A stretch of DNA of 64,000 nt from Tolumonas auensis DSM 9187 (lineage in GTDB: Bacteria; Pseudomonadota; Gammaproteobacteria; Enterobacterales; Aeromonadaceae): NCBI RefSeq assembly GCF_000023065.1, contig NC_012691.1, positions 668,501 through 732,500 of the forward strand, written 5' to 3'. The notes beneath the pieces were generated by a model. That model saw nothing but the letters and a program-made list of their open reading frames with translations, ran no database searches and was not told the DNA's origin. Below, one piece after another: positions 1 to 64,000 of the stretch (within the stretch, counting starts at the first letter, position 1; every line of letters begins with the position of its first letter). Position numbers and translations under genes: made by a program.

Positions 1-88
1 TTTCCCTCGTATTAACCAATTGTTTCGTTTTTTAGTTACGCTATTCATTGATCGCGATGGCGGGCTTGCGTACCATTTCGTTTTCCGT

Positions 89-109
89 TTACACCATGGA
101 ATGGTGTAA
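89..109. promoter_or_regulatory. perfect inverted repeat upstream of ydiJ, candidate operator
   Basis: Nine-base arms TTACACCAT and ATGGTGTAA are separated by GGA, giving a perfect dyad centred about 84 bases before the ydiJ start. Its right arm runs into TAATAT (107-112), which could be a -10 element, so a bound dimer would sit on the promoter. The shape suits a GntR- or LysR-type repressor of a 2-hydroxyacid dehydrogenase, but the regulator is not identifiable here. Confidence 0.5.
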
Positions 110-182
110 TATGCATATATATCCACTCTCGTCGCTTGGATACTCAATTTTTTGATATCAGCACCATGATCAGGAACACAGC

Positions 183-3100
183 ATGATCCCGAGACTGACA
201 CCCCAAGAAAGCCTGAAACAACCTTATATTGCTTTTCTGGCCGCGTTAACGCGCGCTGGTTTCACCGGCAATATTGATTCTTCCTATTCCAGCCGTCTGG
301 CAGTCGCCACAGATAACAGTGTGTATCAATGGCTACCGCAAGCGGTGCTGCATCCGAAAACAACGGAAGATATTGCGCTGATGCTCAAACTGGCCTCAGA
401 GCCGGTGTATCGTCAAATCACTTTCTCTCCGCGTGGGGGTGGTACCGGCACCAACGGGCAGTCCTTGAATGATGGCATCATGGTGGATCTGTCTTTATAT
501 ATGACATCGGTGCTGGAACTGGATGTGGCAGCCCGTCAGGTCAGAGTGCAGGCGGGGTTGGTGAAAGATAAGCTGAACCTCACGCTGAAACCGCACGGTC
601 TGTTTTTCTCTCCGGAGCTTTCTACCAGTAACCGCGCCACGATCGGCGGGATGGTCAATACCGATGCTTCCGGTCAGGGCTCTCTGAAATACGGTAAAAC
701 CTCTGCGCATGTCGTCGGTGTACGTGCAGTGCTGATGGATGGCTCGGTGATTGACGCAGCGCCATTACAGGGTGATGCCTTGCAGGCGAAGCTTGAACAG
801 CAGGATCGTGAAGGGGAAATCTATCGTCTGGTGTGGGATATCGCACGTGGCAAACGTGCTGACATCGAAGCCACTTTCCCGAAACTGAACCGTTTCCTCA
901 CCGGCTATGATTTAACACACGTTTACGATCCAGCCACTGAAACGCTGGATCTGAGCCGCTTGCTGTGCGGTTCCGAAGGCACGCTGGCTTTTATTACCGA
1001 AGCGGTGCTGGATTTAACGCCGATCCCGACTTACCGCGCATTGGTAAATATCAAATATGACAGCTTTGAATCAGCATTGCGTAACGCCCCGCTGATGGTG
1101 GAAGCTGAAGCGCTGTCGGTTGAAACAGTTGATTCCCGCGTACTTGATCTGGCGCGTTCCGATATCGTCTGGCATTCGGTGAAAAGCCTGATCACCGATG
1201 TACCGGATAAAGAGATGATGGGATTAAACATTGTCGAATATGCCGGTGCCGACGCGAGTGACCAGCAGCCTAAAATGCAGGCTCTGTGCAAGAAACTGGA
1301 TGAACTGATGGCTGCCGGTAAAGCCGGTATCATTGGCTATCAGATCACAGAAGATCTGGCCAGTGTCGAAGCTATTTATGCCATGCGTAAAAAAGCCGTA
1401 GGTCTGCTGGGTAATGCACCAGGGCGTAAAAAGCCGGTGGCATTTACCGAAGATACGGCGGTTCCGCCGGAAAAACTGGCTGATTTTATTATGGAATTCC
1501 GCGCTTTGCTGGACGACCATCAACTGACCTACGGTATGTTCGGTCACGTTGATGCGGGGGTTCTGCATGTGCGCCCGGCACTGGATATGTGCGATCCGGA
1601 ACAGGAAGTGACGCTGCGCAAGATCTCTGATCAGGTCGTGAAGCTGACCGCGAAATATGGCGGCCTGATGTGGGGTGAACACGGCCGTGGTTTCCGTTCA
1701 GAATACGGTCCTGAATTCTTCGGCGATCTGTTTGTTGAACTGCGCCGGATCAAAGGCGCGTTTGACCCGGATAACCGGCTGAATCCGGGCAAGATTTGTA
1801 CCCCGCTGAATTCAAACGATCCGCTGGTTTCAGTCGATGCGACCAAACGCGGTGCTTATGATCGTCAGATCCCGGTCCGGATCCGTGACTCGTTTAAAGA
1901 GGCGCTGGAATGTAACGGTAATGGCTTGTGCTTTACCTTTGAAACCACCTCACCGATGTGTCCTTCCTTTAAATTAAGCGGCGATCGTCGTGAATCACCG
2001 AAAGGCCGTGCCGGTCTGATGCGTGAGTGGCTGCGTCAGCTGGAATCACAGGGTGTGGATGTACTGAGCGAAGAAGGGGCGGTTGAACATGGCGTCTTCC
2101 GCTGGAAAGATCTGGTTGATCGTGCACTGAATACGTTCGCGAAAGCCCGCGGGGAATATGATTTCTCGCATGAAGTGATGGATGCGATGCAAAGCTGTCT
2201 GGCTTGTAAAGCCTGCTCAAGCCAGTGTCCGATCAAGGTAGATGTGCCTGCGTTCCGTTCCCGCTTTATGCAACTGTACCATCAGCGTTACCTGCGTCCG
2301 GCAAAAGATTATTTTGTCGCGACGGTAGAGACTTATGCACCTCTGATGGCTAAAACACCGGGTGCCGTGAATTTCTTCCTGAAAAAACAATGGGTACAGA
2401 AACTCACAGAAAAAACCATCGGTATGGTGGATGTACCAATCCTCAGTCAGCCGACACTGAAACAGCAACTGGCGGGTCACGAAGCATTACTGTTCCAGCT
2501 GGAAAAACTGGAAGCCATGTCGCCGGATGCCCGCAGTAAAGTCGTGCTGGTCGTGCAGGATCCGTTTACCTCGTTCTATGATGCGGATGTGGTGCGCGAT
2601 CTGATCCTGTTGATCGAAAAACTGGGTTATCGTCCGTTGTTGCTGCCATTCAAGCCGAATGGTAAGCCGCAGCACATTAAAGGCTTCCTGCGCAGTTTTG
2701 CCCGCACCGCAGCGGATAGTGCACAGTTCTTCAATCGTCTGCATAAGCTGGGTATCCCGATGGTGGGCCCGGATCCGGCGATGGTGCTCTGCTACCGTGA
2801 CGAGTATGTACGTGCGCTGGGTGACGCCCGCGGCGACTTCAAAGTACAGTTACCACAGGAGTGGTTGTTGTCAGTGCTGGATTTGTTACCGCAAAAAGAA
2901 GCCGGTAGTGAAACCTTCTATCTGATGGGGCACTGCACCGAAAAAACGGCAGAGCCAGGCAGTAATGGTGACTGGGCGAAGGTCTTTACCCGTCTGGGCG
3001 CTAAATTACAGCCGGTCGCTGTGGGCTGCTGTGGCATGGCCGGCACTTATGGTCATGATAGTAAGCATCTGGATGATTCACGCCAGATCTACAAAAACAG

Positions 3101-3233
3101 CTGGCAACCCGCGTTAGCCAAATTACCGGCAGCGTATGCACTGGCAACCGGTTATTCCTGCCGCAGTCAGGTCAAACGTATTGATGGTAATAAGCTGAAG
3201 CATCCGGTACAGGCGTTGCTGGCATTACTGTGA
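183..3233 (+). CDS. ydiJ: FAD and 4Fe-4S D-2-hydroxyglutarate/D-2-hydroxyacid dehydrogenase (YdiJ family)
   Basis: A 1016-residue flavoprotein that matches E. coli YdiJ (1018 residues) along its length. YdiJ-type enzymes oxidise D-2-hydroxyglutarate and related acids and pass electrons through iron-sulfur clusters. The N-terminal FAD-binding domain carries RGGGTGTNGQS near residues 84-94. The FAD-oxidase C-terminal domain has the metal-binding GHVDAGVLHVRP and GEHGRGF motifs. Two ferredoxin-type motifs follow: the first around CNGNGLC, the second C672-x2-C675-x2-C678-x3-C682. A CCGMAGTYGH motif of the CCG type lies near the C-terminus. The gene is followed 28 bases later by a menI-like thioesterase, the same pairing as E. 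coli ydiJ-ydiI, so the two are probably co-transcribed. Substrate preference (2-hydroxyglutarate versus lactate) cannot be settled from sequence. Confidence 0.93.
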   Translation: MIPRLTPQESLKQPYIAFLAALTRAGFTGNIDSSYSSRLAVATDNSVYQWLPQAVLHPKTTEDIALMLKLASEPVYRQITFSPRGGGTGTNGQSLNDGIMVDLSLYMTSVLELDVAARQVRVQAGLVKDKLNLTLKPHGLFFSPELSTSNRATIGGMVNTDASGQGSLKYGKTSAHVVGVRAVLMDGSVIDAAPLQGDALQAKLEQQDREGEIYRLVWDIARGKRADIEATFPKLNRFLTGYDLTHVYDPATETLDLSRLLCGSEGTLAFITEAVLDLTPIPTYRALVNIKYDSFESALRNAPLMVEAEALSVETVDSRVLDLARSDIVWHSVKSLITDVPDKEMMGLNIVEYAGADASDQQPKMQALCKKLDELMAAGKAGIIGYQITEDLASVEAIYAMRKKAVGLLGNAPGRKKPVAFTEDTAVPPEKLADFIMEFRALLDDHQLTYGMFGHVDAGVLHVRPALDMCDPEQEVTLRKISDQVVKLTAKYGGLMWGEHGRGFRSEYGPEFFGDLFVELRRIKGAFDPDNRLNPGKICTPLNSNDPLVSVDATKRGAYDRQIPVRIRDSFKEALECNGNGLCFTFETTSPMCPSFKLSGDRRESPKGRAGLMREWLRQLESQGVDVLSEEGAVEHGVFRWKDLVDRALNTFAKARGEYDFSHEVMDAMQSCLACKACSSQCPIKVDVPAFRSRFMQLYHQRYLRPAKDYFVATVETYAPLMAKTPGAVNFFLKKQWVQKLTEKTIGMVDVPILSQPTLKQQLAGHEALLFQLEKLEAMSPDARSKVVLVVQDPFTSFYDADVVRDLILLIEKLGYRPLLLPFKPNGKPQHIKGFLRSFARTAADSAQFFNRLHKLGIPMVGPDPAMVLCYRDEYVRALGDARGDFKVQLPQEWLLSVLDLLPQKEAGSETFYLMGHCTEKTAEPGSNGDWAKVFTRLGAKLQPVAVGCCGMAGTYGHDSKHLDDSRQIYKNSWQPALAKLPAAYALATGYSCRSQVKRIDGNKLKHPVQALLALL

Positions 3234-3261
3234 TCTTAAAGCGAATGGCGAGGTAATAACG

Positions 3262-3699
3262 ATGATTTGGCAACGGGATTTTACGCTGGCGAGTTTAAAT
3301 GCAGGCTCTGTAAATACACTGGTCGCACATCTCGGTATCGAATACACCGTTATTGGTGACGACTATCTGCAGGCGACCATGCCGGTGGATAGCCGTACCC
3401 ACCAGCCAATGGGATTACTGCATGGCGGCGCGTCTGTGGTGCTGGCAGAAACATTAGGTTCTGTCGCGGGGAATATGTGTGTTCCCCGCACGCATTGCTG
3501 TGTCGGGCTGGATATCAATGCCAATCATCTGCGCGCTAAACGTAATGGCATCGTGACCGGGATTGCCCGGCCAATCCATCTGGGCGCCACCACGCAAGTC
3601 TGGCAGATCAATCTGCAGGATGAACGTGAGCATTTGTTATGCACCAGCCGGTTAACTCTGGCGGTACTTTCACAGAAAAAAAGAACTGTAAGACAATAG
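3262..3699 (+). CDS. menI: hotdog-fold acyl-CoA thioesterase, 1,4-dihydroxy-2-naphthoyl-CoA hydrolase type
   Basis: A 145-residue single-domain hotdog thioesterase like E. coli MenI (YdiI, 136 residues). MenI hydrolyses 1,4-dihydroxy-2-naphthoyl-CoA in menaquinone synthesis and also cleaves other aryl and acyl-CoAs. The active-site helix GLLHGGASVVLAETLGS contains H54 and the expected catalytic Glu at residue 63. It starts 28 bases after ydiJ with AGGTAATAACG ahead of the ATG, consistent with one transcript. Fold and enzyme class are certain; the exact substrate is inferred from the conserved neighbour. Confidence 0.88.
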   Translation: MIWQRDFTLASLNAGSVNTLVAHLGIEYTVIGDDYLQATMPVDSRTHQPMGLLHGGASVVLAETLGSVAGNMCVPRTHCCVGLDINANHLRAKRNGIVTGIARPIHLGATTQVWQINLQDEREHLLCTSRLTLAVLSQKKRTVRQ

Positions 3700-3820
3700 T
3701 TACGAGCATAAGTTGTAAATTGGTTGTATAATAACCAGCGTAACAGAGAGTAGAGTAAGAGACCGTGTAAGCCCACCCGTCTGAAAACTTCTGAAATTGC
3801 TGCGATAACTATCACATTTT

Positions 3821-3850
3821 TGGCGACATATCTCGCTGAATGTGTATAAT
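3821..3850 (+). promoter_or_regulatory. deaD promoter with extended -10
   Basis: TATAAT at 3845-3850 is preceded by TGTG, an extended -10, with a weak -35 (TGGCGA, 3821-3826) 18 bases upstream. Transcription would begin near 3857, leaving a leader of about 70 bases before the deaD ATG at 3927. Confidence 0.5.
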
Positions 3851-3926
3851 CGCCACCCATTTCTTTGTCGGGCCAGCAGCGTCTCCCTCGCTAAGTGCCC
3901 ATCCTTGTAGAGTAGTGAAAATAAAT

Positions 3927-5855
3927 ATGACTGATACTGAAAAATTGCCAAGCTTTAGCGAGCTGGGGTTAGCTGCGCCTATTCTGAAGGCCGTAGCCGC
4001 TGTGGGGTACGAAGATCCTTCGCCAATCCAGGCTGCGGCAATTCCGCCGTTGCTGGAAGGCCGTGACCTGTTAGGACAGGCACAAACCGGTACAGGTAAA
4101 ACAGGCGCGTTTGCCCTGCCAATCCTGTCCCGTCTGAATTTGACTCAGATGGACACTCAGGTGCTGATTCTGGCACCAACGCGTGAACTGGCTATTCAGG
4201 TTGCTGAAGCTTGCCAGAGCTACGCACAATTTATCCCTGATTTCCATGTACTGCCTATCTATGGTGGTTCATCTTACGATTCACAGCTGCGTGCTCTGCG
4301 TCGTGGCGCTCAGGTCGTTGTAGGTACTCCGGGCCGTGTTATGGACATGATGCGCCGTGGCAAGCTGGACCTGTCTGCACTGAAAACACTGGTGCTGGAC
4401 GAAGCAGACGAAATGCTGCGCATGGGCTTTATCGATGACGTGGAATGGGTTATCGAACAATGTCCGCTGGATCGTCAGATCGCGCTGTTCTCTGCCACTA
4501 TGCCAGAACAGATCCGCCGTATCGCGCATCGCCATCTGAAAACCCCTGTGGAAATCAAGATTGCATCAAAAACCAGCACCGCGGCCAACATTCGTCAGCG
4601 TTACTGGTTAGTTTCCGGCCTGCATAAGCTGGACGCGATGACTCGTATGCTGGAAGTTGAACAGTACGATGCTCTGCTGGTATTCGTTCGTACCAAAACT
4701 GCCGCTGAAGAGCTGACCAGCAAACTGTCTGCACGTGGTCACTCATGTGAAGCGTTGCACGGTGATATCCCGCAGAAACTGCGTGAACGCACTGTAGAAA
4801 AACTGAAAGCAGGCCAGATTGATATTCTGATCGCAACTGACGTTGCGGCTCGTGGTCTGGACGTAGAACGTATCACTCACGTTGTAAACTACGATATTCC
4901 TTACGATACAGAGTCTTATGTACACCGTATCGGTCGTACTGGCCGTGCTGGTCGTACCGGTGATGCAATCCTGTTTGTGGCGCCACGTGAACGTCGTATG
5001 CTGCGCATGATTGAACAGGCTACCCGTCAGCCAATCGAGCCGATGCAGATGCCAACAGCCAAAGATATCAACAAACATCGTCTGGAACGCTTTAAACTGC
5101 AGATCCGTGAAACTCTGGATTCTGAAGAAGATTTACAGCCATTCCAGCAGATCATCAATGAGTTCCTGGAAGACGAAAGCACTGATCCATTGGATCTGTG
5201 TGCTGCTCTGGCCAAGATGGTTCAGGGTGACGAGCCACTGTTCATGAATGAAAATGAGCCGGAACCAAGCCAGCGTATGGAAGAGCGTGGCGGTGATCGT
5301 TTTGACCGTGACCGTGGTGCCCGTCGTGATCGCAACGACCGTGGTGGTGACCGTTTCGAGCGTGGTGGTGATCGTCCTGAGCGTAGCGAACGTCGTTCAC
5401 GCGCACCGGAAGGCCCGACTGCCCGTTATAAACTGCATGTCGGTCATGAGCATGGTGTTAAACCAGGCCAGATCGTTGGTGCGATTGCTAACGAAGCCGG
5501 AATTGACAGCAAATTCATCGGTCACATTGAGATCTATAACGATTTCACTACCGTTGATCTGCCGGAAGGTATGCCAACAGAAGTGATGAATACGCTGAAA
5601 AAAGCGCGTGTTTGTCAGCGTCCGCTGGATATTGAATTGTTCTCTGGTGAAGTTCCGGAATCTGCTCGTCGTGCACGTCCATCCTTCGGTGATCGTCGTC
5701 CACCTCGCGCTGATGGCGCTCGTACTGAAGGTCGTGGCGAATTCCGTGGTGATCGTCCATTCAACAGCCGCAGCAGCCATGGTGACAACCGTGGTGGTGA
5801 TCGTCCGCAGCACCGTGATGGTGGCGCAGGTGGTAAATTCCGCCGCGACCGTTAA
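3927..5855 (+). CDS. deaD: DEAD-box ATP-dependent RNA helicase DeaD (CsdA)
   Basis: A 642-residue RNA helicase (E. coli DeaD 629) that remodels structured RNA in ribosome assembly and RNA decay, especially in the cold. Visible in order: Q motif GYEDPSPIQ, Walker A AQTGTGKT (52-59), PTRELA, TPGR, DEAD (158-161), SAT, ARGLD and HRIGRTGRAGR. A DbpA-type RNA-binding domain follows. It is flanked by two Arg/Gly/Asp-rich low-complexity stretches, one near residues 450-495 and one at the C-terminus. The open frame extends upstream to 3840, but the ATG at 3927 aligns with the family N-terminus and lies downstream of the likely promoter. Confidence 0.95.
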   Translation: MTDTEKLPSFSELGLAAPILKAVAAVGYEDPSPIQAAAIPPLLEGRDLLGQAQTGTGKTGAFALPILSRLNLTQMDTQVLILAPTRELAIQVAEACQSYAQFIPDFHVLPIYGGSSYDSQLRALRRGAQVVVGTPGRVMDMMRRGKLDLSALKTLVLDEADEMLRMGFIDDVEWVIEQCPLDRQIALFSATMPEQIRRIAHRHLKTPVEIKIASKTSTAANIRQRYWLVSGLHKLDAMTRMLEVEQYDALLVFVRTKTAAEELTSKLSARGHSCEALHGDIPQKLRERTVEKLKAGQIDILIATDVAARGLDVERITHVVNYDIPYDTESYVHRIGRTGRAGRTGDAILFVAPRERRMLRMIEQATRQPIEPMQMPTAKDINKHRLERFKLQIRETLDSEEDLQPFQQIINEFLEDESTDPLDLCAALAKMVQGDEPLFMNENEPEPSQRMEERGGDRFDRDRGARRDRNDRGGDRFERGGDRPERSERRSRAPEGPTARYKLHVGHEHGVKPGQIVGAIANEAGIDSKFIGHIEIYNDFTTVDLPEGMPTEVMNTLKKARVCQRPLDIELFSGEVPESARRARPSFGDRRPPRADGARTEGRGEFRGDRPFNSRSSHGDNRGGDRPQHRDGGAGGKFRRDR

Positions 5856-5884
5856 TTCGCGCTGAGTTGAATGAATGAAATGAA

Positions 5885-5916
5885 AAACCGCACAGCTTGC
5901 TGATGCGGTTTTTTTT
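5885..5916 (+). terminator. rho-independent terminator of deaD
   Basis: Stem AAACCGCA/TGCGGTTT with a nine-base loop is followed by a run of eight or more T, 30 bases after the deaD stop. Confidence 0.85.
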
Positions 5917-5950
5917 CGTCTGCTGAATGGCGAGAGCAATTTAAGATATA

Positions 5951-5981
5951 AAAAAGGGGCGCTATCAACAGCGCCCCTTTT
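5951..5981 (-). terminator. terminator of the RNA methyltransferase gene, bidirectional
   Basis: A perfect stem AAAAGGGGCGCT/AGCGCCCCTTTT with a short loop lies 17 bases beyond the minus-strand stop at 5998. Read on the minus strand it ends in a T tract, and it also backs up the deaD terminator. Confidence 0.85.
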
Positions 5982-5997
5982 ACGTGATGATTCCGGA

Positions 5998-7209
5998 TTA
6001 GTTCCGTTGTAACAATGCCATATAGAAACCATCAAAACCGGTTTCTGCCGGGCTGATTGTCTGTTCCCGCAACAGGGTGAACTGGCCATCACATTCATTG
6101 ATGAATCTGGCGACCTGATCCTGGTTTTCTGCCGGCAACAGACTGCAGGTTGCATAAACAAGCTGACCACCCACTTTTACCATTTTGCTGTAACGGCGCA
6201 GAATATCGGCTTGCAGTTCCAGCAATACTGGTAAACGTTCTGCGGTATCACGCCATTTGGTGTCAGGGTTGCGTTTCAGAACGCCCAAACCAGAGCAAGG
6301 CACATCCAGTAATACCCGATCTGCACTCTCTTTCAGACGTTTGATGGTTTTGCTGCTCTCAATCAGACGCGGTTCAATATTGTGGGCACCGGCGCGGCGG
6401 GCACGCAGACGCAGGTTGTCTACTTTCCACTGTTCCACATCCATCGCCAGCAGACGGCCTTTTCCTGCCATCAGAGCGGCGAGATGCAGTGTTTTGCCGC
6501 CAGTACCGGCACAGGCATCAATCACGCGCATACCGGGTTCAACGCCAAGGAAAGGGGCAATGTGTTGTGAGCCGGCATCCTGCTGTTCAAACCAGCCATC
6601 TTTGAAGGCCGGAGTGCGGAACAGAGAACCATTGGAGGTAACTTCCAATGCACCGGGGACGTCAGGTACGGCACGGGTTTCAATATGTTCCTGCTGCAGG
6701 CGATGTTGCAGCTGGGTTTCATTGCATTTCAGTGTATTCACGCGGATATAGCGTTTGGCGGCATGGGTCAGTGCTTCACGCTCTGCCGGCCACTGTTCAC
6801 CCAGCTGCTCTTGTCCCAGCTGTTCCAGCCATTCCGGACAACCATCCCACAATGCAGGTTGTTGCTGAGCCAGTTCACGGCGAGCTTCAAACATTTTTAC
6901 ATCACAAAGATCGGCCGCCCGCAGATTAGGCAACTGACGGTTACGCAACAGGTGCCACTGGCAAATCAGAGATTGCACCGCGATACCGGCCTGCGCCATC
7001 GGCACATCAGCGAGGAACGCCAGCAGATTGAGATGGCGCAATATATCACCGACGGCACCAATAACATGGATCTGTGCCGCTTCCGGCATCGGTTCCATTT
7101 TGAACTCCTGTGCTGTCGCGCGATCAACCGGCGATTTTTCATTTAATACGGCAGACAGAATAGCTTGTACGGAACCGCATTCCAGCGGAGTGAGGGCATA
7201 GGTGCGCAT
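5998..7209 (-). CDS. RsmB/NOP2-family RNA 5-methylcytosine methyltransferase
   Basis: A 403-residue SAM-dependent RNA methyltransferase of the RsmB/Nop2/Sun group. The SAM-binding motif is DACAGTGGKTLHLA. Motif IV is DVPCSGLGVLKRNPDTKWR with C305, and motif VI is YATCSLLPAEN with C355; these are the resolving and nucleophilic cysteines of m5C enzymes. The N-terminal 150 residues resemble a diverged pre-domain rather than the NusB-like domain of true RsmB (429 residues). The target could be 16S rRNA or another RNA, so no gene symbol is given. The gene converges on deaD and is divergent from pdxH. Confidence 0.87.
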   Translation of the reverse strand: MRTYALTPLECGSVQAILSAVLNEKSPVDRATAQEFKMEPMPEAAQIHVIGAVGDILRHLNLLAFLADVPMAQAGIAVQSLICQWHLLRNRQLPNLRAADLCDVKMFEARRELAQQQPALWDGCPEWLEQLGQEQLGEQWPAEREALTHAAKRYIRVNTLKCNETQLQHRLQQEHIETRAVPDVPGALEVTSNGSLFRTPAFKDGWFEQQDAGSQHIAPFLGVEPGMRVIDACAGTGGKTLHLAALMAGKGRLLAMDVEQWKVDNLRLRARRAGAHNIEPRLIESSKTIKRLKESADRVLLDVPCSGLGVLKRNPDTKWRDTAERLPVLLELQADILRRYSKMVKVGGQLVYATCSLLPAENQDQVARFINECDGQFTLLREQTISPAETGFDGFYMALLQRN

Positions 7210-7363
7210 GATAAAACCTGAATAATTTGAATGAGAAGATCATAGAAGGTCATCAGCGCAGAGACAAGCAACATTACCGCTTTGCAGCCAATATCACAGA
7301 CTTGAGATCAGCATCTATGCAGCGCACAATGGAACGATAAGCATTGATGGGAAGAATAGAAAA

Positions 7364-7999
7364 ATGGAAATTGCGGATTTACGTCGTGAATACCTGAAAG
7401 GGGGCTTGCATCGCGATGAGCTGCCGAATGATCCGATGGATTTGTTTGAGAAATGGTTGCGTCAGGCGTGTGATGCCAAATTACCTGATCCGACAGCGAT
7501 GAGTGTCGCCACGGTTGATGCCAACGGACAACCATTCCAGCGGATGGTGTTGCTGAAACACTACGATGCAAACGGGTTTGTATTTTATACCAACCTTGGC
7601 AGCCGGAAGGCGCAACAGATCAAACAAAATAATCACGTTAGTCTGTTATTCCCCTGGCATACTTTAGAACGACAAGTACATATCACCGGTGTTGCGGAAC
7701 AGCTTTCTCCGTTGGATGTGGTGAAATATTTCCATTCCCGCCCGAAAGACAGTCAGATCGCAGCATGGGTGAGTCAGCAATCCAGCCGTATTTCTGCACG
7801 CAGCATGCTGGAAAGCAAATTCATGGAGATAAAGGCCAAATTTGCCAATGGTGAAATTCCGGTGCCGAGTTTCTGGGGTGGATACCGTATTCGCTTTGAT
7901 AGCATCGAATTCTGGCAGGGCGGAGCACATCGTTTACACGACCGTTTCCTGTATCAGCGTGAAGGTAGCCTCTGGCATATTGATCGTCTGGCTCCCTAA
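7364..7999 (+). CDS. pdxH: pyridoxamine 5'-phosphate oxidase
   Basis: A 211-residue FMN enzyme that oxidises pyridoxamine or pyridoxine 5'-phosphate to pyridoxal 5'-phosphate, the last step of vitamin B6 synthesis and salvage. Family hallmarks are the N-terminal [11 protein letters not shown], the FMN-binding [18 protein letters not shown] segment, SRKAQQI, and the C-terminal [15 protein letters not shown] and [11 protein letters not shown]. Length and both ends match E. coli PdxH (218). It stands alone, with a hairpin terminator directly after it. Confidence 0.96.
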
Positions 8000-8027
8000 C
8001 CTGGGATAGTTAGTTATCTTTAAATAG

Positions 8028-8058
8028 AAAAGCCCTCTAAAATATCTGAGGGCTTTTT
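8028..8058. terminator. bidirectional terminator between pdxH and the mscK-like gene
   Basis: Stem AAAAGCCCTC/GAGGGCTTTT has a ten-base loop with T runs on both strands, so it can end pdxH (plus) and the mechanosensitive channel gene (minus). Confidence 0.85.
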
Positions 8059-8067
8059 AGTTTCGGG

Positions 8068-8091
8068 ACTCAAGGGATTTAAAATCCCTCG
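8068..8091 (+). other. tRNA-Leu(UAA) anticodon-arm-like fragment
   Basis: AAGGGAT, TTAA, AATCCCT and flanking bases reproduce the anticodon stem and loop of bacterial tRNA-Leu(UAA), as I recall it, across about 21 bases, with GAC on the 5' side as in the D-arm junction. No acceptor stem or T arm follows, so this is not a tRNA gene. It lies 10 bases past the mscK-like stop and after the shared terminator. It may be a recombination remnant or simply a chance palindrome. Confidence 0.4.
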
Positions 8092-8100
8092 CGCCTGCAT

Positions 8101-11100
8101 TTATTTTTGTTTCTGTTCTTGTTCTTTCGCTTGCTGAGCCACTAATGCAGCTGCTTCTGCAGCGGCAATATTTTCCAGCGTCGCAGCAGCGGCTGCACCG
8201 GCAGCAGTGCCTGCAGTTACCGGATCAATGCTGACAACATCACCCCGTGCATTTTTCAACGTGACCTCGACCTGATTGAACGCGATATTGATGCCGTGTT
8301 CAGTAAACAGTTGGTCGATGCGGCGGTTCAGCTCGTCGAGTGCCGGGTTACGATCGCCCAGTTCACGGACAAAGAAGCGCATTTCATGATCCAGCGTGCT
8401 GGCTCCGAACGCGAGGAAAAAGACGGTTGGTTCCGGCTCTTTCATGACGCGCGGGTTCTCTGCGGCAGCCTGTAATAACAAGCGGCGGGTCAGATCCAGA
8501 TCGGAACCATAAGAAACGCCAATCCTTAATACCACACGGGTGACTGTATCACTCAAAGACCAGTTGATCAGACGCTCGGTCACAAATGCGCGGTTTGGAA
8601 TGATCACTTCTTTTCGGTCAAAGTCGGTGATCGTTGTGGCGCGGATACGGATCTTGTTTACCGTACCGGAGAAACCGGAAACGGTAATAGTGTCGCCAAT
8701 ACGAACCGGACGTTCGAACAGAATGATCAGACCGGATACGAAGTTAGCGAAGATCTCCTGTAAACCGAAACCCAGGCCCACAGATAACGCAGCAACCAGC
8801 CATTGTAATTTATTCCACTCCATACCGATGGTGGAAAGCGTGGCAATGGTACCGGTCGCTGTCAGCAGATAGGACAACATCGTGGTAACCGCGTATGAGG
8901 TCCCTTGTGCCAGCTGCAGGCGTGACAATACCAGTACTTCCAGCAAACCGGGTAAGTTGCGGGTCAGGATATAGGTCACGACCGCAATGAGGACGGCACC
9001 CAACAGATCCCGCAGGCTGACCGCTTCCAGTACAGCACCGCCGTCTGTACCCACGGTATGGTGCCAGAGCGTGATACTGTCCATATAGGCAATGACCGCC
9101 ACCAGGTCAGACCACAACCAGTAGAAGGCACCAGCGAATACCAACGTCAGGGTAACAGTGACCAGACGCAGAGTCTGTTCGTTGATCTGTTCCAGCGTAA
9201 TAGGTTTGTCATCGCTGACTTCAACACCTTCGGCATTTTCGTTGCGTTGCTGATTCTGACGTTTAGCCAGTGCACGGCGATAAGCCAGGCGACGGGCGGC
9301 AACTGACAGGCCGCGTAGTGCTGTTTCGTACAGTAACACCCAGACTGAAACCAGATAGAAACTGTCGATCAGACGGGCACTCAGTTTCAGCGCGGTGTAG
9401 TAGTAACCAAATACCAGTAAACCGATCAGTATCAGAGGTACAGCGCCAAAGGCCAGTGCAGAAATATTACGCCATAAACTGGTTTGCTGGTTATTTGGCC
9501 GTTTACGCACAGTGGTAAACAGTTCGAAAGATAACAGCAGCAAGCTGACCAGACAGATGATTTGTCCGAGCACATCGTTGGCTAAGCGGGACGGGTCTAA
9601 CTCACCCAGCGTTGCGATAAAAATCAGCGGCAGCAGGGTATACCAGATATTGCGTAATGCTTTACGCAGATGCGCAACCGTCAGGGCATCATGACCAAAA
9701 TGTTTTTGTGCCAGTCCATCCGGTTTCAGCATACGGCGCATCGAGCCGAAAGCCATATAGGCCAGCGCCATCCGGAAAGACAGTTCCCAGATAATCAATG
9801 GTGATGACAGACCGCTGAAGACCAGAGCCAGACCGGCACTCATGATCAACAGTGCGCCTGGGATGGTACGCAGGAGGACTAACAGAATCGCTTTCGGGGT
9901 GTGACTATGCGTATCTTTGCGTAACTGGCCGACATCTTTGGCCAGTGTTTCAAAGCGGGATTGTATCGTCTGGCGTTTCCAGAGCATGATGCCTGCGATA
10001 ATCAGCATCAGCAAAATAGCGGGTAATACTTTCAGCGAATTCTGCAGCCAGTTGTTCAGGTTGGCACTGATACTGACGGCTTGCCACTGTGCCATTAACG
10101 CACCCGGCAGCGCACTCAGCCACGCCATATCGAGAGGTTTGTTACTGCTGACCCAGAAGATCTGCTGCTGTAATGTGGATTGCAGCGATTTACTGACGCG
10201 TTCCAGTTGTTGCTGGTTGAGTTGCAGATTGATGGATAAATTCAGCTGCTGACCGAGCTGTTTATTCAATTGTTCCAGTAATTCGCGACGACCATCCAGT
10301 GTTTCATTCAGTATGGTCATCTGCTCTGCAGTCAGTATATCGCTGGTATTTTTTTCCAGCAGTTTCTGAATGTAATCATTACGCTGATACAACTGATCAC
10401 GCAGCTGGTTCACATCGAACTGGGCCAGACGCAGATCGGCGATCTGTTCTTCGGAACCGCGTACCAGATCCGAGTCCGGCAGCATCTGACGTTGCTGATA
10501 GAGGATCTTGGAAAGCAGCAGGCTGCCTTTCAGTACGGAGATCTGTTCATTCAGGTTTTGTTCTGTCTGGGTGGTGCGATCCAGCCAGTTTTTAACTTTG
10601 ATGTTTTCCTGTACCAGCGAGTTAACGCCCTGAGTCGCATCAATTAATTGCTGACTGAGTTGCTGATTCAGTCTCTGCTCTTTTTGAATAAAGGAGGGCA
10701 GTATTTGGGAATCGTCAGTCTGCGCAGTGCCGCTTTCTTCTACGGTTTTTTCGGTCAGTGTCAGACGTTTATTGCTGACCTGCTGTTGCAGTAGCTGTAC
10801 CCAGTTATTCAGTTGCGCAATCTGGGCGGTGAGGTAATCACGCTGCTTATTGTAGAGATCCTGCTGACTGGTATTGTTATCCAGATCTTTCTGACGTTGT
10901 TCCTGCTGCAGTTGCAACAGCGCCAGTTCGGTATTCAGTTTCACACGCAGTGACGGTGTGATTTCCCCGTTTTGTTTCAGACCACTCAGACGATTGCGGA
11001 TATCCTGCATGCGCTGGTAATCCTGACTCATCGTTGACTGAGCGCGTTCCGGCAGCGTTTGCAGGAAGGTTAACTGACTGTTGGCATTGCCAAGATCGTT

Positions 11101-11517
11101 CTGTGCACTCTGCAGCTGATTCAGCAGATCGGTAAGACGGCTGTCCAGCTGGGTTTGTGATAAACGGCTGATCTCTGCTTTCAGCTGTTCAGTATCCTGA
11201 ACATCATTTTTCTGCAGGAGTTCAAGCCGACGGCTGAATTCTTTCAGTCTGGCCGGTGTTCTGGTGAGCGATTGATCCTGATCTTTTACTTTGATCTTTT
11301 CTTTATCAATGGCGTCCAGAAGGGAAATGGTTTGTTCGATATCGTCTTTCTGTGCTTTTTCTGCAACGGTCAGCGTATCGCGTTTATTCAGGCTGGCCAG
11401 TTTGTTGTCCAGACTGGTTTTTGATGGTAACTCTGTTTGCTCGGCAGCAAAGAGTGCAGTACTGGTCAGAAGAAGCAATCCGGATAACAGAGTGCGGAGA
11501 ATTCGCTGTTTCTGCAT
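8101..11517 (-). CDS. mscK: MscK/KefA-type large mechanosensitive channel
   Basis: A 1138-residue inner-membrane channel (E. coli MscK 1120) that opens under membrane tension during hypo-osmotic shock. It has a signal peptide (first 24 residues, cleavage near LFAAEQ). A long periplasmic coiled-coil domain rich in Gln/Leu repeats spans about residues 30-470. Several transmembrane helices follow from about 490. The MscS pore and beta domain begins at GLGFGLQEIFANFVSG, followed by FERPVRIGDT and IPNRAFVTERLINWS. The C-terminal domain matches MscK (FGASTLDHEMRFFVREL) rather than MscM. An extra Ala/Glu/Gln/Lys-rich tail of about 50 residues ends in KEQEQKQK. It is transcribed toward pdxH and lies downstream of pykF on the same strand. 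Confidence 0.88.
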   Translation of the reverse strand: MQKQRILRTLLSGLLLLTSTALFAAEQTELPSKTSLDNKLASLNKRDTLTVAEKAQKDDIEQTISLLDAIDKEKIKVKDQDQSLTRTPARLKEFSRRLELLQKNDVQDTEQLKAEISRLSQTQLDSRLTDLLNQLQSAQNDLGNANSQLTFLQTLPERAQSTMSQDYQRMQDIRNRLSGLKQNGEITPSLRVKLNTELALLQLQQEQRQKDLDNNTSQQDLYNKQRDYLTAQIAQLNNWVQLLQQQVSNKRLTLTEKTVEESGTAQTDDSQILPSFIQKEQRLNQQLSQQLIDATQGVNSLVQENIKVKNWLDRTTQTEQNLNEQISVLKGSLLLSKILYQQRQMLPDSDLVRGSEEQIADLRLAQFDVNQLRDQLYQRNDYIQKLLEKNTSDILTAEQMTILNETLDGRRELLEQLNKQLGQQLNLSINLQLNQQQLERVSKSLQSTLQQQIFWVSSNKPLDMAWLSALPGALMAQWQAVSISANLNNWLQNSLKVLPAILLMLIIAGIMLWKRQTIQSRFETLAKDVGQLRKDTHSHTPKAILLVLLRTIPGALLIMSAGLALVFSGLSSPLIIWELSFRMALAYMAFGSMRRMLKPDGLAQKHFGHDALTVAHLRKALRNIWYTLLPLIFIATLGELDPSRLANDVLGQIICLVSLLLLSFELFTTVRKRPNNQQTSLWRNISALAFGAVPLILIGLLVFGYYYTALKLSARLIDSFYLVSVWVLLYETALRGLSVAARRLAYRRALAKRQNQQRNENAEGVEVSDDKPITLEQINEQTLRLVTVTLTLVFAGAFYWLWSDLVAVIAYMDSITLWHHTVGTDGGAVLEAVSLRDLLGAVLIAVVTYILTRNLPGLLEVLVLSRLQLAQGTSYAVTTMLSYLLTATGTIATLSTIGMEWNKLQWLVAALSVGLGFGLQEIFANFVSGLIILFERPVRIGDTITVSGFSGTVNKIRIRATTITDFDRKEVIIPNRAFVTERLINWSLSDTVTRVVLRIGVSYGSDLDLTRRLLLQAAAENPRVMKEPEPTVFFLAFGASTLDHEMRFFVRELGDRNPALDELNRRIDQLFTEHGINIAFNQVEVTLKNARGDVVSIDPVTAGTAAGAAAAATLENIAAAEAAALVAQQAKEQEQKQK

Positions 11518-11632
11518 ATGCTGTGTTCACCGTTAGTTATGTGTTGTGTCAATGTTGGCAAGAGGTAAGCAGCTTGCACTTAATCAGCGAGAGGATATAG
11601 CAAAACGGGAGCTGACGCACAAAAAAGCTGAT

Positions 11633-11665
11633 AAAAAAACGCCGGCTCCCCAAGGGAACCGGCGT
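11633..11665 (-). terminator. rho-independent terminator of pykF
   Basis: A GC-rich stem (ACGCCGG.CTCCC with GGGA.A.CCGGCGT) lies 28 bases past the pykF stop. On the minus strand it is followed by seven T. Confidence 0.85.
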
Positions 11666-11692
11666 TCGATTTTACTGTTTCGGTCTGATGAA

Positions 11693-13105
11693 TTACAGAA
11701 CGTGAACAGAAGAAGTGTTGGTTGTGCCGCTTGGTACCAGAGCGCCGGAAACCATCACTACGATGTCACCTTTAGCTGCCAGACCTGACTGCAGTGCCAG
11801 TTCTTTACCCTGTACATAGAAAGCGTCGGTAGAGTCCAGTTTTTCAACCAGAACCGGAGTTACGCCTTTAGACAGAACCAGCTGCTGAGCAGTTTTAGCG
11901 TTAGAAGTCAGTGCCAGGATGTTCGCTTTAGGGAAGTATTTACGAACTGCGCGCGCTGATTTACCACCTTCAGTAGCAACAACGATCAGTGGAGCTTCCA
12001 GTTTCTCGGTAGTTTCTACTGCACCGCGGCATACTGCTTCGGTGATGCTCTTACGATCGTTAGCGTTTTCGATAGCCAGGTTAGAAGGCATAACCGGGTC
12101 AGTACGGCCACAGATAGTTGCCATGATAGAAACAGCGTTCAGTGGGAATTTACCCTTAGCTGATTCACCTGACAGCATAACTGCATCGGTACCGTCCAGG
12201 ATCGCGTTCGCAACGTCACCAGCTTCAGCGCGGGTAGGACGTGGGTTTTTGATCATGGAGTCCAGCATCTGAGTTGCAGTGATAACTGGTTTGCGTGCTT
12301 TGTTACATTTCTGGATCATCATCTTCTGAGCGAAGATAACTTCTTCAACCGGGATTTCTACGCCCAGGTCGCCACGGGCAACCATGATACCGTCAGAAAC
12401 TTCCAGGATTTCGTCGAAGTTGTCCAGACCTTCCTGGTTTTCGATTTTAGAGATGATCTGGATGTTTTCGCCACCGTGTGCTTTCAGGTGGTCACGGATA
12501 GCCAGAACGTCTTCTTTCTTACGGATGAAAGAAGCAGCGATGAAGTCAACGCCTTGTTCGCAACCGAATACCAGGTCAGCTTTGTCTTTTTCAGCCAGTG
12601 CTGGCAGTTTGATAGAAACGCCTGGCAGGTTAACACCTTTGTTTTCACCCAGGTCGCCGTTGTTCATCACTTTACATACTACTTCGGTATCAGTAGTAGA
12701 GATAACTTCCATACCGATCAGACCGTCGTCAACCAGTACAGTGTTACCAGCAACCAGGTCTTTAGCGAAGCCTTCGTAAGTCACAGCAACACGTTCAGTG
12801 TTACCAACTACAGTTTTGTCTGTAGTGAAAGTGAAGGTCTGGCCAGCAACCAGAGATACGTCGTTACCGCCTTCCAGTTTGATAGTACGGATTTCCGGGC
12901 CTTTGGTGTCCAGCAGGATAGCTACTTTTTTGCCAGTTTCAGCACAGATTTCACGTACAGTCTTGATACGACCACCGTGCTCTTCAAAGTCACCGTGAGA
13001 GAAGTTCAGACGCATTACGTTCATGCCTGCTTCAATCATTTTAGCCATTACAGCTTTTGGCTCAGACTTAGGACCGATGGTACATACGATCTTGGTTTTT
13101 TTCAT
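11693..13105 (-). CDS. pykF: pyruvate kinase I
   Basis: A 470-residue glycolytic enzyme converting phosphoenolpyruvate and ADP to pyruvate and ATP; the length equals that of E. coli PykF. It begins [15 protein letters not shown] and carries [17 protein letters not shown], the active-site segment around [10 protein letters not shown], and [12 protein letters not shown]. The C-terminal allosteric domain ends in [12 protein letters not shown], the PykF rather than PykA form, so activation by fructose 1,6-bisphosphate is expected. The frame is open upstream to 13246, but MKK at 13105 is the family start. It is divergent from nifB across a 364-base regulatory gap. Confidence 0.96.
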
Positions 13106-13301
13106 GGAAGGATAACTCCAACAGTTCAGGGATATAAAACGGGTATAACGATAAGTTGCGCGCATTATACAGGGAATAATGACATTTGATGATGTCTGAA
13201 ACGATTTTTCAGTGTTTTCCTGATCTAACACAATAGATCTGAGCAAATGCCCTGAAATTTGGCTAAACCGAATTAGCTAATCTGAAGATCCTACTGAATT
13301 A

Positions 13302-13317
13302 TGTGCGCTTTATCACA
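13302..13317 (+). promoter_or_regulatory. NifA upstream activating sequence TGT-N10-ACA
   Basis: TGTGCGCTTTATCACA fits the NifA consensus TGT-N10-ACA exactly. It lies about 97 bases ahead of the -24 element of the candidate sigma-54 promoter, within the usual activator range. A second, imperfect copy with 11-base spacing is at 13341-13357. Confidence 0.65.
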
Positions 13318-13411
13318 TTGTCGTTTGTGTGTGGCATATCTGTCGTATCTTGCTACAGTCTTTGTTGATTAAAAAACCTTGTTTTTCAATGAATTAAATT
13401 AAATGTGATCT

Positions 13412-13428
13412 CCGGAGTGATGTTTGCA
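13412..13428 (+). promoter_or_regulatory. sigma-54 (-24/-12) promoter of nifB
   Basis: CCGGAGTGATGTTTGCA has GG (13414-13415) and GC (13426-13427) separated by exactly 10 bases, with TTTGCA at -12. The -24 block is weaker than TGGCAC. Transcription would start near 13439, about 30 bases before the nifB ATG. Confidence 0.6.
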
Positions 13429-13469
13429 TCATTCAGTACAAAGACTGGGTGAGATAAGGCAGATATAAC

Positions 13470-14900
13470 ATGACGGATAATAAACTGGTAATGCAACAGA
13501 AGTGTGACAGCCAACAGAAAGGACATGGTTGTGGTGGATCACACAATGCGGCTGGTTTTTCCATGGCACAGGCGGAAAAGGTAGCTCACCATCCTTGCTA
13601 TTCACCCAGTGCTCATCACAAATATGCCCGTATGCATCTGGCGGTAGCACCGGCCTGCAATGTGCAGTGTCATTACTGTAACCGTAAATACGATTGTTCT
13701 AATGAATCCCGTCCGGGGGTGGTTTCTGAATTGCTGAATGTAGAACAGGCGTTGCAGAAAGCCCGTGCCGTGGCTGCCGCGATCCCGCAACTTTCAGTGA
13801 TTGGCATTGCCGGCCCCGGCGATCCACTGGCTAACCAGACCCGTACTTTTGATACGCTGGAAGGGTTACGTTCTGCATTACCCGATGTGAAGTTGTGTGT
13901 ATCGACCAATGGTCTGGCGTTGCCGCAGTCGGTCGATTCACTGGTTGAACTGGGTGTGGATCATGTCACCATCACCATGAATGCGATTGATGCGCATGTG
14001 TCTGCCGGGATCTACGACTGGATCTATTTTGATGGCGTACGTTACCGCGGTAAAGAAGGCGCGCAGATCCTGATCGATCAGCAGATCGAAGGGATGCGTA
14101 AGCTGATGGAAAACGGCGTGCTGGTAAAGATCAATTCGGTATTGATCCCCGGTGTTAACGATTTGCATCTGTCGGAAGTCAGTCATGCGATCCGTGATAT
14201 GGGCGCATTCCTGCACAATATTATGCCGTTAATTTCTAAACCGGAGCATGGTACGCATTACGGTTTGAGTGGTCAGCGTGAACCGACGCCTGAAGAAGTC
14301 GCCCAGGTGCGTGAACGCAGTGGTGTGTTCATGCCGCAGATGGCGCACTGTCAGCAATGTCGCGCTGATGCGGTAGGGATGCTGGGCGAAGATCGCAGTC
14401 AGGAATTTAACCTCAGCTCATTGTCAGAGCAGAAAAAGGATTATTCGGCAGTGATGCAGCAACGTACTAAAGTGCAGGCTGCAATTGCCAGTGCCGGTGC
14501 GTCTGATGATGACGATGCCCGTCTGGTTGCCGTCGCAACTCAGCAAGGGCAGGTGATTGATCAGCATTTTGGTCATGCGAAACGATTCCATATCTACAGT
14601 ATCAGCAGTGAAGGTGTGACGCTGGTTGGTGAACGGCATGTCGCGCAATATTGTCAGGGTCAGACGGAATGTGATGATCACGACGATGTGATGGCGGACA
14701 CACTGAATTTGCTGGCCGATATGGATGCCGTATTCTGCTCCCGGTTAGGACTGGGCCCATGGCAAAAACTGGAAACGGCCGGGGTTCAGCCGGTAGTGGA
14801 TTATGCCTGGCAGCCAATCCGTGAAGCCTTGTCTGCATGGTGGCAGCAACAGCCGAAAGGCCGGAGTGAGGTGAAATTACACGTACGCGGAGTGGCGTAA
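13470..14900 (+). CDS. nifB: nitrogenase FeMo-cofactor biosynthesis radical SAM protein NifB
   Basis: A 476-residue radical SAM enzyme that fuses two 4Fe-4S units and inserts carbide to make NifB-co, the core of the nitrogenase active-site cluster. The SAM cluster motif is C63-NVQ-C67-HY-C70, preceded by the HPCYSPSAHHKYARMHL signature. GIAGPGDPLAN and SVLIPGVNDLHL are further NifB segments. The last 130 residues, from about LVAVATQQGQVIDQHFGHA, form a NifX/NafY-type cofactor-binding domain, giving the two-domain form typical of proteobacteria. It is the first gene of a nifB-fdx-nifQ operon; its TAA overlaps the ferredoxin ATG by one base. A NifA site and sigma-54 promoter lie upstream. Confidence 0.97.
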   Translation: MTDNKLVMQQKCDSQQKGHGCGGSHNAAGFSMAQAEKVAHHPCYSPSAHHKYARMHLAVAPACNVQCHYCNRKYDCSNESRPGVVSELLNVEQALQKARAVAAAIPQLSVIGIAGPGDPLANQTRTFDTLEGLRSALPDVKLCVSTNGLALPQSVDSLVELGVDHVTITMNAIDAHVSAGIYDWIYFDGVRYRGKEGAQILIDQQIEGMRKLMENGVLVKINSVLIPGVNDLHLSEVSHAIRDMGAFLHNIMPLISKPEHGTHYGLSGQREPTPEEVAQVRERSGVFMPQMAHCQQCRADAVGMLGEDRSQEFNLSSLSEQKKDYSAVMQQRTKVQAAIASAGASDDDDARLVAVATQQGQVIDQHFGHAKRFHIYSISSEGVTLVGERHVAQYCQGQTECDDHDDVMADTLNLLADMDAVFCSRLGLGPWQKLETAGVQPVVDYAWQPIREALSAWWQQQPKGRSEVKLHVRGVA

Positions 14901-15106
14901 TGAGCTGCGCGATCACGGAAAAATGTGTCGGCTGTTTCAGCTGCATTGAGGTTTGTCCGAAACGGGCGATCCGTGAACAGGACAGAATATTTACGATCTC
15001 GGCTAAACGCTGCAATGAATGCAAAGGACATACTGTCGGACCGCGTTGTATCCAGATCTGTCCGGTTGAAGGAGCAATTTATTATGAACCAGGCCATCCG
15101 GAGTGA
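14900..15106 (+). CDS. fdxN: FdxN-type 2[4Fe-4S] ferredoxin of the nifB operon
   Basis: A 68-residue dicluster ferredoxin. Cluster one is C9-x2-C12-x2-C15-x3-C19. Cluster two is C38-x2-C41-x8-C50-x3-C54, the wide spacing seen in nif-associated FdxN proteins. FdxN-type ferredoxins supply electrons for NifB during cofactor synthesis. Its ATG overlaps the nifB stop (TAATG), and nifQ starts inside its 3' end, so translation of all three is coupled. It is short and easily missed, but the cysteine pattern leaves little doubt. Confidence 0.9.
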   Translation: MSCAITEKCVGCFSCIEVCPKRAIREQDRIFTISAKRCNECKGHTVGPRCIQICPVEGAIYYEPGHPE

Positions 15107-15656
15107 TATGCCGTTACAGGCTTCATTACTGACTGCTGCAGCACCCTGTTCACCGCAGGAATGGCTGACGCAGTTGGTCTGGCGGTTTCAGACAGGGATC
15201 AGTCAGCTACCCAGATATATGGGATTAGGTGCTGAGCCGTATCAGCAACTGTTAGTCACCTGTAATGTTCCGTCTGCGGTGATTGGTTTATTACAGCACC
15301 AGCGACAGACGTTGCTTTCTGAACTGTTAGCGATGCGTGAGCAGGAGTGTCAGGAACTGGAACAGTGGTTATCTGATTATCTGCTGCCTGATGCCGCGCC
15401 GATGGCCCGGATCATTGCGGTAGCGAGCATGGGGTACAACCACTTGTGGCAGGATCTGGGGCTGGACACACGGCAAAGTCTGCGTGAACTGATGCAATGT
15501 TGTTTTCCTGATTTAGTGCAGATGAACAGCCAGAATATGCGCTGGAAAAAATTCTTCTATCGTCAGCAATGTGCTCTGGGTGGAAACTATGTTTGCCGCT
15601 CACCCAGTTGTGATGAGTGTGTGGAGCGCGAGGGGTGTTTTGCGCCGGAAGAGTGA
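15084..15656 (+). CDS. nifQ: NifQ, molybdenum donor for FeMo-cofactor
   Basis: A 190-residue protein with the NifQ signature C171-x4-C176-x2-C179-x5-C185 near the C-terminus. This binds the Mo-Fe-S cluster from which molybdenum is passed to NifEN/NifH. The chosen ATG has GAAGGAG nine bases upstream and lies 23 bases inside the ferredoxin gene. An alternative ATG at 15108, directly after the ferredoxin stop, also has a GGAG close by and would give 182 residues. It is last in the nifB-fdx-nifQ operon. The rest of the nif regulon must be elsewhere. Confidence 0.92.
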   Translation: MNQAIRSDMPLQASLLTAAAPCSPQEWLTQLVWRFQTGISQLPRYMGLGAEPYQQLLVTCNVPSAVIGLLQHQRQTLLSELLAMREQECQELEQWLSDYLLPDAAPMARIIAVASMGYNHLWQDLGLDTRQSLRELMQCCFPDLVQMNSQNMRWKKFFYRQQCALGGNYVCRSPSCDECVEREGCFAPEE

Positions 15657-15704
15657 AAGTAGTGCTAGAATCGGACTCAGTTTTCTGATTTCACGGAGAT
15701 AGTG

Positions 15705-16331
15705 ATGCTGAGTCCGGATACCTTTCTGTTATTTCTTACTGCCTCTTTACTGCTTTGCCTCGCACCTGGCCCGGATAATATTTTTGTGCTTACGCAGGCA
15801 ATGCTCCGTGGCACGGCATCCGGCATCCTGGTGACGCTGGGATTATGCACGGGGTTGCTGGTGCACACGTCGGCGGTGGCACTGGGGGTTGCGGTCATTT
15901 TTCAAGAGTCGCTGCTGGCATTTACCATTCTCAAACTTTGCGGCGCTGCATATCTGCTTTATCTGGCGTGGGGTGCATTCCGGGCCGGTGCCAGTGGGCT
16001 GGGTACAGTGAATGCGGTATCACTGGATAAGCTGGCACTCTACCGGCGTGGTATTGTCATGAATATCACCAATCCAAAAGTCTCCATCTTCTTTCTGGCG
16101 TTTTTGCCGCAATTTACCAATCCGGCCAGTGGTCATCTGACACTTCAGTTGCTCGAGCTGGGGGCGGTATTTATTGTTTGTACCTTGCTGGTCTTTGGTC
16201 TGATCAGTGTTCTGGCCGGGAAACTGGGCAGCTGGTTCAGTCAGAGCCCGAAAGCCGAGGTTGTTATGAACCGGATTGCGGGCAGTGTCTTCGCTGCTCT
16301 GGCCGTAAAGCTGGCACTGACGCAAAGATGA
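15705..16331 (+). CDS. LysE/RhtB-family amino-acid exporter
   Basis: A 208-residue integral membrane protein with about six hydrophobic segments. The N-terminal family signature is CLAPGPDNIFVLTQAMLRG, and the conserved mid-protein motif is NITNPKVSIFFLAFLPQF. Members export homoserine, threonine, leucine or lysine; the substrate is not evident here. GGAG at 15695 favours the ATG at 15705 over the GTG three bases earlier. The gene follows nifQ by 48 bases and may receive read-through, but it has no known nif role. A weak GGGAAA/TTTCCC hairpin follows. Confidence 0.88.
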   Translation: MLSPDTFLLFLTASLLLCLAPGPDNIFVLTQAMLRGTASGILVTLGLCTGLLVHTSAVALGVAVIFQESLLAFTILKLCGAAYLLYLAWGAFRAGASGLGTVNAVSLDKLALYRRGIVMNITNPKVSIFFLAFLPQFTNPASGHLTLQLLELGAVFIVCTLLVFGLISVLAGKLGSWFSQSPKAEVVMNRIAGSVFAALAVKLALTQR

Positions 16332-16607
16332 ACTGATTTCCGGGGAAAGGTGCTGCTGTTTCCCTTGGTTTTCTTTGCCTGATTTCGCTTCTTATTAGCA
16401 TAAAATATCGGATTGTGGTCGGTAATGGCTCCGATGTGACCATTTTTGCATATTCTGTGCTTTATTCTGCCTTAAAGCTCACGTATGCTTGCACCCCTTT
16501 TTCAGGTCTTTATGTTGTTCGCTGCCATGGATGGTTCATGCGCTCCGGCATGGTTTGTTATCTGACAGGAAGTCAGAGCTGACAAGCCGTTGTAAGTGGA
16601 GTTAATT

Positions 16608-17921
16608 TTGAAACAAACCATGACGCGGGCCGACTTGCTTGGTCTCGGCTTTATGACCTTTGCCTTCTTTCTGGGGGCAGGCAATATTATTTTCCCTCCG
16701 ATGGCAGGTTACCTGGCTGGCGAAAACATGAGTTTTGCGATGCTGGGCTTTCTGATCACCGCAGTGGGGTTGCCATTGGCGACTCTTCTTTCAGTTGCAT
16801 TTGCCGGTGGCGGATTGCTCACGATGACCCGGATGTTACCGGCATGGGCTGGCACATCCATTGCGATCGCAACTTACATCATCATTGGCCCGGCTTTTGC
16901 GACACCGCGTACGGGTCTGGTGACTTATGAGATGGCGGTAAAACCGTTCATCGGTTCGTTTGATGGTCAGTTAATGCTGACGCTGTTTAGTGTGGCTTAT
17001 TTTGCGCTGACACTGTTTCTCTCTCTGAATCAGGGCAAACTGCTGGATGCCGTCGGCAAAGTGCTGACGCCAATCCTGGTATTATTACTGGCTGTATTAG
17101 GCATCGCGGTACTGGTTGCACCGCAGGGTTCGGTACCGTCTGTTGCGCCTGAATATCTGGGCCATCCGGTAGTGAAAGGCTTGCTGGAAGGTTACAACAC
17201 CATGGATACCTTCGGTGCTCTGATGTTCGGTATGCTGATCATTGATGTCCTGAAATCACGTGGTGTCAGCAATGTTATCCAGCAGACCCGTTATCTGGCA
17301 GTTGCCAGCGTGATTGCTGCAAGCGGACTGGCGCTGGTGTATATCGCGTTATTCCAATTGGGGGGGACCGCCGGTGGTGTGATGACTAACCCGCAAAATG
17401 GTGGTGAGTTGGTTGCGGCGTATGTTGCCATGCTGTTTGGCCCGATGGGTTCGGTGGTGCTGGCCGGTATCGTGGGTCTGGCCTGTCTGACAACCTCGGT
17501 CGGTCTGACTTCTGCCTGTGCGGATTTTTTCCATACCCTGTGGCCGCGTTTCAGTTATAAACAGTGTGCAGCAGCGATTGCGGTTTTATGCGCGATTGTG
17601 GCTAATGTTGGCCTGACACAACTGCTGGTGATTTCTATTCCGGTGCTGGTCGCTATTTATCCGGTAGTGGTCGCTCTCGTCGCAGTGACCTTTATGCGCG
17701 AATGGTTTTTTAATCAGGGTATGGCATTCCGGCTGGTGCTGGGTGTTGCACTGCTGTTTGGCTGTTTTGATGGTATTAAAGCCGCAGGCGTTGATCTTAG
17801 TGTGCTGAGTTTCCTGCCACTGTTTGATCTGGGGCTGGCATGGTTACTGCCAACACTGGCGGCTATCGTGGTCAGCTTGCTGTGGCGCTTACCGGAACAA
17901 TCTGCATTATCCGCCGAATAA
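16608..17921 (+). CDS. brnQ: BrnQ branched-chain amino acid:cation symporter
   Basis: A 437-residue, roughly 12-helix inner-membrane carrier for leucine, isoleucine and valine uptake, similar throughout to E. coli BrnQ. Conserved segments are LGLGFMTFAFFLGAGNIIFP, FATPRTGLVTYE, GYNTMDTFGALMFG and ACLTTSVGLTSACADFF. No ATG fits the ribosome-binding site; a TTG at 16608 lies six bases after GGAG (16598-16601) and gives the normal family N-terminus, while the first in-frame ATG (16620) is too far. The 276-base gap before it shows no other gene. Confidence 0.92.
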   Translation: MKQTMTRADLLGLGFMTFAFFLGAGNIIFPPMAGYLAGENMSFAMLGFLITAVGLPLATLLSVAFAGGGLLTMTRMLPAWAGTSIAIATYIIIGPAFATPRTGLVTYEMAVKPFIGSFDGQLMLTLFSVAYFALTLFLSLNQGKLLDAVGKVLTPILVLLLAVLGIAVLVAPQGSVPSVAPEYLGHPVVKGLLEGYNTMDTFGALMFGMLIIDVLKSRGVSNVIQQTRYLAVASVIAASGLALVYIALFQLGGTAGGVMTNPQNGGELVAAYVAMLFGPMGSVVLAGIVGLACLTTSVGLTSACADFFHTLWPRFSYKQCAAAIAVLCAIVANVGLTQLLVISIPVLVAIYPVVVALVAVTFMREWFFNQGMAFRLVLGVALLFGCFDGIKAAGVDLSVLSFLPLFDLGLAWLLPTLAAIVVSLLWRLPEQSALSAE

Positions 17922-18055
17922 CGTAAGTTTCACCGGCATTTATCAGCGATAAATGCCGGATCTCTCTTCTGTCACTATTCTGTTATCCCTTCTTAAACGA
18001 ATTGTCATTCTTTACCTCTACCTTGGTGGGTAAGACCTTGCGGGCGGAGAAGAAT

Positions 18056-18550
18056 ATGCAATTTATTCAGCGTTGGGATCAAAAAACCAGCCAGCTCTTC
18101 TTATCTCACTGTTATAACCAGTTTCAGGCAAAAATCAGTCGCTGTATTTCCCGCACCGGGGATGGCCCGTTTTATCTGTTACTGGGTATTACTCTTGCCT
18201 GGTGTGATGGTGTCCGTGGACAGGATTTTTTCCTGTATGCACTGATGGCTTTCGCTGTCGAACTGCCCGTGTACTGGGTTCTCAAAAATAGTTTTAAACG
18301 TGAACGGCCACGTAATCTGCCGGTCTTTATTACACCGTCTGATCGTTACAGTCTGCCATCAGGTCATACTGCCGCTGCTTTTTTAATGGCGGAAACGGTA
18401 GCCGTATTTTATCCCATGATGTTGTGGATCGCGTTTATCTGGGCCGGGTTTATCGGCGCTTCTCGTTTGTTACTTGGCGTGCATTATCTGACTGATCTGA
18501 TTGCCGGAGCAGGACTGGGTCTGTTTGCCGCGTGGTGTGTGCTGCCTTAA
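18056..18550 (+). CDS. PAP2-superfamily membrane phosphatase
   Basis: A 164-residue membrane protein with the three-part PAP2 active site: K-x6-RP (KNSFKRERP), PSGH (SLPSGHTAA) and SR-x5-H-x3-D (SRLLLGVHYLTD). Such enzymes dephosphorylate lipid or undecaprenyl pyrophosphates in the membrane. The ATG at 18056 has GGAG upstream; the open frame begins earlier at a TTG without support. The next gene, a glycosyltransferase, starts 12 bases after its stop, so a shared role in envelope lipid or glycan metabolism is inferred. Confidence 0.85.
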   Translation: MQFIQRWDQKTSQLFLSHCYNQFQAKISRCISRTGDGPFYLLLGITLAWCDGVRGQDFFLYALMAFAVELPVYWVLKNSFKRERPRNLPVFITPSDRYSLPSGHTAAAFLMAETVAVFYPMMLWIAFIWAGFIGASRLLLGVHYLTDLIAGAGLGLFAAWCVLP

Positions 18551-18561
18551 GGGTATTAAGA

Positions 18562-19659
18562 ATGCGGATTTTATATGGTGTACAGGGTACGGGAAACGGA
18601 CATATCTCCCGCTGCAGGTTAATTGCGAAAGCACTGCAGGCGGAAGGGGTAGACGTTGATTATGTGCTGAGTGGCAGAGAGGCGCATGCCTATTTTGATA
18701 TGCAGGAATTCGGCGATTACCGTGCTGTGCCGGGGCTGACTTTTGTCACCCGCAATGGTGCTATTGATTTGCTGGCGACCGTCGGCCGTAGTCAGCCCCT
18801 GCGTTTATTCCGCGATATCCGCCAGTTATCGCTGCAGGATTATGATTTTATTATCAGTGATTTTGAGCCGGTTACCGCATGGGCAGCCAAAAGACAGAAC
18901 ATACCGAGTCTGGGGATCAGTCATCAGGCCTCTTTTCGTTACGGAATACCGCAAACCGGCAATAATTTGTTCGCGCGTCTGACGATGCGGCATTTTGCCC
19001 CGGTCCATCATGCGGTGGGTTTACACTGGTATCACTTTGGCTATCCGATCCTGCCGCCGGTGATTGAAACGTTGCAGCCGGATAATGACAGCGGCGATAT
19101 TCTGGTTTATCTGCCATTTGAAGCACCTGCTGCGATTTTTGAGTTGCTGTCCCGTTTTAAATCGGCGCGGTTTATCTGTTTCCATCCACAGTTCACCATT
19201 CCGGTAGAACAGAATAACCTGTGTTTTATGCCGCTGGGCAGAGACAGCTTTGTGAAAGCATTACGCGGTTGTAATGGCGTGATCTGTAATGCCGGTTTTG
19301 AACTGGCATCTGAAGCATTGACACTGGGTAAGCGACTCTTGCTGAAACCAGTGCAGGGACAATTTGAACAGGCATCGAATGCGATGACACTTGAGTTGCT
19401 TGGTCTGGCGCATGTCATGCAGCGACTCGATCCGGGTCAGGTAAGGCATTGGCTGAATGCAGAAAAAGCCGGACAGGTTCACTATCCGGATGTGGCGACG
19501 GCGATTGCTGAGTGGCTGGCTAAGGGACGTAGCGAATCAGTGCCTGATCTGGCTGAAAGATTATGGCGGCAGGTCATTTTCCCGGAACCGGTGATGGAGC
19601 GTATCCATGAGTTGGGGCTGGGTGCCGATTTATCCAACGGACAACTGATGCGTGCCTGA
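18562..19659 (+). CDS. MJ1255/VC2487-type glycosyltransferase (GT-B fold)
   Basis: A 365-residue protein starting MRILYGVQGTGNGHISRC, the glycine-rich N-terminus of GT-B enzymes related to MurG and UDP-glucuronosyltransferases. In the C-terminal half, GVICNAGFELASEALTLGKRLLLKP resembles their donor-binding loop. It matches my memory of the uncharacterised MJ1255/VC2487 family. The open frame runs 10 codons further upstream into the phosphatase gene, but the ATG at 18562 starts the conserved fold. Coupling with the PAP2 gene suggests a lipid-linked acceptor. Donor and acceptor are unknown. Confidence 0.8.
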   Translation: MRILYGVQGTGNGHISRCRLIAKALQAEGVDVDYVLSGREAHAYFDMQEFGDYRAVPGLTFVTRNGAIDLLATVGRSQPLRLFRDIRQLSLQDYDFIISDFEPVTAWAAKRQNIPSLGISHQASFRYGIPQTGNNLFARLTMRHFAPVHHAVGLHWYHFGYPILPPVIETLQPDNDSGDILVYLPFEAPAAIFELLSRFKSARFICFHPQFTIPVEQNNLCFMPLGRDSFVKALRGCNGVICNAGFELASEALTLGKRLLLKPVQGQFEQASNAMTLELLGLAHVMQRLDPGQVRHWLNAEKAGQVHYPDVATAIAEWLAKGRSESVPDLAERLWRQVIFPEPVMERIHELGLGADLSNGQLMRA

Positions 19660-20023
19660 CGGTGAGTCTGTTCAGTCCGCGCTTTTTTTCATGACATATC
19701 CCGCGTTTTTAAGCCCTGTCTGATCCCTGAGCCGCACTTGGATATATAGTGAAACTGTTCTGAAGATGCGTTGCCTGTTGGCGTAGCGGCAAAGAATCGT
19801 TAGGATAGAAACTCTATTGCGGCAAGCGGATGATCTCTTCCACCCGAATAGGTAGCTGATTGCTCTGTCAGGCGGGTCGTAGCGCAGGACCAGAGACAGG
19901 CTACCAGGAGCCTCCGCAGCCCGTTAGTTACCTGTTACGGATGAACAGCGTGGCATAAAGTCCGCTTCAGGCGGCAGCGCGAGCAAACTTCAAGTAATCG
20001 AGACAAGCCTGGGAGGGCTTAGC
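19660..20023 (+). other. 364-base leader/intergenic region before ilvIH
   Basis: A noncoding stretch that is GC-richer than other gaps here. Small hairpins include AGGCT-ACCAGG-AGCCT (19897-19912), CCGC-TTCAG-GCGG (19962-19974) and AAGCC/GGCTT (20005-20020). The last one places the ilvI ribosome-binding site GGGAGG in and beside its loop. No leader peptide rich in Ile, Leu or Val codons was found. Regulation at promoter level (Lrp in E. coli) or at RNA level is possible. Confidence 0.4.
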
Positions 20024-21742
20024 ATGGAGATGTTATCAGGCGCGGAAATGGTAGTACGAGCGCTCGAAGACGAAGGGATAGAGCATATTTTCGGATATCC
20101 TGGCGGGTCTGTGCTCGATATTTATGATGCCCTTTTCGAGAATAGCAAGATCGAGCATATTCTGGTTCGTCATGAGCAGGCAGCGGTTCATATGGCGGAC
20201 GGTTATGCACGTGCAACCGGTAAAGTCGGAGCGGTGCTGGTGACTTCTGGTCCGGGAGCGACCAACTGTATCACTGGTATTGCAACTGCTTATATGGATT
20301 CAGTCCCGTTAGTGGTTCTGTCCGGTCAGGTCGCAACCAGCCTGATTGGTAATGATGCGTTTCAGGAAACCGACATGATCGGGATTTCCCGTCCGGTGGT
20401 GAAACACAGCTTCCTGTGTAAAGAGGCAGCTGATATTCCTCAGGCGATCAAGAAAGCATTTTATATTGCGTCAACCGGCCGTCCGGGCCCGGTGGTCGTC
20501 GATCTGCCGAAAGATGTGCAGAATCCGGCTATCAAAGTACCGTATGTCTATCCGGAATCTGTCAGCTTACGTTCATACAACCCGACAAAATCCGGCCATA
20601 AAGGTCAGATCAAGCGTGCAGCCAAATTACTGGCTGATGCACGCAAACCGGTGATGTATATCGGTGGTGGCGCCATTGCCGCCAATGCCAGCGACCAGTT
20701 GATGCGTATTGCCGAACTGTTCAGTTTGCCGGTAACTTCAACACTGATGGGATTGGGCGCATTCCCATGTTCACATCATCAGTTTATCGGCATGCTGGGT
20801 ATGCACGGTACTTTTGAATCGAACAATGCGATGCATCATTCCGATTTGATCCTGGCGGTAGGTGCACGTTTTGACGATCGTGTGACCAACAATATCGCCA
20901 AGTTCTGCCCGGATGCCAAAATCATCCACATTGATATCGATCCAACTTCGATCGCCAAAATCATACCGGTTGATGTGCCGATTGTCGGTGCAGTTGATAC
21001 CGTGCTGGAGCAGATGCTGGATGCTATTAATGAGATGGAGCTGGATACCGATAATGACGGTCTGGCTGATTGGTGGGAACAGATTGACGGCTGGCGTGCC
21101 CAGCGTTGCCTGAGCTACAAGACAGAAACTGCAGTGATCAAGCCGCAACAAGTGATTGAAGCGTTGTATAAAGTCACTGACGGTAATGCGATTGTGGCGT
21201 CAGACGTAGGTCAGCACCAGATGTTCGCGGCACTGTATTATCCGTTTAACCGTCCGCGTCAGTGGATCAATTCGGGTGGCCTCGGCACTATGGGCTTTGG
21301 CTTCCCGGCGGCTATCGGTGCCAAGCTGGCATATCCGGATCAGGTCGTCTGCTGTGTGACCGGTGACGGTTCCATTCAGATGAATATCCAGGAACTGTCG
21401 ACCTGTCTGCAATACGGTATTCCGGTCAAGATCATTGCACTGAACAACCGTTCGCTGGGTATGGTGAAACAGTGGCAGAAAATGTTCTATGGTGGTCGTC
21501 AAAGCCATTCGTACATGGACTCGCTGCCTGATTTTGTCAAACTGGCTGAGTCATATGGTCACGTGGGTATCCGCGTTGATCATCCGGATGATCTGGAAGG
21601 AGCACTGGAACAGTGTTTCGCACTGAAAGATCGCCTGGTGTTTATGGATATCGCGGTTGATCCGGATGAGCATGTTTATCCGATGCAGATCAAATTCGGT
21701 GCGATGAACGAAATGTGGCTGAGTAAAACGGAGCGTACCTGA
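20024..21742 (+). CDS. ilvI: acetolactate synthase III large subunit
   Basis: A 572-residue thiamine-diphosphate enzyme that condenses pyruvate with pyruvate or 2-oxobutyrate, the first step of valine, leucine and isoleucine synthesis. The N-terminus [14 protein letters not shown] is that of IlvI. The catalytic Glu is E51 in [20 protein letters not shown], the FAD region includes [13 protein letters not shown], and the cofactor motif runs from GDGSIQMN to NN. GGGAGGG precedes the ATG. It overlaps ilvH by one base (TGATG), giving a coupled two-subunit operon. Confidence 0.96.
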
Positions 21743-22236
21743 TGCGACATATTATTTCTGTCCTGCTGGAAAACGAAGCCGGTGCTCTGAGTCGTGTCGT
21801 CGGTCTGTTTTCGCAGCGTGCTTATAACATTGAGTCATTGACGGTAGCGCCTACCGAAGATGCCACTTTGTCCCGTATGACGATTGTTACCAGCGGTGAA
21901 ATTCAGATCATTGAACAGATCACCAAGCAATTGCACAAACTGGTCGATGTACTGAAGGTTTGCGACATCACTGAAGGCGCGCATGTCGAGCGTGAAGTGA
22001 TGCTGGTCAAGACCCGCTGTGCCGGTGGTTCCCGTGATGAAGTAATGCGGATGGCTGAGATTTATCGCGGCCAGATCGTGGATGTCACCCCGGAACTGTA
22101 TACCGTTCAGCTGGTCGGCAGCAGTGATAAGCTGGATGCGTTCCTGCATACGCTGGCGCAGGTGACTGACATTGTCGAAGTCGTGCGTAGCGGCGTCTGC
22201 GGTATCGCCCGCGGTGATCGTTCGCTGCATGCCTGA
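21742..22236 (+). CDS. ilvH: acetolactate synthase III regulatory subunit
   Basis: A 164-residue ACT-domain subunit (E. coli 163) that activates IlvI and makes it sensitive to valine. The N-terminal ACT domain begins [19 protein letters not shown]. Residues N11, G14 and N29, linked to valine feedback in E. coli, are all present, so inhibition by valine is expected. The start overlaps the ilvI stop. A good terminator follows. Confidence 0.96.
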   Translation: MRHIISVLLENEAGALSRVVGLFSQRAYNIESLTVAPTEDATLSRMTIVTSGEIQIIEQITKQLHKLVDVLKVCDITEGAHVEREVMLVKTRCAGGSRDEVMRMAEIYRGQIVDVTPELYTVQLVGSSDKLDAFLHTLAQVTDIVEVVRSGVCGIARGDRSLHA

Positions 22237-22254
22237 TTGATTGGTAAAACGATA

Positions 22255-22283
22255 TAAAAGCGGCCTCATATCGAGGCCGTTTT
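22255..22283 (+). terminator. terminator of ilvIH
   Basis: CGGCCTC-ATATC-GAGGCCG followed by TTTTC lies about 25 bases after the ilvH stop. Confidence 0.8.
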
Positions 22284-22398
22284 CTTTTGGCGATTTGTTC
22301 ATCACTTAGTCTGACTATGTCTTAATTACTATTGACAGCGTTGCCGGCTATCCCTATGATTCGTGTCGCTTCCAGTACATGGATGCATCCAGCATTGT

Positions 22399-22474
<76 letters not shown>

Positions 22475-22510
22475 AATTCTGATTTCAGATCAGATAAAAT
22501 ACCGAATATC

Positions 22511-22586
<76 letters not shown>

Positions 22587-22589
22587 AAT

Positions 22590-22622
22590 AAAAAGGCCCG
22601 TCTCAATGAGACGGGCCTTTTT
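22590..22622. terminator. strong bidirectional terminator between the tRNA genes and yadS
   Basis: AAAAAGGCCCGTCTC-AAT-GAGACGGGCCTTTTT forms a nearly perfect stem with T runs on both strands. It can end the tRNA transcript and the convergent yadS operon. Confidence 0.92.
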
Positions 22623-22669
22623 ACTGTCTGCGGTTTAATAAAACGGCTCTGTTCAGAGCAGAATAACGG

Positions 22670-23308
22670 CTAATCGTCTTTGCCGAGATGAAAGGTTGGC
22701 AGAGAGAGATGCAGAAAAATCGCCGGTACCCGCACACACAGCAGACTGAGCATGCTGACAAACATCGACGCAACATGACCCAGACCTACATCAAGTAATA
22801 TCACATAGATGGAACCGCTCAGAAGGCAGGCGGTGACATAGACCTCTTTGCGCAGCACCATCGGAATTTCTCCGGCCAGAATATCGCGAACCACACCACC
22901 GGCGACGCCGGTAATACAACCCATAATCACGGCAATGATGCCAGAAGTGCCATAGCTCAGCGCTTTTTGCGCACCGATCACGACGAACAGGGCCAGCCCG
23001 ACGGCATCCAGCAGCGGTAACAGGTACCAGGGGAAGCGGTGCTGAACACGGGCAATCCCCATACCGGCAACGGCAGTCAGCGCGATGGTCAGCAGATAGT
23101 GCGAGTCCTTGATCCAGAACACCGGCGTGGCGCCGATTAATAAATCACGGATCGTACCGCCGCCGATGGAAGTGACCGCAGCTAATACTAATACACCGAT
23201 AATATCCATTTTCAGCCGGCCGGCGACCAGTACACCGGAAAAAGCAAAAACAACTGTTCCTAACAGGTCGATAAAATAGATCAGATTATCAATAAACAAA
23301 GGCTGCAT
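22670..23308 (-). CDS. yadS: TRIC-channel family membrane protein YadS
   Basis: A 212-residue membrane protein made of two UPF0126/TRIC repeats of three helices, each with a glycine-kinked motif: SIGGGTIRDLL in the first and GVAGGVVRDIL in the second. The C-terminus HLSLPTFHL and the position after mtnN-btuF match E. coli YadS. TRIC homologues conduct monovalent cations; the role in bacteria is unclear. The frame is open to a TTG at 23371 overlapping btuF, but the ATG at 23308 (MQPLFIDN) with GAGAG upstream fits the family better. Confidence 0.85.
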   Translation of the reverse strand: MQPLFIDNLIYFIDLLGTVVFAFSGVLVAGRLKMDIIGVLVLAAVTSIGGGTIRDLLIGATPVFWIKDSHYLLTIALTAVAGMGIARVQHRFPWYLLPLLDAVGLALFVVIGAQKALSYGTSGIIAVIMGCITGVAGGVVRDILAGEIPMVLRKEVYVTACLLSGSIYVILLDVGLGHVASMFVSMLSLLCVRVPAIFLHLSLPTFHLGKDD

Positions 23309-23367
23309 GATGCTCTCAGCTGACAATGATTTAAGGGCTGCGATTGTAAATAGTATGTTAATACTAC

Positions 23368-24210
23368 TCAATTAACCGGCGATGTTATTTCCGAATTTTT
23401 TACTACAGCGTCTATTTTGCCGCACATCTGTTCGATACCCAGTAATACCCGTGGTGATAAACGGTGCAACCAGTCGGCTTTCAGCAGGTACAAATGTTTT
23501 TGTTTTACCGCAGCAAGTTGCGGCCACTTCAGCCAGTGCTGCAGATCACTGCCATGCTGGGTAGCAAAGATAACTTGTGGGTCTGCCGCTAATACGGCTT
23601 CTTCACTGAGTTGCGGATAGGGGGCCTTGCTGTCAGCAAAAGGATTCTCAGCACCACACATGGTCATGATTTCCTGAATATAGGAGCCGTTCGCAACGGT
23701 GGTCAGCGGCGGATACCAGAGCTGATAAAATGCTTTTATTCTGGGATGCTGCTGGCTTCGCTGACGATAAAAGGCAAATTTATCCGCGATTTGCGCCGCC
23801 AGAAGATTGGCCTGTTCTGTATGACCGGTTTTCTCACCCAGCAAGCGTAACTCCTGCGGCAAATCATCCAGCTGTTGCGATTTCAGTAATAACAGCGGGA
23901 TCCCTAATGCTTTGACTTGCTGCTGCATCATTGTCTGGGTTGAACCCCAGACAATCACCAGATCCGGCTTTACCATCAGTAAGCTTTCGCTATTCAGGCT
24001 CTGGTAGTTAGCGACCTTAGGCAAGGTTTTGACGATGTCGGGATAGTCACTGGCCTGATCGGTGGCAACGACCTGCGAGCCGGCGCCGATAGCGTAGAGC
24101 ATTTCCGTGATGTGCGGAGTCAGACTGACGATACGCTGTGGCGCCGCCAGCGCAGACACCGGTAGCAGTAACGCCAGCCAGGGCAGCAGACAATTACGCC
24201 AGATTGACAT
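23368..24210 (-). CDS. btuF: periplasmic vitamin B12-binding protein
   Basis: A 280-residue periplasmic binding protein of the cobalamin ABC transporter BtuCD. A signal peptide (LALLLPVSALAAPQ, cleavage near residue 23) is followed by RIVSLTPHITEMLYAIGAG, the helical-backbone binding-protein N-lobe, and by the conserved C-lobe segment. No btuC or btuD is adjacent, as in E. coli where they also map apart from btuF. It lies 63 bases after mtnN on the same strand, the same order as E. coli mtnN-btuF-yadS. Confidence 0.92.
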   Translation of the reverse strand: MSIWRNCLLPWLALLLPVSALAAPQRIVSLTPHITEMLYAIGAGSQVVATDQASDYPDIVKTLPKVANYQSLNSESLLMVKPDLVIVWGSTQTMMQQQVKALGIPLLLLKSQQLDDLPQELRLLGEKTGHTEQANLLAAQIADKFAFYRQRSQQHPRIKAFYQLWYPPLTTVANGSYIQEIMTMCGAENPFADSKAPYPQLSEEAVLAADPQVIFATQHGSDLQHWLKWPQLAAVKQKHLYLLKADWLHRLSPRVLLGIEQMCGKIDAVVKNSEITSPVN

Positions 24211-24273
24211 ACGCGTTCCATCCGTAAAGTGTAATTAATGTCAGCCGGCAACCCTGGCCAGATTGGGGTGTCA

Positions 24274-24966
24274 TCAGAGCTGTTTCAGCATCGCAACGAT
24301 CATGGCTGAAGAGTTTTTCGCCGCGACTTCCAGATACTCTTCGAAGGTGCTTGGCGATTCAGTACCAGCGATATCGGACAGTGAGCGGATCACCACAAAT
24401 GGTACTTTGAACTGGTGACATACCTGGGCAATTGCGGCAGCTTCCATCTCTGCAGCCATCATCGCCGGGAACGTCTGACGCACCTGCTCAATATGGTCAG
24501 GATCGCACATGAACTGATCACCAGTACAGATCAGACCGATACGGCTCTGTAATTCCGGCAGCTGATGCATCACCTGGGTTGCCACTTCAATCAGCTTGCT
24601 ATCAGAGATGAATGCCGCCGGTTGTTGCGGTAACTGACCTGGCTCATAACCGAATGCGGTGACATTCACATCGTGGTGACGCACTTCATCCGAAATAACC
24701 ACGTCACCGACACGCAGTTCCGGATCAAAACCACCGGCAGAACCGGTATTGATAACACAATCCGGCGCGTAACGATCCAGCAGGATGGTCGTTGCGATGC
24801 TGGCTGCTACCTTGCCGATTCCGGAACGGGTCAGGATCACGTCATGTCCGGCCAGTTCGCCACGATAAAACTCGCAACCAGCAATACTCAGGGTTTCCAT
24901 GTTGCTGATTTGTTCACGTAAAATGGCAACTTCCGGCTCCATTGCGCCGATGATTCCTATTTTCAT
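24274..24966 (-). CDS. mtnN: 5'-methylthioadenosine/S-adenosylhomocysteine nucleosidase
   Basis: A 230-residue nucleosidase that cleaves methylthioadenosine and S-adenosylhomocysteine, recycling SAM by-products and yielding the autoinducer-2 precursor. It starts [13 protein letters not shown] with catalytic E12; [18 protein letters not shown] and the catalytic-Asp segment [13 protein letters not shown] follow. The GTG one codon earlier is less likely than the ATG, which has GAGG five bases ahead. It leads the mtnN-btuF-yadS block and is divergent from yhcC. Confidence 0.95.
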
Positions 24967-25110
24967 CACTACCTCGAAGAGTTCGCCATTCGGTCTGGCA
25001 AAGAAATATTAAGTATGATCATAGCAATATCCATGCTTGGTGACGAGTCGCAGCGATGCGGCTGCCCGGCATTTCCTTTACAATGGCGCCGCTTAATTTC
25101 GGGAGCCGTC

Positions 25111-26037
25111 ATGCAAATACATCTTTTAGTGAATACCTTCGGTCAGGATCTGTTACATCGCTATGGCGAGAAGATCCATAAACTGACCTTGCACGGCTCT
25201 TTTACCTGTCCGAATCGTGACGGTACGCTGGGGAAGGGGGGATGTACCTTCTGCAATGTGGCGTCTTTTGCTGATGAAGGTACTCAGCAATTATCGATTG
25301 GGGAGCAACTGGCCGCCCGTAAAGATGAGATCACCCGGGCCCGGCGTTATCTGGCCTATTTTCAGGCGTATACCAGTACCTATGCCGAAGTGGCTTATCT
25401 GCAAAAAATGTATGAAGAAGCATTGCAGGTGGCCGACATGGTTGGTTTATGCGTGGGTACCCGTCCGGATTGCGTGCCGGATGCGGTGCTCGATCTGCTG
25501 AGCAGTTATCAGCAGCAGGGGCTGGAGATCTGGCTGGAACTGGGCTTGCAGAGTGCGCACGCTGCTACCCTGAAACGCATCAACCGCGGGCACGATTACA
25601 GCGCCTATGCCGATGCGGTTGAGCGGGCCAGAGCAAGAAATCTGAAGATCTGTACCCACCTCATTGTCGGATTACCGGAAGAAGGGAACGATGAGTGTCT
25701 GTCTACCCTGCAGCAGGTGGTCGCAACCGGTACGGATGGTATTAAGCTGCATCCGCTGCATGTGGTTGAAGGCAGTACCATGGCCAAAGCCTGGCGGGCC
25801 GGACGGTTACAGACCTTATCGCAGAAAGAATATGCCGAAATCGCGGCGAACATGATCCGGCATACGCCACCGGAGGTGGTTTATCACCGGGTGACAGCGA
25901 CCGCCCGCCGGCCGACATTGCTGGCACCGGAATGGTGTGAACGTCGCTGGGGTGTCATGCTCGATATTTATCGTCATTTGGAACAACTTGGTCCGCAGGG
26001 CAGTGCATTAGGTCAACCCTTTCAGTTTCCGGGCTAG
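25111..26037 (+). CDS. yhcC: radical SAM protein YhcC
   Basis: A 308-residue radical SAM protein (E. coli YhcC 309). The cluster motif is extended: C in FTCPNRDG, then CTFC in GGCTFCNVASF. GLCVGTRPDCVPDAVLDLL and LKLHPLHV-like KLHPLHVVEG are further family segments. The reaction is not established. The open frame extends upstream to 25015 but ATG 25111 aligns with E. coli. It sits directly before arcB, as in E. coli, a long-conserved pairing that hints at a functional link. Confidence 0.92.
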   Translation: MQIHLLVNTFGQDLLHRYGEKIHKLTLHGSFTCPNRDGTLGKGGCTFCNVASFADEGTQQLSIGEQLAARKDEITRARRYLAYFQAYTSTYAEVAYLQKMYEEALQVADMVGLCVGTRPDCVPDAVLDLLSSYQQQGLEIWLELGLQSAHAATLKRINRGHDYSAYADAVERARARNLKICTHLIVGLPEEGNDECLSTLQQVVATGTDGIKLHPLHVVEGSTMAKAWRAGRLQTLSQKEYAEIAANMIRHTPPEVVYHRVTATARRPTLLAPEWCERRWGVMLDIYRHLEQLGPQGSALGQPFQFPG

Positions 26038-26098
26038 GAAGCACCCCGATTACCCGTTATGCTGATCCTGCTTGGTTTTTTCGCCACAGGATAAGGCA

Positions 26099-28447
26099 AT
26101 GCGTCAAATCAAAACCTGGGTACAGCTGTATGTAGACTGGATCACCCGTATCGGTATCATCCGGTTCAGTCTGCTGCTGGCCTTCTGCATTATTTCCATC
26201 GCGGTCGTCATTCAGGGCACCATTACGCTGTTGTTACGCGGGGTTGTCGATGTCGTCGATCTGGTGCGTTCCGTTTTCTTTGGTTTACTGGTGACCCCCT
26301 GGGCGGCCTATTTCCTGACGGCGGTGATTGATGAGCTGGAGGATTCCCGGCGTCGTCTGACAGACATGGTGCATAAGCTGCAGGTGATGCGGGAGCGTGA
26401 TCAGGCGTTGAACCTGCGTCTGCGGAGCAATATCAGTCAGTTAAATAATCAGATTGAAGAAACCCGGCGGGCGGAAGCGGCCAGGCTGCGCGTGCTGAGC
26501 GAGCTGGAAGCGGAAGCTATTCAGCGCGAAAAAGCGCAGAAAGAACTGGAAGAGCAGAGCGTGCTGCTACGTTCATTCCTCGACAGTTCACCCGATCTGG
26601 TGTTTTACCGCAATGAACGGGAAGAGTTTTTAAGCTGCAACAAGGCACTGGAAACCATGCTTGGGCGGGGACGCAATGAAATCATTGGCCGTACCCCTTA
26701 TGGTCTTTATGAACCGCAAATGGCGGAGCAAATCATCAGCCGTGATCGTGACGTATTCGAAACGAACCAGCCTGTGACTTATGAGTTATGGTTTCCCTAT
26801 CCGGATGGTCGCCGTGCGTGTTTTGAAATGCGTCAGGTTCCGTTTTTCGCCGCCAATGGCGAACGGCTCGGTCTGGTCGGATTTGGCCGTGATATCACCG
26901 AACATAAGCGCTATCAGGATGAGCTGGAAAAAGCCAGTCAGGATAAAACGACCTTCATTTCCACCATCAGCCACGAACTGCGCACACCACTGAATGGTGT
27001 GGTTGGTTTAAGTCATATTCTGCTGGATACCCCACTGAATGATCTGCAGCGTCAGTATCTGAATACCATTCACTTAAGTGCGGTCACGCTGGGTAATATT
27101 TTTAACGATATTATCGATCTGGATAAGATTGAACGTCGCCGGCTGAAAATTGCCAACAGTAAAATCGATCTGCGGTTGTTGCTCTCCGACCTGCAGACGC
27201 TGAGCACGTTAATGGTGGAAGCCAAAGGACTGTATCTGCATTTTGATATTGATGGCGATGTTCCGCACTGGATTGTGGCGGACGGTACCCGCCTGCGGCA
27301 AATCCTGTGGAACGTACTGAGCAATGCGGTCAAATTCACGGCTGAAGGCGGGATCACTTTTGGCGTACAGGTCTCTCCGTCAGCAGAAAATAAAGTGCAT
27401 CTGCGCTTTGATATTGAAGATACCGGTATCGGCATTCCCGAGCATGAGCAGGAAAATATCTTTGCGATGTACTATCAGGTTCCCGGGACCAGACGGGCTG
27501 TCGGCACCGGCATCGGTCTGGCAATCACCAAGCAGCTGGTGGACGCGATGGACGGTATGATCCATGTGGATAGTGAGCTGGGGCATGGTTCCTGTTTCAC
27601 GATTGAACTGGATGTGGCTGTTTTACCGGATGACCAGATTGATGAAACAGAAGAGTTACTGGCGCAGGAACTGCCGGTCTTACGAATTCTTCTGGTTGAA
27701 GATATTGCCCTGAACGTCACCGTAGCAACGGCTATGCTCAATAAACTGGGGCATCAGGTTGATGTTGCGATGTGCGGCGCCGAGGCTTTGGATAAATTCA
27801 TGCCTGATCGTTACGATCTGGTCTTGCTGGATATCCAACTGCCGGATATGACTGGGTTTGATATTGCGGATGAACTGCACCGGCGTTATCCGGAACAGCT
27901 ACCACCACTGGTCGCTCTGACCGCTAATCTGGTCAATGATCCGCGGCAGTATCGGCAACATGGAATGCAGTCCGTGATTGGCAAACCACTGGCTCTGGGC
28001 AATCTGCGTAAAACCCTGAATGAACTGTTTGTTGGTTGCGCGTTACCAATCGCGCCGGTTGTGGATACGCAGGAAAAGCATTTGCTGGATATAACCTTTC
28101 TGCAGGATTTCACCAGCGTCGTGGGTTGTGATGTGATGGCCTCCGCGATTGATCTGTTTGAACAATCCATGCCGGAATATCTGAATATACTCAGCAGCGC
28201 GCTGATGGCCAAAGATAAACAGGGCATTGTGGAAGAAGCGCATAAAATCAAAAGTGCTGCCGGGGCCGTTGGTCTGAAACGTATTTATCAGCTGGCGCAA
28301 CAGGCGCAATCGCCTGATTTGCCGGCATGGCAGGAAAATATTCACGACTGGGTGGATAGTATCAGTGCAGAGTATCAGGGGGATCTGGAACGTCTGCGTG
28401 AATGGTTGCAATTGCAACGCTCTCAGGTGGATGGTCTGCAGGGATAA
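26099..28447 (+). CDS. arcB: ArcB aerobic respiration control sensor kinase
   Basis: A 782-residue hybrid histidine kinase that senses the redox state of quinones and phosphorylates ArcA. Two N-terminal transmembrane helices (about residues 22-75) are followed by a coiled coil and leucine zipper region, then a PAS domain (near [13 protein letters not shown]). The transmitter has phospho-acceptor H292 in [11 protein letters not shown]. The receiver has D578 in [13 protein letters not shown], and the Hpt domain has H715 in [11 protein letters not shown]. All three relay residues are present. The frame is open to 26072, but ATG 26099 follows AGGATAAGG and matches the family start. Confidence 0.96.
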
Positions 28448-28472
28448 CCGCCATTACTGAAGGAACCGGTTT

Positions 28473-29840
28473 ATGTTGCATTATCAGCATTTGCTTCAGC
28501 CTGAACGTTTCTATCCGGCAGAGCCGCAATCATTACTGGCGGCCACCGAGGTGGACCGGACCCGGATCGTACAGAGTGCCCCGGTCCGGCGTCTGCAGCA
28601 GAAAACGCAGGTTTTTCCGCTGGATGTAAAAGCCTCGGTCCGTAGCCGGCTGACACATTCGCTGGAAGTGCAGCAAGCCGGCCGGCAGATCATCTTCGCT
28701 ATCCGGCAGATGAAACCTTCGGACTGGCCGGAACAGGTTGTCATCAATCTGATCGAGATGTCCTGCCTGCTGCACGATGTGGGTAATCCGCCCTTTGGTC
28801 ATTTTGGCGAAGCGGTACTGCGTGAATGGTTGCATGATGAACTGGACAGTTTGTATATAGCCTCGCTGGCTACATCCGCCAGTGAGCAATGGCAAAAAAT
28901 ACTGGCACCGGATCTCTGCAGCTTTGATGGCAATGCACAGAGTCTGCGGCTGGTACACTCGCTGCAGAAGCTCAACCTGACTTTAAGCCAGTTAGCCTGC
29001 ATCATTAAATATCCGCGGGTGATTGATGAATCGGTCATCGCCACTGACAGCAAAATCGGCGTGTTTATCAGTGAGCGTCACCTGATCGCGCGTATCCGGG
29101 ATGTATTACAACTCCCTGCCGGAGTCCGCCACCCGCTGGTGTTTATCATGGAAGCGGCGGACGATATTTCTTACTGTATTGCTGATGTCGATGATGCGGT
29201 GGATCGGCATCTGCTGACGGTAGATGAAGTGATCCGGTTTCTGACGCAGCAGGTTGATGATGATACCCGCGCATATTTGCAGCCCTTGCTGGATGCCGCG
29301 TTGCTGGATGAGCAGGGATTTTTCCCACATTTACGCTATCTGCTGACCAATGACTGGGTGCAACTGGCGGCAGAATCATACTTGCAGCATAAAAAAGATA
29401 TTCTGGCAGGGCATTTCGTCGGACATCTGCTTGAACGGGAACATCCGGCGCTCAATGTGCTTAATGCGCTGAAACGACTGGCCCGCCAGTCGATATTCGG
29501 CCAGCGCGAAGTCGAAAGTCTGGAGCTCTCCGGCTATGCTGCCGTGCGGGGCGTGTTGTTAACGTACAGTGTATTGCTGGCGCTGCCGGCAGCGATTTTC
29601 CGTCAATTACTGAGCGGGGAAGGTCATCACCGGTATCAGCATGCTCTGCGTCTCTGTCACCGCTTATCGCGCCGACATGTGGTTGCCTACCAGAAAGCAA
29701 CGGAAACCCCGGATCCTTTCTTTCAGCGTCCGGCTGAACAGGAGTGGTATTACCGCGTCAGATTATTACTCGATTTTATCAGCGGCATGACAGATACCTA
29801 TGTACTGGAAGAATATCGTTTACTGAATGGCTGGGTATGA
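28473..29840 (+). CDS. dgt: deoxyguanosinetriphosphate triphosphohydrolase (dGTPase)
   Basis: A 455-residue HD-domain protein, somewhat shorter than E. coli Dgt (505). Metal ligands are H62 in SRLTHSLEV, H101-D102 in LLHDVGNPPFGHFGE, and the Asp in MEAADDISYCIADVDD. Dgt cleaves dGTP to deoxyguanosine and triphosphate. The N-terminal RRLQQKTQVF segment is also typical. It begins 25 bases after arcB with GAAGGAA nearby, so co-transcription is possible. Substrate range within dNTPs cannot be read from sequence. Confidence 0.9.
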   Translation: MLHYQHLLQPERFYPAEPQSLLAATEVDRTRIVQSAPVRRLQQKTQVFPLDVKASVRSRLTHSLEVQQAGRQIIFAIRQMKPSDWPEQVVINLIEMSCLLHDVGNPPFGHFGEAVLREWLHDELDSLYIASLATSASEQWQKILAPDLCSFDGNAQSLRLVHSLQKLNLTLSQLACIIKYPRVIDESVIATDSKIGVFISERHLIARIRDVLQLPAGVRHPLVFIMEAADDISYCIADVDDAVDRHLLTVDEVIRFLTQQVDDDTRAYLQPLLDAALLDEQGFFPHLRYLLTNDWVQLAAESYLQHKKDILAGHFVGHLLEREHPALNVLNALKRLARQSIFGQREVESLELSGYAAVRGVLLTYSVLLALPAAIFRQLLSGEGHHRYQHALRLCHRLSRRHVVAYQKATETPDPFFQRPAEQEWYYRVRLLLDFISGMTDTYVLEEYRLLNGWV

Positions 29841-29871
29841 TGTGTTGCACCGCATTGTCAGCGCAACACAT
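29840..29871. terminator. hairpin between convergent dgt and rfaH
   Basis: ATGTGTTGC and GCAACACAT form a nine-base stem around a 14-base loop, directly at the dgt stop. There is no clear T run, so it may be a weak terminator or RNA-stabilising structure. Confidence 0.45.
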
Positions 29872-29885
29872 ACAAGGGACGGGGG

Positions 29886-30389
29886 CTAACCGGTAATGCA
29901 ACGGAAGCTTTTGTTATCAAAGCTGCTGCAGATGTCCTGATTCAGTATGGACAGCAGCAGAAAAGCGCGCTGATTGCCATCCGGTTCCTGATAGATCGCC
30001 TGCAACCCCTCAAATGGTCCTTCATTAAAAATCACCATCTGGCCTGTTTTTGGTAAGCGGCTGACAACGTCTCTTGATTCATCACTGTCTTCATTGCGCA
30101 TGAGTTGATAGACAAGTTCTGCCGGTACTTTATCCCAGGTCGATCCATGTCCCACGATGTGGTGGATCCCGCGGGTAGAACGAACCTTGAGCGGTGAAAA
30201 TTCCTCTATATCCATATGCACGAACAGATAGCGGGGAAACATCGGTTCAATTTTTTCCATCGCTTTACCGCGTATGATTTTACGCGTCAGTACCAGCGGA
30301 TAATAACTATCCACCCCCTGATTGCGCAGGTGCAACTTCGCCCGTTCTTCTTCTTTCGGACGACAGTAAGCCAGATACCAGTGCTTCAT
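29886..30389 (-). CDS. rfaH: transcription antitermination protein RfaH
   Basis: A 167-residue NusG paralogue (E. coli RfaH 162) that joins RNA polymerase paused at ops sites and promotes expression of long envelope operons. The N-terminal NGN domain starts MKHWYLAYCRPKEEERAKLH and includes PMFPRYLFVHMD and STRGIHHIVGHG. The C-terminal KOW-type segment is FEGLQAIYQEPDGNQRA. The upstream open frame to 30479 is unlikely to be translated. No operon with an ops site is apparent in this window. Confidence 0.92.
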   Translation of the reverse strand: MKHWYLAYCRPKEEERAKLHLRNQGVDSYYPLVLTRKIIRGKAMEKIEPMFPRYLFVHMDIEEFSPLKVRSTRGIHHIVGHGSTWDKVPAELVYQLMRNEDSDESRDVVSRLPKTGQMVIFNEGPFEGLQAIYQEPDGNQRAFLLLSILNQDICSSFDNKSFRCITG

Positions 30390-30496
30390 GCTGGCTCCTA
30401 TTTTTATTGTGCTCTCAGGTGAACCACAGTACAGCAATCGGTCCGGAAACCAATCTTCTAATCCTATAAACCTGCTCAATCTAGCGTGCAGAAAAT

Positions 30497-30524
30497 AAAA
30501 AGGCCAACACAGGTTGGCCTTTTT
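30497..30524. terminator. terminator of arcA
   Basis: AAAAAGGCCAAC/GTTGGCCTTTTT with a four-base loop lies 25 bases past the arcA stop. Confidence 0.9.
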
Positions 30525-30548
30525 AGCTGTTAGCTTAACAAAAATTAA

Positions 30549-31280
30549 CTAAGCGTTGGTTTCTTGCTCTAAATCGGCACAGAAACGATACCCTTCACCA
30601 TGGATAGTGGTGATCAGTTCCGGGGTGTCCGGATAATCCTCAAAATGTTTACGAATACGGCGAATGGTGACATCCACAGTACGATCATGAGGCTTCAGTT
30701 CACGACCAGTCATTTTCAGCAGCAGATCAGCTCGAGTCTGGATCTGTCCCGGATTCTCACAGAAGTGCAGCAATGCACGGAATTCAGAACGCGGCAGGCG
30801 GTAGGCAACATTGGATGGATTGATCAGCGAACGGCTGTTGATATCCAGTGTCCAGCCATTGAAACGATAAGCTGATACGTTACCGGCAACGGGCTCTTCT
30901 ACCGGATCACCGCGGCGGGTGCGTCCCAGCAGGTTACGGGCACGGATAGTCAGCTCACGTGGATTGAATGGCTTGGTGATGTAGTCATCAGCGCCGATTT
31001 CCAGGCCCAGAATACGATCAACATCATTATCGCGGCCAGTCAGGAAGATCAGACCCATTTCGCCTTTTTCACGAATTTCACGTGCCAGCAGCAGGCCGTT
31101 TTTACCTGGAAGGTTAATATCCATGATCACCAGATCGACGCGCTGGTTCGCCAGGGTATGGTGCATCTCATCACCATTATTAGCCTCCAGTACATGATAG
31201 CCTTCTGCTTCAAAGATACTTTTCAGCGTATTCCGTGTAACAAGCTCGTCCTCAACGATCAAGATCTGTGGTGTTTGCAT
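30549..31280 (-). CDS. arcA: ArcA two-component response regulator
   Basis: A 243-residue OmpR-type regulator (E. coli 238), partner of ArcB encoded 2 kb away, repressing aerobic respiration genes under low oxygen. The receiver domain has the phospho-Asp D54 in [12 protein letters not shown] and the switch Lys in [10 protein letters not shown]. The winged-helix domain has [14 protein letters not shown] and [17 protein letters not shown]. The start at 31280 gives [12 protein letters not shown]; the longer open frame to 31589 would overlap the thr leader and is rejected. It is divergent from the thr operon, as in E. coli. Confidence 0.96.
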
Positions 31281-31509
31281 GGAAATTCTCTGTGGTAAAT
31301 GAAATTGCACTGATTTTAACATATTCGCTGCATTCATATGACAGTAGATCTGTTTTTTCAATGTTATTAACAATACATGCCGATATGCATAAATGAGGTT
31401 CCGGATCCGCTGTGTGAACAACGCGAAAGCAGGGGTTGTGACAGAATTTTGTTGACAGCCATGTGCCTTATCCGGTATTGCTATGTCACTTTTTATTCGA
31501 AGTCCGATT

Positions 31510-31584
31510 ATGCTGTCTATTATTGCTACCCGCACAATTATTATCATTACCGGCACCACAATTGGTGGTACTGGCGCGGGCTGA
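31510..31584 (+). CDS. thrL: thr operon leader peptide
   Basis: A 24-codon reading frame whose product reads [20 protein letters not shown] then TGAG. It holds six Thr and seven Ile codons, the two amino acids whose tRNA charging controls the E. coli thr operon. It ends 26 bases before the attenuator hairpin. Ribosome stalling here would favour an antiterminator and allow thrABC transcription. It is too short for a routine gene search. Confidence 0.88.
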
Positions 31585-31610
31585 TGCACGAATAACAGAA
31601 AAAATTCATG

Positions 31611-31643
31611 AAGCCCGTCCCCTAACCAGGTACGGGCTTTTTC
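31611..31643 (+). terminator. thr operon transcriptional attenuator
   Basis: AAGCCCGT and ACGGGCTT form an eight-base stem with a 13-base loop, followed by a T-rich stretch, between thrL and thrA. This is the expected attenuator position, 18 bases before the thrA ATG. Confidence 0.88.
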
Positions 31644-31660
31644 GTTACAGGGAGATGTAT

Positions 31661-34120
31661 ATGCGTGTTCTTAAGTTTGGTGGTTCTTCACTCGCTGATG
31701 CGGAAAGATTCCTGCGGGTTTCTGACATCGTTGTGAACAATCAGCAACAGGTTCAGGTGGCATTGGTGTTGTCCGCACCAGCCAAAGTAACTAACCTGCT
31801 GGTGGCGCTGGTTGCTCAGACCAGCAAAGGTGAAGATGCCAGTGCAACATTGGCTGAAATTGAAAGTATTTTCACTCGTCTGATCACCGGACTGAAAGCA
31901 CGTTATGCCAATTTTGCTGATGAATTGCTGATGCAGCGTTTGCAGCAGGAATTGGGTACCATCCGTAGCAAAATGCAGGGTATTCAATTACTGAATCAGT
32001 GCCCTGACAGCGTTCAGGCGTTGATCTTAAGCCGTGGTGAAGCGCTATCTATCGCTTGCATGGAACAATTGCTGCTGTCACGTGGTGAAAAGGTCACCAT
32101 GATCAATCCGGTGGAAATGCTGCTGGCGGAAGGTAATTTCCTGGAGTCGCATGTCGATATCGATGCCTCCCGTGCCCGCTTTGCCGCAAAACCTGTTAAT
32201 GAAGGCCACATTTACCTGATGGCTGGTTTTACCGGCGGTAACGCGAAAGGCGAACTGGTTCTGCTGGGTCGTAACGGTTCCGATTATTCAGCGGCGGTAT
32301 TGGCTGCCTGCGTGAATGCTGACTGCTGTGAGATCTGGACTGACGTAGATGGTGTTTACAGTTGCGATCCACGTCTGGTGCCGGATGCCGTACTGCTGAA
32401 GCGCATGTCCTATAAAGAAGCGATGGAACTGTCTTACTTTGGTGCCAAAGTGCTGCACCCGCGTACCATCGCGCCGATTGCCCGCTTCCATATTCCTTGC
32501 CTGATCAAAAACACCTTCAATCCTCAGGGTGAAGGCACCTTGATCAGTGCCGATCACGGTGATGATCAATACCCGGTCAAAGGGATCTCCGATCTGTCCG
32601 GTATCTCCATGATCAACGTCAGTGGTCCGGGCATGAAAGGCATGGTTGGTATGGCTGGCCGTATGTTTACTGCTGTATCCCGTGCTGGTGTGTCCGTGGT
32701 GTTGATCACTCAGGCTTCTTCTGAATACAGCATCAGTTTCTGTATCCATACTTATGATGCAGAAAAAGCACTGAAAGTGCTGAATCAGGAATTTGAGCTG
32801 GAATTACAGGCTAACCTGCTGGAAGAAATTGAGATCCGTCATGATCTGGCGATCCTGTCGCTGGTCGGTGATGGCATGCGTACCATGAAAGGTATCGCGG
32901 CCCGTTTCTTCACATCACTGGCTCAGGCTGCGATCAATATCGTTGCGATTTCTCAGGGTTCCAGCGAACGCTCTATCTCTGCGGTGGTTGGCAACAAAAA
33001 AGTGACCGAAGCGATCAAAGCGTGTCACCAGAACCTGTTTGGTACCCAGCAATTCATCGATATCATCCTGGTTGGTCTGGGCGGCGTTGGTGGTGCATTG
33101 CTGCAGCAAATCCGCCGTCAGCAGGCAGTACTGAGCAAGCAGGGTATCGGTCTGCGTGTAGTTGGCCTGGCTAACTCCCGTAAAATGGCCCTGTCTAAAG
33201 ACGGGCTGGATCTGAACAACTGGCAAGAAGCGTTAGAAAAAGCCACTGAGCGTTTCAATCTGCAGGCCATCAAACAGCTGGTGGATGACAGCCATCTGAT
33301 CAACCCGGTCATTGTCGATTGTACTTCTGATGAAACCATCTCTGGTCAGTATGCTGACTTCCTGGCTGCTGGTTTCCATGTGGTTACCCCGAATAAGAAA
33401 GCCAATACCAGTTCTATTCAGTACTACCGTGAACTGCGCCGTACTGCACAGGCAACCCGTCGTAAGTTCCTGTACGAAACTAACGTAGGTGCTGGCCTGC
33501 CGGTTATCGAAAACCTGCAGAATCTGATCAAAGCCGGTGATAAACTACAGGCCTTTAACGGTATTCTGTCTGGTTCATTGTCATTCATCTTTGGTAAGTT
33601 GGATGAAGGCTGCAGCTTCTCTGAAGCGACTTTGACTGCCAAAGGCAACGGTTTTACCGAGCCGGATCCGCGTGATGACTTAAGCGGTATGGACGTAGCG
33701 CGTAAGCTGCTGATCCTCGCACGTGAAGCCGGTATGCCACTGGAACTGAGCGATGTGATTGTGGAACAGGCTCTGCCACCAGGATTTGATGCCACCGGTT
33801 CTACTGACGAGTTCATCAAACGTCTGCCAGAAGCTGATGCCTGGTTCAGTGAGCGCGTTGCAGCTGCGAAAGCAGAAGGCAAAGTGCTCCGTTACGTCGG
33901 CAGCATCGAAAATGGTCAGTGCAAAGTGGCCATCAAAGAAGTGGACGAGAACGATCCGTTATACAAAGTAAAAGATGGTGAAAACGCATTGGCGTTCTTC
34001 TCTACTTACTATCAACCGATTCCTTTGGTCTTGCGCGGTTACGGTGCGGGTACTGAAGTAACAGCGGCAGGGGTCTTCGCTGATCTGCTGCGCACCCTGA
34101 ACTGGAAGCAAGAGGTATAA
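31661..34120 (+). CDS. thrA: bifunctional aspartokinase I/homoserine dehydrogenase I
   Basis: An 819-residue fusion (E. coli 820) catalysing the first and third steps from aspartate to threonine. The aspartokinase domain begins [17 protein letters not shown] and has [13 protein letters not shown]. Two ACT repeats in the middle confer threonine feedback. The homoserine dehydrogenase domain begins at the NAD(P)-binding [13 protein letters not shown] and has the catalytic segment [13 protein letters not shown]. The open frame reaches 31463 through the leader region, but the ATG at 31661 follows GGGAG and yields the exact family start. It is followed three bases later by thrB. Confidence 0.97.
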
Positions 34121-34123
34121 TTC

Positions 34124-35080
34124 ATGACCGTAGTAGCATACGCTCCGGCCTCGATTGGTAATGTCAGTGTTGGTTTTGACGTATTAGGTGCCGCACTGGC
34201 ACCTATTGATGGCGCTTTACTGGGTGACCGTGTTGAAGTAGCTGATCACGATGCACCGTTCGCTCTGAGTTGTCAGGGCCGTTTTGCCCATAAATTACCG
34301 GCGGAAGCAGAAAAGAACATCGTTTATGACTGCTATCTGGGTTATGCCGCAGCACTGAAAAAACGTGGATTAAGCATTAAACCTCTGCGCATGGTGCTGG
34401 AAAAAAACCTGCCGATTGGTTCCGGTCTGGGTTCCAGTGCTTCCAGTATTGTTGCCGCTTTGGCCGCATTGAACGCATTCCATGATTATGCGCTGGATCA
34501 GACCGAAGCATTATTGCTGATGGGCGAACTGGAAGGTCAGATCTCCGGTTCAGTTCACTATGATAACGTGGCGCCATGTTATCTGGGCGGTCTGCAGCTG
34601 ATGATCGAAGAAGAAGGCGTCATCAGTCAGTCAATCCCGACTTTTGATAGCTGGTACTGGGTTTCCTGCTATCCGGGGATCAGCATCTCCACAGCGGAAG
34701 CACGCGCCATTCTGCCGGCACAATATCGTCGCAGTGACTGCCTGACTTATGGTCGTCGTCTGGCAGCCTTTGTGCATGCCAGCCATACCGGTCAGGAAAA
34801 GCTGGCCTCAGCCATGCTGAAAGATGTCATTGCTGAACCATATCGTCAGGCACTGATTCCGAAATTTAACGAAGTACGTCAGCATGCTGCTATGTCTGGT
34901 GCACTGGCAACCGGCATCTCCGGTTCAGGCCCGACCGTATTTGTTGCTATGACTGATAAGCAACAGGCATTACGTATGAAAGATTGGCTGGAAGCTAACT
35001 TCATCCAGAATGAAGACGGTTTCTGCCATGTCTGCAAAATTGATCGTCAGGGAACACAAATTACAGGACAAGGACTATGA
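34124..35080 (+). CDS. thrB: homoserine kinase
   Basis: A 318-residue GHMP kinase phosphorylating homoserine. The ATP loop is [20 protein letters not shown], and the N-terminus [20 protein letters not shown] is typical. The C-terminal [12 protein letters not shown] is the third GHMP motif. It starts three bases after thrA and shares four bases (ATGA) with thrC. Confidence 0.97.
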
Positions 35081-36351
35081 AGCTTTACAACATCAAAGAT
35101 CATTCAGAACAGGTCAGCTTTGCTCAGGCCGTGAAACAGGGGCTGGGTCGCGGTCAGGGTCTGTTCTTCCCGGAACAGATCGCACCGTTAGCCGATGTGG
35201 ATGCGCTGCTGGACAAGCCTTTGGTTGCGCGTTCAGTTGCCATTCTGAAGCATTTGATCGGTGATGAACTGTCGCAGGAACAATTGCAGCAGATGGTTGG
35301 GACTGCTTTCTCTTTCCCGGCTCCGCTGGCGAAAGTAGCGGACAACTGCTATGCACTGGAACTGTTCCATGGTCCGACACTGGCATTCAAGGATTTTGGC
35401 GGCCGTTTCATGGCGCAATGTCTGACTGCGTTCAGTACGGGCGAGAAGATCACTATCCTGACAGCCACTTCCGGTGATACCGGTGCCGCTGTAGCGCATG
35501 CTTTCTATGGTCTGCCAAATATTGAAGTTGTGATCCTCTATCCGGAAGGCAAGATCAGCCCGCTGCAGGAAAAGCTGTTCTGCACACTGGGTGGTAATAT
35601 CCGTACTATCGCTATCAAAGGCACCTTTGATGATTGTCAGGCGATGGTAAAAAATGCATTTGATGATGAAGAGCTGAAAAAAGCGATTGGTCTGAATTCT
35701 GCAAACTCCATTAATATCAGCCGTCTGGTTGCGCAGGTCTGCTACTACTTTGAAGCGATTGCCCAGTTGCCAAAAGCACAGCGTGAACAGGCAGTGATTG
35801 CAGTTCCGTCCGGTAACTTCGGTAACCTGACCGCCGGTCTGATCGCTAAAGCTCTGGGTTTACCAGTGAAGCGTTTTATTGTTGCAACCAACGCTAACGA
35901 TACCGTGCCACGTTATCTGGCAGAAGGTACCTGGGATCCTAAAGAAACAGTGCCAACGCTGTCGAATGCGATGGATGTCAGCCGCCCGAACAACTGGCCT
36001 CGTGTTGAAGAGCTGTTCAAGGTAAAAGGCTGGGATCTGAAAGAGCTGGGTTACGCTGCACGTACGGATGAAGAAACCCGTGCCAGTCTGAAGAAACTGA
36101 ATGCTGAAGGCTATCTGTGCGAACCACACGGTGTTATCGCGTGGGATGTATTGCAATCGCAGCTGGCTGCTGATGAGACGGGTATTTTCCTGTGTACCGC
36201 TCATCCGGCGAAATTCAAAGAAAGCGTGGAAGATATTCTTCAGATCGAACTGCCGCTGCCAAAAGCACTGGCTGATCGCGCCGATCTTCCATTGTTGTCA
36301 ACCTTCATGCCGGCAGATTTCGCCAAGCTGCGTGAATACCTGATGGCTTAA
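35077..36351 (+). CDS. thrC: threonine synthase
   Basis: A 424-residue pyridoxal-phosphate enzyme that converts phosphohomoserine to threonine. The PLP lysine is K105 in [14 protein letters not shown], and SGDTGAA is the phosphate-binding loop. Its start overlaps the thrB stop (ATGA), so it is translationally coupled. It closes the thrLABC operon and is followed by a terminator. Confidence 0.97.
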
Positions 36352-36373
36352 GCTTTATTGTTGATTGTTATCC

Positions 36374-36397
36374 AAAACCCTCTCCGGAGGGTTTTTT
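36374..36397 (+). terminator. terminator of the thr operon
   Basis: AAAACCCTC-TCC-GGAGGGTTTT with seven T starts 23 bases past the thrC stop. Confidence 0.9.
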
Positions 36398-36480
36398 TGT
36401 ATCTGCACTCTCTGCGAAAACTGTAAACAAACACTGTAAACAGCGGGCAGGGGATATAAACAAGCGGGAATTGCGCGAAT

Positions 36481-36510
36481 AAAAAAGCCGGCTTCTAAAA
36501 GCCGGCTTTT
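36481..36510 (-). terminator. terminator of ptsHI-crr
   Basis: AAAAGCCGGCTT-CTA-AAGCCGGCTTTT lies about 19 bases past the crr stop. On the minus strand it is followed by a T run. Confidence 0.9.
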
Positions 36511-36528
36511 CAGCAACCTGAAAGGTTA

Positions 36529-37044
36529 TTATTTCTTGATGCGCAGTACTGGAGTTTCACCCAGAGTCACAGGACCAGACATTTTGGTCAGTGATTTCAC
36601 GTCATCCATGTTAGAAATAACAACTGGAGTCAGAGTTGATTTTGCATTGCTCTGCAGGAATGCCAGGTCGAACTCAATAATGGTATCGCCTTTCTTAACC
36701 TGCTGGCCTTCCTGCGCGATGCGGGTAAAGCCCTGGCCTTTCAGTTCTACAGTATCAATACCGAAGTGAACAAACAGTTCGATACCTGTATCTGATTCCA
36801 GAGAGAATGCGTGGTTAGTTTCGAAGATCTTGCCAATCACGCCATCGCATGGAGCAACCATCTTGTTGCCGGTTGGCTTGATAGCAATACCGTCACCGAC
36901 GATTTTCTCTGCGAAAACCACGTCCGGTACATCTTCAATCGGTACAATCTCACCAGACAACGGTGCAAAAATTTCGATACCAGCGGTATCAGTTGCACTG
37001 TTGTCAGAAGAGACCATCTTCTTCAAAAAATCAAAAAAGCCCAT
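36529..37044 (-). CDS. crr: PTS glucose-specific EIIA component
   Basis: A 171-residue phosphocarrier that passes phosphate to glucose permease and, by its phosphorylation state, regulates adenylate cyclase and non-PTS permeases. The phospho-His is H93 in LFVHFGIDTV (H90 in E. coli), with the supporting H78 in TNHAFSL. The amphipathic N-terminal helix MGFFDFLKKMV is retained. It lies 50 bases after ptsI on the same strand as the third gene of ptsHI-crr. Confidence 0.97.
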   Translation of the reverse strand: MGFFDFLKKMVSSDNSATDTAGIEIFAPLSGEIVPIEDVPDVVFAEKIVGDGIAIKPTGNKMVAPCDGVIGKIFETNHAFSLESDTGIELFVHFGIDTVELKGQGFTRIAQEGQQVKKGDTIIEFDLAFLQSNAKSTLTPVVISNMDDVKSLTKMSGPVTLGETPVLRIKK

Positions 37045-37094
37045 GGTTTAGCTCCTGAATTATAATGTTGATCAATACGATTCTATCAGACGGC

Positions 37095-38813
37095 TTAGTT
37101 CTTCACAAAATACTCGTCTACAATCGCTTCAACTTCAGCAGCTGTTGCCGCTGCCAGTGCGCGATCTGCCAGTGCTTTCGCATCAGCAAAGCTGGTATTG
37201 CGAACCAGTTGTTTCACGCGTGGGATTGAAATGGCGCTCATAGAGAACTCATCCAGACCCATACCCAGCAACAGAACGGTAGCACGGTCATCACCGGCTA
37301 ACTCACCACACATGCCGGTCCATTTACCTTCAGCATGAGAAGCGTCGATAACCTGTTTGATCAGGTTCAGAACCGCTGGTGACAGTGGGTTATACAGACG
37401 GGAGATCATCTCGTTACCACGGTCAACGGCCAGAGTGTACTGAGTCAGGTCGTTAGTACCGATACTGAAGAAGTCGGCTTCTTTCGCCAGATGACGAGCC
37501 ATTACAGCTGCAGCTGGAGTTTCAACCATGATACCCACTTCGATATTTTCATCGAATGGAATACCTTCAGCACGCAGATCTGCTTTCAGCTCTTCCAGTT
37601 CAGCTTTCAGTGAACGGAACTCTTCAACTGAGATGATCATTGGGAACATGATACGCAGCTTACCGAAAACGGAAGCACGCAGAATCGCGCGTAACTGGGT
37701 GTGCATGATGTCTTTGCGATCGAAGAAGATACGCACTGCACGCCAGCCCAGGAACGGGTTCATTTCTTTAGGGAACTTCATGTAAGGCAGTTCTTTGTCG
37801 CCACCGATATCCATGGTGCGGACAATGATTGGCTTGTCAGGCATGGCTTCAGCCACTTCTTTATAAGCCTGGAACTGTTCCTGCTCGGTAGGCAGAGCAT
37901 CACGATCCATGAAGAGGAATTCGGTACGGTACAGACCAACACCTTCAGCACCATTACGGTGTGCACCATCCATATCTTTCACGGTGCCGATGTTAGAGCA
38001 GACTTCTACCTGATGACCATCGGTAGTAGTCGCAGGCAATTCACGCAGTTTAGCCAGTTCAGCTTTCTCTGCCAGGAATTTAGCCTGTGCATTTTTGGTT
38101 TTGGTAATAACTTCGTCAGTCGGGTTGATATGAACCTGATTGTGGATAGCATCCAGGATCAGGAAATCACCGCTCTGTACTTGTTTGGTAATATCGTTAG
38201 TACCCACAATCGCTGGCAGTTCCAGTGAACGCGCCATGATGGAGGTATGAGAGGTACGGCCGCCGATATCTGTTACGAAACCACGCACGTAGTTCAGGTT
38301 AATCTGAGCTGTCTCTGATGGTGTCAGGTCATTAGCAACCAGGATCACTTCTTCATCGATAGTGCTCAGGTTAATAATTTCCATACCCAGAACGTTTTTA
38401 ATCAGACGATTACCGATATCACGGAAATCGGTAGCACGTTCACGCAGGTATGGGTCATCCAGTTCAGCCATCATAGAAGCATATTGCTCGATAGCCTGGT
38501 GGATAGCACGATCTGCACTAAACAGTTCATCACGGATCAGGGTAAGAATATCCTGTTCGAGTTCTTCGTCCTCGAGCAGCATAATATGGCCTTCGAAAAT
38601 AGCCTCTTTCTCTTCACCGAAAGTCTTGCCAGCCATTTCTTTGATGGCTTCTAATTGTTGTGCAGACTTGGTGCGAGCGTCGTAAAAACGAGCTACTTCG
38701 CTATCAATCTGAGAAGTGTAAATCGGAGCCTGATTGATAACAATGTGTTGTTCTTTCAGCACCAGGGCCTTGGCAAATGCAACGCCAGGCGATGCCAGGA
38801 TACCAGAGATCAT
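37095..38813 (-). CDS. ptsI: PTS enzyme I
   Basis: A 572-residue phosphoenolpyruvate-protein phosphotransferase (E. coli 575). Active His is H189 in [13 protein letters not shown]. The PEP-binding domain has [23 protein letters not shown] and the C-terminal GMCGELAGD. It starts PTS phosphoryl flow to HPr, encoded just upstream. Starting 59 bases after ptsH, it is in the standard operon order. Confidence 0.97.
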
Positions 38814-38872
38814 AGCCGTACCTATGTTGTGTTAATAGGGATAAAAAAAGTGCAAAAACAGAAAGAGCCGGA

Positions 38873-39130
38873 TTATTCCAGCTCTGCCATCAGCGCAACC
38901 AGTTTATCTACAGCTTGCTGTTCATCACTGCCTTCAGCGCGGATAGTGATGGAAGTACCTTTGGTCAGACCCAGAGTTTGCAGTTTGAACAAGCTCTTGG
39001 CGCTGGCAGTTTTGCCACCGCTGATCACGGTTACTTCGCTTTGAAATTCTTTAGCTTCTTTAACGAACTGAGCAGCAGGACGTGTGTGCAGGCCGTTTTC
39101 AGCAGTAATCAGTACAGACTTCTCGTACAT
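38873..39130 (-). CDS. ptsH: phosphocarrier protein HPr
   Basis: An 85-residue protein, the same length as E. coli HPr. Phospho-His is H15 in [16 protein letters not shown], and S46 occupies the regulatory-site position, though no HPr kinase is seen here. It ends LMAELE like the enteric protein. The longer open frame to 39184 is not needed. It is the first gene of ptsHI-crr; the 295-base gap behind it holds the promoter and the cysK terminator. Confidence 0.97.
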
Positions 39131-39374
39131 TTGTTCACCCCAAATTAAATAAATCCATATTGTCGAGCCAGCTAAGGATACCATCGACCTGCAGCGGAGA
39201 TAAACGATTTTGCATATTAAAACGTGACTTTTTATGGATTGTTACCGAGTTGTTATTGATAAAATAAAGAGTTGTAGTATGACAACGACTGCTTCGTTAA
39301 CGTAAAAGTTACTATTTCAGGCCTGTGGCGGCAGTAATATGCTGCTATGGGCAAAAGTGAGGTCGAACGGAATG

Positions 39375-39402
39375 AAAAAAGCACGCCGGAGCGTGCTTTT
39401 AA
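39375..39402 (-). terminator. terminator of cysK
   Basis: AAAAGCACGC-CGGA-GCGTGCTTTT lies about 25 bases past the cysK stop. The minus strand continues with a T run. Confidence 0.88.
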
Positions 39403-39425
39403 TGTGAATCAGATTATGTCTGAAC

Positions 39426-40394
39426 TCAGGATTGCAGTTCTTGTTCGGTGAACAGTCCCTGGAACAGCGCTGTCGATAAATATCGTTCGCCGGAGCTTGG
39501 CAAAATAACAACAATCGTCTTATCGGCAAATTCAGGTAACTCCGCCAGACGGTTTGCCGCAACAACTGCAGCACCAGAACTGATACCGGCAAGGATACCT
39601 TCTTCTTCCATCAGACGGCGCGCCATGGCAATCGCATCATCACTGGTCACTTTTTCTACGCGATCCAGCAGTGACAGATCGAGGTTGCCCGGAATGAAGC
39701 CTGCGCCGATACCCTGAATTTTATGCGGGCCAGGCTTGATCTCTTCGCCGGCCAGTTTCTGGCTGATTACCGGTGATTCAGCAGGTTCTACAGCCACGCT
39801 GGTGATCTGTTTACCCTGTGTTTTCTTGATATACCGGGAGATACCAGTAATCGTACCGCCAGTACCCACACCGGCCACAACCACATCAACCTGACCGTCA
39901 GTGTCATTCCAGATTTCAGGGCCTGTCGTTTTTTCGTGAATTTCCGGGTTGGCCGGGTTTTCAAACTGTTGCAGCAGAACGTATTTTTCCGGATCGGAAT
40001 TAACCAGTTCTTCTGCTTTGGCAATTGCGCCCTTCATGCCCAGCGGGCCTTCAGTCAGCACCAGATTTGCACCCAGCGCTTTCAGCAGTTTGCGACGCTC
40101 AATACTCATGGTTGCAGGCATAGTCAAAGTAATGCCATAACCGCGGGAAGCAGCTACAAATGCCAGCGCAATACCGGTGTTACCGCTGGTTGGTTCGATA
40201 ATTTCTTTACCTGGTTTCAGAATGCCTTTTTTCTCGGCATCCCAAATCAAATTTGCGCCGATACGGCATTTTACGCTGAAGCTGGGATTACGGCTTTCAA
40301 CTTTAGCTAATACGTTGCCTTTACTTACGCGGTTCAGGCGAACCAGAGGGGTGTTACCAATGGTCAGTGAGTTATCTGCATAGATTTTGCTCAT
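39426..40394 (-). CDS. cysK: cysteine synthase A
   Basis: A 322-residue PLP enzyme (O-acetylserine sulfhydrylase A) that makes cysteine from O-acetylserine and sulfide. The cofactor lysine is K42 in [27 protein letters not shown] is the substrate loop and GTGGTITG the phosphate loop. AGGAG precedes the ATG at 40394; the longer open frame to 40547 reads through the promoter. The position beside ptsH and near cysZ matches the E. coli cysZ-cysK-ptsHI-crr cluster. Confidence 0.97.
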
Positions 40395-40464
40395 GTTCGC
40401 TCCTGCGGGGTAGGTCTTTGTTGGATGTAGGTTAATCTTAAATGTCAGGATAGGAAATGCCGTT

Positions 40465-40489
40465 TTGTTATAACCATATGTAATAACAA
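40465..40489. promoter_or_regulatory. dyad upstream of cysK, possible CysB site
   Basis: TTGTTAT and ATAACAA flank an 11-base AT-rich spacer about 71 bases before the cysK start and in the region divergent to the L,D-transpeptidase gene. CysB sites near cysteine genes are AT-rich half-sites near -35, which this resembles. The match is loose. Confidence 0.3.
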
Positions 40490-40647
40490 GATATAGCCCA
40501 TTTAGTGATAAATGAGATTTATCTACTGTTAAAAATAATCCGAACATGCCGAATGGTTTTAGGCATAATTAACGTAATCAGAACAATAAGATTATTACTT
40601 ACCCTTGTAATTTTGCAGATGTGAATGCAGGGATGGGGAGGAAGTAG

Positions 40648-42192
40648 ATGCGTGGCAAATTTATGCCGACAGCTGTAATGCTTCTGCTGGCATGGAACAG
40701 TAATTGTTTCGCCGTCAATACCGGGCACAGCGCTATATCATCAGCATCGGGTTATGACGTGAAAACTGTATTGCCGTTACCATCTGTCACCGTACGGTCG
40801 GAATTGACCCAGCAACTGATGGAAATCGCAATGACAGGTATCCATCCGGTTTTTGCTGATACCTGGCTGCAACTGAGTAACGAACCGGAGCTGGCTCAGG
40901 ATCCGGAAACTTACTACCGGATTTATAGCTTATTACAGCAGTTCCGCCGTGAATGGCATGCTCTGGACTGGGACTCGCGTGAGCGTTTTCATCTGAAAAG
41001 TTTCAACCCTTCCACGTCTGCAACAGGCCGTCATGCTTATGATGAACTGTTACAGCGCACTGATCCTGATAGCGCGATCAATAAATTACGTCCGCAGACA
41101 GAAAACTATCTGACGAATCGCCGCGTGTTGCTTTCTCTGCTCAGCGAGTCCAGAAAGGCACCATGGCCTGCATTACCGGCATTAAAAGTCAGGCCTGGGG
41201 ATAGTCATGACGCGTTGCCGGTCATCCGTAATATTTTATTGCGTAGCGGCGATTTACAAGCGAATACACTGACTCCGCAGCAGATGCAGTTGACAACGTA
41301 TGATGTGCAAACAGTTCAGGCTGTTGAACATTTTCAGCAGCGGCACGGACTTGATGCAGACGGTGTTATTGGGCGCCGGACCTTGAACTGGCTGCGTCTG
41401 CCGCCTCAGGTGCGGGCTGTGATTCTCGCTCGTAGTATTTTGCGCAGTGATCTGCCACAGAATATGTCTTCCCGACGTTACGTACTGGTCAATATTCCTG
41501 AGTTTCGTCTGCGGGTGCTGGATAAAAAGCAGGAGATTTTCTCCAGCCGGGTCATAGTCGGGCAGATAAAACGTCAGACACCCATTTTATCCAGTGAAAT
41601 ATCGAGCATCGTTGTTAATCCTGCCTGGCATGTACCAGCCAGTATCCTGCAGAAGGATTTGGTGCCTAAACTGGCGAAAGACAAACACTTTCTGGATAAA
41701 GGACAGTTTGAACTGGTGGATTCACAAGGCATAACTGTTGATCCGGCTGCCATGGTGTGGGACGGAACGGAAGAGAATTTTCCTTATCAGCTGCGTCAGA
41801 AACCGGGTGATCACAATGCTCTGGGCCGGTATAAGTTTTATTTGCCGAATAACGATGCCATTTATTTACACTCAACCTCATCGCCAGGCTATTTTAAACG
41901 TGATTTAAGAGCGCTGAGTTCAGGCTGCGTACGGGTCGAGGAGGCGGATGATTTTGCCCGTCTGCTGTTAAAAGATTCAAAATGGAACATTAATAAGCTG
42001 GATCAGATGCTTAAAGAGGATACAACCAAATGGCTGTCAATGACGGATCCTGTACCGGTATATACCGTCTATTGGCGCAGTTGGGTGGATAAACAGGGCC
42101 AGCTACAGTTCCGTGATGACATCTATCAGTTTGAGGATGATGCCAGAATGGCAAACACGGCTGTGATAAACAGTCTGGTTGGTCACAGTTAA
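40648..42192 (+). CDS. L,D-transpeptidase (YcbB/LdtD-like)
   Basis: A 514-residue exported protein with a signal peptide (about 22 residues, ending SNCFA). The middle has a peptidoglycan-binding repeat (AVEHFQQRHGLDADGVIGRRTLNWL). The YkuD catalytic domain carries H-x14-S-x-GCVR, with the nucleophile C427 in LSSGCVRVEE. Enzymes of this layout form 3-3 crosslinks between peptidoglycan stem peptides. It is shorter than E. coli LdtD (615 residues) but has the same order of domains. It sits between cysK and cysZ, a position not occupied in E. coli. Confidence 0.88.
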   Translation: MRGKFMPTAVMLLLAWNSNCFAVNTGHSAISSASGYDVKTVLPLPSVTVRSELTQQLMEIAMTGIHPVFADTWLQLSNEPELAQDPETYYRIYSLLQQFRREWHALDWDSRERFHLKSFNPSTSATGRHAYDELLQRTDPDSAINKLRPQTENYLTNRRVLLSLLSESRKAPWPALPALKVRPGDSHDALPVIRNILLRSGDLQANTLTPQQMQLTTYDVQTVQAVEHFQQRHGLDADGVIGRRTLNWLRLPPQVRAVILARSILRSDLPQNMSSRRYVLVNIPEFRLRVLDKKQEIFSSRVIVGQIKRQTPILSSEISSIVVNPAWHVPASILQKDLVPKLAKDKHFLDKGQFELVDSQGITVDPAAMVWDGTEENFPYQLRQKPGDHNALGRYKFYLPNNDAIYLHSTSSPGYFKRDLRALSSGCVRVEEADDFARLLLKDSKWNINKLDQMLKEDTTKWLSMTDPVPVYTVYWRSWVDKQGQLQFRDDIYQFEDDARMANTAVINSLVGHS

Positions 42193-42210
42193 AGATTGTC
42201 CGATACAATA

Positions 42211-42240
42211 AAAACGGGGGACCAGATGTCCCCCGTTTTT
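42211..42240. terminator. bidirectional terminator between ldt and cysZ
   Basis: AAAACGGGGGA/TCCCCCGTTTTT with a six-base loop serves both convergent genes. Confidence 0.9.
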
Positions 42241-42256
42241 ATTGTGTCTTCCGTAT

Positions 42257-42991
42257 TTATTGTGCTTTTTGATCGTCAACCCACATGGCGGTACTGGCAC
42301 AAATAGCCATTGGCATCAGGAATAAATTCAGCAGCGGAATAGAACCCAGCAACATGACCAGTCCTCCGAACGAGAGATGCCGCCAGCGGTGCCGGGTGAG
42401 TTGCCGGCGCATATCAGGAAAGGCAACCTGATGGTTATCGTATGGGTAGTCGCAGTACTGAATGGCCATCATCCAGGCTGAAAACAGCAGCCATATCCAC
42501 GGCGCCAAAAACTGACCGGCAACCGGAATAAAAAACAGAATGGCACAAAGCAGCATGCGGGGAAGCCAGTATTTGAGTTTCTGCCATTCCCGGCGAAATG
42601 CATGATGAATCTCTTGCCACAAGGGGCGTTCATCAACCCGGTGGAGATCAGAGACCAGATACTGTTCTACGCGGGAGGCCAGCATGCCGTTAAAAGGGGC
42701 CGCTAGCCAGTTAGTCACCATGCCGAATATAAAGCTGAACGTGAATAAAATAATTAATACTGCAAGTGGCCAGAGCAGAAATGTAAGCCAGTCTAGCCAG
42801 TCAGGCAGCCAGGCGGTTAAGGCATTCATTGCGATATCAAAACGCTGAAATAACAGATAAAAGCCGATAGAAAAAAGTAATATATTGATTAATAAAGGAA
42901 ACCATACATAACGTCGTATTCCGGGCTGGGTCATCAGGTGCAATCCCCGAAGCAGATACCCGAAAGCACTAAGAGGTTGAATATTTACCAT
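42257..42991 (-). CDS. cysZ: sulfate transporter CysZ
   Basis: A 244-residue inner-membrane protein (E. coli 253) that brings sulfate in for cysteine synthesis. It has hydrophobic segments near residues 30-50, 68-95, 145-180 and 205-235. Conserved pieces include SAFGYLLRGLHLMTQPGIRR, NWLAAPFNGMLASRVEQYL and the short QYCDYPYDNHQ. It lies near cysK and is divergent from zipA, as in E. coli. Confidence 0.93.
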   Translation of the reverse strand: MVNIQPLSAFGYLLRGLHLMTQPGIRRYVWFPLLINILLFSIGFYLLFQRFDIAMNALTAWLPDWLDWLTFLLWPLAVLIILFTFSFIFGMVTNWLAAPFNGMLASRVEQYLVSDLHRVDERPLWQEIHHAFRREWQKLKYWLPRMLLCAILFFIPVAGQFLAPWIWLLFSAWMMAIQYCDYPYDNHQVAFPDMRRQLTRHRWRHLSFGGLVMLLGSIPLLNLFLMPMAICASTAMWVDDQKAQ

Positions 42992-43363
42992 TATTATTTT
43001 CCCTGCGGTGATACTGATTGCGACTATTACAGATAGCCTGTTACTTTGGTAGAGTCAGAGATAACAGATTTTATTGAAATACGCGATTATCTGTGAATAA
43101 GCGTTGTCAGCCAGCATCGCAAAACGGATAATGTGAATCAGGAACAAGTACTTATCGTTTATGACAACTGGGTTATAATTGAACAGGTCGGAGAAAGCAG
43201 CTCAATCTGTCTTAGATCGATTTTTCAGGATTGATTGACATGGTTTCTTATCAGTGTGTTTGACACCATGGTGCGTTTACCGGGCTGCGGGACATTGCAG
43301 TTGCGGGCACCGGCACTGATAAAGGGAAGTTCGACAACCAATTACATAATAGAGCAACGACAA
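42992..43363. other. divergent intergenic region cysZ/zipA
   Basis: A 372-base noncoding gap. It contains TATAAT at 43174-43179 with a possible weak -35 TTATCG 16 bases before it, and an isolated TTGACA at 43235-43240, both on the plus strand toward zipA. No other structure is evident. Confidence 0.4.
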
Positions 43364-44146
43364 ATGCAGGATTTGCGAATAGTACTGGTTATTGTGGGTG
43401 CACTGGCAATTGCGGCACTGGTGCTTCATGGCTTGTGGACAAATCAACGTAACAAACGGGCGCAACAAAAAAATACAGCCCCGAAAGCAGTAGCAGCAAA
43501 ACGGAGCTCTGAATCCCGGGATGTCGATGGATTTGATGCTGATGGCATCGGCAAGGTCCGGGTTGTACCCCGTAATGGTTCTCCGGTGCGGGATAATGAT
43601 CCCGTTATATCTTCTGTACCGCAATTCTCTGCCGGTGATGAAGATGACGTATTGCCGGGACAAGATGCGATATCAGCCGAATCACAGCAGGAACCATTTG
43701 AAGAAGCACAGCAGGAATCATTCAGAGGGGATTGGAAAGATGTGTATGTCATCAATATCTCTGCCCGTGAAGGTTCCTATATTTATGGCCGTGATTTAAA
43801 ACACGCGTTGCGTATTCTGGGTTTCCGTTTTGGTGAGATGGATATTTATCACCGTCATCTGGAAATGGATGGGCAGGGCGAAGTGTTGTTCAGTCTGATC
43901 AATATGGTTAAACCCGGCACGTTTGAGCCAAGCCAAATGGATCGGATGATGACGCCGGGTGTTTCTCTGTTTATGCAATTACCTGGCATCGGCCGTGGTC
44001 TGGCGCATTTTGATCTGATGCTGAAAGCGGCTGATAAGCTAGCCAGTGAAGTTGACGGCATTCTGCTGGATACTTCTCATCAGCCACTGAGCGAATATTA
44101 TCTGACACAGTGCCGTGATGAGCTGAAAGCTTACGATCATCAATAA
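43364..44146 (+). CDS. zipA: cell division protein ZipA
   Basis: A 260-residue inner-membrane protein that anchors FtsZ at the division site. The N-terminal helix [20 protein letters not shown] is followed by a basic region (RNKRAQQ) and a charged linker. The C-terminal FtsZ-binding domain includes [27 protein letters not shown] and the [13 protein letters not shown] strand. At 260 residues it is shorter than E. coli ZipA (328) because the Pro/Gln-rich linker is missing and replaced by a short acidic one. The start at 43364 is supported by the family N-terminus, but its ribosome-binding site is weak. ligA follows. Confidence 0.92.
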
Positions 44147-44151
44147 GATAA

Positions 44152-46296
<2,145 letters not shown>

Positions 46297-46726
46297 TTGA
46301 GAGAGCGGATATGCCGTTTGTTCTAACGACAAACGGCGTTTGCTGAATTCAAACTTGTTCGCAGATCAGAAAGAACGAACGGTGGCGGTGTAATGTCTTC
46401 CGGTGCCGGGCAATACGGGCTACGAGACGTCTAACGCCGCTGTGCAGTCTTGGAGTTTTACGTAAACGAATTCTTCGTCTGGTTAACATAGGGCTTCCCC
46501 CTCTTTCATTGTTGTCTTGTTGTTATTTGATTAGTGATAACACATCCAATATGTGAATGAAAAGAGAAAAGCGCAGCTTGTTACATCGTTTAAGTGGCGA
46601 TCTGACATTTAATCGTGTTGTTCCGTGACAGAACGCTGCTTTTCGGTCGACAGAAACCCACCCGCCTTCCTATAATACGCCAACTGCAATTTCCCCCCTC
46701 TATTACTTAGTGAGAGAACTGGCAAC
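46297..46726 (+). other. 430-base intergenic region ligA/purL
   Basis: No gene is visible. It begins with an inverted repeat GCCGTTTGT/ACAAACGGC (46313-46337) just after ligA that may act as a weak terminator. A folded segment (46385-46442) contains ATGTCT pairing with AGACGT around a GC-rich core, and outer GGCG/CGCC. The purL promoter is near the right end. Confidence 0.45.
46647..46676 (+). promoter_or_regulatory. purL promoter
   Basis: TCGACA at 46647-46652 and TATAAT at 46671-46676, spaced 18 bases, are a near-consensus sigma-70 promoter. Its start point would be about 45 bases ahead of purL. No clear PurR box was found. Confidence 0.6.
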
Positions 46727-49700
46727 ATGGAAATCTTACGAGGTGCGCCTGCGCTATCCGAGTTTCGTATCAGCAAATTGAAGGATGCATTTGCTGAAAA
46801 ATCCTTACCTGTGCATGATGTTTATGCTGAATATATGCACTTTGCCGATGTCTCGGCCCCCCTTGCGGAGGCGGAACGGGTAATACTGGAAAAATTGTTA
46901 ACGTATGGTCCGACCATCGCGGAACACACACCAACAGGTTTGTTAGTTCTGGTTACTCCCCGCCCTGGCACCATCTCCCCCTGGTCATCCAAAGCAACAA
47001 ACATTGCGCATAACTGCGGTCTGAAGCAAATCAACCGTCTGGAACGTGGTATCGCCTACTATGTTACTGCGGATGCATTGACTGCAGAACAGCAAAAAAC
47101 TATCGCTGCGCTGTTGCATGACCGGATGATGGAAACTGTGTTTGCCGAGCTGGATGCGGCAACTGCACTGTTTGCACATCATGAACCTCGTCAGCTGACT
47201 ACGGTTGATGTACTGACTGGTGGCCGTGATGCGTTGGTGAAAGCCAACATTGAGCTGGGTCTGGCACTGGCAGAAGATGAAATTGACTATCTGCTGGAAA
47301 GCTTCAAAAAACTTGGTCGTAACCCGAACGATATCGAGTTGTATATGTTCGCGCAGGCTAACTCTGAGCACTGCCGTCATAAGATTTTTAATGCCGACTG
47401 GACCATCGACGGTGAGAAGCAAAATAAATCACTGTTCAAGATGATCAAAAATACCTTCGAACAACATGGCGATTACGTGCTGTCTGCTTATAAAGACAAC
47501 GCGGCTGTGATGGAAGGTAGCGAAGCGGGTCGTTTCTTCCCGAGCCCGGAAACCGGCGAATATCAATATCATCAGGAACCGATCCACATCCTGATGAAAG
47601 TGGAAACGCATAACCATCCAACCGCGATTTCTCCGTTCCCGGGTGCTGCTACCGGTTCCGGTGGTGAAATCCGTGATGAAGGCGCAACCGGTCGTGGTTC
47701 CAAGCCAAAAGCAGGTCTGAGTGGTTTCACTGTTTCTAACCTGCAGATCCCGGGTCATCATCAGCCGTGGGAAACGGATTTCGGCAAGCCAAGCCGTATC
47801 GTCAGCGCACTGGACATCATGCTTGATGGTCCACTGGGCAGTGCCGCTTTCAATAACGAATTCGGTCGTCCGAATATTCTGGGTTACTTCCGTACCTATG
47901 AAGAAAAAGTGCCAAGCCATAACGGAGAAGAGATCCGTGGCTATCACAAGCCAATCATGCTGGCGGGTGGTTTAGGCAACATTCGTGGCGAGCACGTGCA
48001 GAAAGGCGAAATTTCTGTTGGTGCGAAACTGGTAGTACTGGGCGGCCCGGCGATGAACATCGGTCTGGGTGGCGGTGCTGCGTCCTCGATGACTTCCGGT
48101 CAATCTGCTGAAGATCTGGATTTTGCTTCTGTACAACGTGAAAACCCTGAAATGGAACGCCGTTGTCAGGAAGTGATCGATCGTTGCTGGCAGATGGGTG
48201 AACACAACCCAATCCTGTTTATCCACGACGTGGGTGCAGGTGGTCTGTCGAATGCGATGCCTGAACTGGTGAATGACGGTGGCCGTGGCGGTAACTTCTC
48301 GCTGCGCGCGATCCCGAATGATGAACCGGGCATGACGCCACTGGAGATCTGGTGTAACGAATCGCAGGAACGTTATGTTCTGGCTGTGGCTGCTGATCAG
48401 CTGCCGCTGTTTGAAGAGTTGTGCCGTCGTGAACGTGCTCAGTATGCCGTGATTGGTGAAGCAACCGAAGCACCGCATCTGACGTTGCATGACAGCCATT
48501 TCGACAACAATCCGATTGATATGCCACTGGATGTATTGCTGGGTAAAGCACCTAAAATGCATCGTGATGTGACGACTCAGCAGGCACAGGGTAAAGCGCT
48601 GGATCTTTCCGGCGTGACGGTACAGGATGCGGCTGAACGTATTCTGCGCCTGCCGACAGTGGCGGAAAAAACTTTCCTGATCACCATTGGTGACCGTACC
48701 GTAACCGGTCTGGTAACCCGTGATCAGATGGTTGGCCCTTGGCAGATCCCGGTAGCGGATTGTGCGGTGACTGCCGCTTCTTACGACACCTATGCCGGTG
48801 AAGCGATGTCAATGGGTGAACGTTCTCCGCTGGCGTTGCTGGACCATGCCGCTTCTGGCCGTATGGCGGTTGCTGAGTCACTGACCAACATTGCCTCTGC
48901 ACAAATTGGTGAACTGAAACGCGTCAAGCTGTCCGCTAACTGGATGGCTGCAGCAGGTCACCCAGGTGAAGATGCCGGTTTGTATGCCGCCGTGAAAGCG
49001 GTGGGCGAAGAACTGTGTCCTGAGCTGGAGCTGACTGTACCGGTCGGTAAAGACTCTATGTCGATGAAGACCCGCTGGCAGCAGGGTAATGAGCAGAGAG
49101 AGGTCATTGCACCGCTGTCGCTGATCATTACTGCCTTTGCCCGTGTGGATGACGTACGTAATACCGTGACCCCACAGCTGCGCACTGACAAAGGTGAAAC
49201 CGACCTGATCTTTATCGATCTGGGTAACGGTAAGAACCGTCTGGGTGCTTCCTGTCTGGCTCAGGTTTACAAGCAACTGGGTGACAAAGCGCCGGATGTG
49301 GATTGTCCTGCTCAGCTGAAAGGCTTCTTCAATGCGATGCAGGCACTGGTTGCTGAACGCAAGCTGCTGGCTTACCACGACCGTTCTGACGGTGGTCTGT
49401 TTGTGACTCTGGCTGAAATGGCGTTTACCGGTAAAACCGGTATCAGCGTACAACTGGATCAGTTGGCTTCTGATGATTTGGCTGTGCTGTTTAACGAAGA
49501 GCTGGGTGCTGTCATTCAGGTTACCCGTGCAGACAAAGAAGCCGTGCTGAATACGCTGGCGGGTCATGGTCTGGCGGCAAACTCTTTCGTGATCGGTACG
49601 CTGAACCAGAAAGACACACTGTGCTTTGTCCGTAATGATCACATCGTGATGTCTGAACCGCGTGTTCACTTCCGTAAGATCTGGGCGGAAACCACGCATC

Positions 49701-50617
49701 TGATGCAACGTATGCGTGATAACCCAGCCTGTGCTGACACTGAACATCAGGCGAAACTGGATGTGAATGATCCGGGTCTGAACGTGAAACTGACTTTCGA
49801 TCTGAATCAGGATGTGGCTGCACCGTTTATCGCGAAACGTGCTTATCCGAAAGTAGCTATTCTGCGTGAGCAGGGTGTGAACTCGCAAAGCGAAATGGCG
49901 GCGGCATTTGACCGTGCCGGTTTCAGTGCGATTGACGTGCACATGAGTGACATTCTGGAAGGTCGTCTTGATCTGGCTGAATTCCAGGGTCTGGCTGCCT
50001 GTGGTGGTTTCTCTTACGGTGACGTACTGGGTGCTGGTGAAGGCTGGGCGAAGTCTGTCCTGTTCAACAGCCGTGCACGTGATGCGTTCCAGAGCTTCTT
50101 CCATCGCAATGACACCTTTGCACTGGGGATCTGTAACGGTTGCCAGATGATGTCTAACCTGCATGATCTGATCCCGGGCGCTGAGCTGTGGCCTCGTTTT
50201 GTACGTAACGAATCCGAACGTTTTGAAGCGCGTTTCAGTCTGGTGGAAGTTCAGCCTTCACCTTCGGTATTCTTCCAGGGTATGGCCGGTTCACGTATGC
50301 CGATCGCGGTTTCTCATGGCGAAGGCCGTGTTGAACTGCGCGATGCGGATCACCTGTCTGCATTGCAGAACAGTGGTACTGTTGCGGTGAAGTTTGTCGA
50401 TCACTACGGTGTGCCGACTGAACGTTATCCGCTGAACCCGAACGGTTCACCTGCGGGTATTACTGGTCTGACCACGACAGATGGCCGCGTGACGATCATG
50501 ATGCCGCATCCGGAGCGTGTAATGCGTACCGTTGCGAACTCATGGCATCCAGACGAATGGGGTGAAAACAGCCCATGGTTACGTATGTTCCGTAACGCAC
50601 GTGTGTTTATCGGGTAA
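46727..50617 (+). CDS. purL: phosphoribosylformylglycinamidine synthase
   Basis: A 1296-residue single-chain FGAM synthase (E. coli 1295), the fourth step of purine synthesis, using glutamine and ATP. The large PurL region carries [26 protein letters not shown] and [10 protein letters not shown]. The C-terminal class I glutaminase has nucleophile Cys in GICNGCQMM, with the His-Glu pair in PHPERVMR. All domains are on one chain, as usual for gammaproteobacteria. It is monocistronic between its own promoter and terminator. Confidence 0.97.
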
Positions 50618-50636
50618 TCCGTATATCCACGCCAGG

Positions 50637-50668
50637 AAAAAGCCGCTCTTTTGGAGCGGCTTTTTTTT
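50637..50668 (+). terminator. terminator of purL
   Basis: AAAAGCCGCTC-TTTTG-GAGCGGCTTTTTTTT lies 20 bases past the purL stop. Confidence 0.92.
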
Positions 50669-50716
50669 CGTTTGAAAATCACCGCCTGAGAAGGGAGGCA
50701 GTGATCGTTTTTATCA

Positions 50717-51211
50717 CTACTGAGCCAGGCGGCGGGCCTGCCAGTAATAGCGTTGCCAGTACGGCTGGTTCAGATCGGAAATCATCACCCCTTTGCTGGT
50801 TGATGCATGCAGGAATTTATTTTTTTCCACCATTACCCCGACATGACGGGTTCGTTTCCCGATATGAAAAAAGACCAGATCACCGGGGCGCAACTGACGG
50901 GTGGAAATGGAACGTCCGAGCTGTGCCTGACTGCCGGTATCCCGCGGCAGCTGCATGGCGAACTGTTCACGAAAAGTGAGCTGAACAAAACCAGAACAAT
51001 CAACCCCCCAACGACTTTCCCCGCCATCCCGGTAGGGAACACCTTTCCATTCCTGATATTGCTCATACAGTGCTGAGCGTGCATAGGCCGGGTCGCTCAG
51101 TCCGGATGAGTAAGGTTCGGATATCTGACTCTGACAACCTGCCAGCAGCAACGCGGACAACATCAGCCAGAGCAGCAGAAACGGTGCCGGAGGGTGGTGC
51201 GGTGGATTCAT
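50717..51211 (-). CDS. nlpC: NlpC/P60-family lipoprotein endopeptidase
   Basis: A 164-residue lipoprotein: signal sequence with lipobox LLAGC (lipidated C26), then an NlpC/P60 domain with nucleophile C72 in WGVDCSGFVQLTFR and the His in TRHVGVMVE and LHASTSKGVM. Such enzymes cleave peptidoglycan stem peptides. It matches E. coli NlpC (154) through the ASTSKGVM and YWQARR C-terminus. Its start overlaps the stop of the YceB-like gene by four bases (ATGA), so the two are coupled. Confidence 0.9.
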   Translation of the reverse strand: MNPPHHPPAPFLLLWLMLSALLLAGCQSQISEPYSSGLSDPAYARSALYEQYQEWKGVPYRDGGESRWGVDCSGFVQLTFREQFAMQLPRDTGSQAQLGRSISTRQLRPGDLVFFHIGKRTRHVGVMVEKNKFLHASTSKGVMISDLNQPYWQRYYWQARRLAQ

Positions 51212-51765
51212 TCAACTGATCCTGCGTTATCGGTGTGGAGTCGTAATTTGCCCGGCAGAAGTTCAAACCGGGTGACATGCTGTTTCAGCCAGAGCTGTTC
51301 CTTATCCTGAGTATTAAGCTGATAGGCTGGCTGTTGTTCTAACCGGCTTTGTAATCCCTGCACCAGATAGCCAACCAGGGGGGCAAACTGTTGCTGAACT
51401 TCTGCTGGTTTAATTTCATAGCTGGTCAGTGTGAAATTGTCGAGATAGATAGCACCATTTTGTAAATGATATCGTGGCTTTGCCTCAAAATCGGCACGTA
51501 TCGTTCCATCTACTGCCGGTTTACCGGGTAAACTAAGAGTAAAGCGGCCATTACCCTGCACCTGGGCCATCCCGGCTTTTTGCCGGCCAAGACGAACTTG
51601 CATGGTGTCGATATTGACATCGACATCAAACAGGCCAGGCAGGCCATATTGCTGTTCATATTTGGCTTTTTGATTTACATACCGGGTAAGTTCTTGTTCT
51701 GTAATATCGATAGGGCCGCCGGTCTGGCTGCTGAGGGACAGAGTCAAAAGAAGAGCATGCAACAT
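51208..51765 (-). CDS. DUF1439 (YceB-like) exported protein
   Basis: A 185-residue protein with a short hydrophobic N-terminus (MLHALLLTLSLSSQTG) and the DUF1439 pattern (ITEQELTRYVNQK, VNIDTMQVRLGRQ, then a lipid-binding-like beta domain). E. coli YceB is a lipoprotein, but no lipobox cysteine is seen here, so it may be soluble and periplasmic. It is translationally coupled to nlpC. The function of the family is not known. Confidence 0.75.
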   Translation of the reverse strand: MLHALLLTLSLSSQTGGPIDITEQELTRYVNQKAKYEQQYGLPGLFDVDVNIDTMQVRLGRQKAGMAQVQGNGRFTLSLPGKPAVDGTIRADFEAKPRYHLQNGAIYLDNFTLTSYEIKPAEVQQQFAPLVGYLVQGLQSRLEQQPAYQLNTQDKEQLWLKQHVTRFELLPGKLRLHTDNAGSVE

Positions 51766-51853
51766 GATATCGCCTTATAAAATAACTTAAGTGCGGGCTC
51801 ATCATAGCATTCGTTGCACGTCATACCAGAGCGGGAAATATAAGGATAATTAA

Positions 51854-53329
51854 ATGCGGCCACAGATGACCTTGCTGGATGTGTTGTATAACTTATTCGG
51901 TTTTCTGGTGTTTGGTTTTTATGCCTTGCTGGTCGTTGGTGTCGTGCTCCGGGTTATCATGAAACGACGTCCGATCGGTGTCTCGCTGGCCTGGCTGGCA
52001 CTCATTCTGGCGATACCGGTCGTGGGGGTCTCCGCCTACCTGATCCTGGGAGAGATACGCTTAGGCCGGCGCAGGGCTAAGCTGGCTCAGGCTATGTACC
52101 GCCCTTATATCAGCTGGCTGCAGAATCTGGTCGCTGGTTTCCCGCATCAGCCGGTCATTCCGTCACCTAAAGCGAATCCTCTGGTTGCGTTGATTCAGTC
52201 CCGGCTTGGGATGCCACTGCTGGGCGGCAATCGTGTCACCTTACTTTCAGAGCCGGAAACGATACTGGATCAGCTGATAGCGGATATTCAGCAGGCAACG
52301 ATCTCCTGTTATCTGGAATTCTATATCTGGCAGGAAGGCGGACGTGCTGATGCGGTGGCAGAGGCACTGATCCAGGCTGTACGGCGCGGGGTAGATTGCC
52401 GGATTTTGCTGGATTCAGTCGGGAGTGCCGAATTTTTCGATACCGGCTGGCCGCGACGTTTGCGTGATGCCGGTGTCAGGATTGTGGAAGTGTTACCAGT
52501 AAAAACATGGCGGATGCCGCTGCATCGCCAGGATCTGCGTATGCACCGCAAGCTGGTGATTATTGATGAGCAGATTGCTTATACCGGTTCAATGAATCTG
52601 GTGGATCCGGAACTGTTTAAACAGTCCAGCGGTGTCGGGCAATGGATCGATGTCATGGTCCGTGTGATGGGGCCTGTCGTCTCGGTTATGTGGTCTCTGT
52701 TTGTGCGTGACTGGGAAATGGAAACGGGTGAACGGTTGCTGGATGCCCGGCCGCATGAGCCTGAATACTGGGTTGAGAAAGGGCATCATGTGCAACTGAT
52801 ACCGTCGGGCCCTTTTGTCGGCGGGGATTGTATCCAGCAGATCCTGCTGCAGGCGATCTATCAGGCTGAACACAGTCTGGTTCTGACCACGCCTTATTTT
52901 GTGCCGGATGATCCGCTGGTGGCTGCATTGCAGTCTGCTGCGGCCCGCGGAGTTTTAGTGCAGCTGATTATTCCTGAGCGTAATGATTCCCGTATGGTCA
53001 GTTTTGCCTGTAATGCATTTCTGGAGGAATTACTCGCCGCGGGTGTCGAAATATACCGTTTTCGTAAAGGGTTATTGCATACCAAAAGTGTGCTGGTAGA
53101 TGATGAGATCGCTCTGATTGGCACCGTAAATCTTGATCGTCGTAGCCTGTGGCTTAATTTTGAATCAACTTTATTGATAGATGATTACTCATTTGCAACT
53201 ATGCTAAAAGGGCTGCAACAGGATTATATTCAACAAGGAAAACGGCTGCGTCTGACGGAGTGGCGTGAGCGGTCATGGATACAACGTATGCTGGAAAATG
53301 TTTTCTATTTATTTAGTCCGCTGCTGTGA
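51854..53329 (+). CDS. cls: cardiolipin synthase (ClsA type)
   Basis: A 491-residue membrane enzyme (E. coli ClsA 486) that joins two phosphatidylglycerols to form cardiolipin. Two N-terminal transmembrane helices (about residues 8-30 and 40-60) are followed by two HKD phospholipase D motifs: HRKLVIIDEQIAYTGSMN and HTKSVLVDDEIALIGTVNLD. Both His and Lys residues are intact. The next gene on this strand starts about 60 bases on and encodes a DUF945 envelope protein. Confidence 0.95.
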   Translation: MRPQMTLLDVLYNLFGFLVFGFYALLVVGVVLRVIMKRRPIGVSLAWLALILAIPVVGVSAYLILGEIRLGRRRAKLAQAMYRPYISWLQNLVAGFPHQPVIPSPKANPLVALIQSRLGMPLLGGNRVTLLSEPETILDQLIADIQQATISCYLEFYIWQEGGRADAVAEALIQAVRRGVDCRILLDSVGSAEFFDTGWPRRLRDAGVRIVEVLPVKTWRMPLHRQDLRMHRKLVIIDEQIAYTGSMNLVDPELFKQSSGVGQWIDVMVRVMGPVVSVMWSLFVRDWEMETGERLLDARPHEPEYWVEKGHHVQLIPSGPFVGGDCIQQILLQAIYQAEHSLVLTTPYFVPDDPLVAALQSAAARGVLVQLIIPERNDSRMVSFACNAFLEELLAAGVEIYRFRKGLLHTKSVLVDDEIALIGTVNLDRRSLWLNFESTLLIDDYSFATMLKGLQQDYIQQGKRLRLTEWRERSWIQRMLENVFYLFSPLL

Positions 53330-53389
53330 TATTTGCGGGGCTGTGAGAGAGACTGGGATCGTGGAAAAAATAAAAAGAGGGATCACTTC

Positions 53390-54796
53390 ATGAGTTCAAA
53401 AATTATACTTACCGTTGTGGGGGTGGCTGTCGCCGGATGCGTAGCGGCGGCGGCATCCAGCTGGTATACCGCTCAGAAACTGGATGAATATGTTCAGGCC
53501 GGTGTTGAGCACATCAACCGCAGTCATGTGATGCGTGCCAGCTGGTATCCGAAATCATCGCTGCCGTTTTCCCGTGGTGGCGTCTTGCATCTGGTCGTCC
53601 TCAATGAGCAAATGCAGGAAAATCTGAAAGCCGGACCGGTGGATAGTGGTGATCCTGAATCGTTGCAGCGAGTGCAGGAACAGATGGCCGAGCCACTGCC
53701 AGAAGAAAAACAGAAACCGCTGGATCTGTTCATTAATGTTTCCAACAGCATGTTTCCGTTCATTGTCAAAGGTGAAGCCACGCTGGATATGTCCCGTGGT
53801 ACCGCAAGTGAATTAGTGCAACGGAAGGCGGTTCCGGTTTCATTACCTATTTCGATGACCTGGATATACAAAGCCTATAATCAGGATTTTAATCTGCAGC
53901 TTAGTATGGATCGCTGGTCTGTCACACAGCCGGAACAGAACGTAAATGTGGGGGCTGCCGAAGTATCGCTGGATGGCGACATGCGTGAAGAGCTGGAGCT
54001 CAATTATGCCTGGGAGGGGGTAACCGCCACCAGTAAACAGCCGGGACAGAGTGAGCTGGAGATCATGCCGCTGGATGGCATTGCATTGTTACGTAATTTT
54101 TCCGGCATCTGGATTTCGCCGGAGGGGCATATGCAGCTGAATGGCATACGTTCTTCTGGTGCCGATGGTAAAGTAGAAATGGGACAGTTACGGTTTGATA
54201 CCGTTATGGATGAATCACCTTCCGAAACTGGCATCACGCTGAACATGAAGCAACGGATTTCGCTGTCCAAGCTTTATCTTGATACGCAGCAGGAACGCTT
54301 CAATATTGATGATTTTTCGCTGGGACTGAATTTTTCCGGATTGAACAAGCAGGGGATGGAAGAACTTGCTCAGCTGGCTCAGGCCGAAACCCCGGATTTT
54401 ATTAAAATGATGGCGAGTCTCAATAAGATCACGACCAAAACGATGCGGCTTGAACTTGCCCCGAGCAGTATGAAGCTCAATAACGGGATGGTCACCGCCA
54501 GCGGTAAACTGGAGTCACTGCCGTTTGAAGTCGAACAGCTGATGCGGGCCAGTGCAGCGGATACGCCCAATCCGCTCAGATATATGCTGCAGGGTGATTT
54601 GACTATTGCGGCTGAGTCGAAGGCCGTACTTGCCTTGCCGGCAGAGATGCGCCAGCAGTTGGCCACATACCAGCAGCAGGGATTTATCAGCACAGCCAGT
54701 ACCGGCCTGAGCAGTAATATGCAGTTACGCGGCGGGGAACTGACGGCTAACGGTCAGGTTATCCCGTTGCAAGACCTCCGGACTCAGAGTGAATAA
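53390..54796 (+). CDS. DUF945 (YdgA-like) membrane-anchored protein, first paralogue
   Basis: A 468-residue protein with a single N-terminal hydrophobic anchor (about residues 4-22). The rest is a large beta-rich periplasmic domain of the YdgA/DUF945 family. The start M at 53390 follows AAGAGGG, better than the frame start at 53333. A near neighbour of the same family lies downstream (54897), so the pair arose by duplication. The family's role is unknown, though a link to envelope or motility functions has been proposed for others. Confidence 0.7.
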   Translation: MSSKIILTVVGVAVAGCVAAAASSWYTAQKLDEYVQAGVEHINRSHVMRASWYPKSSLPFSRGGVLHLVVLNEQMQENLKAGPVDSGDPESLQRVQEQMAEPLPEEKQKPLDLFINVSNSMFPFIVKGEATLDMSRGTASELVQRKAVPVSLPISMTWIYKAYNQDFNLQLSMDRWSVTQPEQNVNVGAAEVSLDGDMREELELNYAWEGVTATSKQPGQSELEIMPLDGIALLRNFSGIWISPEGHMQLNGIRSSGADGKVEMGQLRFDTVMDESPSETGITLNMKQRISLSKLYLDTQQERFNIDDFSLGLNFSGLNKQGMEELAQLAQAETPDFIKMMASLNKITTKTMRLELAPSSMKLNNGMVTASGKLESLPFEVEQLMRASAADTPNPLRYMLQGDLTIAAESKAVLALPAEMRQQLATYQQQGFISTASTGLSSNMQLRGGELTANGQVIPLQDLRTQSE

Positions 54797-54896
54797 CTTT
54801 CAGACTTTAGTCTCAATGTCATAGCTTTGTAATATCACTCCTTTATGGTGCTGCCGGGCAAGAGTTGTCTGGCTCTGCATCATAAAGGAAGTGCAC

Positions 54897-56207
54897 ATGC
54901 ATAAATACCTCAAATGGATGTTTCTGCCGGTTGGCGGCGCTCTGTTATTCCTGCTGGCAATGACCTGGTTTACGGGCTATCAGGTTGATCGCCGGTTAGC
55001 TGATTGGTTGGTGAGTGCCGGTAAAACGCCAGGCATTGCGACCAGCTGGTTTGATCAGGAAAAGAGTCTTTTCACACGCAAGGCGGAGCTGCATCTGCTG
55101 ATTGCCGAACCCGCGCAGTTACTCACTATTTCCCCCTCTCTGAACGGCGATAATCAGCTCCGGAACTGGTTACAACAACAGGGTACTCTGGAGTTGTATA
55201 TCGAATTGCAGCATTCGATTTTCCCTGGTTTTATTCAGGGGAAAGCCCGTATCAATATGCAACGCGGCTCGTTTGCTAATCTTCCTGAAAAACTGAATAT
55301 TCCTCATGATATCTATTGGAAAATTAACAGCTATACCGGTGATATCGTTGCCGGCCTGAATATGGAGCAGTGGAACTGGTTGCGTGATGAACAGACTTGG
55401 CTGGTTTCTCCGCTGAATATACAGGCAAAGCTCTCCGGCACAGAACAGATCGATCTTGCTGTGGTATGGCAGGGCATGGAATGGCGCGACGACAGAAACA
55501 GCGAGCAAGGCAAGCTGTCGAATCTGACACTGGAAAGCAAACTGACGGTCAATGATGGCCTGTGGCTGATGCCGCAGGCAAAACTGGATCTGGAACAGCT
55601 GGAGTTACGTCAGCCCGATCGTCAGTTGCAGCTGAAACAGTGGCACTGGCTGGCGGATATCCGGGAAAATCGTGATGGCCTGCTGAGTGTGGTTGATGTG
55701 AATAGTCACTCGGATATTCAAAGCCTGTCTTATAGCAGCCCGCAGAATGATTATCAGCTCAGTGAGCTTAAAACCGGGTTTGCCCTGGGGGGCGTTAACC
55801 GCGAGGGGGTTGAAGCTTTACTGATGAATTCAGGGCTGGATGCAGACAATATCGCGAAGTGGAAAGCCGGACTTAATCTGATTACCCGCAGTGGTGTTCA
55901 TTTTCGGTTAGACCCCTTTAATCTGCAACTGAATCGCCAGCCGGTTAAAATTCATGGCGAATTGACGACCCGGCCATTTGATATTTCGCAGGTGCATGAG
56001 GTGGCGTCGATGCGCTCGCTGCTGCAGGGTGATCTATCGGTAGAAATAGCGCAGACACTGGCGCAGCAGTTTACTTCCGTTGCCGGTACATTGCCGGATT
56101 TACTCTCTGACGGGTATCTGGAACAGGATATGGCAGGGCATATCTCAACGAAGATCCGCATGGTAAACGGTAAGCTGTCAGCGAATGGGGTAGCAGTGCC
56201 TTATTGA
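54897..56207 (+). CDS. DUF945-like membrane-anchored protein, second paralogue
   Basis: A 436-residue protein with an N-terminal anchor (WMFLPVGGALLFLLAMTWFT) and a periplasmic region resembling the preceding gene: similar PG-IATSWF and LNMEQWNW-like segments and a C-terminal DISQVHEVAS stretch. Similarity to the first paralogue is moderate. The ATG at 54897 is favoured by AAGGAA upstream over the GTG at 54891. It ends with its own terminator, so the two paralogues may be transcribed together. Function unknown. Confidence 0.65.
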   Translation: MHKYLKWMFLPVGGALLFLLAMTWFTGYQVDRRLADWLVSAGKTPGIATSWFDQEKSLFTRKAELHLLIAEPAQLLTISPSLNGDNQLRNWLQQQGTLELYIELQHSIFPGFIQGKARINMQRGSFANLPEKLNIPHDIYWKINSYTGDIVAGLNMEQWNWLRDEQTWLVSPLNIQAKLSGTEQIDLAVVWQGMEWRDDRNSEQGKLSNLTLESKLTVNDGLWLMPQAKLDLEQLELRQPDRQLQLKQWHWLADIRENRDGLLSVVDVNSHSDIQSLSYSSPQNDYQLSELKTGFALGGVNREGVEALLMNSGLDADNIAKWKAGLNLITRSGVHFRLDPFNLQLNRQPVKIHGELTTRPFDISQVHEVASMRSLLQGDLSVEIAQTLAQQFTSVAGTLPDLLSDGYLEQDMAGHISTKIRMVNGKLSANGVAVPY

Positions 56208-56227
56208 TCGGGAGCTGCAGAAACAAA

Positions 56228-56258
56228 ACGGCGGAGCTTGAACTCCGCCGTTGTTTTT
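56228..56258. terminator. terminator for the second DUF945 gene, also near purU
   Basis: ACGGCGGAG-CTTGAA-CTCCGCCGT followed by TTGTTTTTT. It abuts the stop codon of the convergent purU gene. Confidence 0.85.
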
Positions 56259-57094
56259 TATTTGAAGACGACAGTCCGGTTACCGTAAACAAAGACACGT
56301 TCTTCGGATACGGATGTTAATGCCTGATTCAGCACGGAACGTTCACCATCACGACCGGCTTTCGCCATATCTTCAGCGGAGAAGTTGTGGTCAACCCGGA
56401 TCACGCCTTGTTCAATGATCGGACCTTCATCCAGATCATTCGTTACAAAGTGGGCGGTTGCCCCGATGATTTTCACACCCCGATCAAATGCCTGCTGGTA
56501 AGGACGGGCACCGATAAAGGCTGGCAGGAATGAGTGATGGATGTTGATGATACGGTATGGGTATGACGCCACAAAACCGGGTGTCAGTACGCGCATATAT
56601 TTAGCCAGCACGACATATTCCGGTGCATATTCGTCAATAATGACGCGCATTTTGGCTTCATGTTCTTCACGGCTCAGACCTTCGTGGCCGACGTGATGGA
56701 ACGGAATATTGAATTTGCCGGTCAGGTCGGCCAGCACATTGTAGTTACCAATGACTGCAACCACATCAAGGTTCAGCGCGCCTTCGTAACATTTCATCAG
56801 AATGTCACCCAGGCAATGAGCCTCTTTGGTCACCATGATCACGACACGTTTTTTACCGGCCGGAACTAAACGGCGTTTGGAACCCGGTGGCAGAGCATCG
56901 TCCAGATCTCCCAGCAACGTTTCGTCATTAAAACGTCCTTCGAGCTCTGTACGCATGAAGAAACGTCCTTCCACATGATCCACGAACTCGTCGTTTTTAA
57001 TGATGTTCAGCTGGTGCTTGTAGCAGATATAAGTAATTTTTGCGATCAGACCCTGAGCATCAGGGCAGTCAGTCAGAAGGATCTTACGTTTCAT
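56258..57094 (-). CDS. purU: formyltetrahydrofolate deformylase
   Basis: A 278-residue enzyme (E. coli PurU 280) that hydrolyses 10-formyltetrahydrofolate to release formate and free tetrahydrofolate. The first 85 residues form an ACT regulatory domain (ILLTDCPDAQGLIAKIT). The C-terminal formyltransferase domain has IINIHHSFLPAFIGARPY and the catalytic Asp region TNDLDEGPIIEQ. The start at 57094 is chosen because MKRKILLTD is the family N-terminus; the frame extends to 57139. Confidence 0.95.
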   Translation of the reverse strand: MKRKILLTDCPDAQGLIAKITYICYKHQLNIIKNDEFVDHVEGRFFMRTELEGRFNDETLLGDLDDALPPGSKRRLVPAGKKRVVIMVTKEAHCLGDILMKCYEGALNLDVVAVIGNYNVLADLTGKFNIPFHHVGHEGLSREEHEAKMRVIIDEYAPEYVVLAKYMRVLTPGFVASYPYRIINIHHSFLPAFIGARPYQQAFDRGVKIIGATAHFVTNDLDEGPIIEQGVIRVDHNFSAEDMAKAGRDGERSVLNQALTSVSEERVFVYGNRTVVFK

Positions 57095-57279
57095 CCCCGG
57101 GTATTCCTTGGAAAAGGGTCGCGACCAATAATGGCGCAATACTATGCCATAAAACGATCGGCATATCAGCGAAAAATCCCGTAATCATCCGGAATTCATC
57201 GGGCGCATGTGCCGGTAGGTGAAGTAAACAAGATACGTTATTATTTAGATGGGTTCTTATAGTTGGATGAGAGGCTATT

Positions 57280-57882
57280 ATGTCTGCTGAAATGAATACG
57301 GATTTACGGTTTAAGCGCACTATCGCCGCCTTTGATCAGGCCAATGCGCATGATCCGCGTCAGGAATCAGACGAAAACGGTCAGACCGTTGCTTACGAAG
57401 TCTTATATGCCAGCCGTATGAGCCGGATGTTGCAGGCGTTTTGTCCGCAGGCATCAGAAGCATTACAGCTGGCAGCCCGCAGTCAGCATATCGAACGCTG
57501 GAGCTTGCCCCGTGATCACTATTCGCTCGATCGCAAAGGGTATCTGCAATGGCGCAGCGATCTGAAATTACGCCATGCTGCCCGGGCAACCGAAATCATG
57601 CTGGCGGAAGGGTATGACTCCGCGATGTGTGAACGGGTGGCGGCATTACTGAAAAAAGAGAAGATGAAAAGCGATGAGGAGAGCCAGACACTGGAAGATG
57701 TGATTTGTCTGGTTTTCCTGCAGTATTATTTCGCTGAATTTACCAAGGCGCATGATGAAGCCAAACTGATTGATATTCTGCAGAAAACCTGGCGTAAAAT
57801 GTCAGATGCAGGTCACGAGGCAGCGCTGAGTTTGCCGTTGCCGGATGAGCAGAAAGCGCTGGTCGCAAAAGCACTGGCATGA
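57280..57882 (+). CDS. DUF4202 family protein
   Basis: A 200-residue soluble protein that I recognise as DUF4202. It carries conserved His residues in the AARSQHIERWSLPRDHYSLDR and LRHAARATEIMLAEG segments and a RVAALLKKE tract; the His/Asp-rich pattern suggests an HD-like metal hydrolase, which is inference. It is divergent from purU and starts about 67 bases before the LEA14-like lipoprotein gene. No function is known to me. Confidence 0.7.
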   Translation: MSAEMNTDLRFKRTIAAFDQANAHDPRQESDENGQTVAYEVLYASRMSRMLQAFCPQASEALQLAARSQHIERWSLPRDHYSLDRKGYLQWRSDLKLRHAARATEIMLAEGYDSAMCERVAALLKKEKMKSDEESQTLEDVICLVFLQYYFAEFTKAHDEAKLIDILQKTWRKMSDAGHEAALSLPLPDEQKALVAKALA

Positions 57883-57949
57883 CGGGTGTGACAGTCAGGC
57901 CGGGATGTTGTAAACAAAAAAACAAAGTTGTAATAACAGGAGTAGTGGT

Positions 57950-58423
57950 ATGTTGAAGTGGTGCCGATATGTGCTGGCCGGAGTAGCGTTAACGCTTGCG
58001 GGCTGTGCCGCATTGCAGCCGAAACTGGAAACGCCGACCGTGGCAGTGAATTCAGTGAAGGTACTGCCGGGGCAGGGGCTGAATATGCGTTTTCTGATTG
58101 GTCTGCATGTACAGAACCCGAATGCGATCCCACTGCCGATCCGTGGTGTGAATTACACCGTGGCCTTGTCTGGTCAGCAGGTGGTATCCGGTAACAGCCA
58201 GAATCAGCCGACTATTCCGGCTCATGGCGAGCAGGATGTGGAAATCGAAGCAGTGGCTGATCTGATGAATGGACTGTCGCTGGCCAATGCTCTGCTGAGC
58301 AATCCGCTGCAGCAGGAAGTGCCGTATGCGGTGAAAGCATCGGTCGATGTTGGCGCTTTCCTGCCAAACATTCCTGTGTGGAAGAATGGTACGGTTAACC
58401 TGGCCACCGGTGCTATTCGTTAA
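57950..58423 (+). CDS. LEA14-type (WHy-domain) lipoprotein
   Basis: A 157-residue lipoprotein with lipobox LTLAGC (lipidated C19) and a late-embryogenesis-abundant-like beta domain: ETPTVAVNSVKVLP, LIGLHVQNPNAIPLPIRGVNY and SGQQVVSGNSQNQPTIPAHG. Bacterial members resemble plant LEA14 and are linked to stress, but a molecular role is not established. It follows the DUF4202 gene by 67 bases, with a GGAG sequence before the ATG. An inverted repeat follows. Confidence 0.82.
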   Translation: MLKWCRYVLAGVALTLAGCAALQPKLETPTVAVNSVKVLPGQGLNMRFLIGLHVQNPNAIPLPIRGVNYTVALSGQQVVSGNSQNQPTIPAHGEQDVEIEAVADLMNGLSLANALLSNPLQQEVPYAVKASVDVGAFLPNIPVWKNGTVNLATGAIR

Positions 58424-58438
58424 TTTCTGCTTAATTTG

Positions 58439-58468
58439 CTGCCCGGACAAGAACACGTCCGGGCAGCG
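58439..58468. repeat. perfect 11-base inverted repeat after the LEA14-like gene
   Basis: GCTGCCCGGAC and GTCCGGGCAGC flank an eight-base loop. It forms a very stable hairpin with no T run, between convergent genes. It may limit mRNA decay or act as a weak bidirectional terminator. Confidence 0.7.
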
Positions 58469-58504
58469 TCTTAGCCATTAATCAACATGGCTATCGGCAG
58501 AATA

Positions 58505-58966
58505 TCAGCAGTATTCGCCTTCAATCAGAAACTCATCAATAGTATCGGCAAATTCAGGCCATAACTCTTCCGGCACCGCCGCTTCAGGATCATCTTCGTT
58601 ATCACCGTAGTCGTTCCAGAAATAGCTGCGCAGTGCGTTGGCAAACTCGTCATCGATTTCTGCCAGTTGTGCCAGTGTGCCGAACCAGACAATGCGACGC
58701 AGGCTGTCGGTGAGATCGTTTAACTGTTCTGCCAGAACGGTGTCATCGTGACTTTGTTCTATCAGCAGCTCAAAGCGTTCCCGGGCACTTTCAGCCTGCT
58801 CTTCATCCAGTTCACCGGCATCTGCCAGCAGATAGATATATTCATTCAGTAAATATTCGATCAGGTCATCGCGGCTATGAAACCAATGCCACTGGCTACC
58901 TCTGTTACCCAGCAATGAAGCGTCAAATGAGCTGTCAACGTGGCAAATTGCCCATTGATTTTCCAT
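58505..58966 (-). CDS. unrecognised acidic 153-residue protein
   Basis: I do not recognise a family. It is soluble, has no signal peptide, and is strongly acidic (rich in Asp and Glu, with DDEFAN, GDNEDDPEAA and TIDEFLIEGEYC). Predicted helices dominate (EYLLNEYIYLLADAGELDEEQAESARERFELL). Four Trp-rich segments near the N-terminus and middle could form a hydrophobic core. Acidic proteins of this size often act as inhibitors or mimic nucleic acid, but nothing here shows that. It converges on the lipoprotein gene. Confidence 0.7.
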   Translation of the reverse strand: MENQWAICHVDSSFDASLLGNRGSQWHWFHSRDDLIEYLLNEYIYLLADAGELDEEQAESARERFELLIEQSHDDTVLAEQLNDLTDSLRRIVWFGTLAQLAEIDDEFANALRSYFWNDYGDNEDDPEAAVPEELWPEFADTIDEFLIEGEYC

Positions 58967-59068
58967 CTTGTTTTCTCCGGTAAATAGGGTCGGGGGGATT
59001 GGTGCAATCAGACTACGGTGGAATATAAAGTATTTTCACCGTGGTCTCTATGCTGTTGTCCTGCTGGA

Positions 59069-59992
59069 TCAGTATCCGCGGTGGCGATCGACTTTGCCTG
59101 CCACCGGATTTCCGCTGGCCAGTGCCTGCATATTGGCGGCAATTTGTGCCACCGCTTCTCCGGGGATGGTATCCGCGGCGACATGGGGTGTGATCAGTAC
59201 GGACGGATGCTGCCAGAATGGATGCGCTGCCGGTAACGGCTCTTCCGCAAACACATCCAGCAGCACAAAGCGCAGATGCTGCTGATTCAGTAAATCAAGC
59301 AGGGCATCCTGATCGATCAGTGTACCGCGTCCGGCATTGATCAGCGCGGCATCTTTGGGCAGTAAGGCCAGACGCTGTGCATTCAGCAGGTGCTGTGTTT
59401 CAGTGGTGGAAGGCAAGACACTGAACAGGACATCGGTTTCCTGCAGCAAAGCATCCAGCGCGGCACAACCATGCACACAACGGACATTGTCGATCGTTCT
59501 TGGTTGCCGGCTCCAGCCGCTGACCGGATAACCCAGTTGCGCCAGATTCTGCGCGACCTGCATACCCAGCTGACCCAGCCCCAGAATGGTGACCCGGGTG
59601 TCTTTCGCCAGACGGGTGGGTTGTGGCTGCCAGACTCCGGCCTGCTGCTGCCGGCGATAAATATCCATCTGCCGCTGATAGTGCAGCAAACCATAGAGCG
59701 CATATTCGGTCATCTGCTGTGCCATACCGGCATCGGTCAGCCGGATAATAGTGACATGTTCCGGGATGTCATCCCGTTGCAGAAATTTATCTACTCCTGC
59801 ACCCAGCGTAAAAATAACCTGCAGATTAGGAAAGCGACGGAAGAAATTGACCGGTGGTTTCCAGGCAACGACATGTGTCACCGCTTCGGCATTGATCTCT
59901 TGTGGCCAGCAGGCAATTGACCAATCAGGCAGCGCTTCTTGCAGCAGATGGTGATAATGATCCTGTTGCTCAGGAGAGTAGAGATAGAGCAT
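59069..59992 (-). CDS. ghrA: glyoxylate/hydroxypyruvate reductase (GhrA type)
   Basis: A 307-residue D-2-hydroxyacid dehydrogenase (E. coli GhrA 312). The NAD(P)-binding loop is LGLGQLGMQVAQNLAQLG, with the substrate Arg and catalytic Glu in INAGRGTLIDQ and DVFAEEPLP. The catalytic His lies in ITPHVAADT. The C-terminus VDRHRGY matches GhrA. It reduces glyoxylate and hydroxypyruvate. It is monocistronic and upstream of the exopolysaccharide-like locus on the other strand. Confidence 0.82.
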   Translation of the reverse strand: MLYLYSPEQQDHYHHLLQEALPDWSIACWPQEINAEAVTHVVAWKPPVNFFRRFPNLQVIFTLGAGVDKFLQRDDIPEHVTIIRLTDAGMAQQMTEYALYGLLHYQRQMDIYRRQQQAGVWQPQPTRLAKDTRVTILGLGQLGMQVAQNLAQLGYPVSGWSRQPRTIDNVRCVHGCAALDALLQETDVLFSVLPSTTETQHLLNAQRLALLPKDAALINAGRGTLIDQDALLDLLNQQHLRFVLLDVFAEEPLPAAHPFWQHPSVLITPHVAADTIPGEAVAQIAANMQALASGNPVAGKVDRHRGY

Positions 59993-60145
59993 GGACTGAT
60001 CCTCATGATCGGGTAATCAATTGAATTATAAAAACATAACCATCACGACAGTTTCATTCATGATTTTACATATTTAATGTATTCCTAATGACCTTTATTG
60101 ATATATTTAATGGTTTCTTAAATCTATCTTTTATATTAGGTGAAA

Positions 60146-61492
60146 ATGAAGTTGTTTCTGCTGGGACGTCAGACGTCAAATCCTATTCTGAATCGCTTGC
60201 CGGCTATGTCTCATCTCTCTTCATTACCTGATGCAGTTGATGAGCCATCTTGCTTCATCCTCAATCTGGATGATCCGGCGCAGCAGGATCAGTTATTAGT
60301 ACAGATCAGGAAGCACCCCCGCTGGTTTGCTTTTCCGGTTTTCACCGTTCAGCCAAGTCAGCTGTCTGCGTATTTATCGGATGGCAATATCCCGGATGAT
60401 CTCCAGATCAGGATAGAACAATTTGCACAGCGATATCAGATATTAAAGGTTGATCCGGAAAAGGGGATCACCGAACGTTTACTGACCTATCTCTGGCTAT
60501 GGCAGGGGCGTTCGCTGAGTGCCAAACCACACCCTGAGAGTGCCCGGCTATATGATTATCCGCTGGCCGCGCTCTGGGTTGATCAGGATAACGAACTGTT
60601 CCCCTGGCTCCATTCGCTGGAACGTGAAGGACTCATCGAAGGAGCGACGCTGGTTGATCGGGTTCGTTATTGTTCTGTTTGTCACAGCGGCCATCTGAAT
60701 TATGTCGAATCCTGCCCGGAGTGCGGGAGTATTGATGTGGCGGCTGAATCGGCCTTGCATTGTTTTGCTTGCGGGCATGTTGCTACTCAGGCTGATTTTT
60801 TACACGCCGGGCATCTTTCCTGTCCTAATTGCCTGAGTCAGTTGCGGCATATTGGTGTGGATTATGATCGTCCGCTGGAAAACTATCGCTGCCATAGTTG
60901 TGATGCGTTATTTACAGATGGTGTCGTGAAGGTCCGCTGTCTGGAAGGCGGGCATGAGCAAACACCTGAACAGTTGATTATGCGTGCCATCCGGCATTAC
61001 AAGCTGACAGACAGTGGTGTGATGTATATGCGTAATGGTGCGCTGCGGAATCTGATCCCGGAATGGGTTGGCGGTCACGTCGCAGAAGAACATTTTTACT
61101 GGTTATTGCTATGGCAAAACAAACTTGCGTTACGTCATCGGAACTCGCATCTGGTCGCAGCACTTCGTTTTACGGAGTTAGGTGCTGTGATTTATCAACT
61201 TGGCGAGGCAGAAGCCATCACCCGTATTGATGCACTGACTCAGCGTTTGCAGTCGGTAATGCGGCACACGGATGTTTGTTGTCACTACCGGGATGATGTG
61301 TTGCTGTTCTTTTTACCCAATACACCGGCGGATCACGAGAGTGTGATTACAAATAAACTCAAATCATTAGGTGAAGAGCAGATAACGCATAATCTGCAGC
61401 TTGATTTCAGACTGCGTGCTTTGCCTGATCCACAGTTAGATGATGATGCGGCAATCTGGATCCAGCAGTTACTCGGGGAATTTACTTCGTGA
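60146..61492 (+). CDS. TackOD1-type zinc-ribbon protein with degenerate GGDEF-like domain
   Basis: A 448-residue protein. The N-terminal 130 residues look like a degenerate receiver-like domain. The centre (residues about 170-265) is cysteine-rich with five CxxC pairs: C176/C179, C190/C193, C206/C209, C226/C229 and C249/C252, which fit two or more zinc ribbons; I recognise this as the TackOD1 output-domain type. The C-terminal part (about 300-448) has a GGDEF-like layout but reads CHYRDDVLLFFLP (380-391) where an active cyclase has YGGDEF, so it should not make c-di-GMP. The ATG follows TAGGTGAAA. Its stop overlaps the glycosyltransferase start. Confidence 0.65.
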   Translation: MKLFLLGRQTSNPILNRLPAMSHLSSLPDAVDEPSCFILNLDDPAQQDQLLVQIRKHPRWFAFPVFTVQPSQLSAYLSDGNIPDDLQIRIEQFAQRYQILKVDPEKGITERLLTYLWLWQGRSLSAKPHPESARLYDYPLAALWVDQDNELFPWLHSLEREGLIEGATLVDRVRYCSVCHSGHLNYVESCPECGSIDVAAESALHCFACGHVATQADFLHAGHLSCPNCLSQLRHIGVDYDRPLENYRCHSCDALFTDGVVKVRCLEGGHEQTPEQLIMRAIRHYKLTDSGVMYMRNGALRNLIPEWVGGHVAEEHFYWLLLWQNKLALRHRNSHLVAALRFTELGAVIYQLGEAEAITRIDALTQRLQSVMRHTDVCCHYRDDVLLFFLPNTPADHESVITNKLKSLGEEQITHNLQLDFRLRALPDPQLDDDAAIWIQQLLGEFTS

Positions 61493-62820
61493 GTGATCAG
61501 CTGCTGATCATCAGTTATTTTTTTCTGCAGTTTAAACATACGTTATTATCGGATCTTTCGGCTGTTGCGTTATTTCTGCCGATGTTTCTGATATTTGATG
61601 TGCCGCTGAGTCTGATGGTGCTATTGGGCATAGGCCGCTGGTTCTGGCGTAAACATCATGAGCAGGAAAAACCGTATTACAGTCCGCTGGTTACCTGTGG
61701 CGTCACCTGTTACAGCGAAGGTGAAGATATAAAAAAGACCATTCTGACCCTGTGCGAACAGGTATACAGTGGTCATATTGAAATTATTGTTGTGATTGAT
61801 GGCGCCAGCATTAATAAATCCACCTATCAGGCCGCTTTAGAATGCCGGGAGATCGTGGCGCGTTATGCTCGCCGGAAGTTAATCATTTTACCGAAATGGC
61901 AGCGTGGGGGACGGGTTTCGTCGTCGAATGCGGCGTTGAATATTGCGAAAGGCGAGTTGTTTTTCGCTTTAGATGCGGACACTTCATTTGATAATGATAC
62001 GGTCAGTCAGATAGTACAGGAATTTACCGATCCTAATGTTCCTGCTGTTGGCGGTTCATTACGGGTCAGAAATGACAACGTAAGTCTGGTTTCCCGTATG
62101 CAGGCTCTGGAATATATGATTTCACTGCAGGGAGCCAAAACCGGGCTGGCGGAATGGAATGTAATCAATAGTATTTCAGGTGCTTTTGGTGCATTTCGTA
62201 CGAAATTTGTTCGGCAAATCGGTGGATGGGATACGCATTCGGGCGAAGATTTGGATATTACGTTACGTATCAAGCAGTATATGGCCAGACACCCCGATTT
62301 AAGAATTCCTTTTGCAGCGCATGCCATGGGCTATACGGATGTGCCAACTACGGTTAAGTCTTTGTTTATGCAGAGAATTCGCTGGGATGGCGATCTCTAT
62401 TTTCTTTATCTCCGAAAACATAAGCAGGGGCTTTCTCCCCGGTTATTAGGTTGGAGAAATTATATCTCGACTGTGTTATATGGTGTTGTTCAGAATATTC
62501 TTCTGCCATATCTGGTCGTTTTTTATACCATATGGGTTTTCTTTAATTATCCTGCACAGGTCGTGTGTGCCGGATTTGCCATTCAGTATTTATGTTATTT
62601 GTTTTTTACTGTATTACATTTTATGGTTTTTTTGATCGCTGTTTCCAAGCACCCGACAAAAGATATCCATTATTTTAAATGGTTACCATTTTATCCGATA
62701 TACGGTTTTATTATGCGCATAGTGAATGCTATTGCTGTATTAAATGAACAAATTCGACGTAGTCATGAAGAAAGTAACATGGCACCGTGGTGGGTGTTGA
62801 AAAGAGGAAAACGTTTCTGA
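61489..62820 (+). CDS. processive family-2 glycosyltransferase (membrane)
   Basis: A 443-residue membrane protein with helices near residues 20-50 and several after 310. The GT2 catalytic motifs are present: D104 in VVIDGASIN, D162-A-D164 in ALDADTSFD, E253-D254 in HSGEDLDITLR and QxxRW (Q295-W299) in MQRIRWDGDL, which is the signature of processive synthases such as cellulose, hyaluronan or poly-N-acetylglucosamine synthases. No PilZ domain is seen. The GTG at 61489 overlaps the upstream TGA by four bases, so the pair is coupled. The polymer is unknown. Confidence 0.88.
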   Translation: MSDQLLIISYFFLQFKHTLLSDLSAVALFLPMFLIFDVPLSLMVLLGIGRWFWRKHHEQEKPYYSPLVTCGVTCYSEGEDIKKTILTLCEQVYSGHIEIIVVIDGASINKSTYQAALECREIVARYARRKLIILPKWQRGGRVSSSNAALNIAKGELFFALDADTSFDNDTVSQIVQEFTDPNVPAVGGSLRVRNDNVSLVSRMQALEYMISLQGAKTGLAEWNVINSISGAFGAFRTKFVRQIGGWDTHSGEDLDITLRIKQYMARHPDLRIPFAAHAMGYTDVPTTVKSLFMQRIRWDGDLYFLYLRKHKQGLSPRLLGWRNYISTVLYGVVQNILLPYLVVFYTIWVFFNYPAQVVCAGFAIQYLCYLFFTVLHFMVFLIAVSKHPTKDIHYFKWLPFYPIYGFIMRIVNAIAVLNEQIRRSHEESNMAPWWVLKRGKRF

Positions 62821-62821
62821 T

Positions 62822-63895
62822 ATGAAAATTAAATTTCATCTCGATAAGCAAAAAAATCCTGCACAGCATGGCGGTGTAAAAATCAATTATGGTGCGGGAA
62901 AACGAATAGCATTTCGTTTGCGCTGGTATCTGATTTTGTTCTTAATTATAAGTCCGGTGCTTATTTTTGTCTGGTATATCACCAAAGACAAAGTAATTGT
63001 GGAGTCACCTGGTTTGCTGACCACTGAACCACTAAAAATTCAGGCGAGTCAGGATGCTGTTATTTCGGCGGTAAATATCAAACAAGGCCAACCGGCGAAA
63101 CAGGGTAATATCCTTATTGCTTTGGATAAACCCGTTCTGCAGGCAGAAATAAAGCAACTGGAAAATAATATTTCGTTATTGGAAAAAACATTAACCGGGG
63201 ACTGGGTAAAACAGGAAACGTTGTTGAAACAGAAAATTGATATTGCTGCTGCGGATCTGAAAGAAAAAAGTACTTTGTATCAAAAATACATGAGTTTTAA
63301 TCAGAACGGATTGTTGCAGTTAGAACAATGGGCCAATGTTAGTCAGCTGAAGATGAATGCCGAATTGTTATTGCTGGAAAGTAACCGCAATCTGTACGCC
63401 CTGAATCAGGATAAGATCAGCGGTAGTGCGGCGCAGTATCTGAATGAGCTCAAATTACGTTTACAACTTCTGAAAGCCAGACAATCGGAGTTGCAGGTTG
63501 TAGCCCCGATGGATGGAGAGGTAAAAGATGTACTGGTACAGCGGGGGATGACGGTCCGTAGCGGTGAACCGTTAATGTTGTATGCCATTCGTTCTCAACC
63601 TGTAGTGGTCGCCTATTTAACCCCCTCTGACGGGCAATTTTCCGGTATCGGACAACAGGCCACAGTGACATTGCCCGGCGGTGAAACGATAGCGGCGACG
63701 GTGAGTGAACCCACTAAAATTACCGAGCGGGTACCGGCACAACTGGCTGGCCCGTTTGATAACAACAAAGCAGCATTAAAAGTAGTGTTAAAACTGGAGC
63801 ACATGCCGGTACAGGTTATTGAAGGCTTATCGGTATCGGTTCGTTTTCATTACACCAGAAACAATGTCTGGTCGCATATCCGCAATATATTCTGA
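62822..63895 (+). CDS. HlyD-family membrane-fusion protein
   Basis: A 357-residue protein with a cytoplasmic basic N-terminus, one transmembrane helix (about residues 33-52) and a periplasmic region. It has a split biotinyl-lipoyl-like domain (VESPGLLTTEPLKIQASQD and VVAPMDGEVKDVLVQRG) around a coiled-coil hairpin of about 110 residues, then a beta-barrel. Such adaptors connect an inner-membrane synthase or pump to the outer membrane; Alg44-like relatives serve polysaccharide export. It begins two bases after the glycosyltransferase stop, so it belongs to the same operon. Confidence 0.88.
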   Translation: MKIKFHLDKQKNPAQHGGVKINYGAGKRIAFRLRWYLILFLIISPVLIFVWYITKDKVIVESPGLLTTEPLKIQASQDAVISAVNIKQGQPAKQGNILIALDKPVLQAEIKQLENNISLLEKTLTGDWVKQETLLKQKIDIAAADLKEKSTLYQKYMSFNQNGLLQLEQWANVSQLKMNAELLLLESNRNLYALNQDKISGSAAQYLNELKLRLQLLKARQSELQVVAPMDGEVKDVLVQRGMTVRSGEPLMLYAIRSQPVVVAYLTPSDGQFSGIGQQATVTLPGGETIAATVSEPTKITERVPAQLAGPFDNNKAALKVVLKLEHMPVQVIEGLSVSVRFHYTRNNVWSHIRNIF

Positions 63896-63947
63896 TGAGA
63901 TGGCCGGATAATTTCATATTTCACGACAATGCACGGAGGCAATAAGA

Positions 63948-64000
63948 ATGCTGATAGAAAAAAAATACCGATGGTTAGGGCTGTTTGCCGGGTTGTGTTG
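63948..64000 (+). CDS. start of a fourth gene, truncated by the window edge
   Basis: An ATG preceded by GGAGG at a good distance opens a frame reading MLIEKKYRWLGLFAGLC. The N-terminus looks like a signal peptide, possibly a lipobox (LFAGLC). It lies 52 bases after the HlyD-type gene and so is probably part of the same operon, for instance an outer-membrane or polymer-modifying partner. Nothing more can be said. Confidence 0.6.
   Translation, partial: MLIEKKYRWLGLFAGLC

Follow-up and report, generated by a model that had tools for sequence, protein, structure and literature searches.

The window, the whole stretch of 64,000 nucleotides of Tolumonas auensis DSM 9187 DNA that was analysed, ends in genes which, with a probability of about 0.6, form a compact synthase-dependent exopolysaccharide operon carrying its own c-di-GMP receptor, in which protein A would sit on the synthase B and the adaptor C would lead to a TolC-type channel. 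A is the probable on/off switch for polymer export, and its pairing with B recurs in many bacteria, suggesting a role for TackOD1, the zinc-ribbon domain of A, whose function has been termed obscure (PMC5847659). This is apparently the first genomic evidence on the role of TackOD1 in bacteria. The genes are the following:

Gene A, 60140..61492, + strand: putatively REC-like N-terminus, TackOD1 zinc ribbon (residues 110-289) and degenerate GGDEF domain with I-site R375xxD378/K406
Gene B, 61489..62820, + strand: membrane processive GT2 synthase; D104, D162/D164, E253/D254, Q295/R298/W299; conserved C-terminal tail HEESNMAPWW
Gene C, 62822..63895, + strand: periplasmic adaptor of the HlyD family; by eye, a single transmembrane segment at the N-terminus
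Gene D (start only in the window), 63948..64000, + strand: GH16 beta-glucanase-like, 255 aa, beginning with what by eye resembles a signal peptide; the full gene lies at L003:4049-4816, beyond the window

Organization of the operon in Tolumonas

Genes A, B and C form a tight operon in Tolumonas, in which A and B overlap by 4 nt and a single base separates B from C, and D is the fourth gene. This bears out the earlier note, which had described a TackOD1-like protein with five CxxC pairs coupled to a processive GT2 synthase, an HlyD adaptor immediately after it and a fourth gene with a signal-like start. The ATG at 60146 is the likely true start of gene A, since it is preceded by the stretch AGGTG and corresponds to the first start codon in the ORF of T. 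osonensis. That note had also supposed that an outer-membrane part was cut off at the right edge, which proved wrong: beyond the edge a convergent gene, peroxiredoxin-like by eye, comes after D, where the operon ends, and the extended operon holds no outer-membrane gene. A search for structured RNA in or 5' of the operon returned just two matches, both to eukaryotic snoRNAs and well under the cut-off, which were judged to be chance.

To our knowledge the A-B-C layout fits no bcs, alg, pel or pga operon, as had been suspected from the sequence; the gene content differs from these classic operons, and the best NCBIfam match of B, PgaC/IcaA, reaches 140.8 bits against an equivalog cut-off of 422.3, far below what assignment to that PNAG synthase family requires. 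BcsE proper was rejected as an identity for A, which is 450 aa long with TackOD1 in mid-protein and has no bcsQ, bcsR or bcsA in or right beside its operon (by eye).

Gene A: a zinc ribbon joined to a degenerate GGDEF domain

The assignment of A to TackOD1 (PF18551) is clear from Pfam (1.7e-63, 214 bits, cut-off 32) and from its cysteines, which form five CxxC pairs (178/181, 192/195, 208/211, 228/231 and 251/254), followed by a further cysteine, C267, with a glycine at 270, where the partner in the homologue alignment is usually Cys. These cysteines are nearly invariant across the aligned homologues. The N-terminus appears REC-like, as judged from secondary structure alone, and no membrane segment was seen by eye. 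The AlphaFold model (pLDDT 88.1) finds GGDEF domains at the top of the 50 Foldseek matches listed, and the Pfam GGDEF score, 23.9 bits, lies marginally above the cut-off of 23.8.

This marginal score, together with the label ‘diguanylate cyclase’ that NCBI gives to relatives of A from Aeromonas and Plesiomonas plasmids, would speak for an active enzyme supplying the synthase locally with c-di-GMP, a reading that is highly improbable and was ruled out on sequence: the motif GG[DE]E[FY] occurs in 0/83 aligned homologues (the short A of locus L025 and two identical rows having been dropped before counting), and no acid is conserved among them on the strand whose Asp binds metal in active diguanylate cyclases. 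The I-site, on the other hand, is kept, with R375 and D378 in 83/83, K or R at 406 in 82/83 and position 377 occupied by T in 81 and S in 2; R375 and D378 are, with W325 and R332, the sole invariant columns between residues 285 and 450. A GGDEF fold devoid of the signature, with RxxD and a downstream basic residue, is the sequence hallmark of the dead-GGDEF I-site receptors of the PelD/BcsE kind, and A is probably a c-di-GMP receptor of this type rather than a diguanylate cyclase. The proposal that the synthase is controlled by contact and not by making c-di-GMP fits the loss of the motif; as regards the signal it needs amending, because the conservation of R375xxD378 and K/R406 indicates that c-di-GMP is probably still the input of A.

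Outside the alignment, RxxD is retained in 10/10 additional A proteins from the class, a set that takes in a divergent clade and omits the broken copies in L143 and L147, and in 12/13 A proteins of a phylum-wide sample. Genome G665 has two A proteins, one with H in place of the R of RxxD and the other lacking a basic residue at 406, and RxxD is absent from 8/8 aligned alphaproteobacterial plasmid relatives, in which a GT2 gene nevertheless follows; two of these eight have a true receiver domain. From these relatives and the exceptions in G665 it follows that c-di-GMP cannot be the universal input.

The I-site conservation could also be structural, and A might instead be an assembly factor for the synthase, responsive to zinc or redox state or else wholly structural, whose degenerate GGDEF domain is a dimerisation scaffold binding no nucleotide. 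The near-invariant cysteines of TackOD1 would suit such a factor, as would the alphaproteobacterial relatives that keep TackOD1 beside GT2 after losing RxxD, and BcsE too has an assembly role (PMC7439463). We consider this unlikely for A, where R375, D378 and K/R406 are retained while the remainder of the GGDEF domain drifts, for which a scaffold offers no obvious reason.

Synthase, adaptor and the nature of the polymer

B has the D, DxD, ED and QxxRW residues and the transmembrane helices of a processive membrane GT2 synthase, and its catalytic residues are invariant in 49 sequences. Its predicted model matches hyaluronan synthases (HAS) and cellulose synthase (BcsA), the former being structurally nearest. 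No match to a PilZ domain was found in B, whereas E. coli BcsA has its own. The C-terminal MAPWW is present in 81/84, and model confidence is low in that tail. Together B and C make up a GT2 plus HlyD pair of the Bgs type.

Searched as a single query, D matched nothing in Pfam, PDB or NCBIfam. The family to which it belongs carries the GH16 motif ExDxE as EIDIE in 6/6 members, three of which, D itself not among them, match GH16 in Pfam, and 11 of the 13 PDB matches of the family profile are named beta-glucanases (best 1.9e-9), the other two being labelled only ‘circularly permuted’. Since D would be a secreted GH16 enzyme, a beta-glucan is suggested, and a mixed-linkage β-glucan is a possible, more weakly supported product in Tolumonas. 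The chance that the product of B is a PNAG- or hyaluronan-like polymer of amino sugars or uronic acids, and that D is an accessory GH16 enzyme with another substrate, falls just short of even; PgaC/IcaA, far under its cut-off, is after all the top NCBIfam match of B and hyaluronan synthases are its top structural matches, and on a plasmid of Paraburkholderia a homologue of D is flanked, by eye, by a nucleotide-sugar-dehydrogenase-like gene on one side and a different GT2 on the other. The beta-glucanase matches of D and an HlyD pairing like that of the BgsB and XcsB glucan systems weigh the other way, and either product is compatible with A as a receptor.

D was found in 1/369 class genomes and in T. 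osonensis, thus in Tolumonas only among the genomes searched, and none was found in viral contigs. The idea that D is conserved throughout the system was accordingly dropped, neither the collected loci nor the class sample containing it outside Tolumonas, and, being so confined, D is a poor guide to the polymer in other bacteria.

Conservation of the gene order across genomes

The same gene order, for which the earlier note had proposed to search, was found in 82 of 86 loci, as A-B-C in 53 and as A-B-X-C in 29. These loci were picked by similarity to A (the best 80 of 399 relatives), with the duplicates L015/L065 and L020/L021 included, and the 82 include L025, L033 and L040, in which A or B is broken or short. 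Of the remaining four, L058, L075 and L092 lie at contig ends and L037 has a broken B. With ORFs taken from the first start codon, A and B overlap or lie at most 30 nt apart in 84/84 readable loci. In the Pseudomonas-type loci X is a TolC-like gene inserted between B and C, and the Tolumonas and Vibrio-type loci have an operon without an outer-membrane gene.

Homologues in unrelated contexts were looked for in two even samples. In that of the phylum (398 genomes, of which G041 and G045 are also present in alignment A1), each of the 17 TackOD1 matches that pass the family cut-off, a count that leaves out three matches below it, adjoins a GT2 gene and 16/17 adjoin an HlyD gene; in the other, 17/18 TackOD1 places adjoin a GT2 gene. 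The counts do not draw on the weaker of the two A-like places in G351 or on a second one on plasmid record H10. Close relatives of B adjoin A in 11/11 cases (even sample). The one orphan, a full-length A (L139) in genome G280, has a response-regulator-like gene as neighbour (by eye), and no B relative was detected in that genome at E <= 1e-80.

The A-B-C layout is not chance. That the genes are neighbours only, with no joint function, is scarcely credible, even with one orphan known and with module surroundings that, by eye, differ from genome to genome: a core that stays constant (82/86 loci; 17/17 in the even sample) amid such varied surroundings argues for a functional unit. The distances of A, B and C also correlate (r 0.92-0.95 over 77 loci, ten having been removed, namely broken, cut or duplicate ones and, unchecked, L054), with 0/1000 permutations reaching this for A-B and the same for A-C, a correlation that common descent alone also yields.

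Proposed mechanism and comparison with known systems

In the mechanism that we propose, B would polymerise the sugar chain and pass it across the inner membrane, and C would bridge the periplasm, linking B to a TolC-type channel; Pseudomonas-type loci encode this channel within the operon, whereas Tolumonas presumably recruits one encoded elsewhere. On the cytoplasmic face of B, A would bind c-di-GMP at the retained I-site of its GGDEF fold, which lacks the catalytic motif, and its zinc ribbon would dock on B, perhaps at the conserved C-terminal tail, licensing polymerisation. D may trim or release the polymer in Tolumonas. A new group of c-di-GMP receptors would follow from this, some currently named diguanylate cyclases.

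E. coli BcsE, a cytosolic regulator of cellulose secretion, resembles A in being encoded by the first gene of its operon, in its degenerate receiver-GGDEF module binding c-di-GMP through an RxxD (R415TGD) and in its processive GT2 partner; unlike A, it has a predicted RecA-like N-domain, recruits BcsRQ and is described, in excerpts of the source, with no mention of a zinc ribbon (PMC7439463). P. aeruginosa PelD is likewise a receptor with a dead GGDEF domain and an I-site in an exopolysaccharide system, but it is anchored in the membrane, carries a GAF domain and has the GT4 partner PelF (PMC8461298), whereas A has TackOD1, no membrane segment by eye and a GT2 neighbour. The rhizobial BgsBA locus also joins a GT2 to an HlyD-like gene and yields a c-di-GMP-activated mixed-linkage beta-glucan; there the HlyD gene comes first, the C-terminus of BgsA itself senses c-di-GMP, and excerpts of these papers describe no TackOD1 gene (PMC9495663, PMC5567048, PMC7997180). 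Archaeal REC-TackOD1 proteins share the zinc ribbon with A (PMC5847659); one such relative (Natronococcus) lacks the DYDRP motif and an annotated GT2 neighbour. Among the literature matches listed, judged by titles and the starts of abstracts, in a coverage mostly outside subscription journals, no A-B-C system under another name was recognised.

More tentatively, and at rather less than even odds, TackOD1 may be a docking and licensing module dedicated to processive GT2 synthases across the phylum, with exchangeable inputs: c-di-GMP through a dead-GGDEF I-site in the gammaproteobacteria examined and some other lineages, and phosphorelay through a true receiver in some alphaproteobacteria. With HlyD and TolC-like partners, some perhaps bearing a glycosidase-like domain, it would then make up a polysaccharide export system that is widespread and has gone largely unrecognised. 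A parallel is the cyanobacterial XcsA-XcsB-TolC system, a tripartite GT2, HlyD and TolC model with an endoglucanase, which a 2025 paper terms unvalidated and calls into question on the ground that the genes do not share an operon (PMC12430437); the Pseudomonas-type loci, in which adjacent genes encode the GT2 synthase, a TolC-like protein and the HlyD adaptor, in that order, bear on that model.

Two features came to light beyond the earlier note, namely the GH16 nature of D and a second copy of the operon in the same Tolumonas genome.

Organization of the operon and of its second copy

The host genome is a single contig of 3,471,292 bases. We file the operon described here as a variant of c-di-GMP-gated, synthase-dependent polysaccharide export, in which the gating is predicted from sequence. 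Its four genes are as follows:

60140-61492, + strand: gene A (TackOD1 zinc ribbon and degenerate GGDEF), first gene of the four-gene operon at the window's right edge
61489-62820, + strand: gene B (processive GT2 synthase), overlapping A by four bases
62822-63895, + strand: gene C (HlyD-family adaptor), one base after B
from 63948, + strand: gene D (GH16 beta-glucanase-like), completed outside the window; full ORF at L003:4049-4816 (L003, DNA with the window's operon)

The earlier note had supposed that an outer-membrane gene was lost over the window edge. Instead, the operon stops at D and no such gene is cut off, because D is followed by a convergent peroxiredoxin-like gene, and then by an amylase-like gene and nif-like genes (named by eye).

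A complete second copy of the four-gene operon lies at 1.24 Mb in the same genome, and the A copies are 98% identical. Between the two copies (L003:1-4900 vs L004:8100-13100) identity is 92-99% across A and B and falls midway through C to 71-78%; in that part copy 1 is nearer to the congener Tolumonas osonensis (87-91%). The pattern suggests that A-B underwent gene conversion between the copies. Upstream of copy 2 (L004:895-5120) RadC-like and YqaJ-like exonuclease genes give, by eye, the look of a mobile island.

A zinc-ribbon protein with a degenerate GGDEF domain

TackOD1 occupies residues 110-289 of A (Pfam, 1.7e-63), and the GGDEF match is only just detected by Pfam. That this GGDEF is inactive, as previously proposed, is supported by the sequences of 83 distinct full-length homologues (the short L025 sequence and two identical rows were dropped): the GGDEF motif occurs in none of them, and the strand that would bear the metal-binding Asp has no conserved acid. 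R375 and D378, which delimit the RxxD motif of the c-di-GMP I-site, are each present in 83/83, position 377 is T in 81 and S in 2, and a basic residue (K or R) occupies position 406 in 82/83; within residues 285-450 the invariant columns are W325, R332, R375 and D378 and no others. The spacing from D378 to position 406 is that of the PleD I-site. The AlphaFold model of A, built from 60 sequences (pLDDT 88.1, pTM 0.66), has GGDEF domains as its best structural matches among those listed, and from the beta-alpha order we infer that the N-terminal 100 residues are receiver-like. The HIGxDYD[RK]P motif within TackOD1 is conserved among the homologues, yet model confidence is low at residues 238-241, so that this motif may be a contact loop. 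PelD (R367, D370, R402; PMC8461298) and BcsE (R415TGD; PMC7439463) have I-site arrangements similar to that of A.

Synthase, export and hydrolase genes

B is a processive GT2 synthase with D, DxD, ED and QxxRW invariant in 49 sequences, and its model (pLDDT 88.0, pTM 0.85) matches hyaluronan synthases first (1.7e-16), followed by a mannosyltransferase and cellulose synthase. A C-terminal MAPWW tail, modelled with pLDDT under 50, is present in 81/84 B proteins, the other three (L033, L037, L040) being broken or short ORFs, and is a candidate partner-binding tail. The synthases of distant relatives have another tail with a P..V core, MAPWW being kept in two Rhodobacterales and in loci L146-L148.

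C is an HlyD-family adaptor. In Pseudomonas-type loci it is preceded by X (about 700 aa), in which Pfam OEP scores above the cut-off at L089 (2.1e-15) and L064 (2.1e-8) and below it at L045; the Aeromonas caviae plasmid copy is named TolC family protein by NCBI, and X found no credible match among solved structures. In a divergent clade the order is X'-C-A-B, with RxxD kept in A. X' (about 690 aa; L140, L141, L142, L144, L145) holds the TolC position and, in the three proteins tested, has no Pfam match worth naming, OEP included. It shares with X a C-terminal region of roughly 150 residues (95% probability). The C-terminal part of X' is weakly glycoside-hydrolase-like, the match being to a hydrolase labelled GH97 (1.5e-5); X' may combine an export channel and a trimming enzyme in one protein.

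D by itself matched nothing in Pfam, NCBIfam or PDB. A profile of D and three plasmid-borne homologues had 13 PDB matches with E-values of 0.1 or lower (best 1.9e-9). Of these, 11 carry the name beta-glucanase and the other two just 'circularly permuted', which we take to be permuted forms of the same enzyme. The EIDIE motif is present in 6/6 members of the D group and Pfam GH16 in 3/6. D was found in 1/369 genomes of the class, the window's own, and in T. osonensis. On a Paraburkholderia plasmid (L113:3626-6838) a GH16 homologue of D has, by eye, a nucleotide-sugar-dehydrogenase-like gene on one side and a GT2 synthase distinct from B on the other.

Conservation of the module

The same gene order was sought in other genomes, as the earlier note had advised, by reading 86 loci (the best 80 of 399 relatives of A from a genome scan, plus six more), and was recovered in 82: A-B-C in 53 and A-B-X-C in 29, with A or B broken or short in three of the 82. 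Of the remaining four, three (L058, L075, L092) are contig ends and in one (L037) B is broken. In 84/84 readable loci the two genes A and B overlap or are separated by no more than 30 nt.

Three sets of sequences depend less on that choice of loci. In 369 gammaproteobacterial genomes, each of the 11 B relatives found at E <= 1e-80 adjoins A, and a GT2 lies alongside 17 of the 18 A places of at least 160 bits, counting a broken B in genome G306; the sole place without one is in G280. In 398 genomes of Pseudomonadota, TackOD1 exceeds the Pfam cut-off at 17 places in 15 genomes, with GT2 adjacent in 17/17 and HlyD in 16/17, the remaining place being on a 4.3-kb contig; the contexts of three genomes (G000, G041, G045) come from loci already read in this analysis. 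Among plasmid records with an A relative, GT2 comes directly after it in 14/16, including a record with A split between two ORFs; of the other two, one is cut at the record edge and one is archaeal, without GT2.

On an Aliivibrio fischeri contig, A is matched at two places (L026, L031) separated by about 14 kb, and B and C come after both. A genome from the same family as the window (L014:3274-12258) has the A-B-C operon beside genes that resemble, by eye, pgaA and pgaB.

Predicted mechanism and known systems

Gene order, the missing catalytic motif, the conserved I-site, fold families and co-occurrence are direct observations. In the mechanism that we propose, c-di-GMP would bind A, A would touch B and this binding would license polymerisation by B; C would connect B to a TolC-type channel (the genome has 15 OEP matches, 14 of them above the cut-off), and D might trim or release the polysaccharide chain. 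A supply of c-di-GMP in the host is plausible, since the genome has 24 GGDEF matches, both A copies included.

Functional precedents are BcsE (PMC7439463) and PelD (PMC8461298), and architectural ones BgsBA (PMC9495663, PMC5567048, PMC7997180) and XcsAB-TolC (PMC12430437); TackOD1 is absent from the portions of these accounts examined. The sole paper found naming TackOD1 describes its function as still obscure (PMC5847659), and no description of this operon was recognised in the literature searched.

Variable inputs and probable mobility

RxxD is present in 12/13 aligned A proteins of the phylum sample and missing from 8/8 aligned alphaproteobacterial plasmid relatives. In all eight, GT2 comes after A. 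Seven have an HlyD-like gene in third place, and the gene in that place in Methylocystis gives only a weak biotin-lipoyl match; two of the eight have a receiver domain above cut-off, with Hpt-domain genes nearby. In these sequences, therefore, TackOD1 beside GT2 is the constant element and the sensing domain varies. The module is probably able to move, since an A-B-TolC-HlyD form (L150:7974-13796) lies on a 29-kb mobilizable Aeromonas caviae plasmid. On two Rhodobacterales plasmids (L151, L156) galE directly follows the module, a hint that the polymer made there contains galactose.
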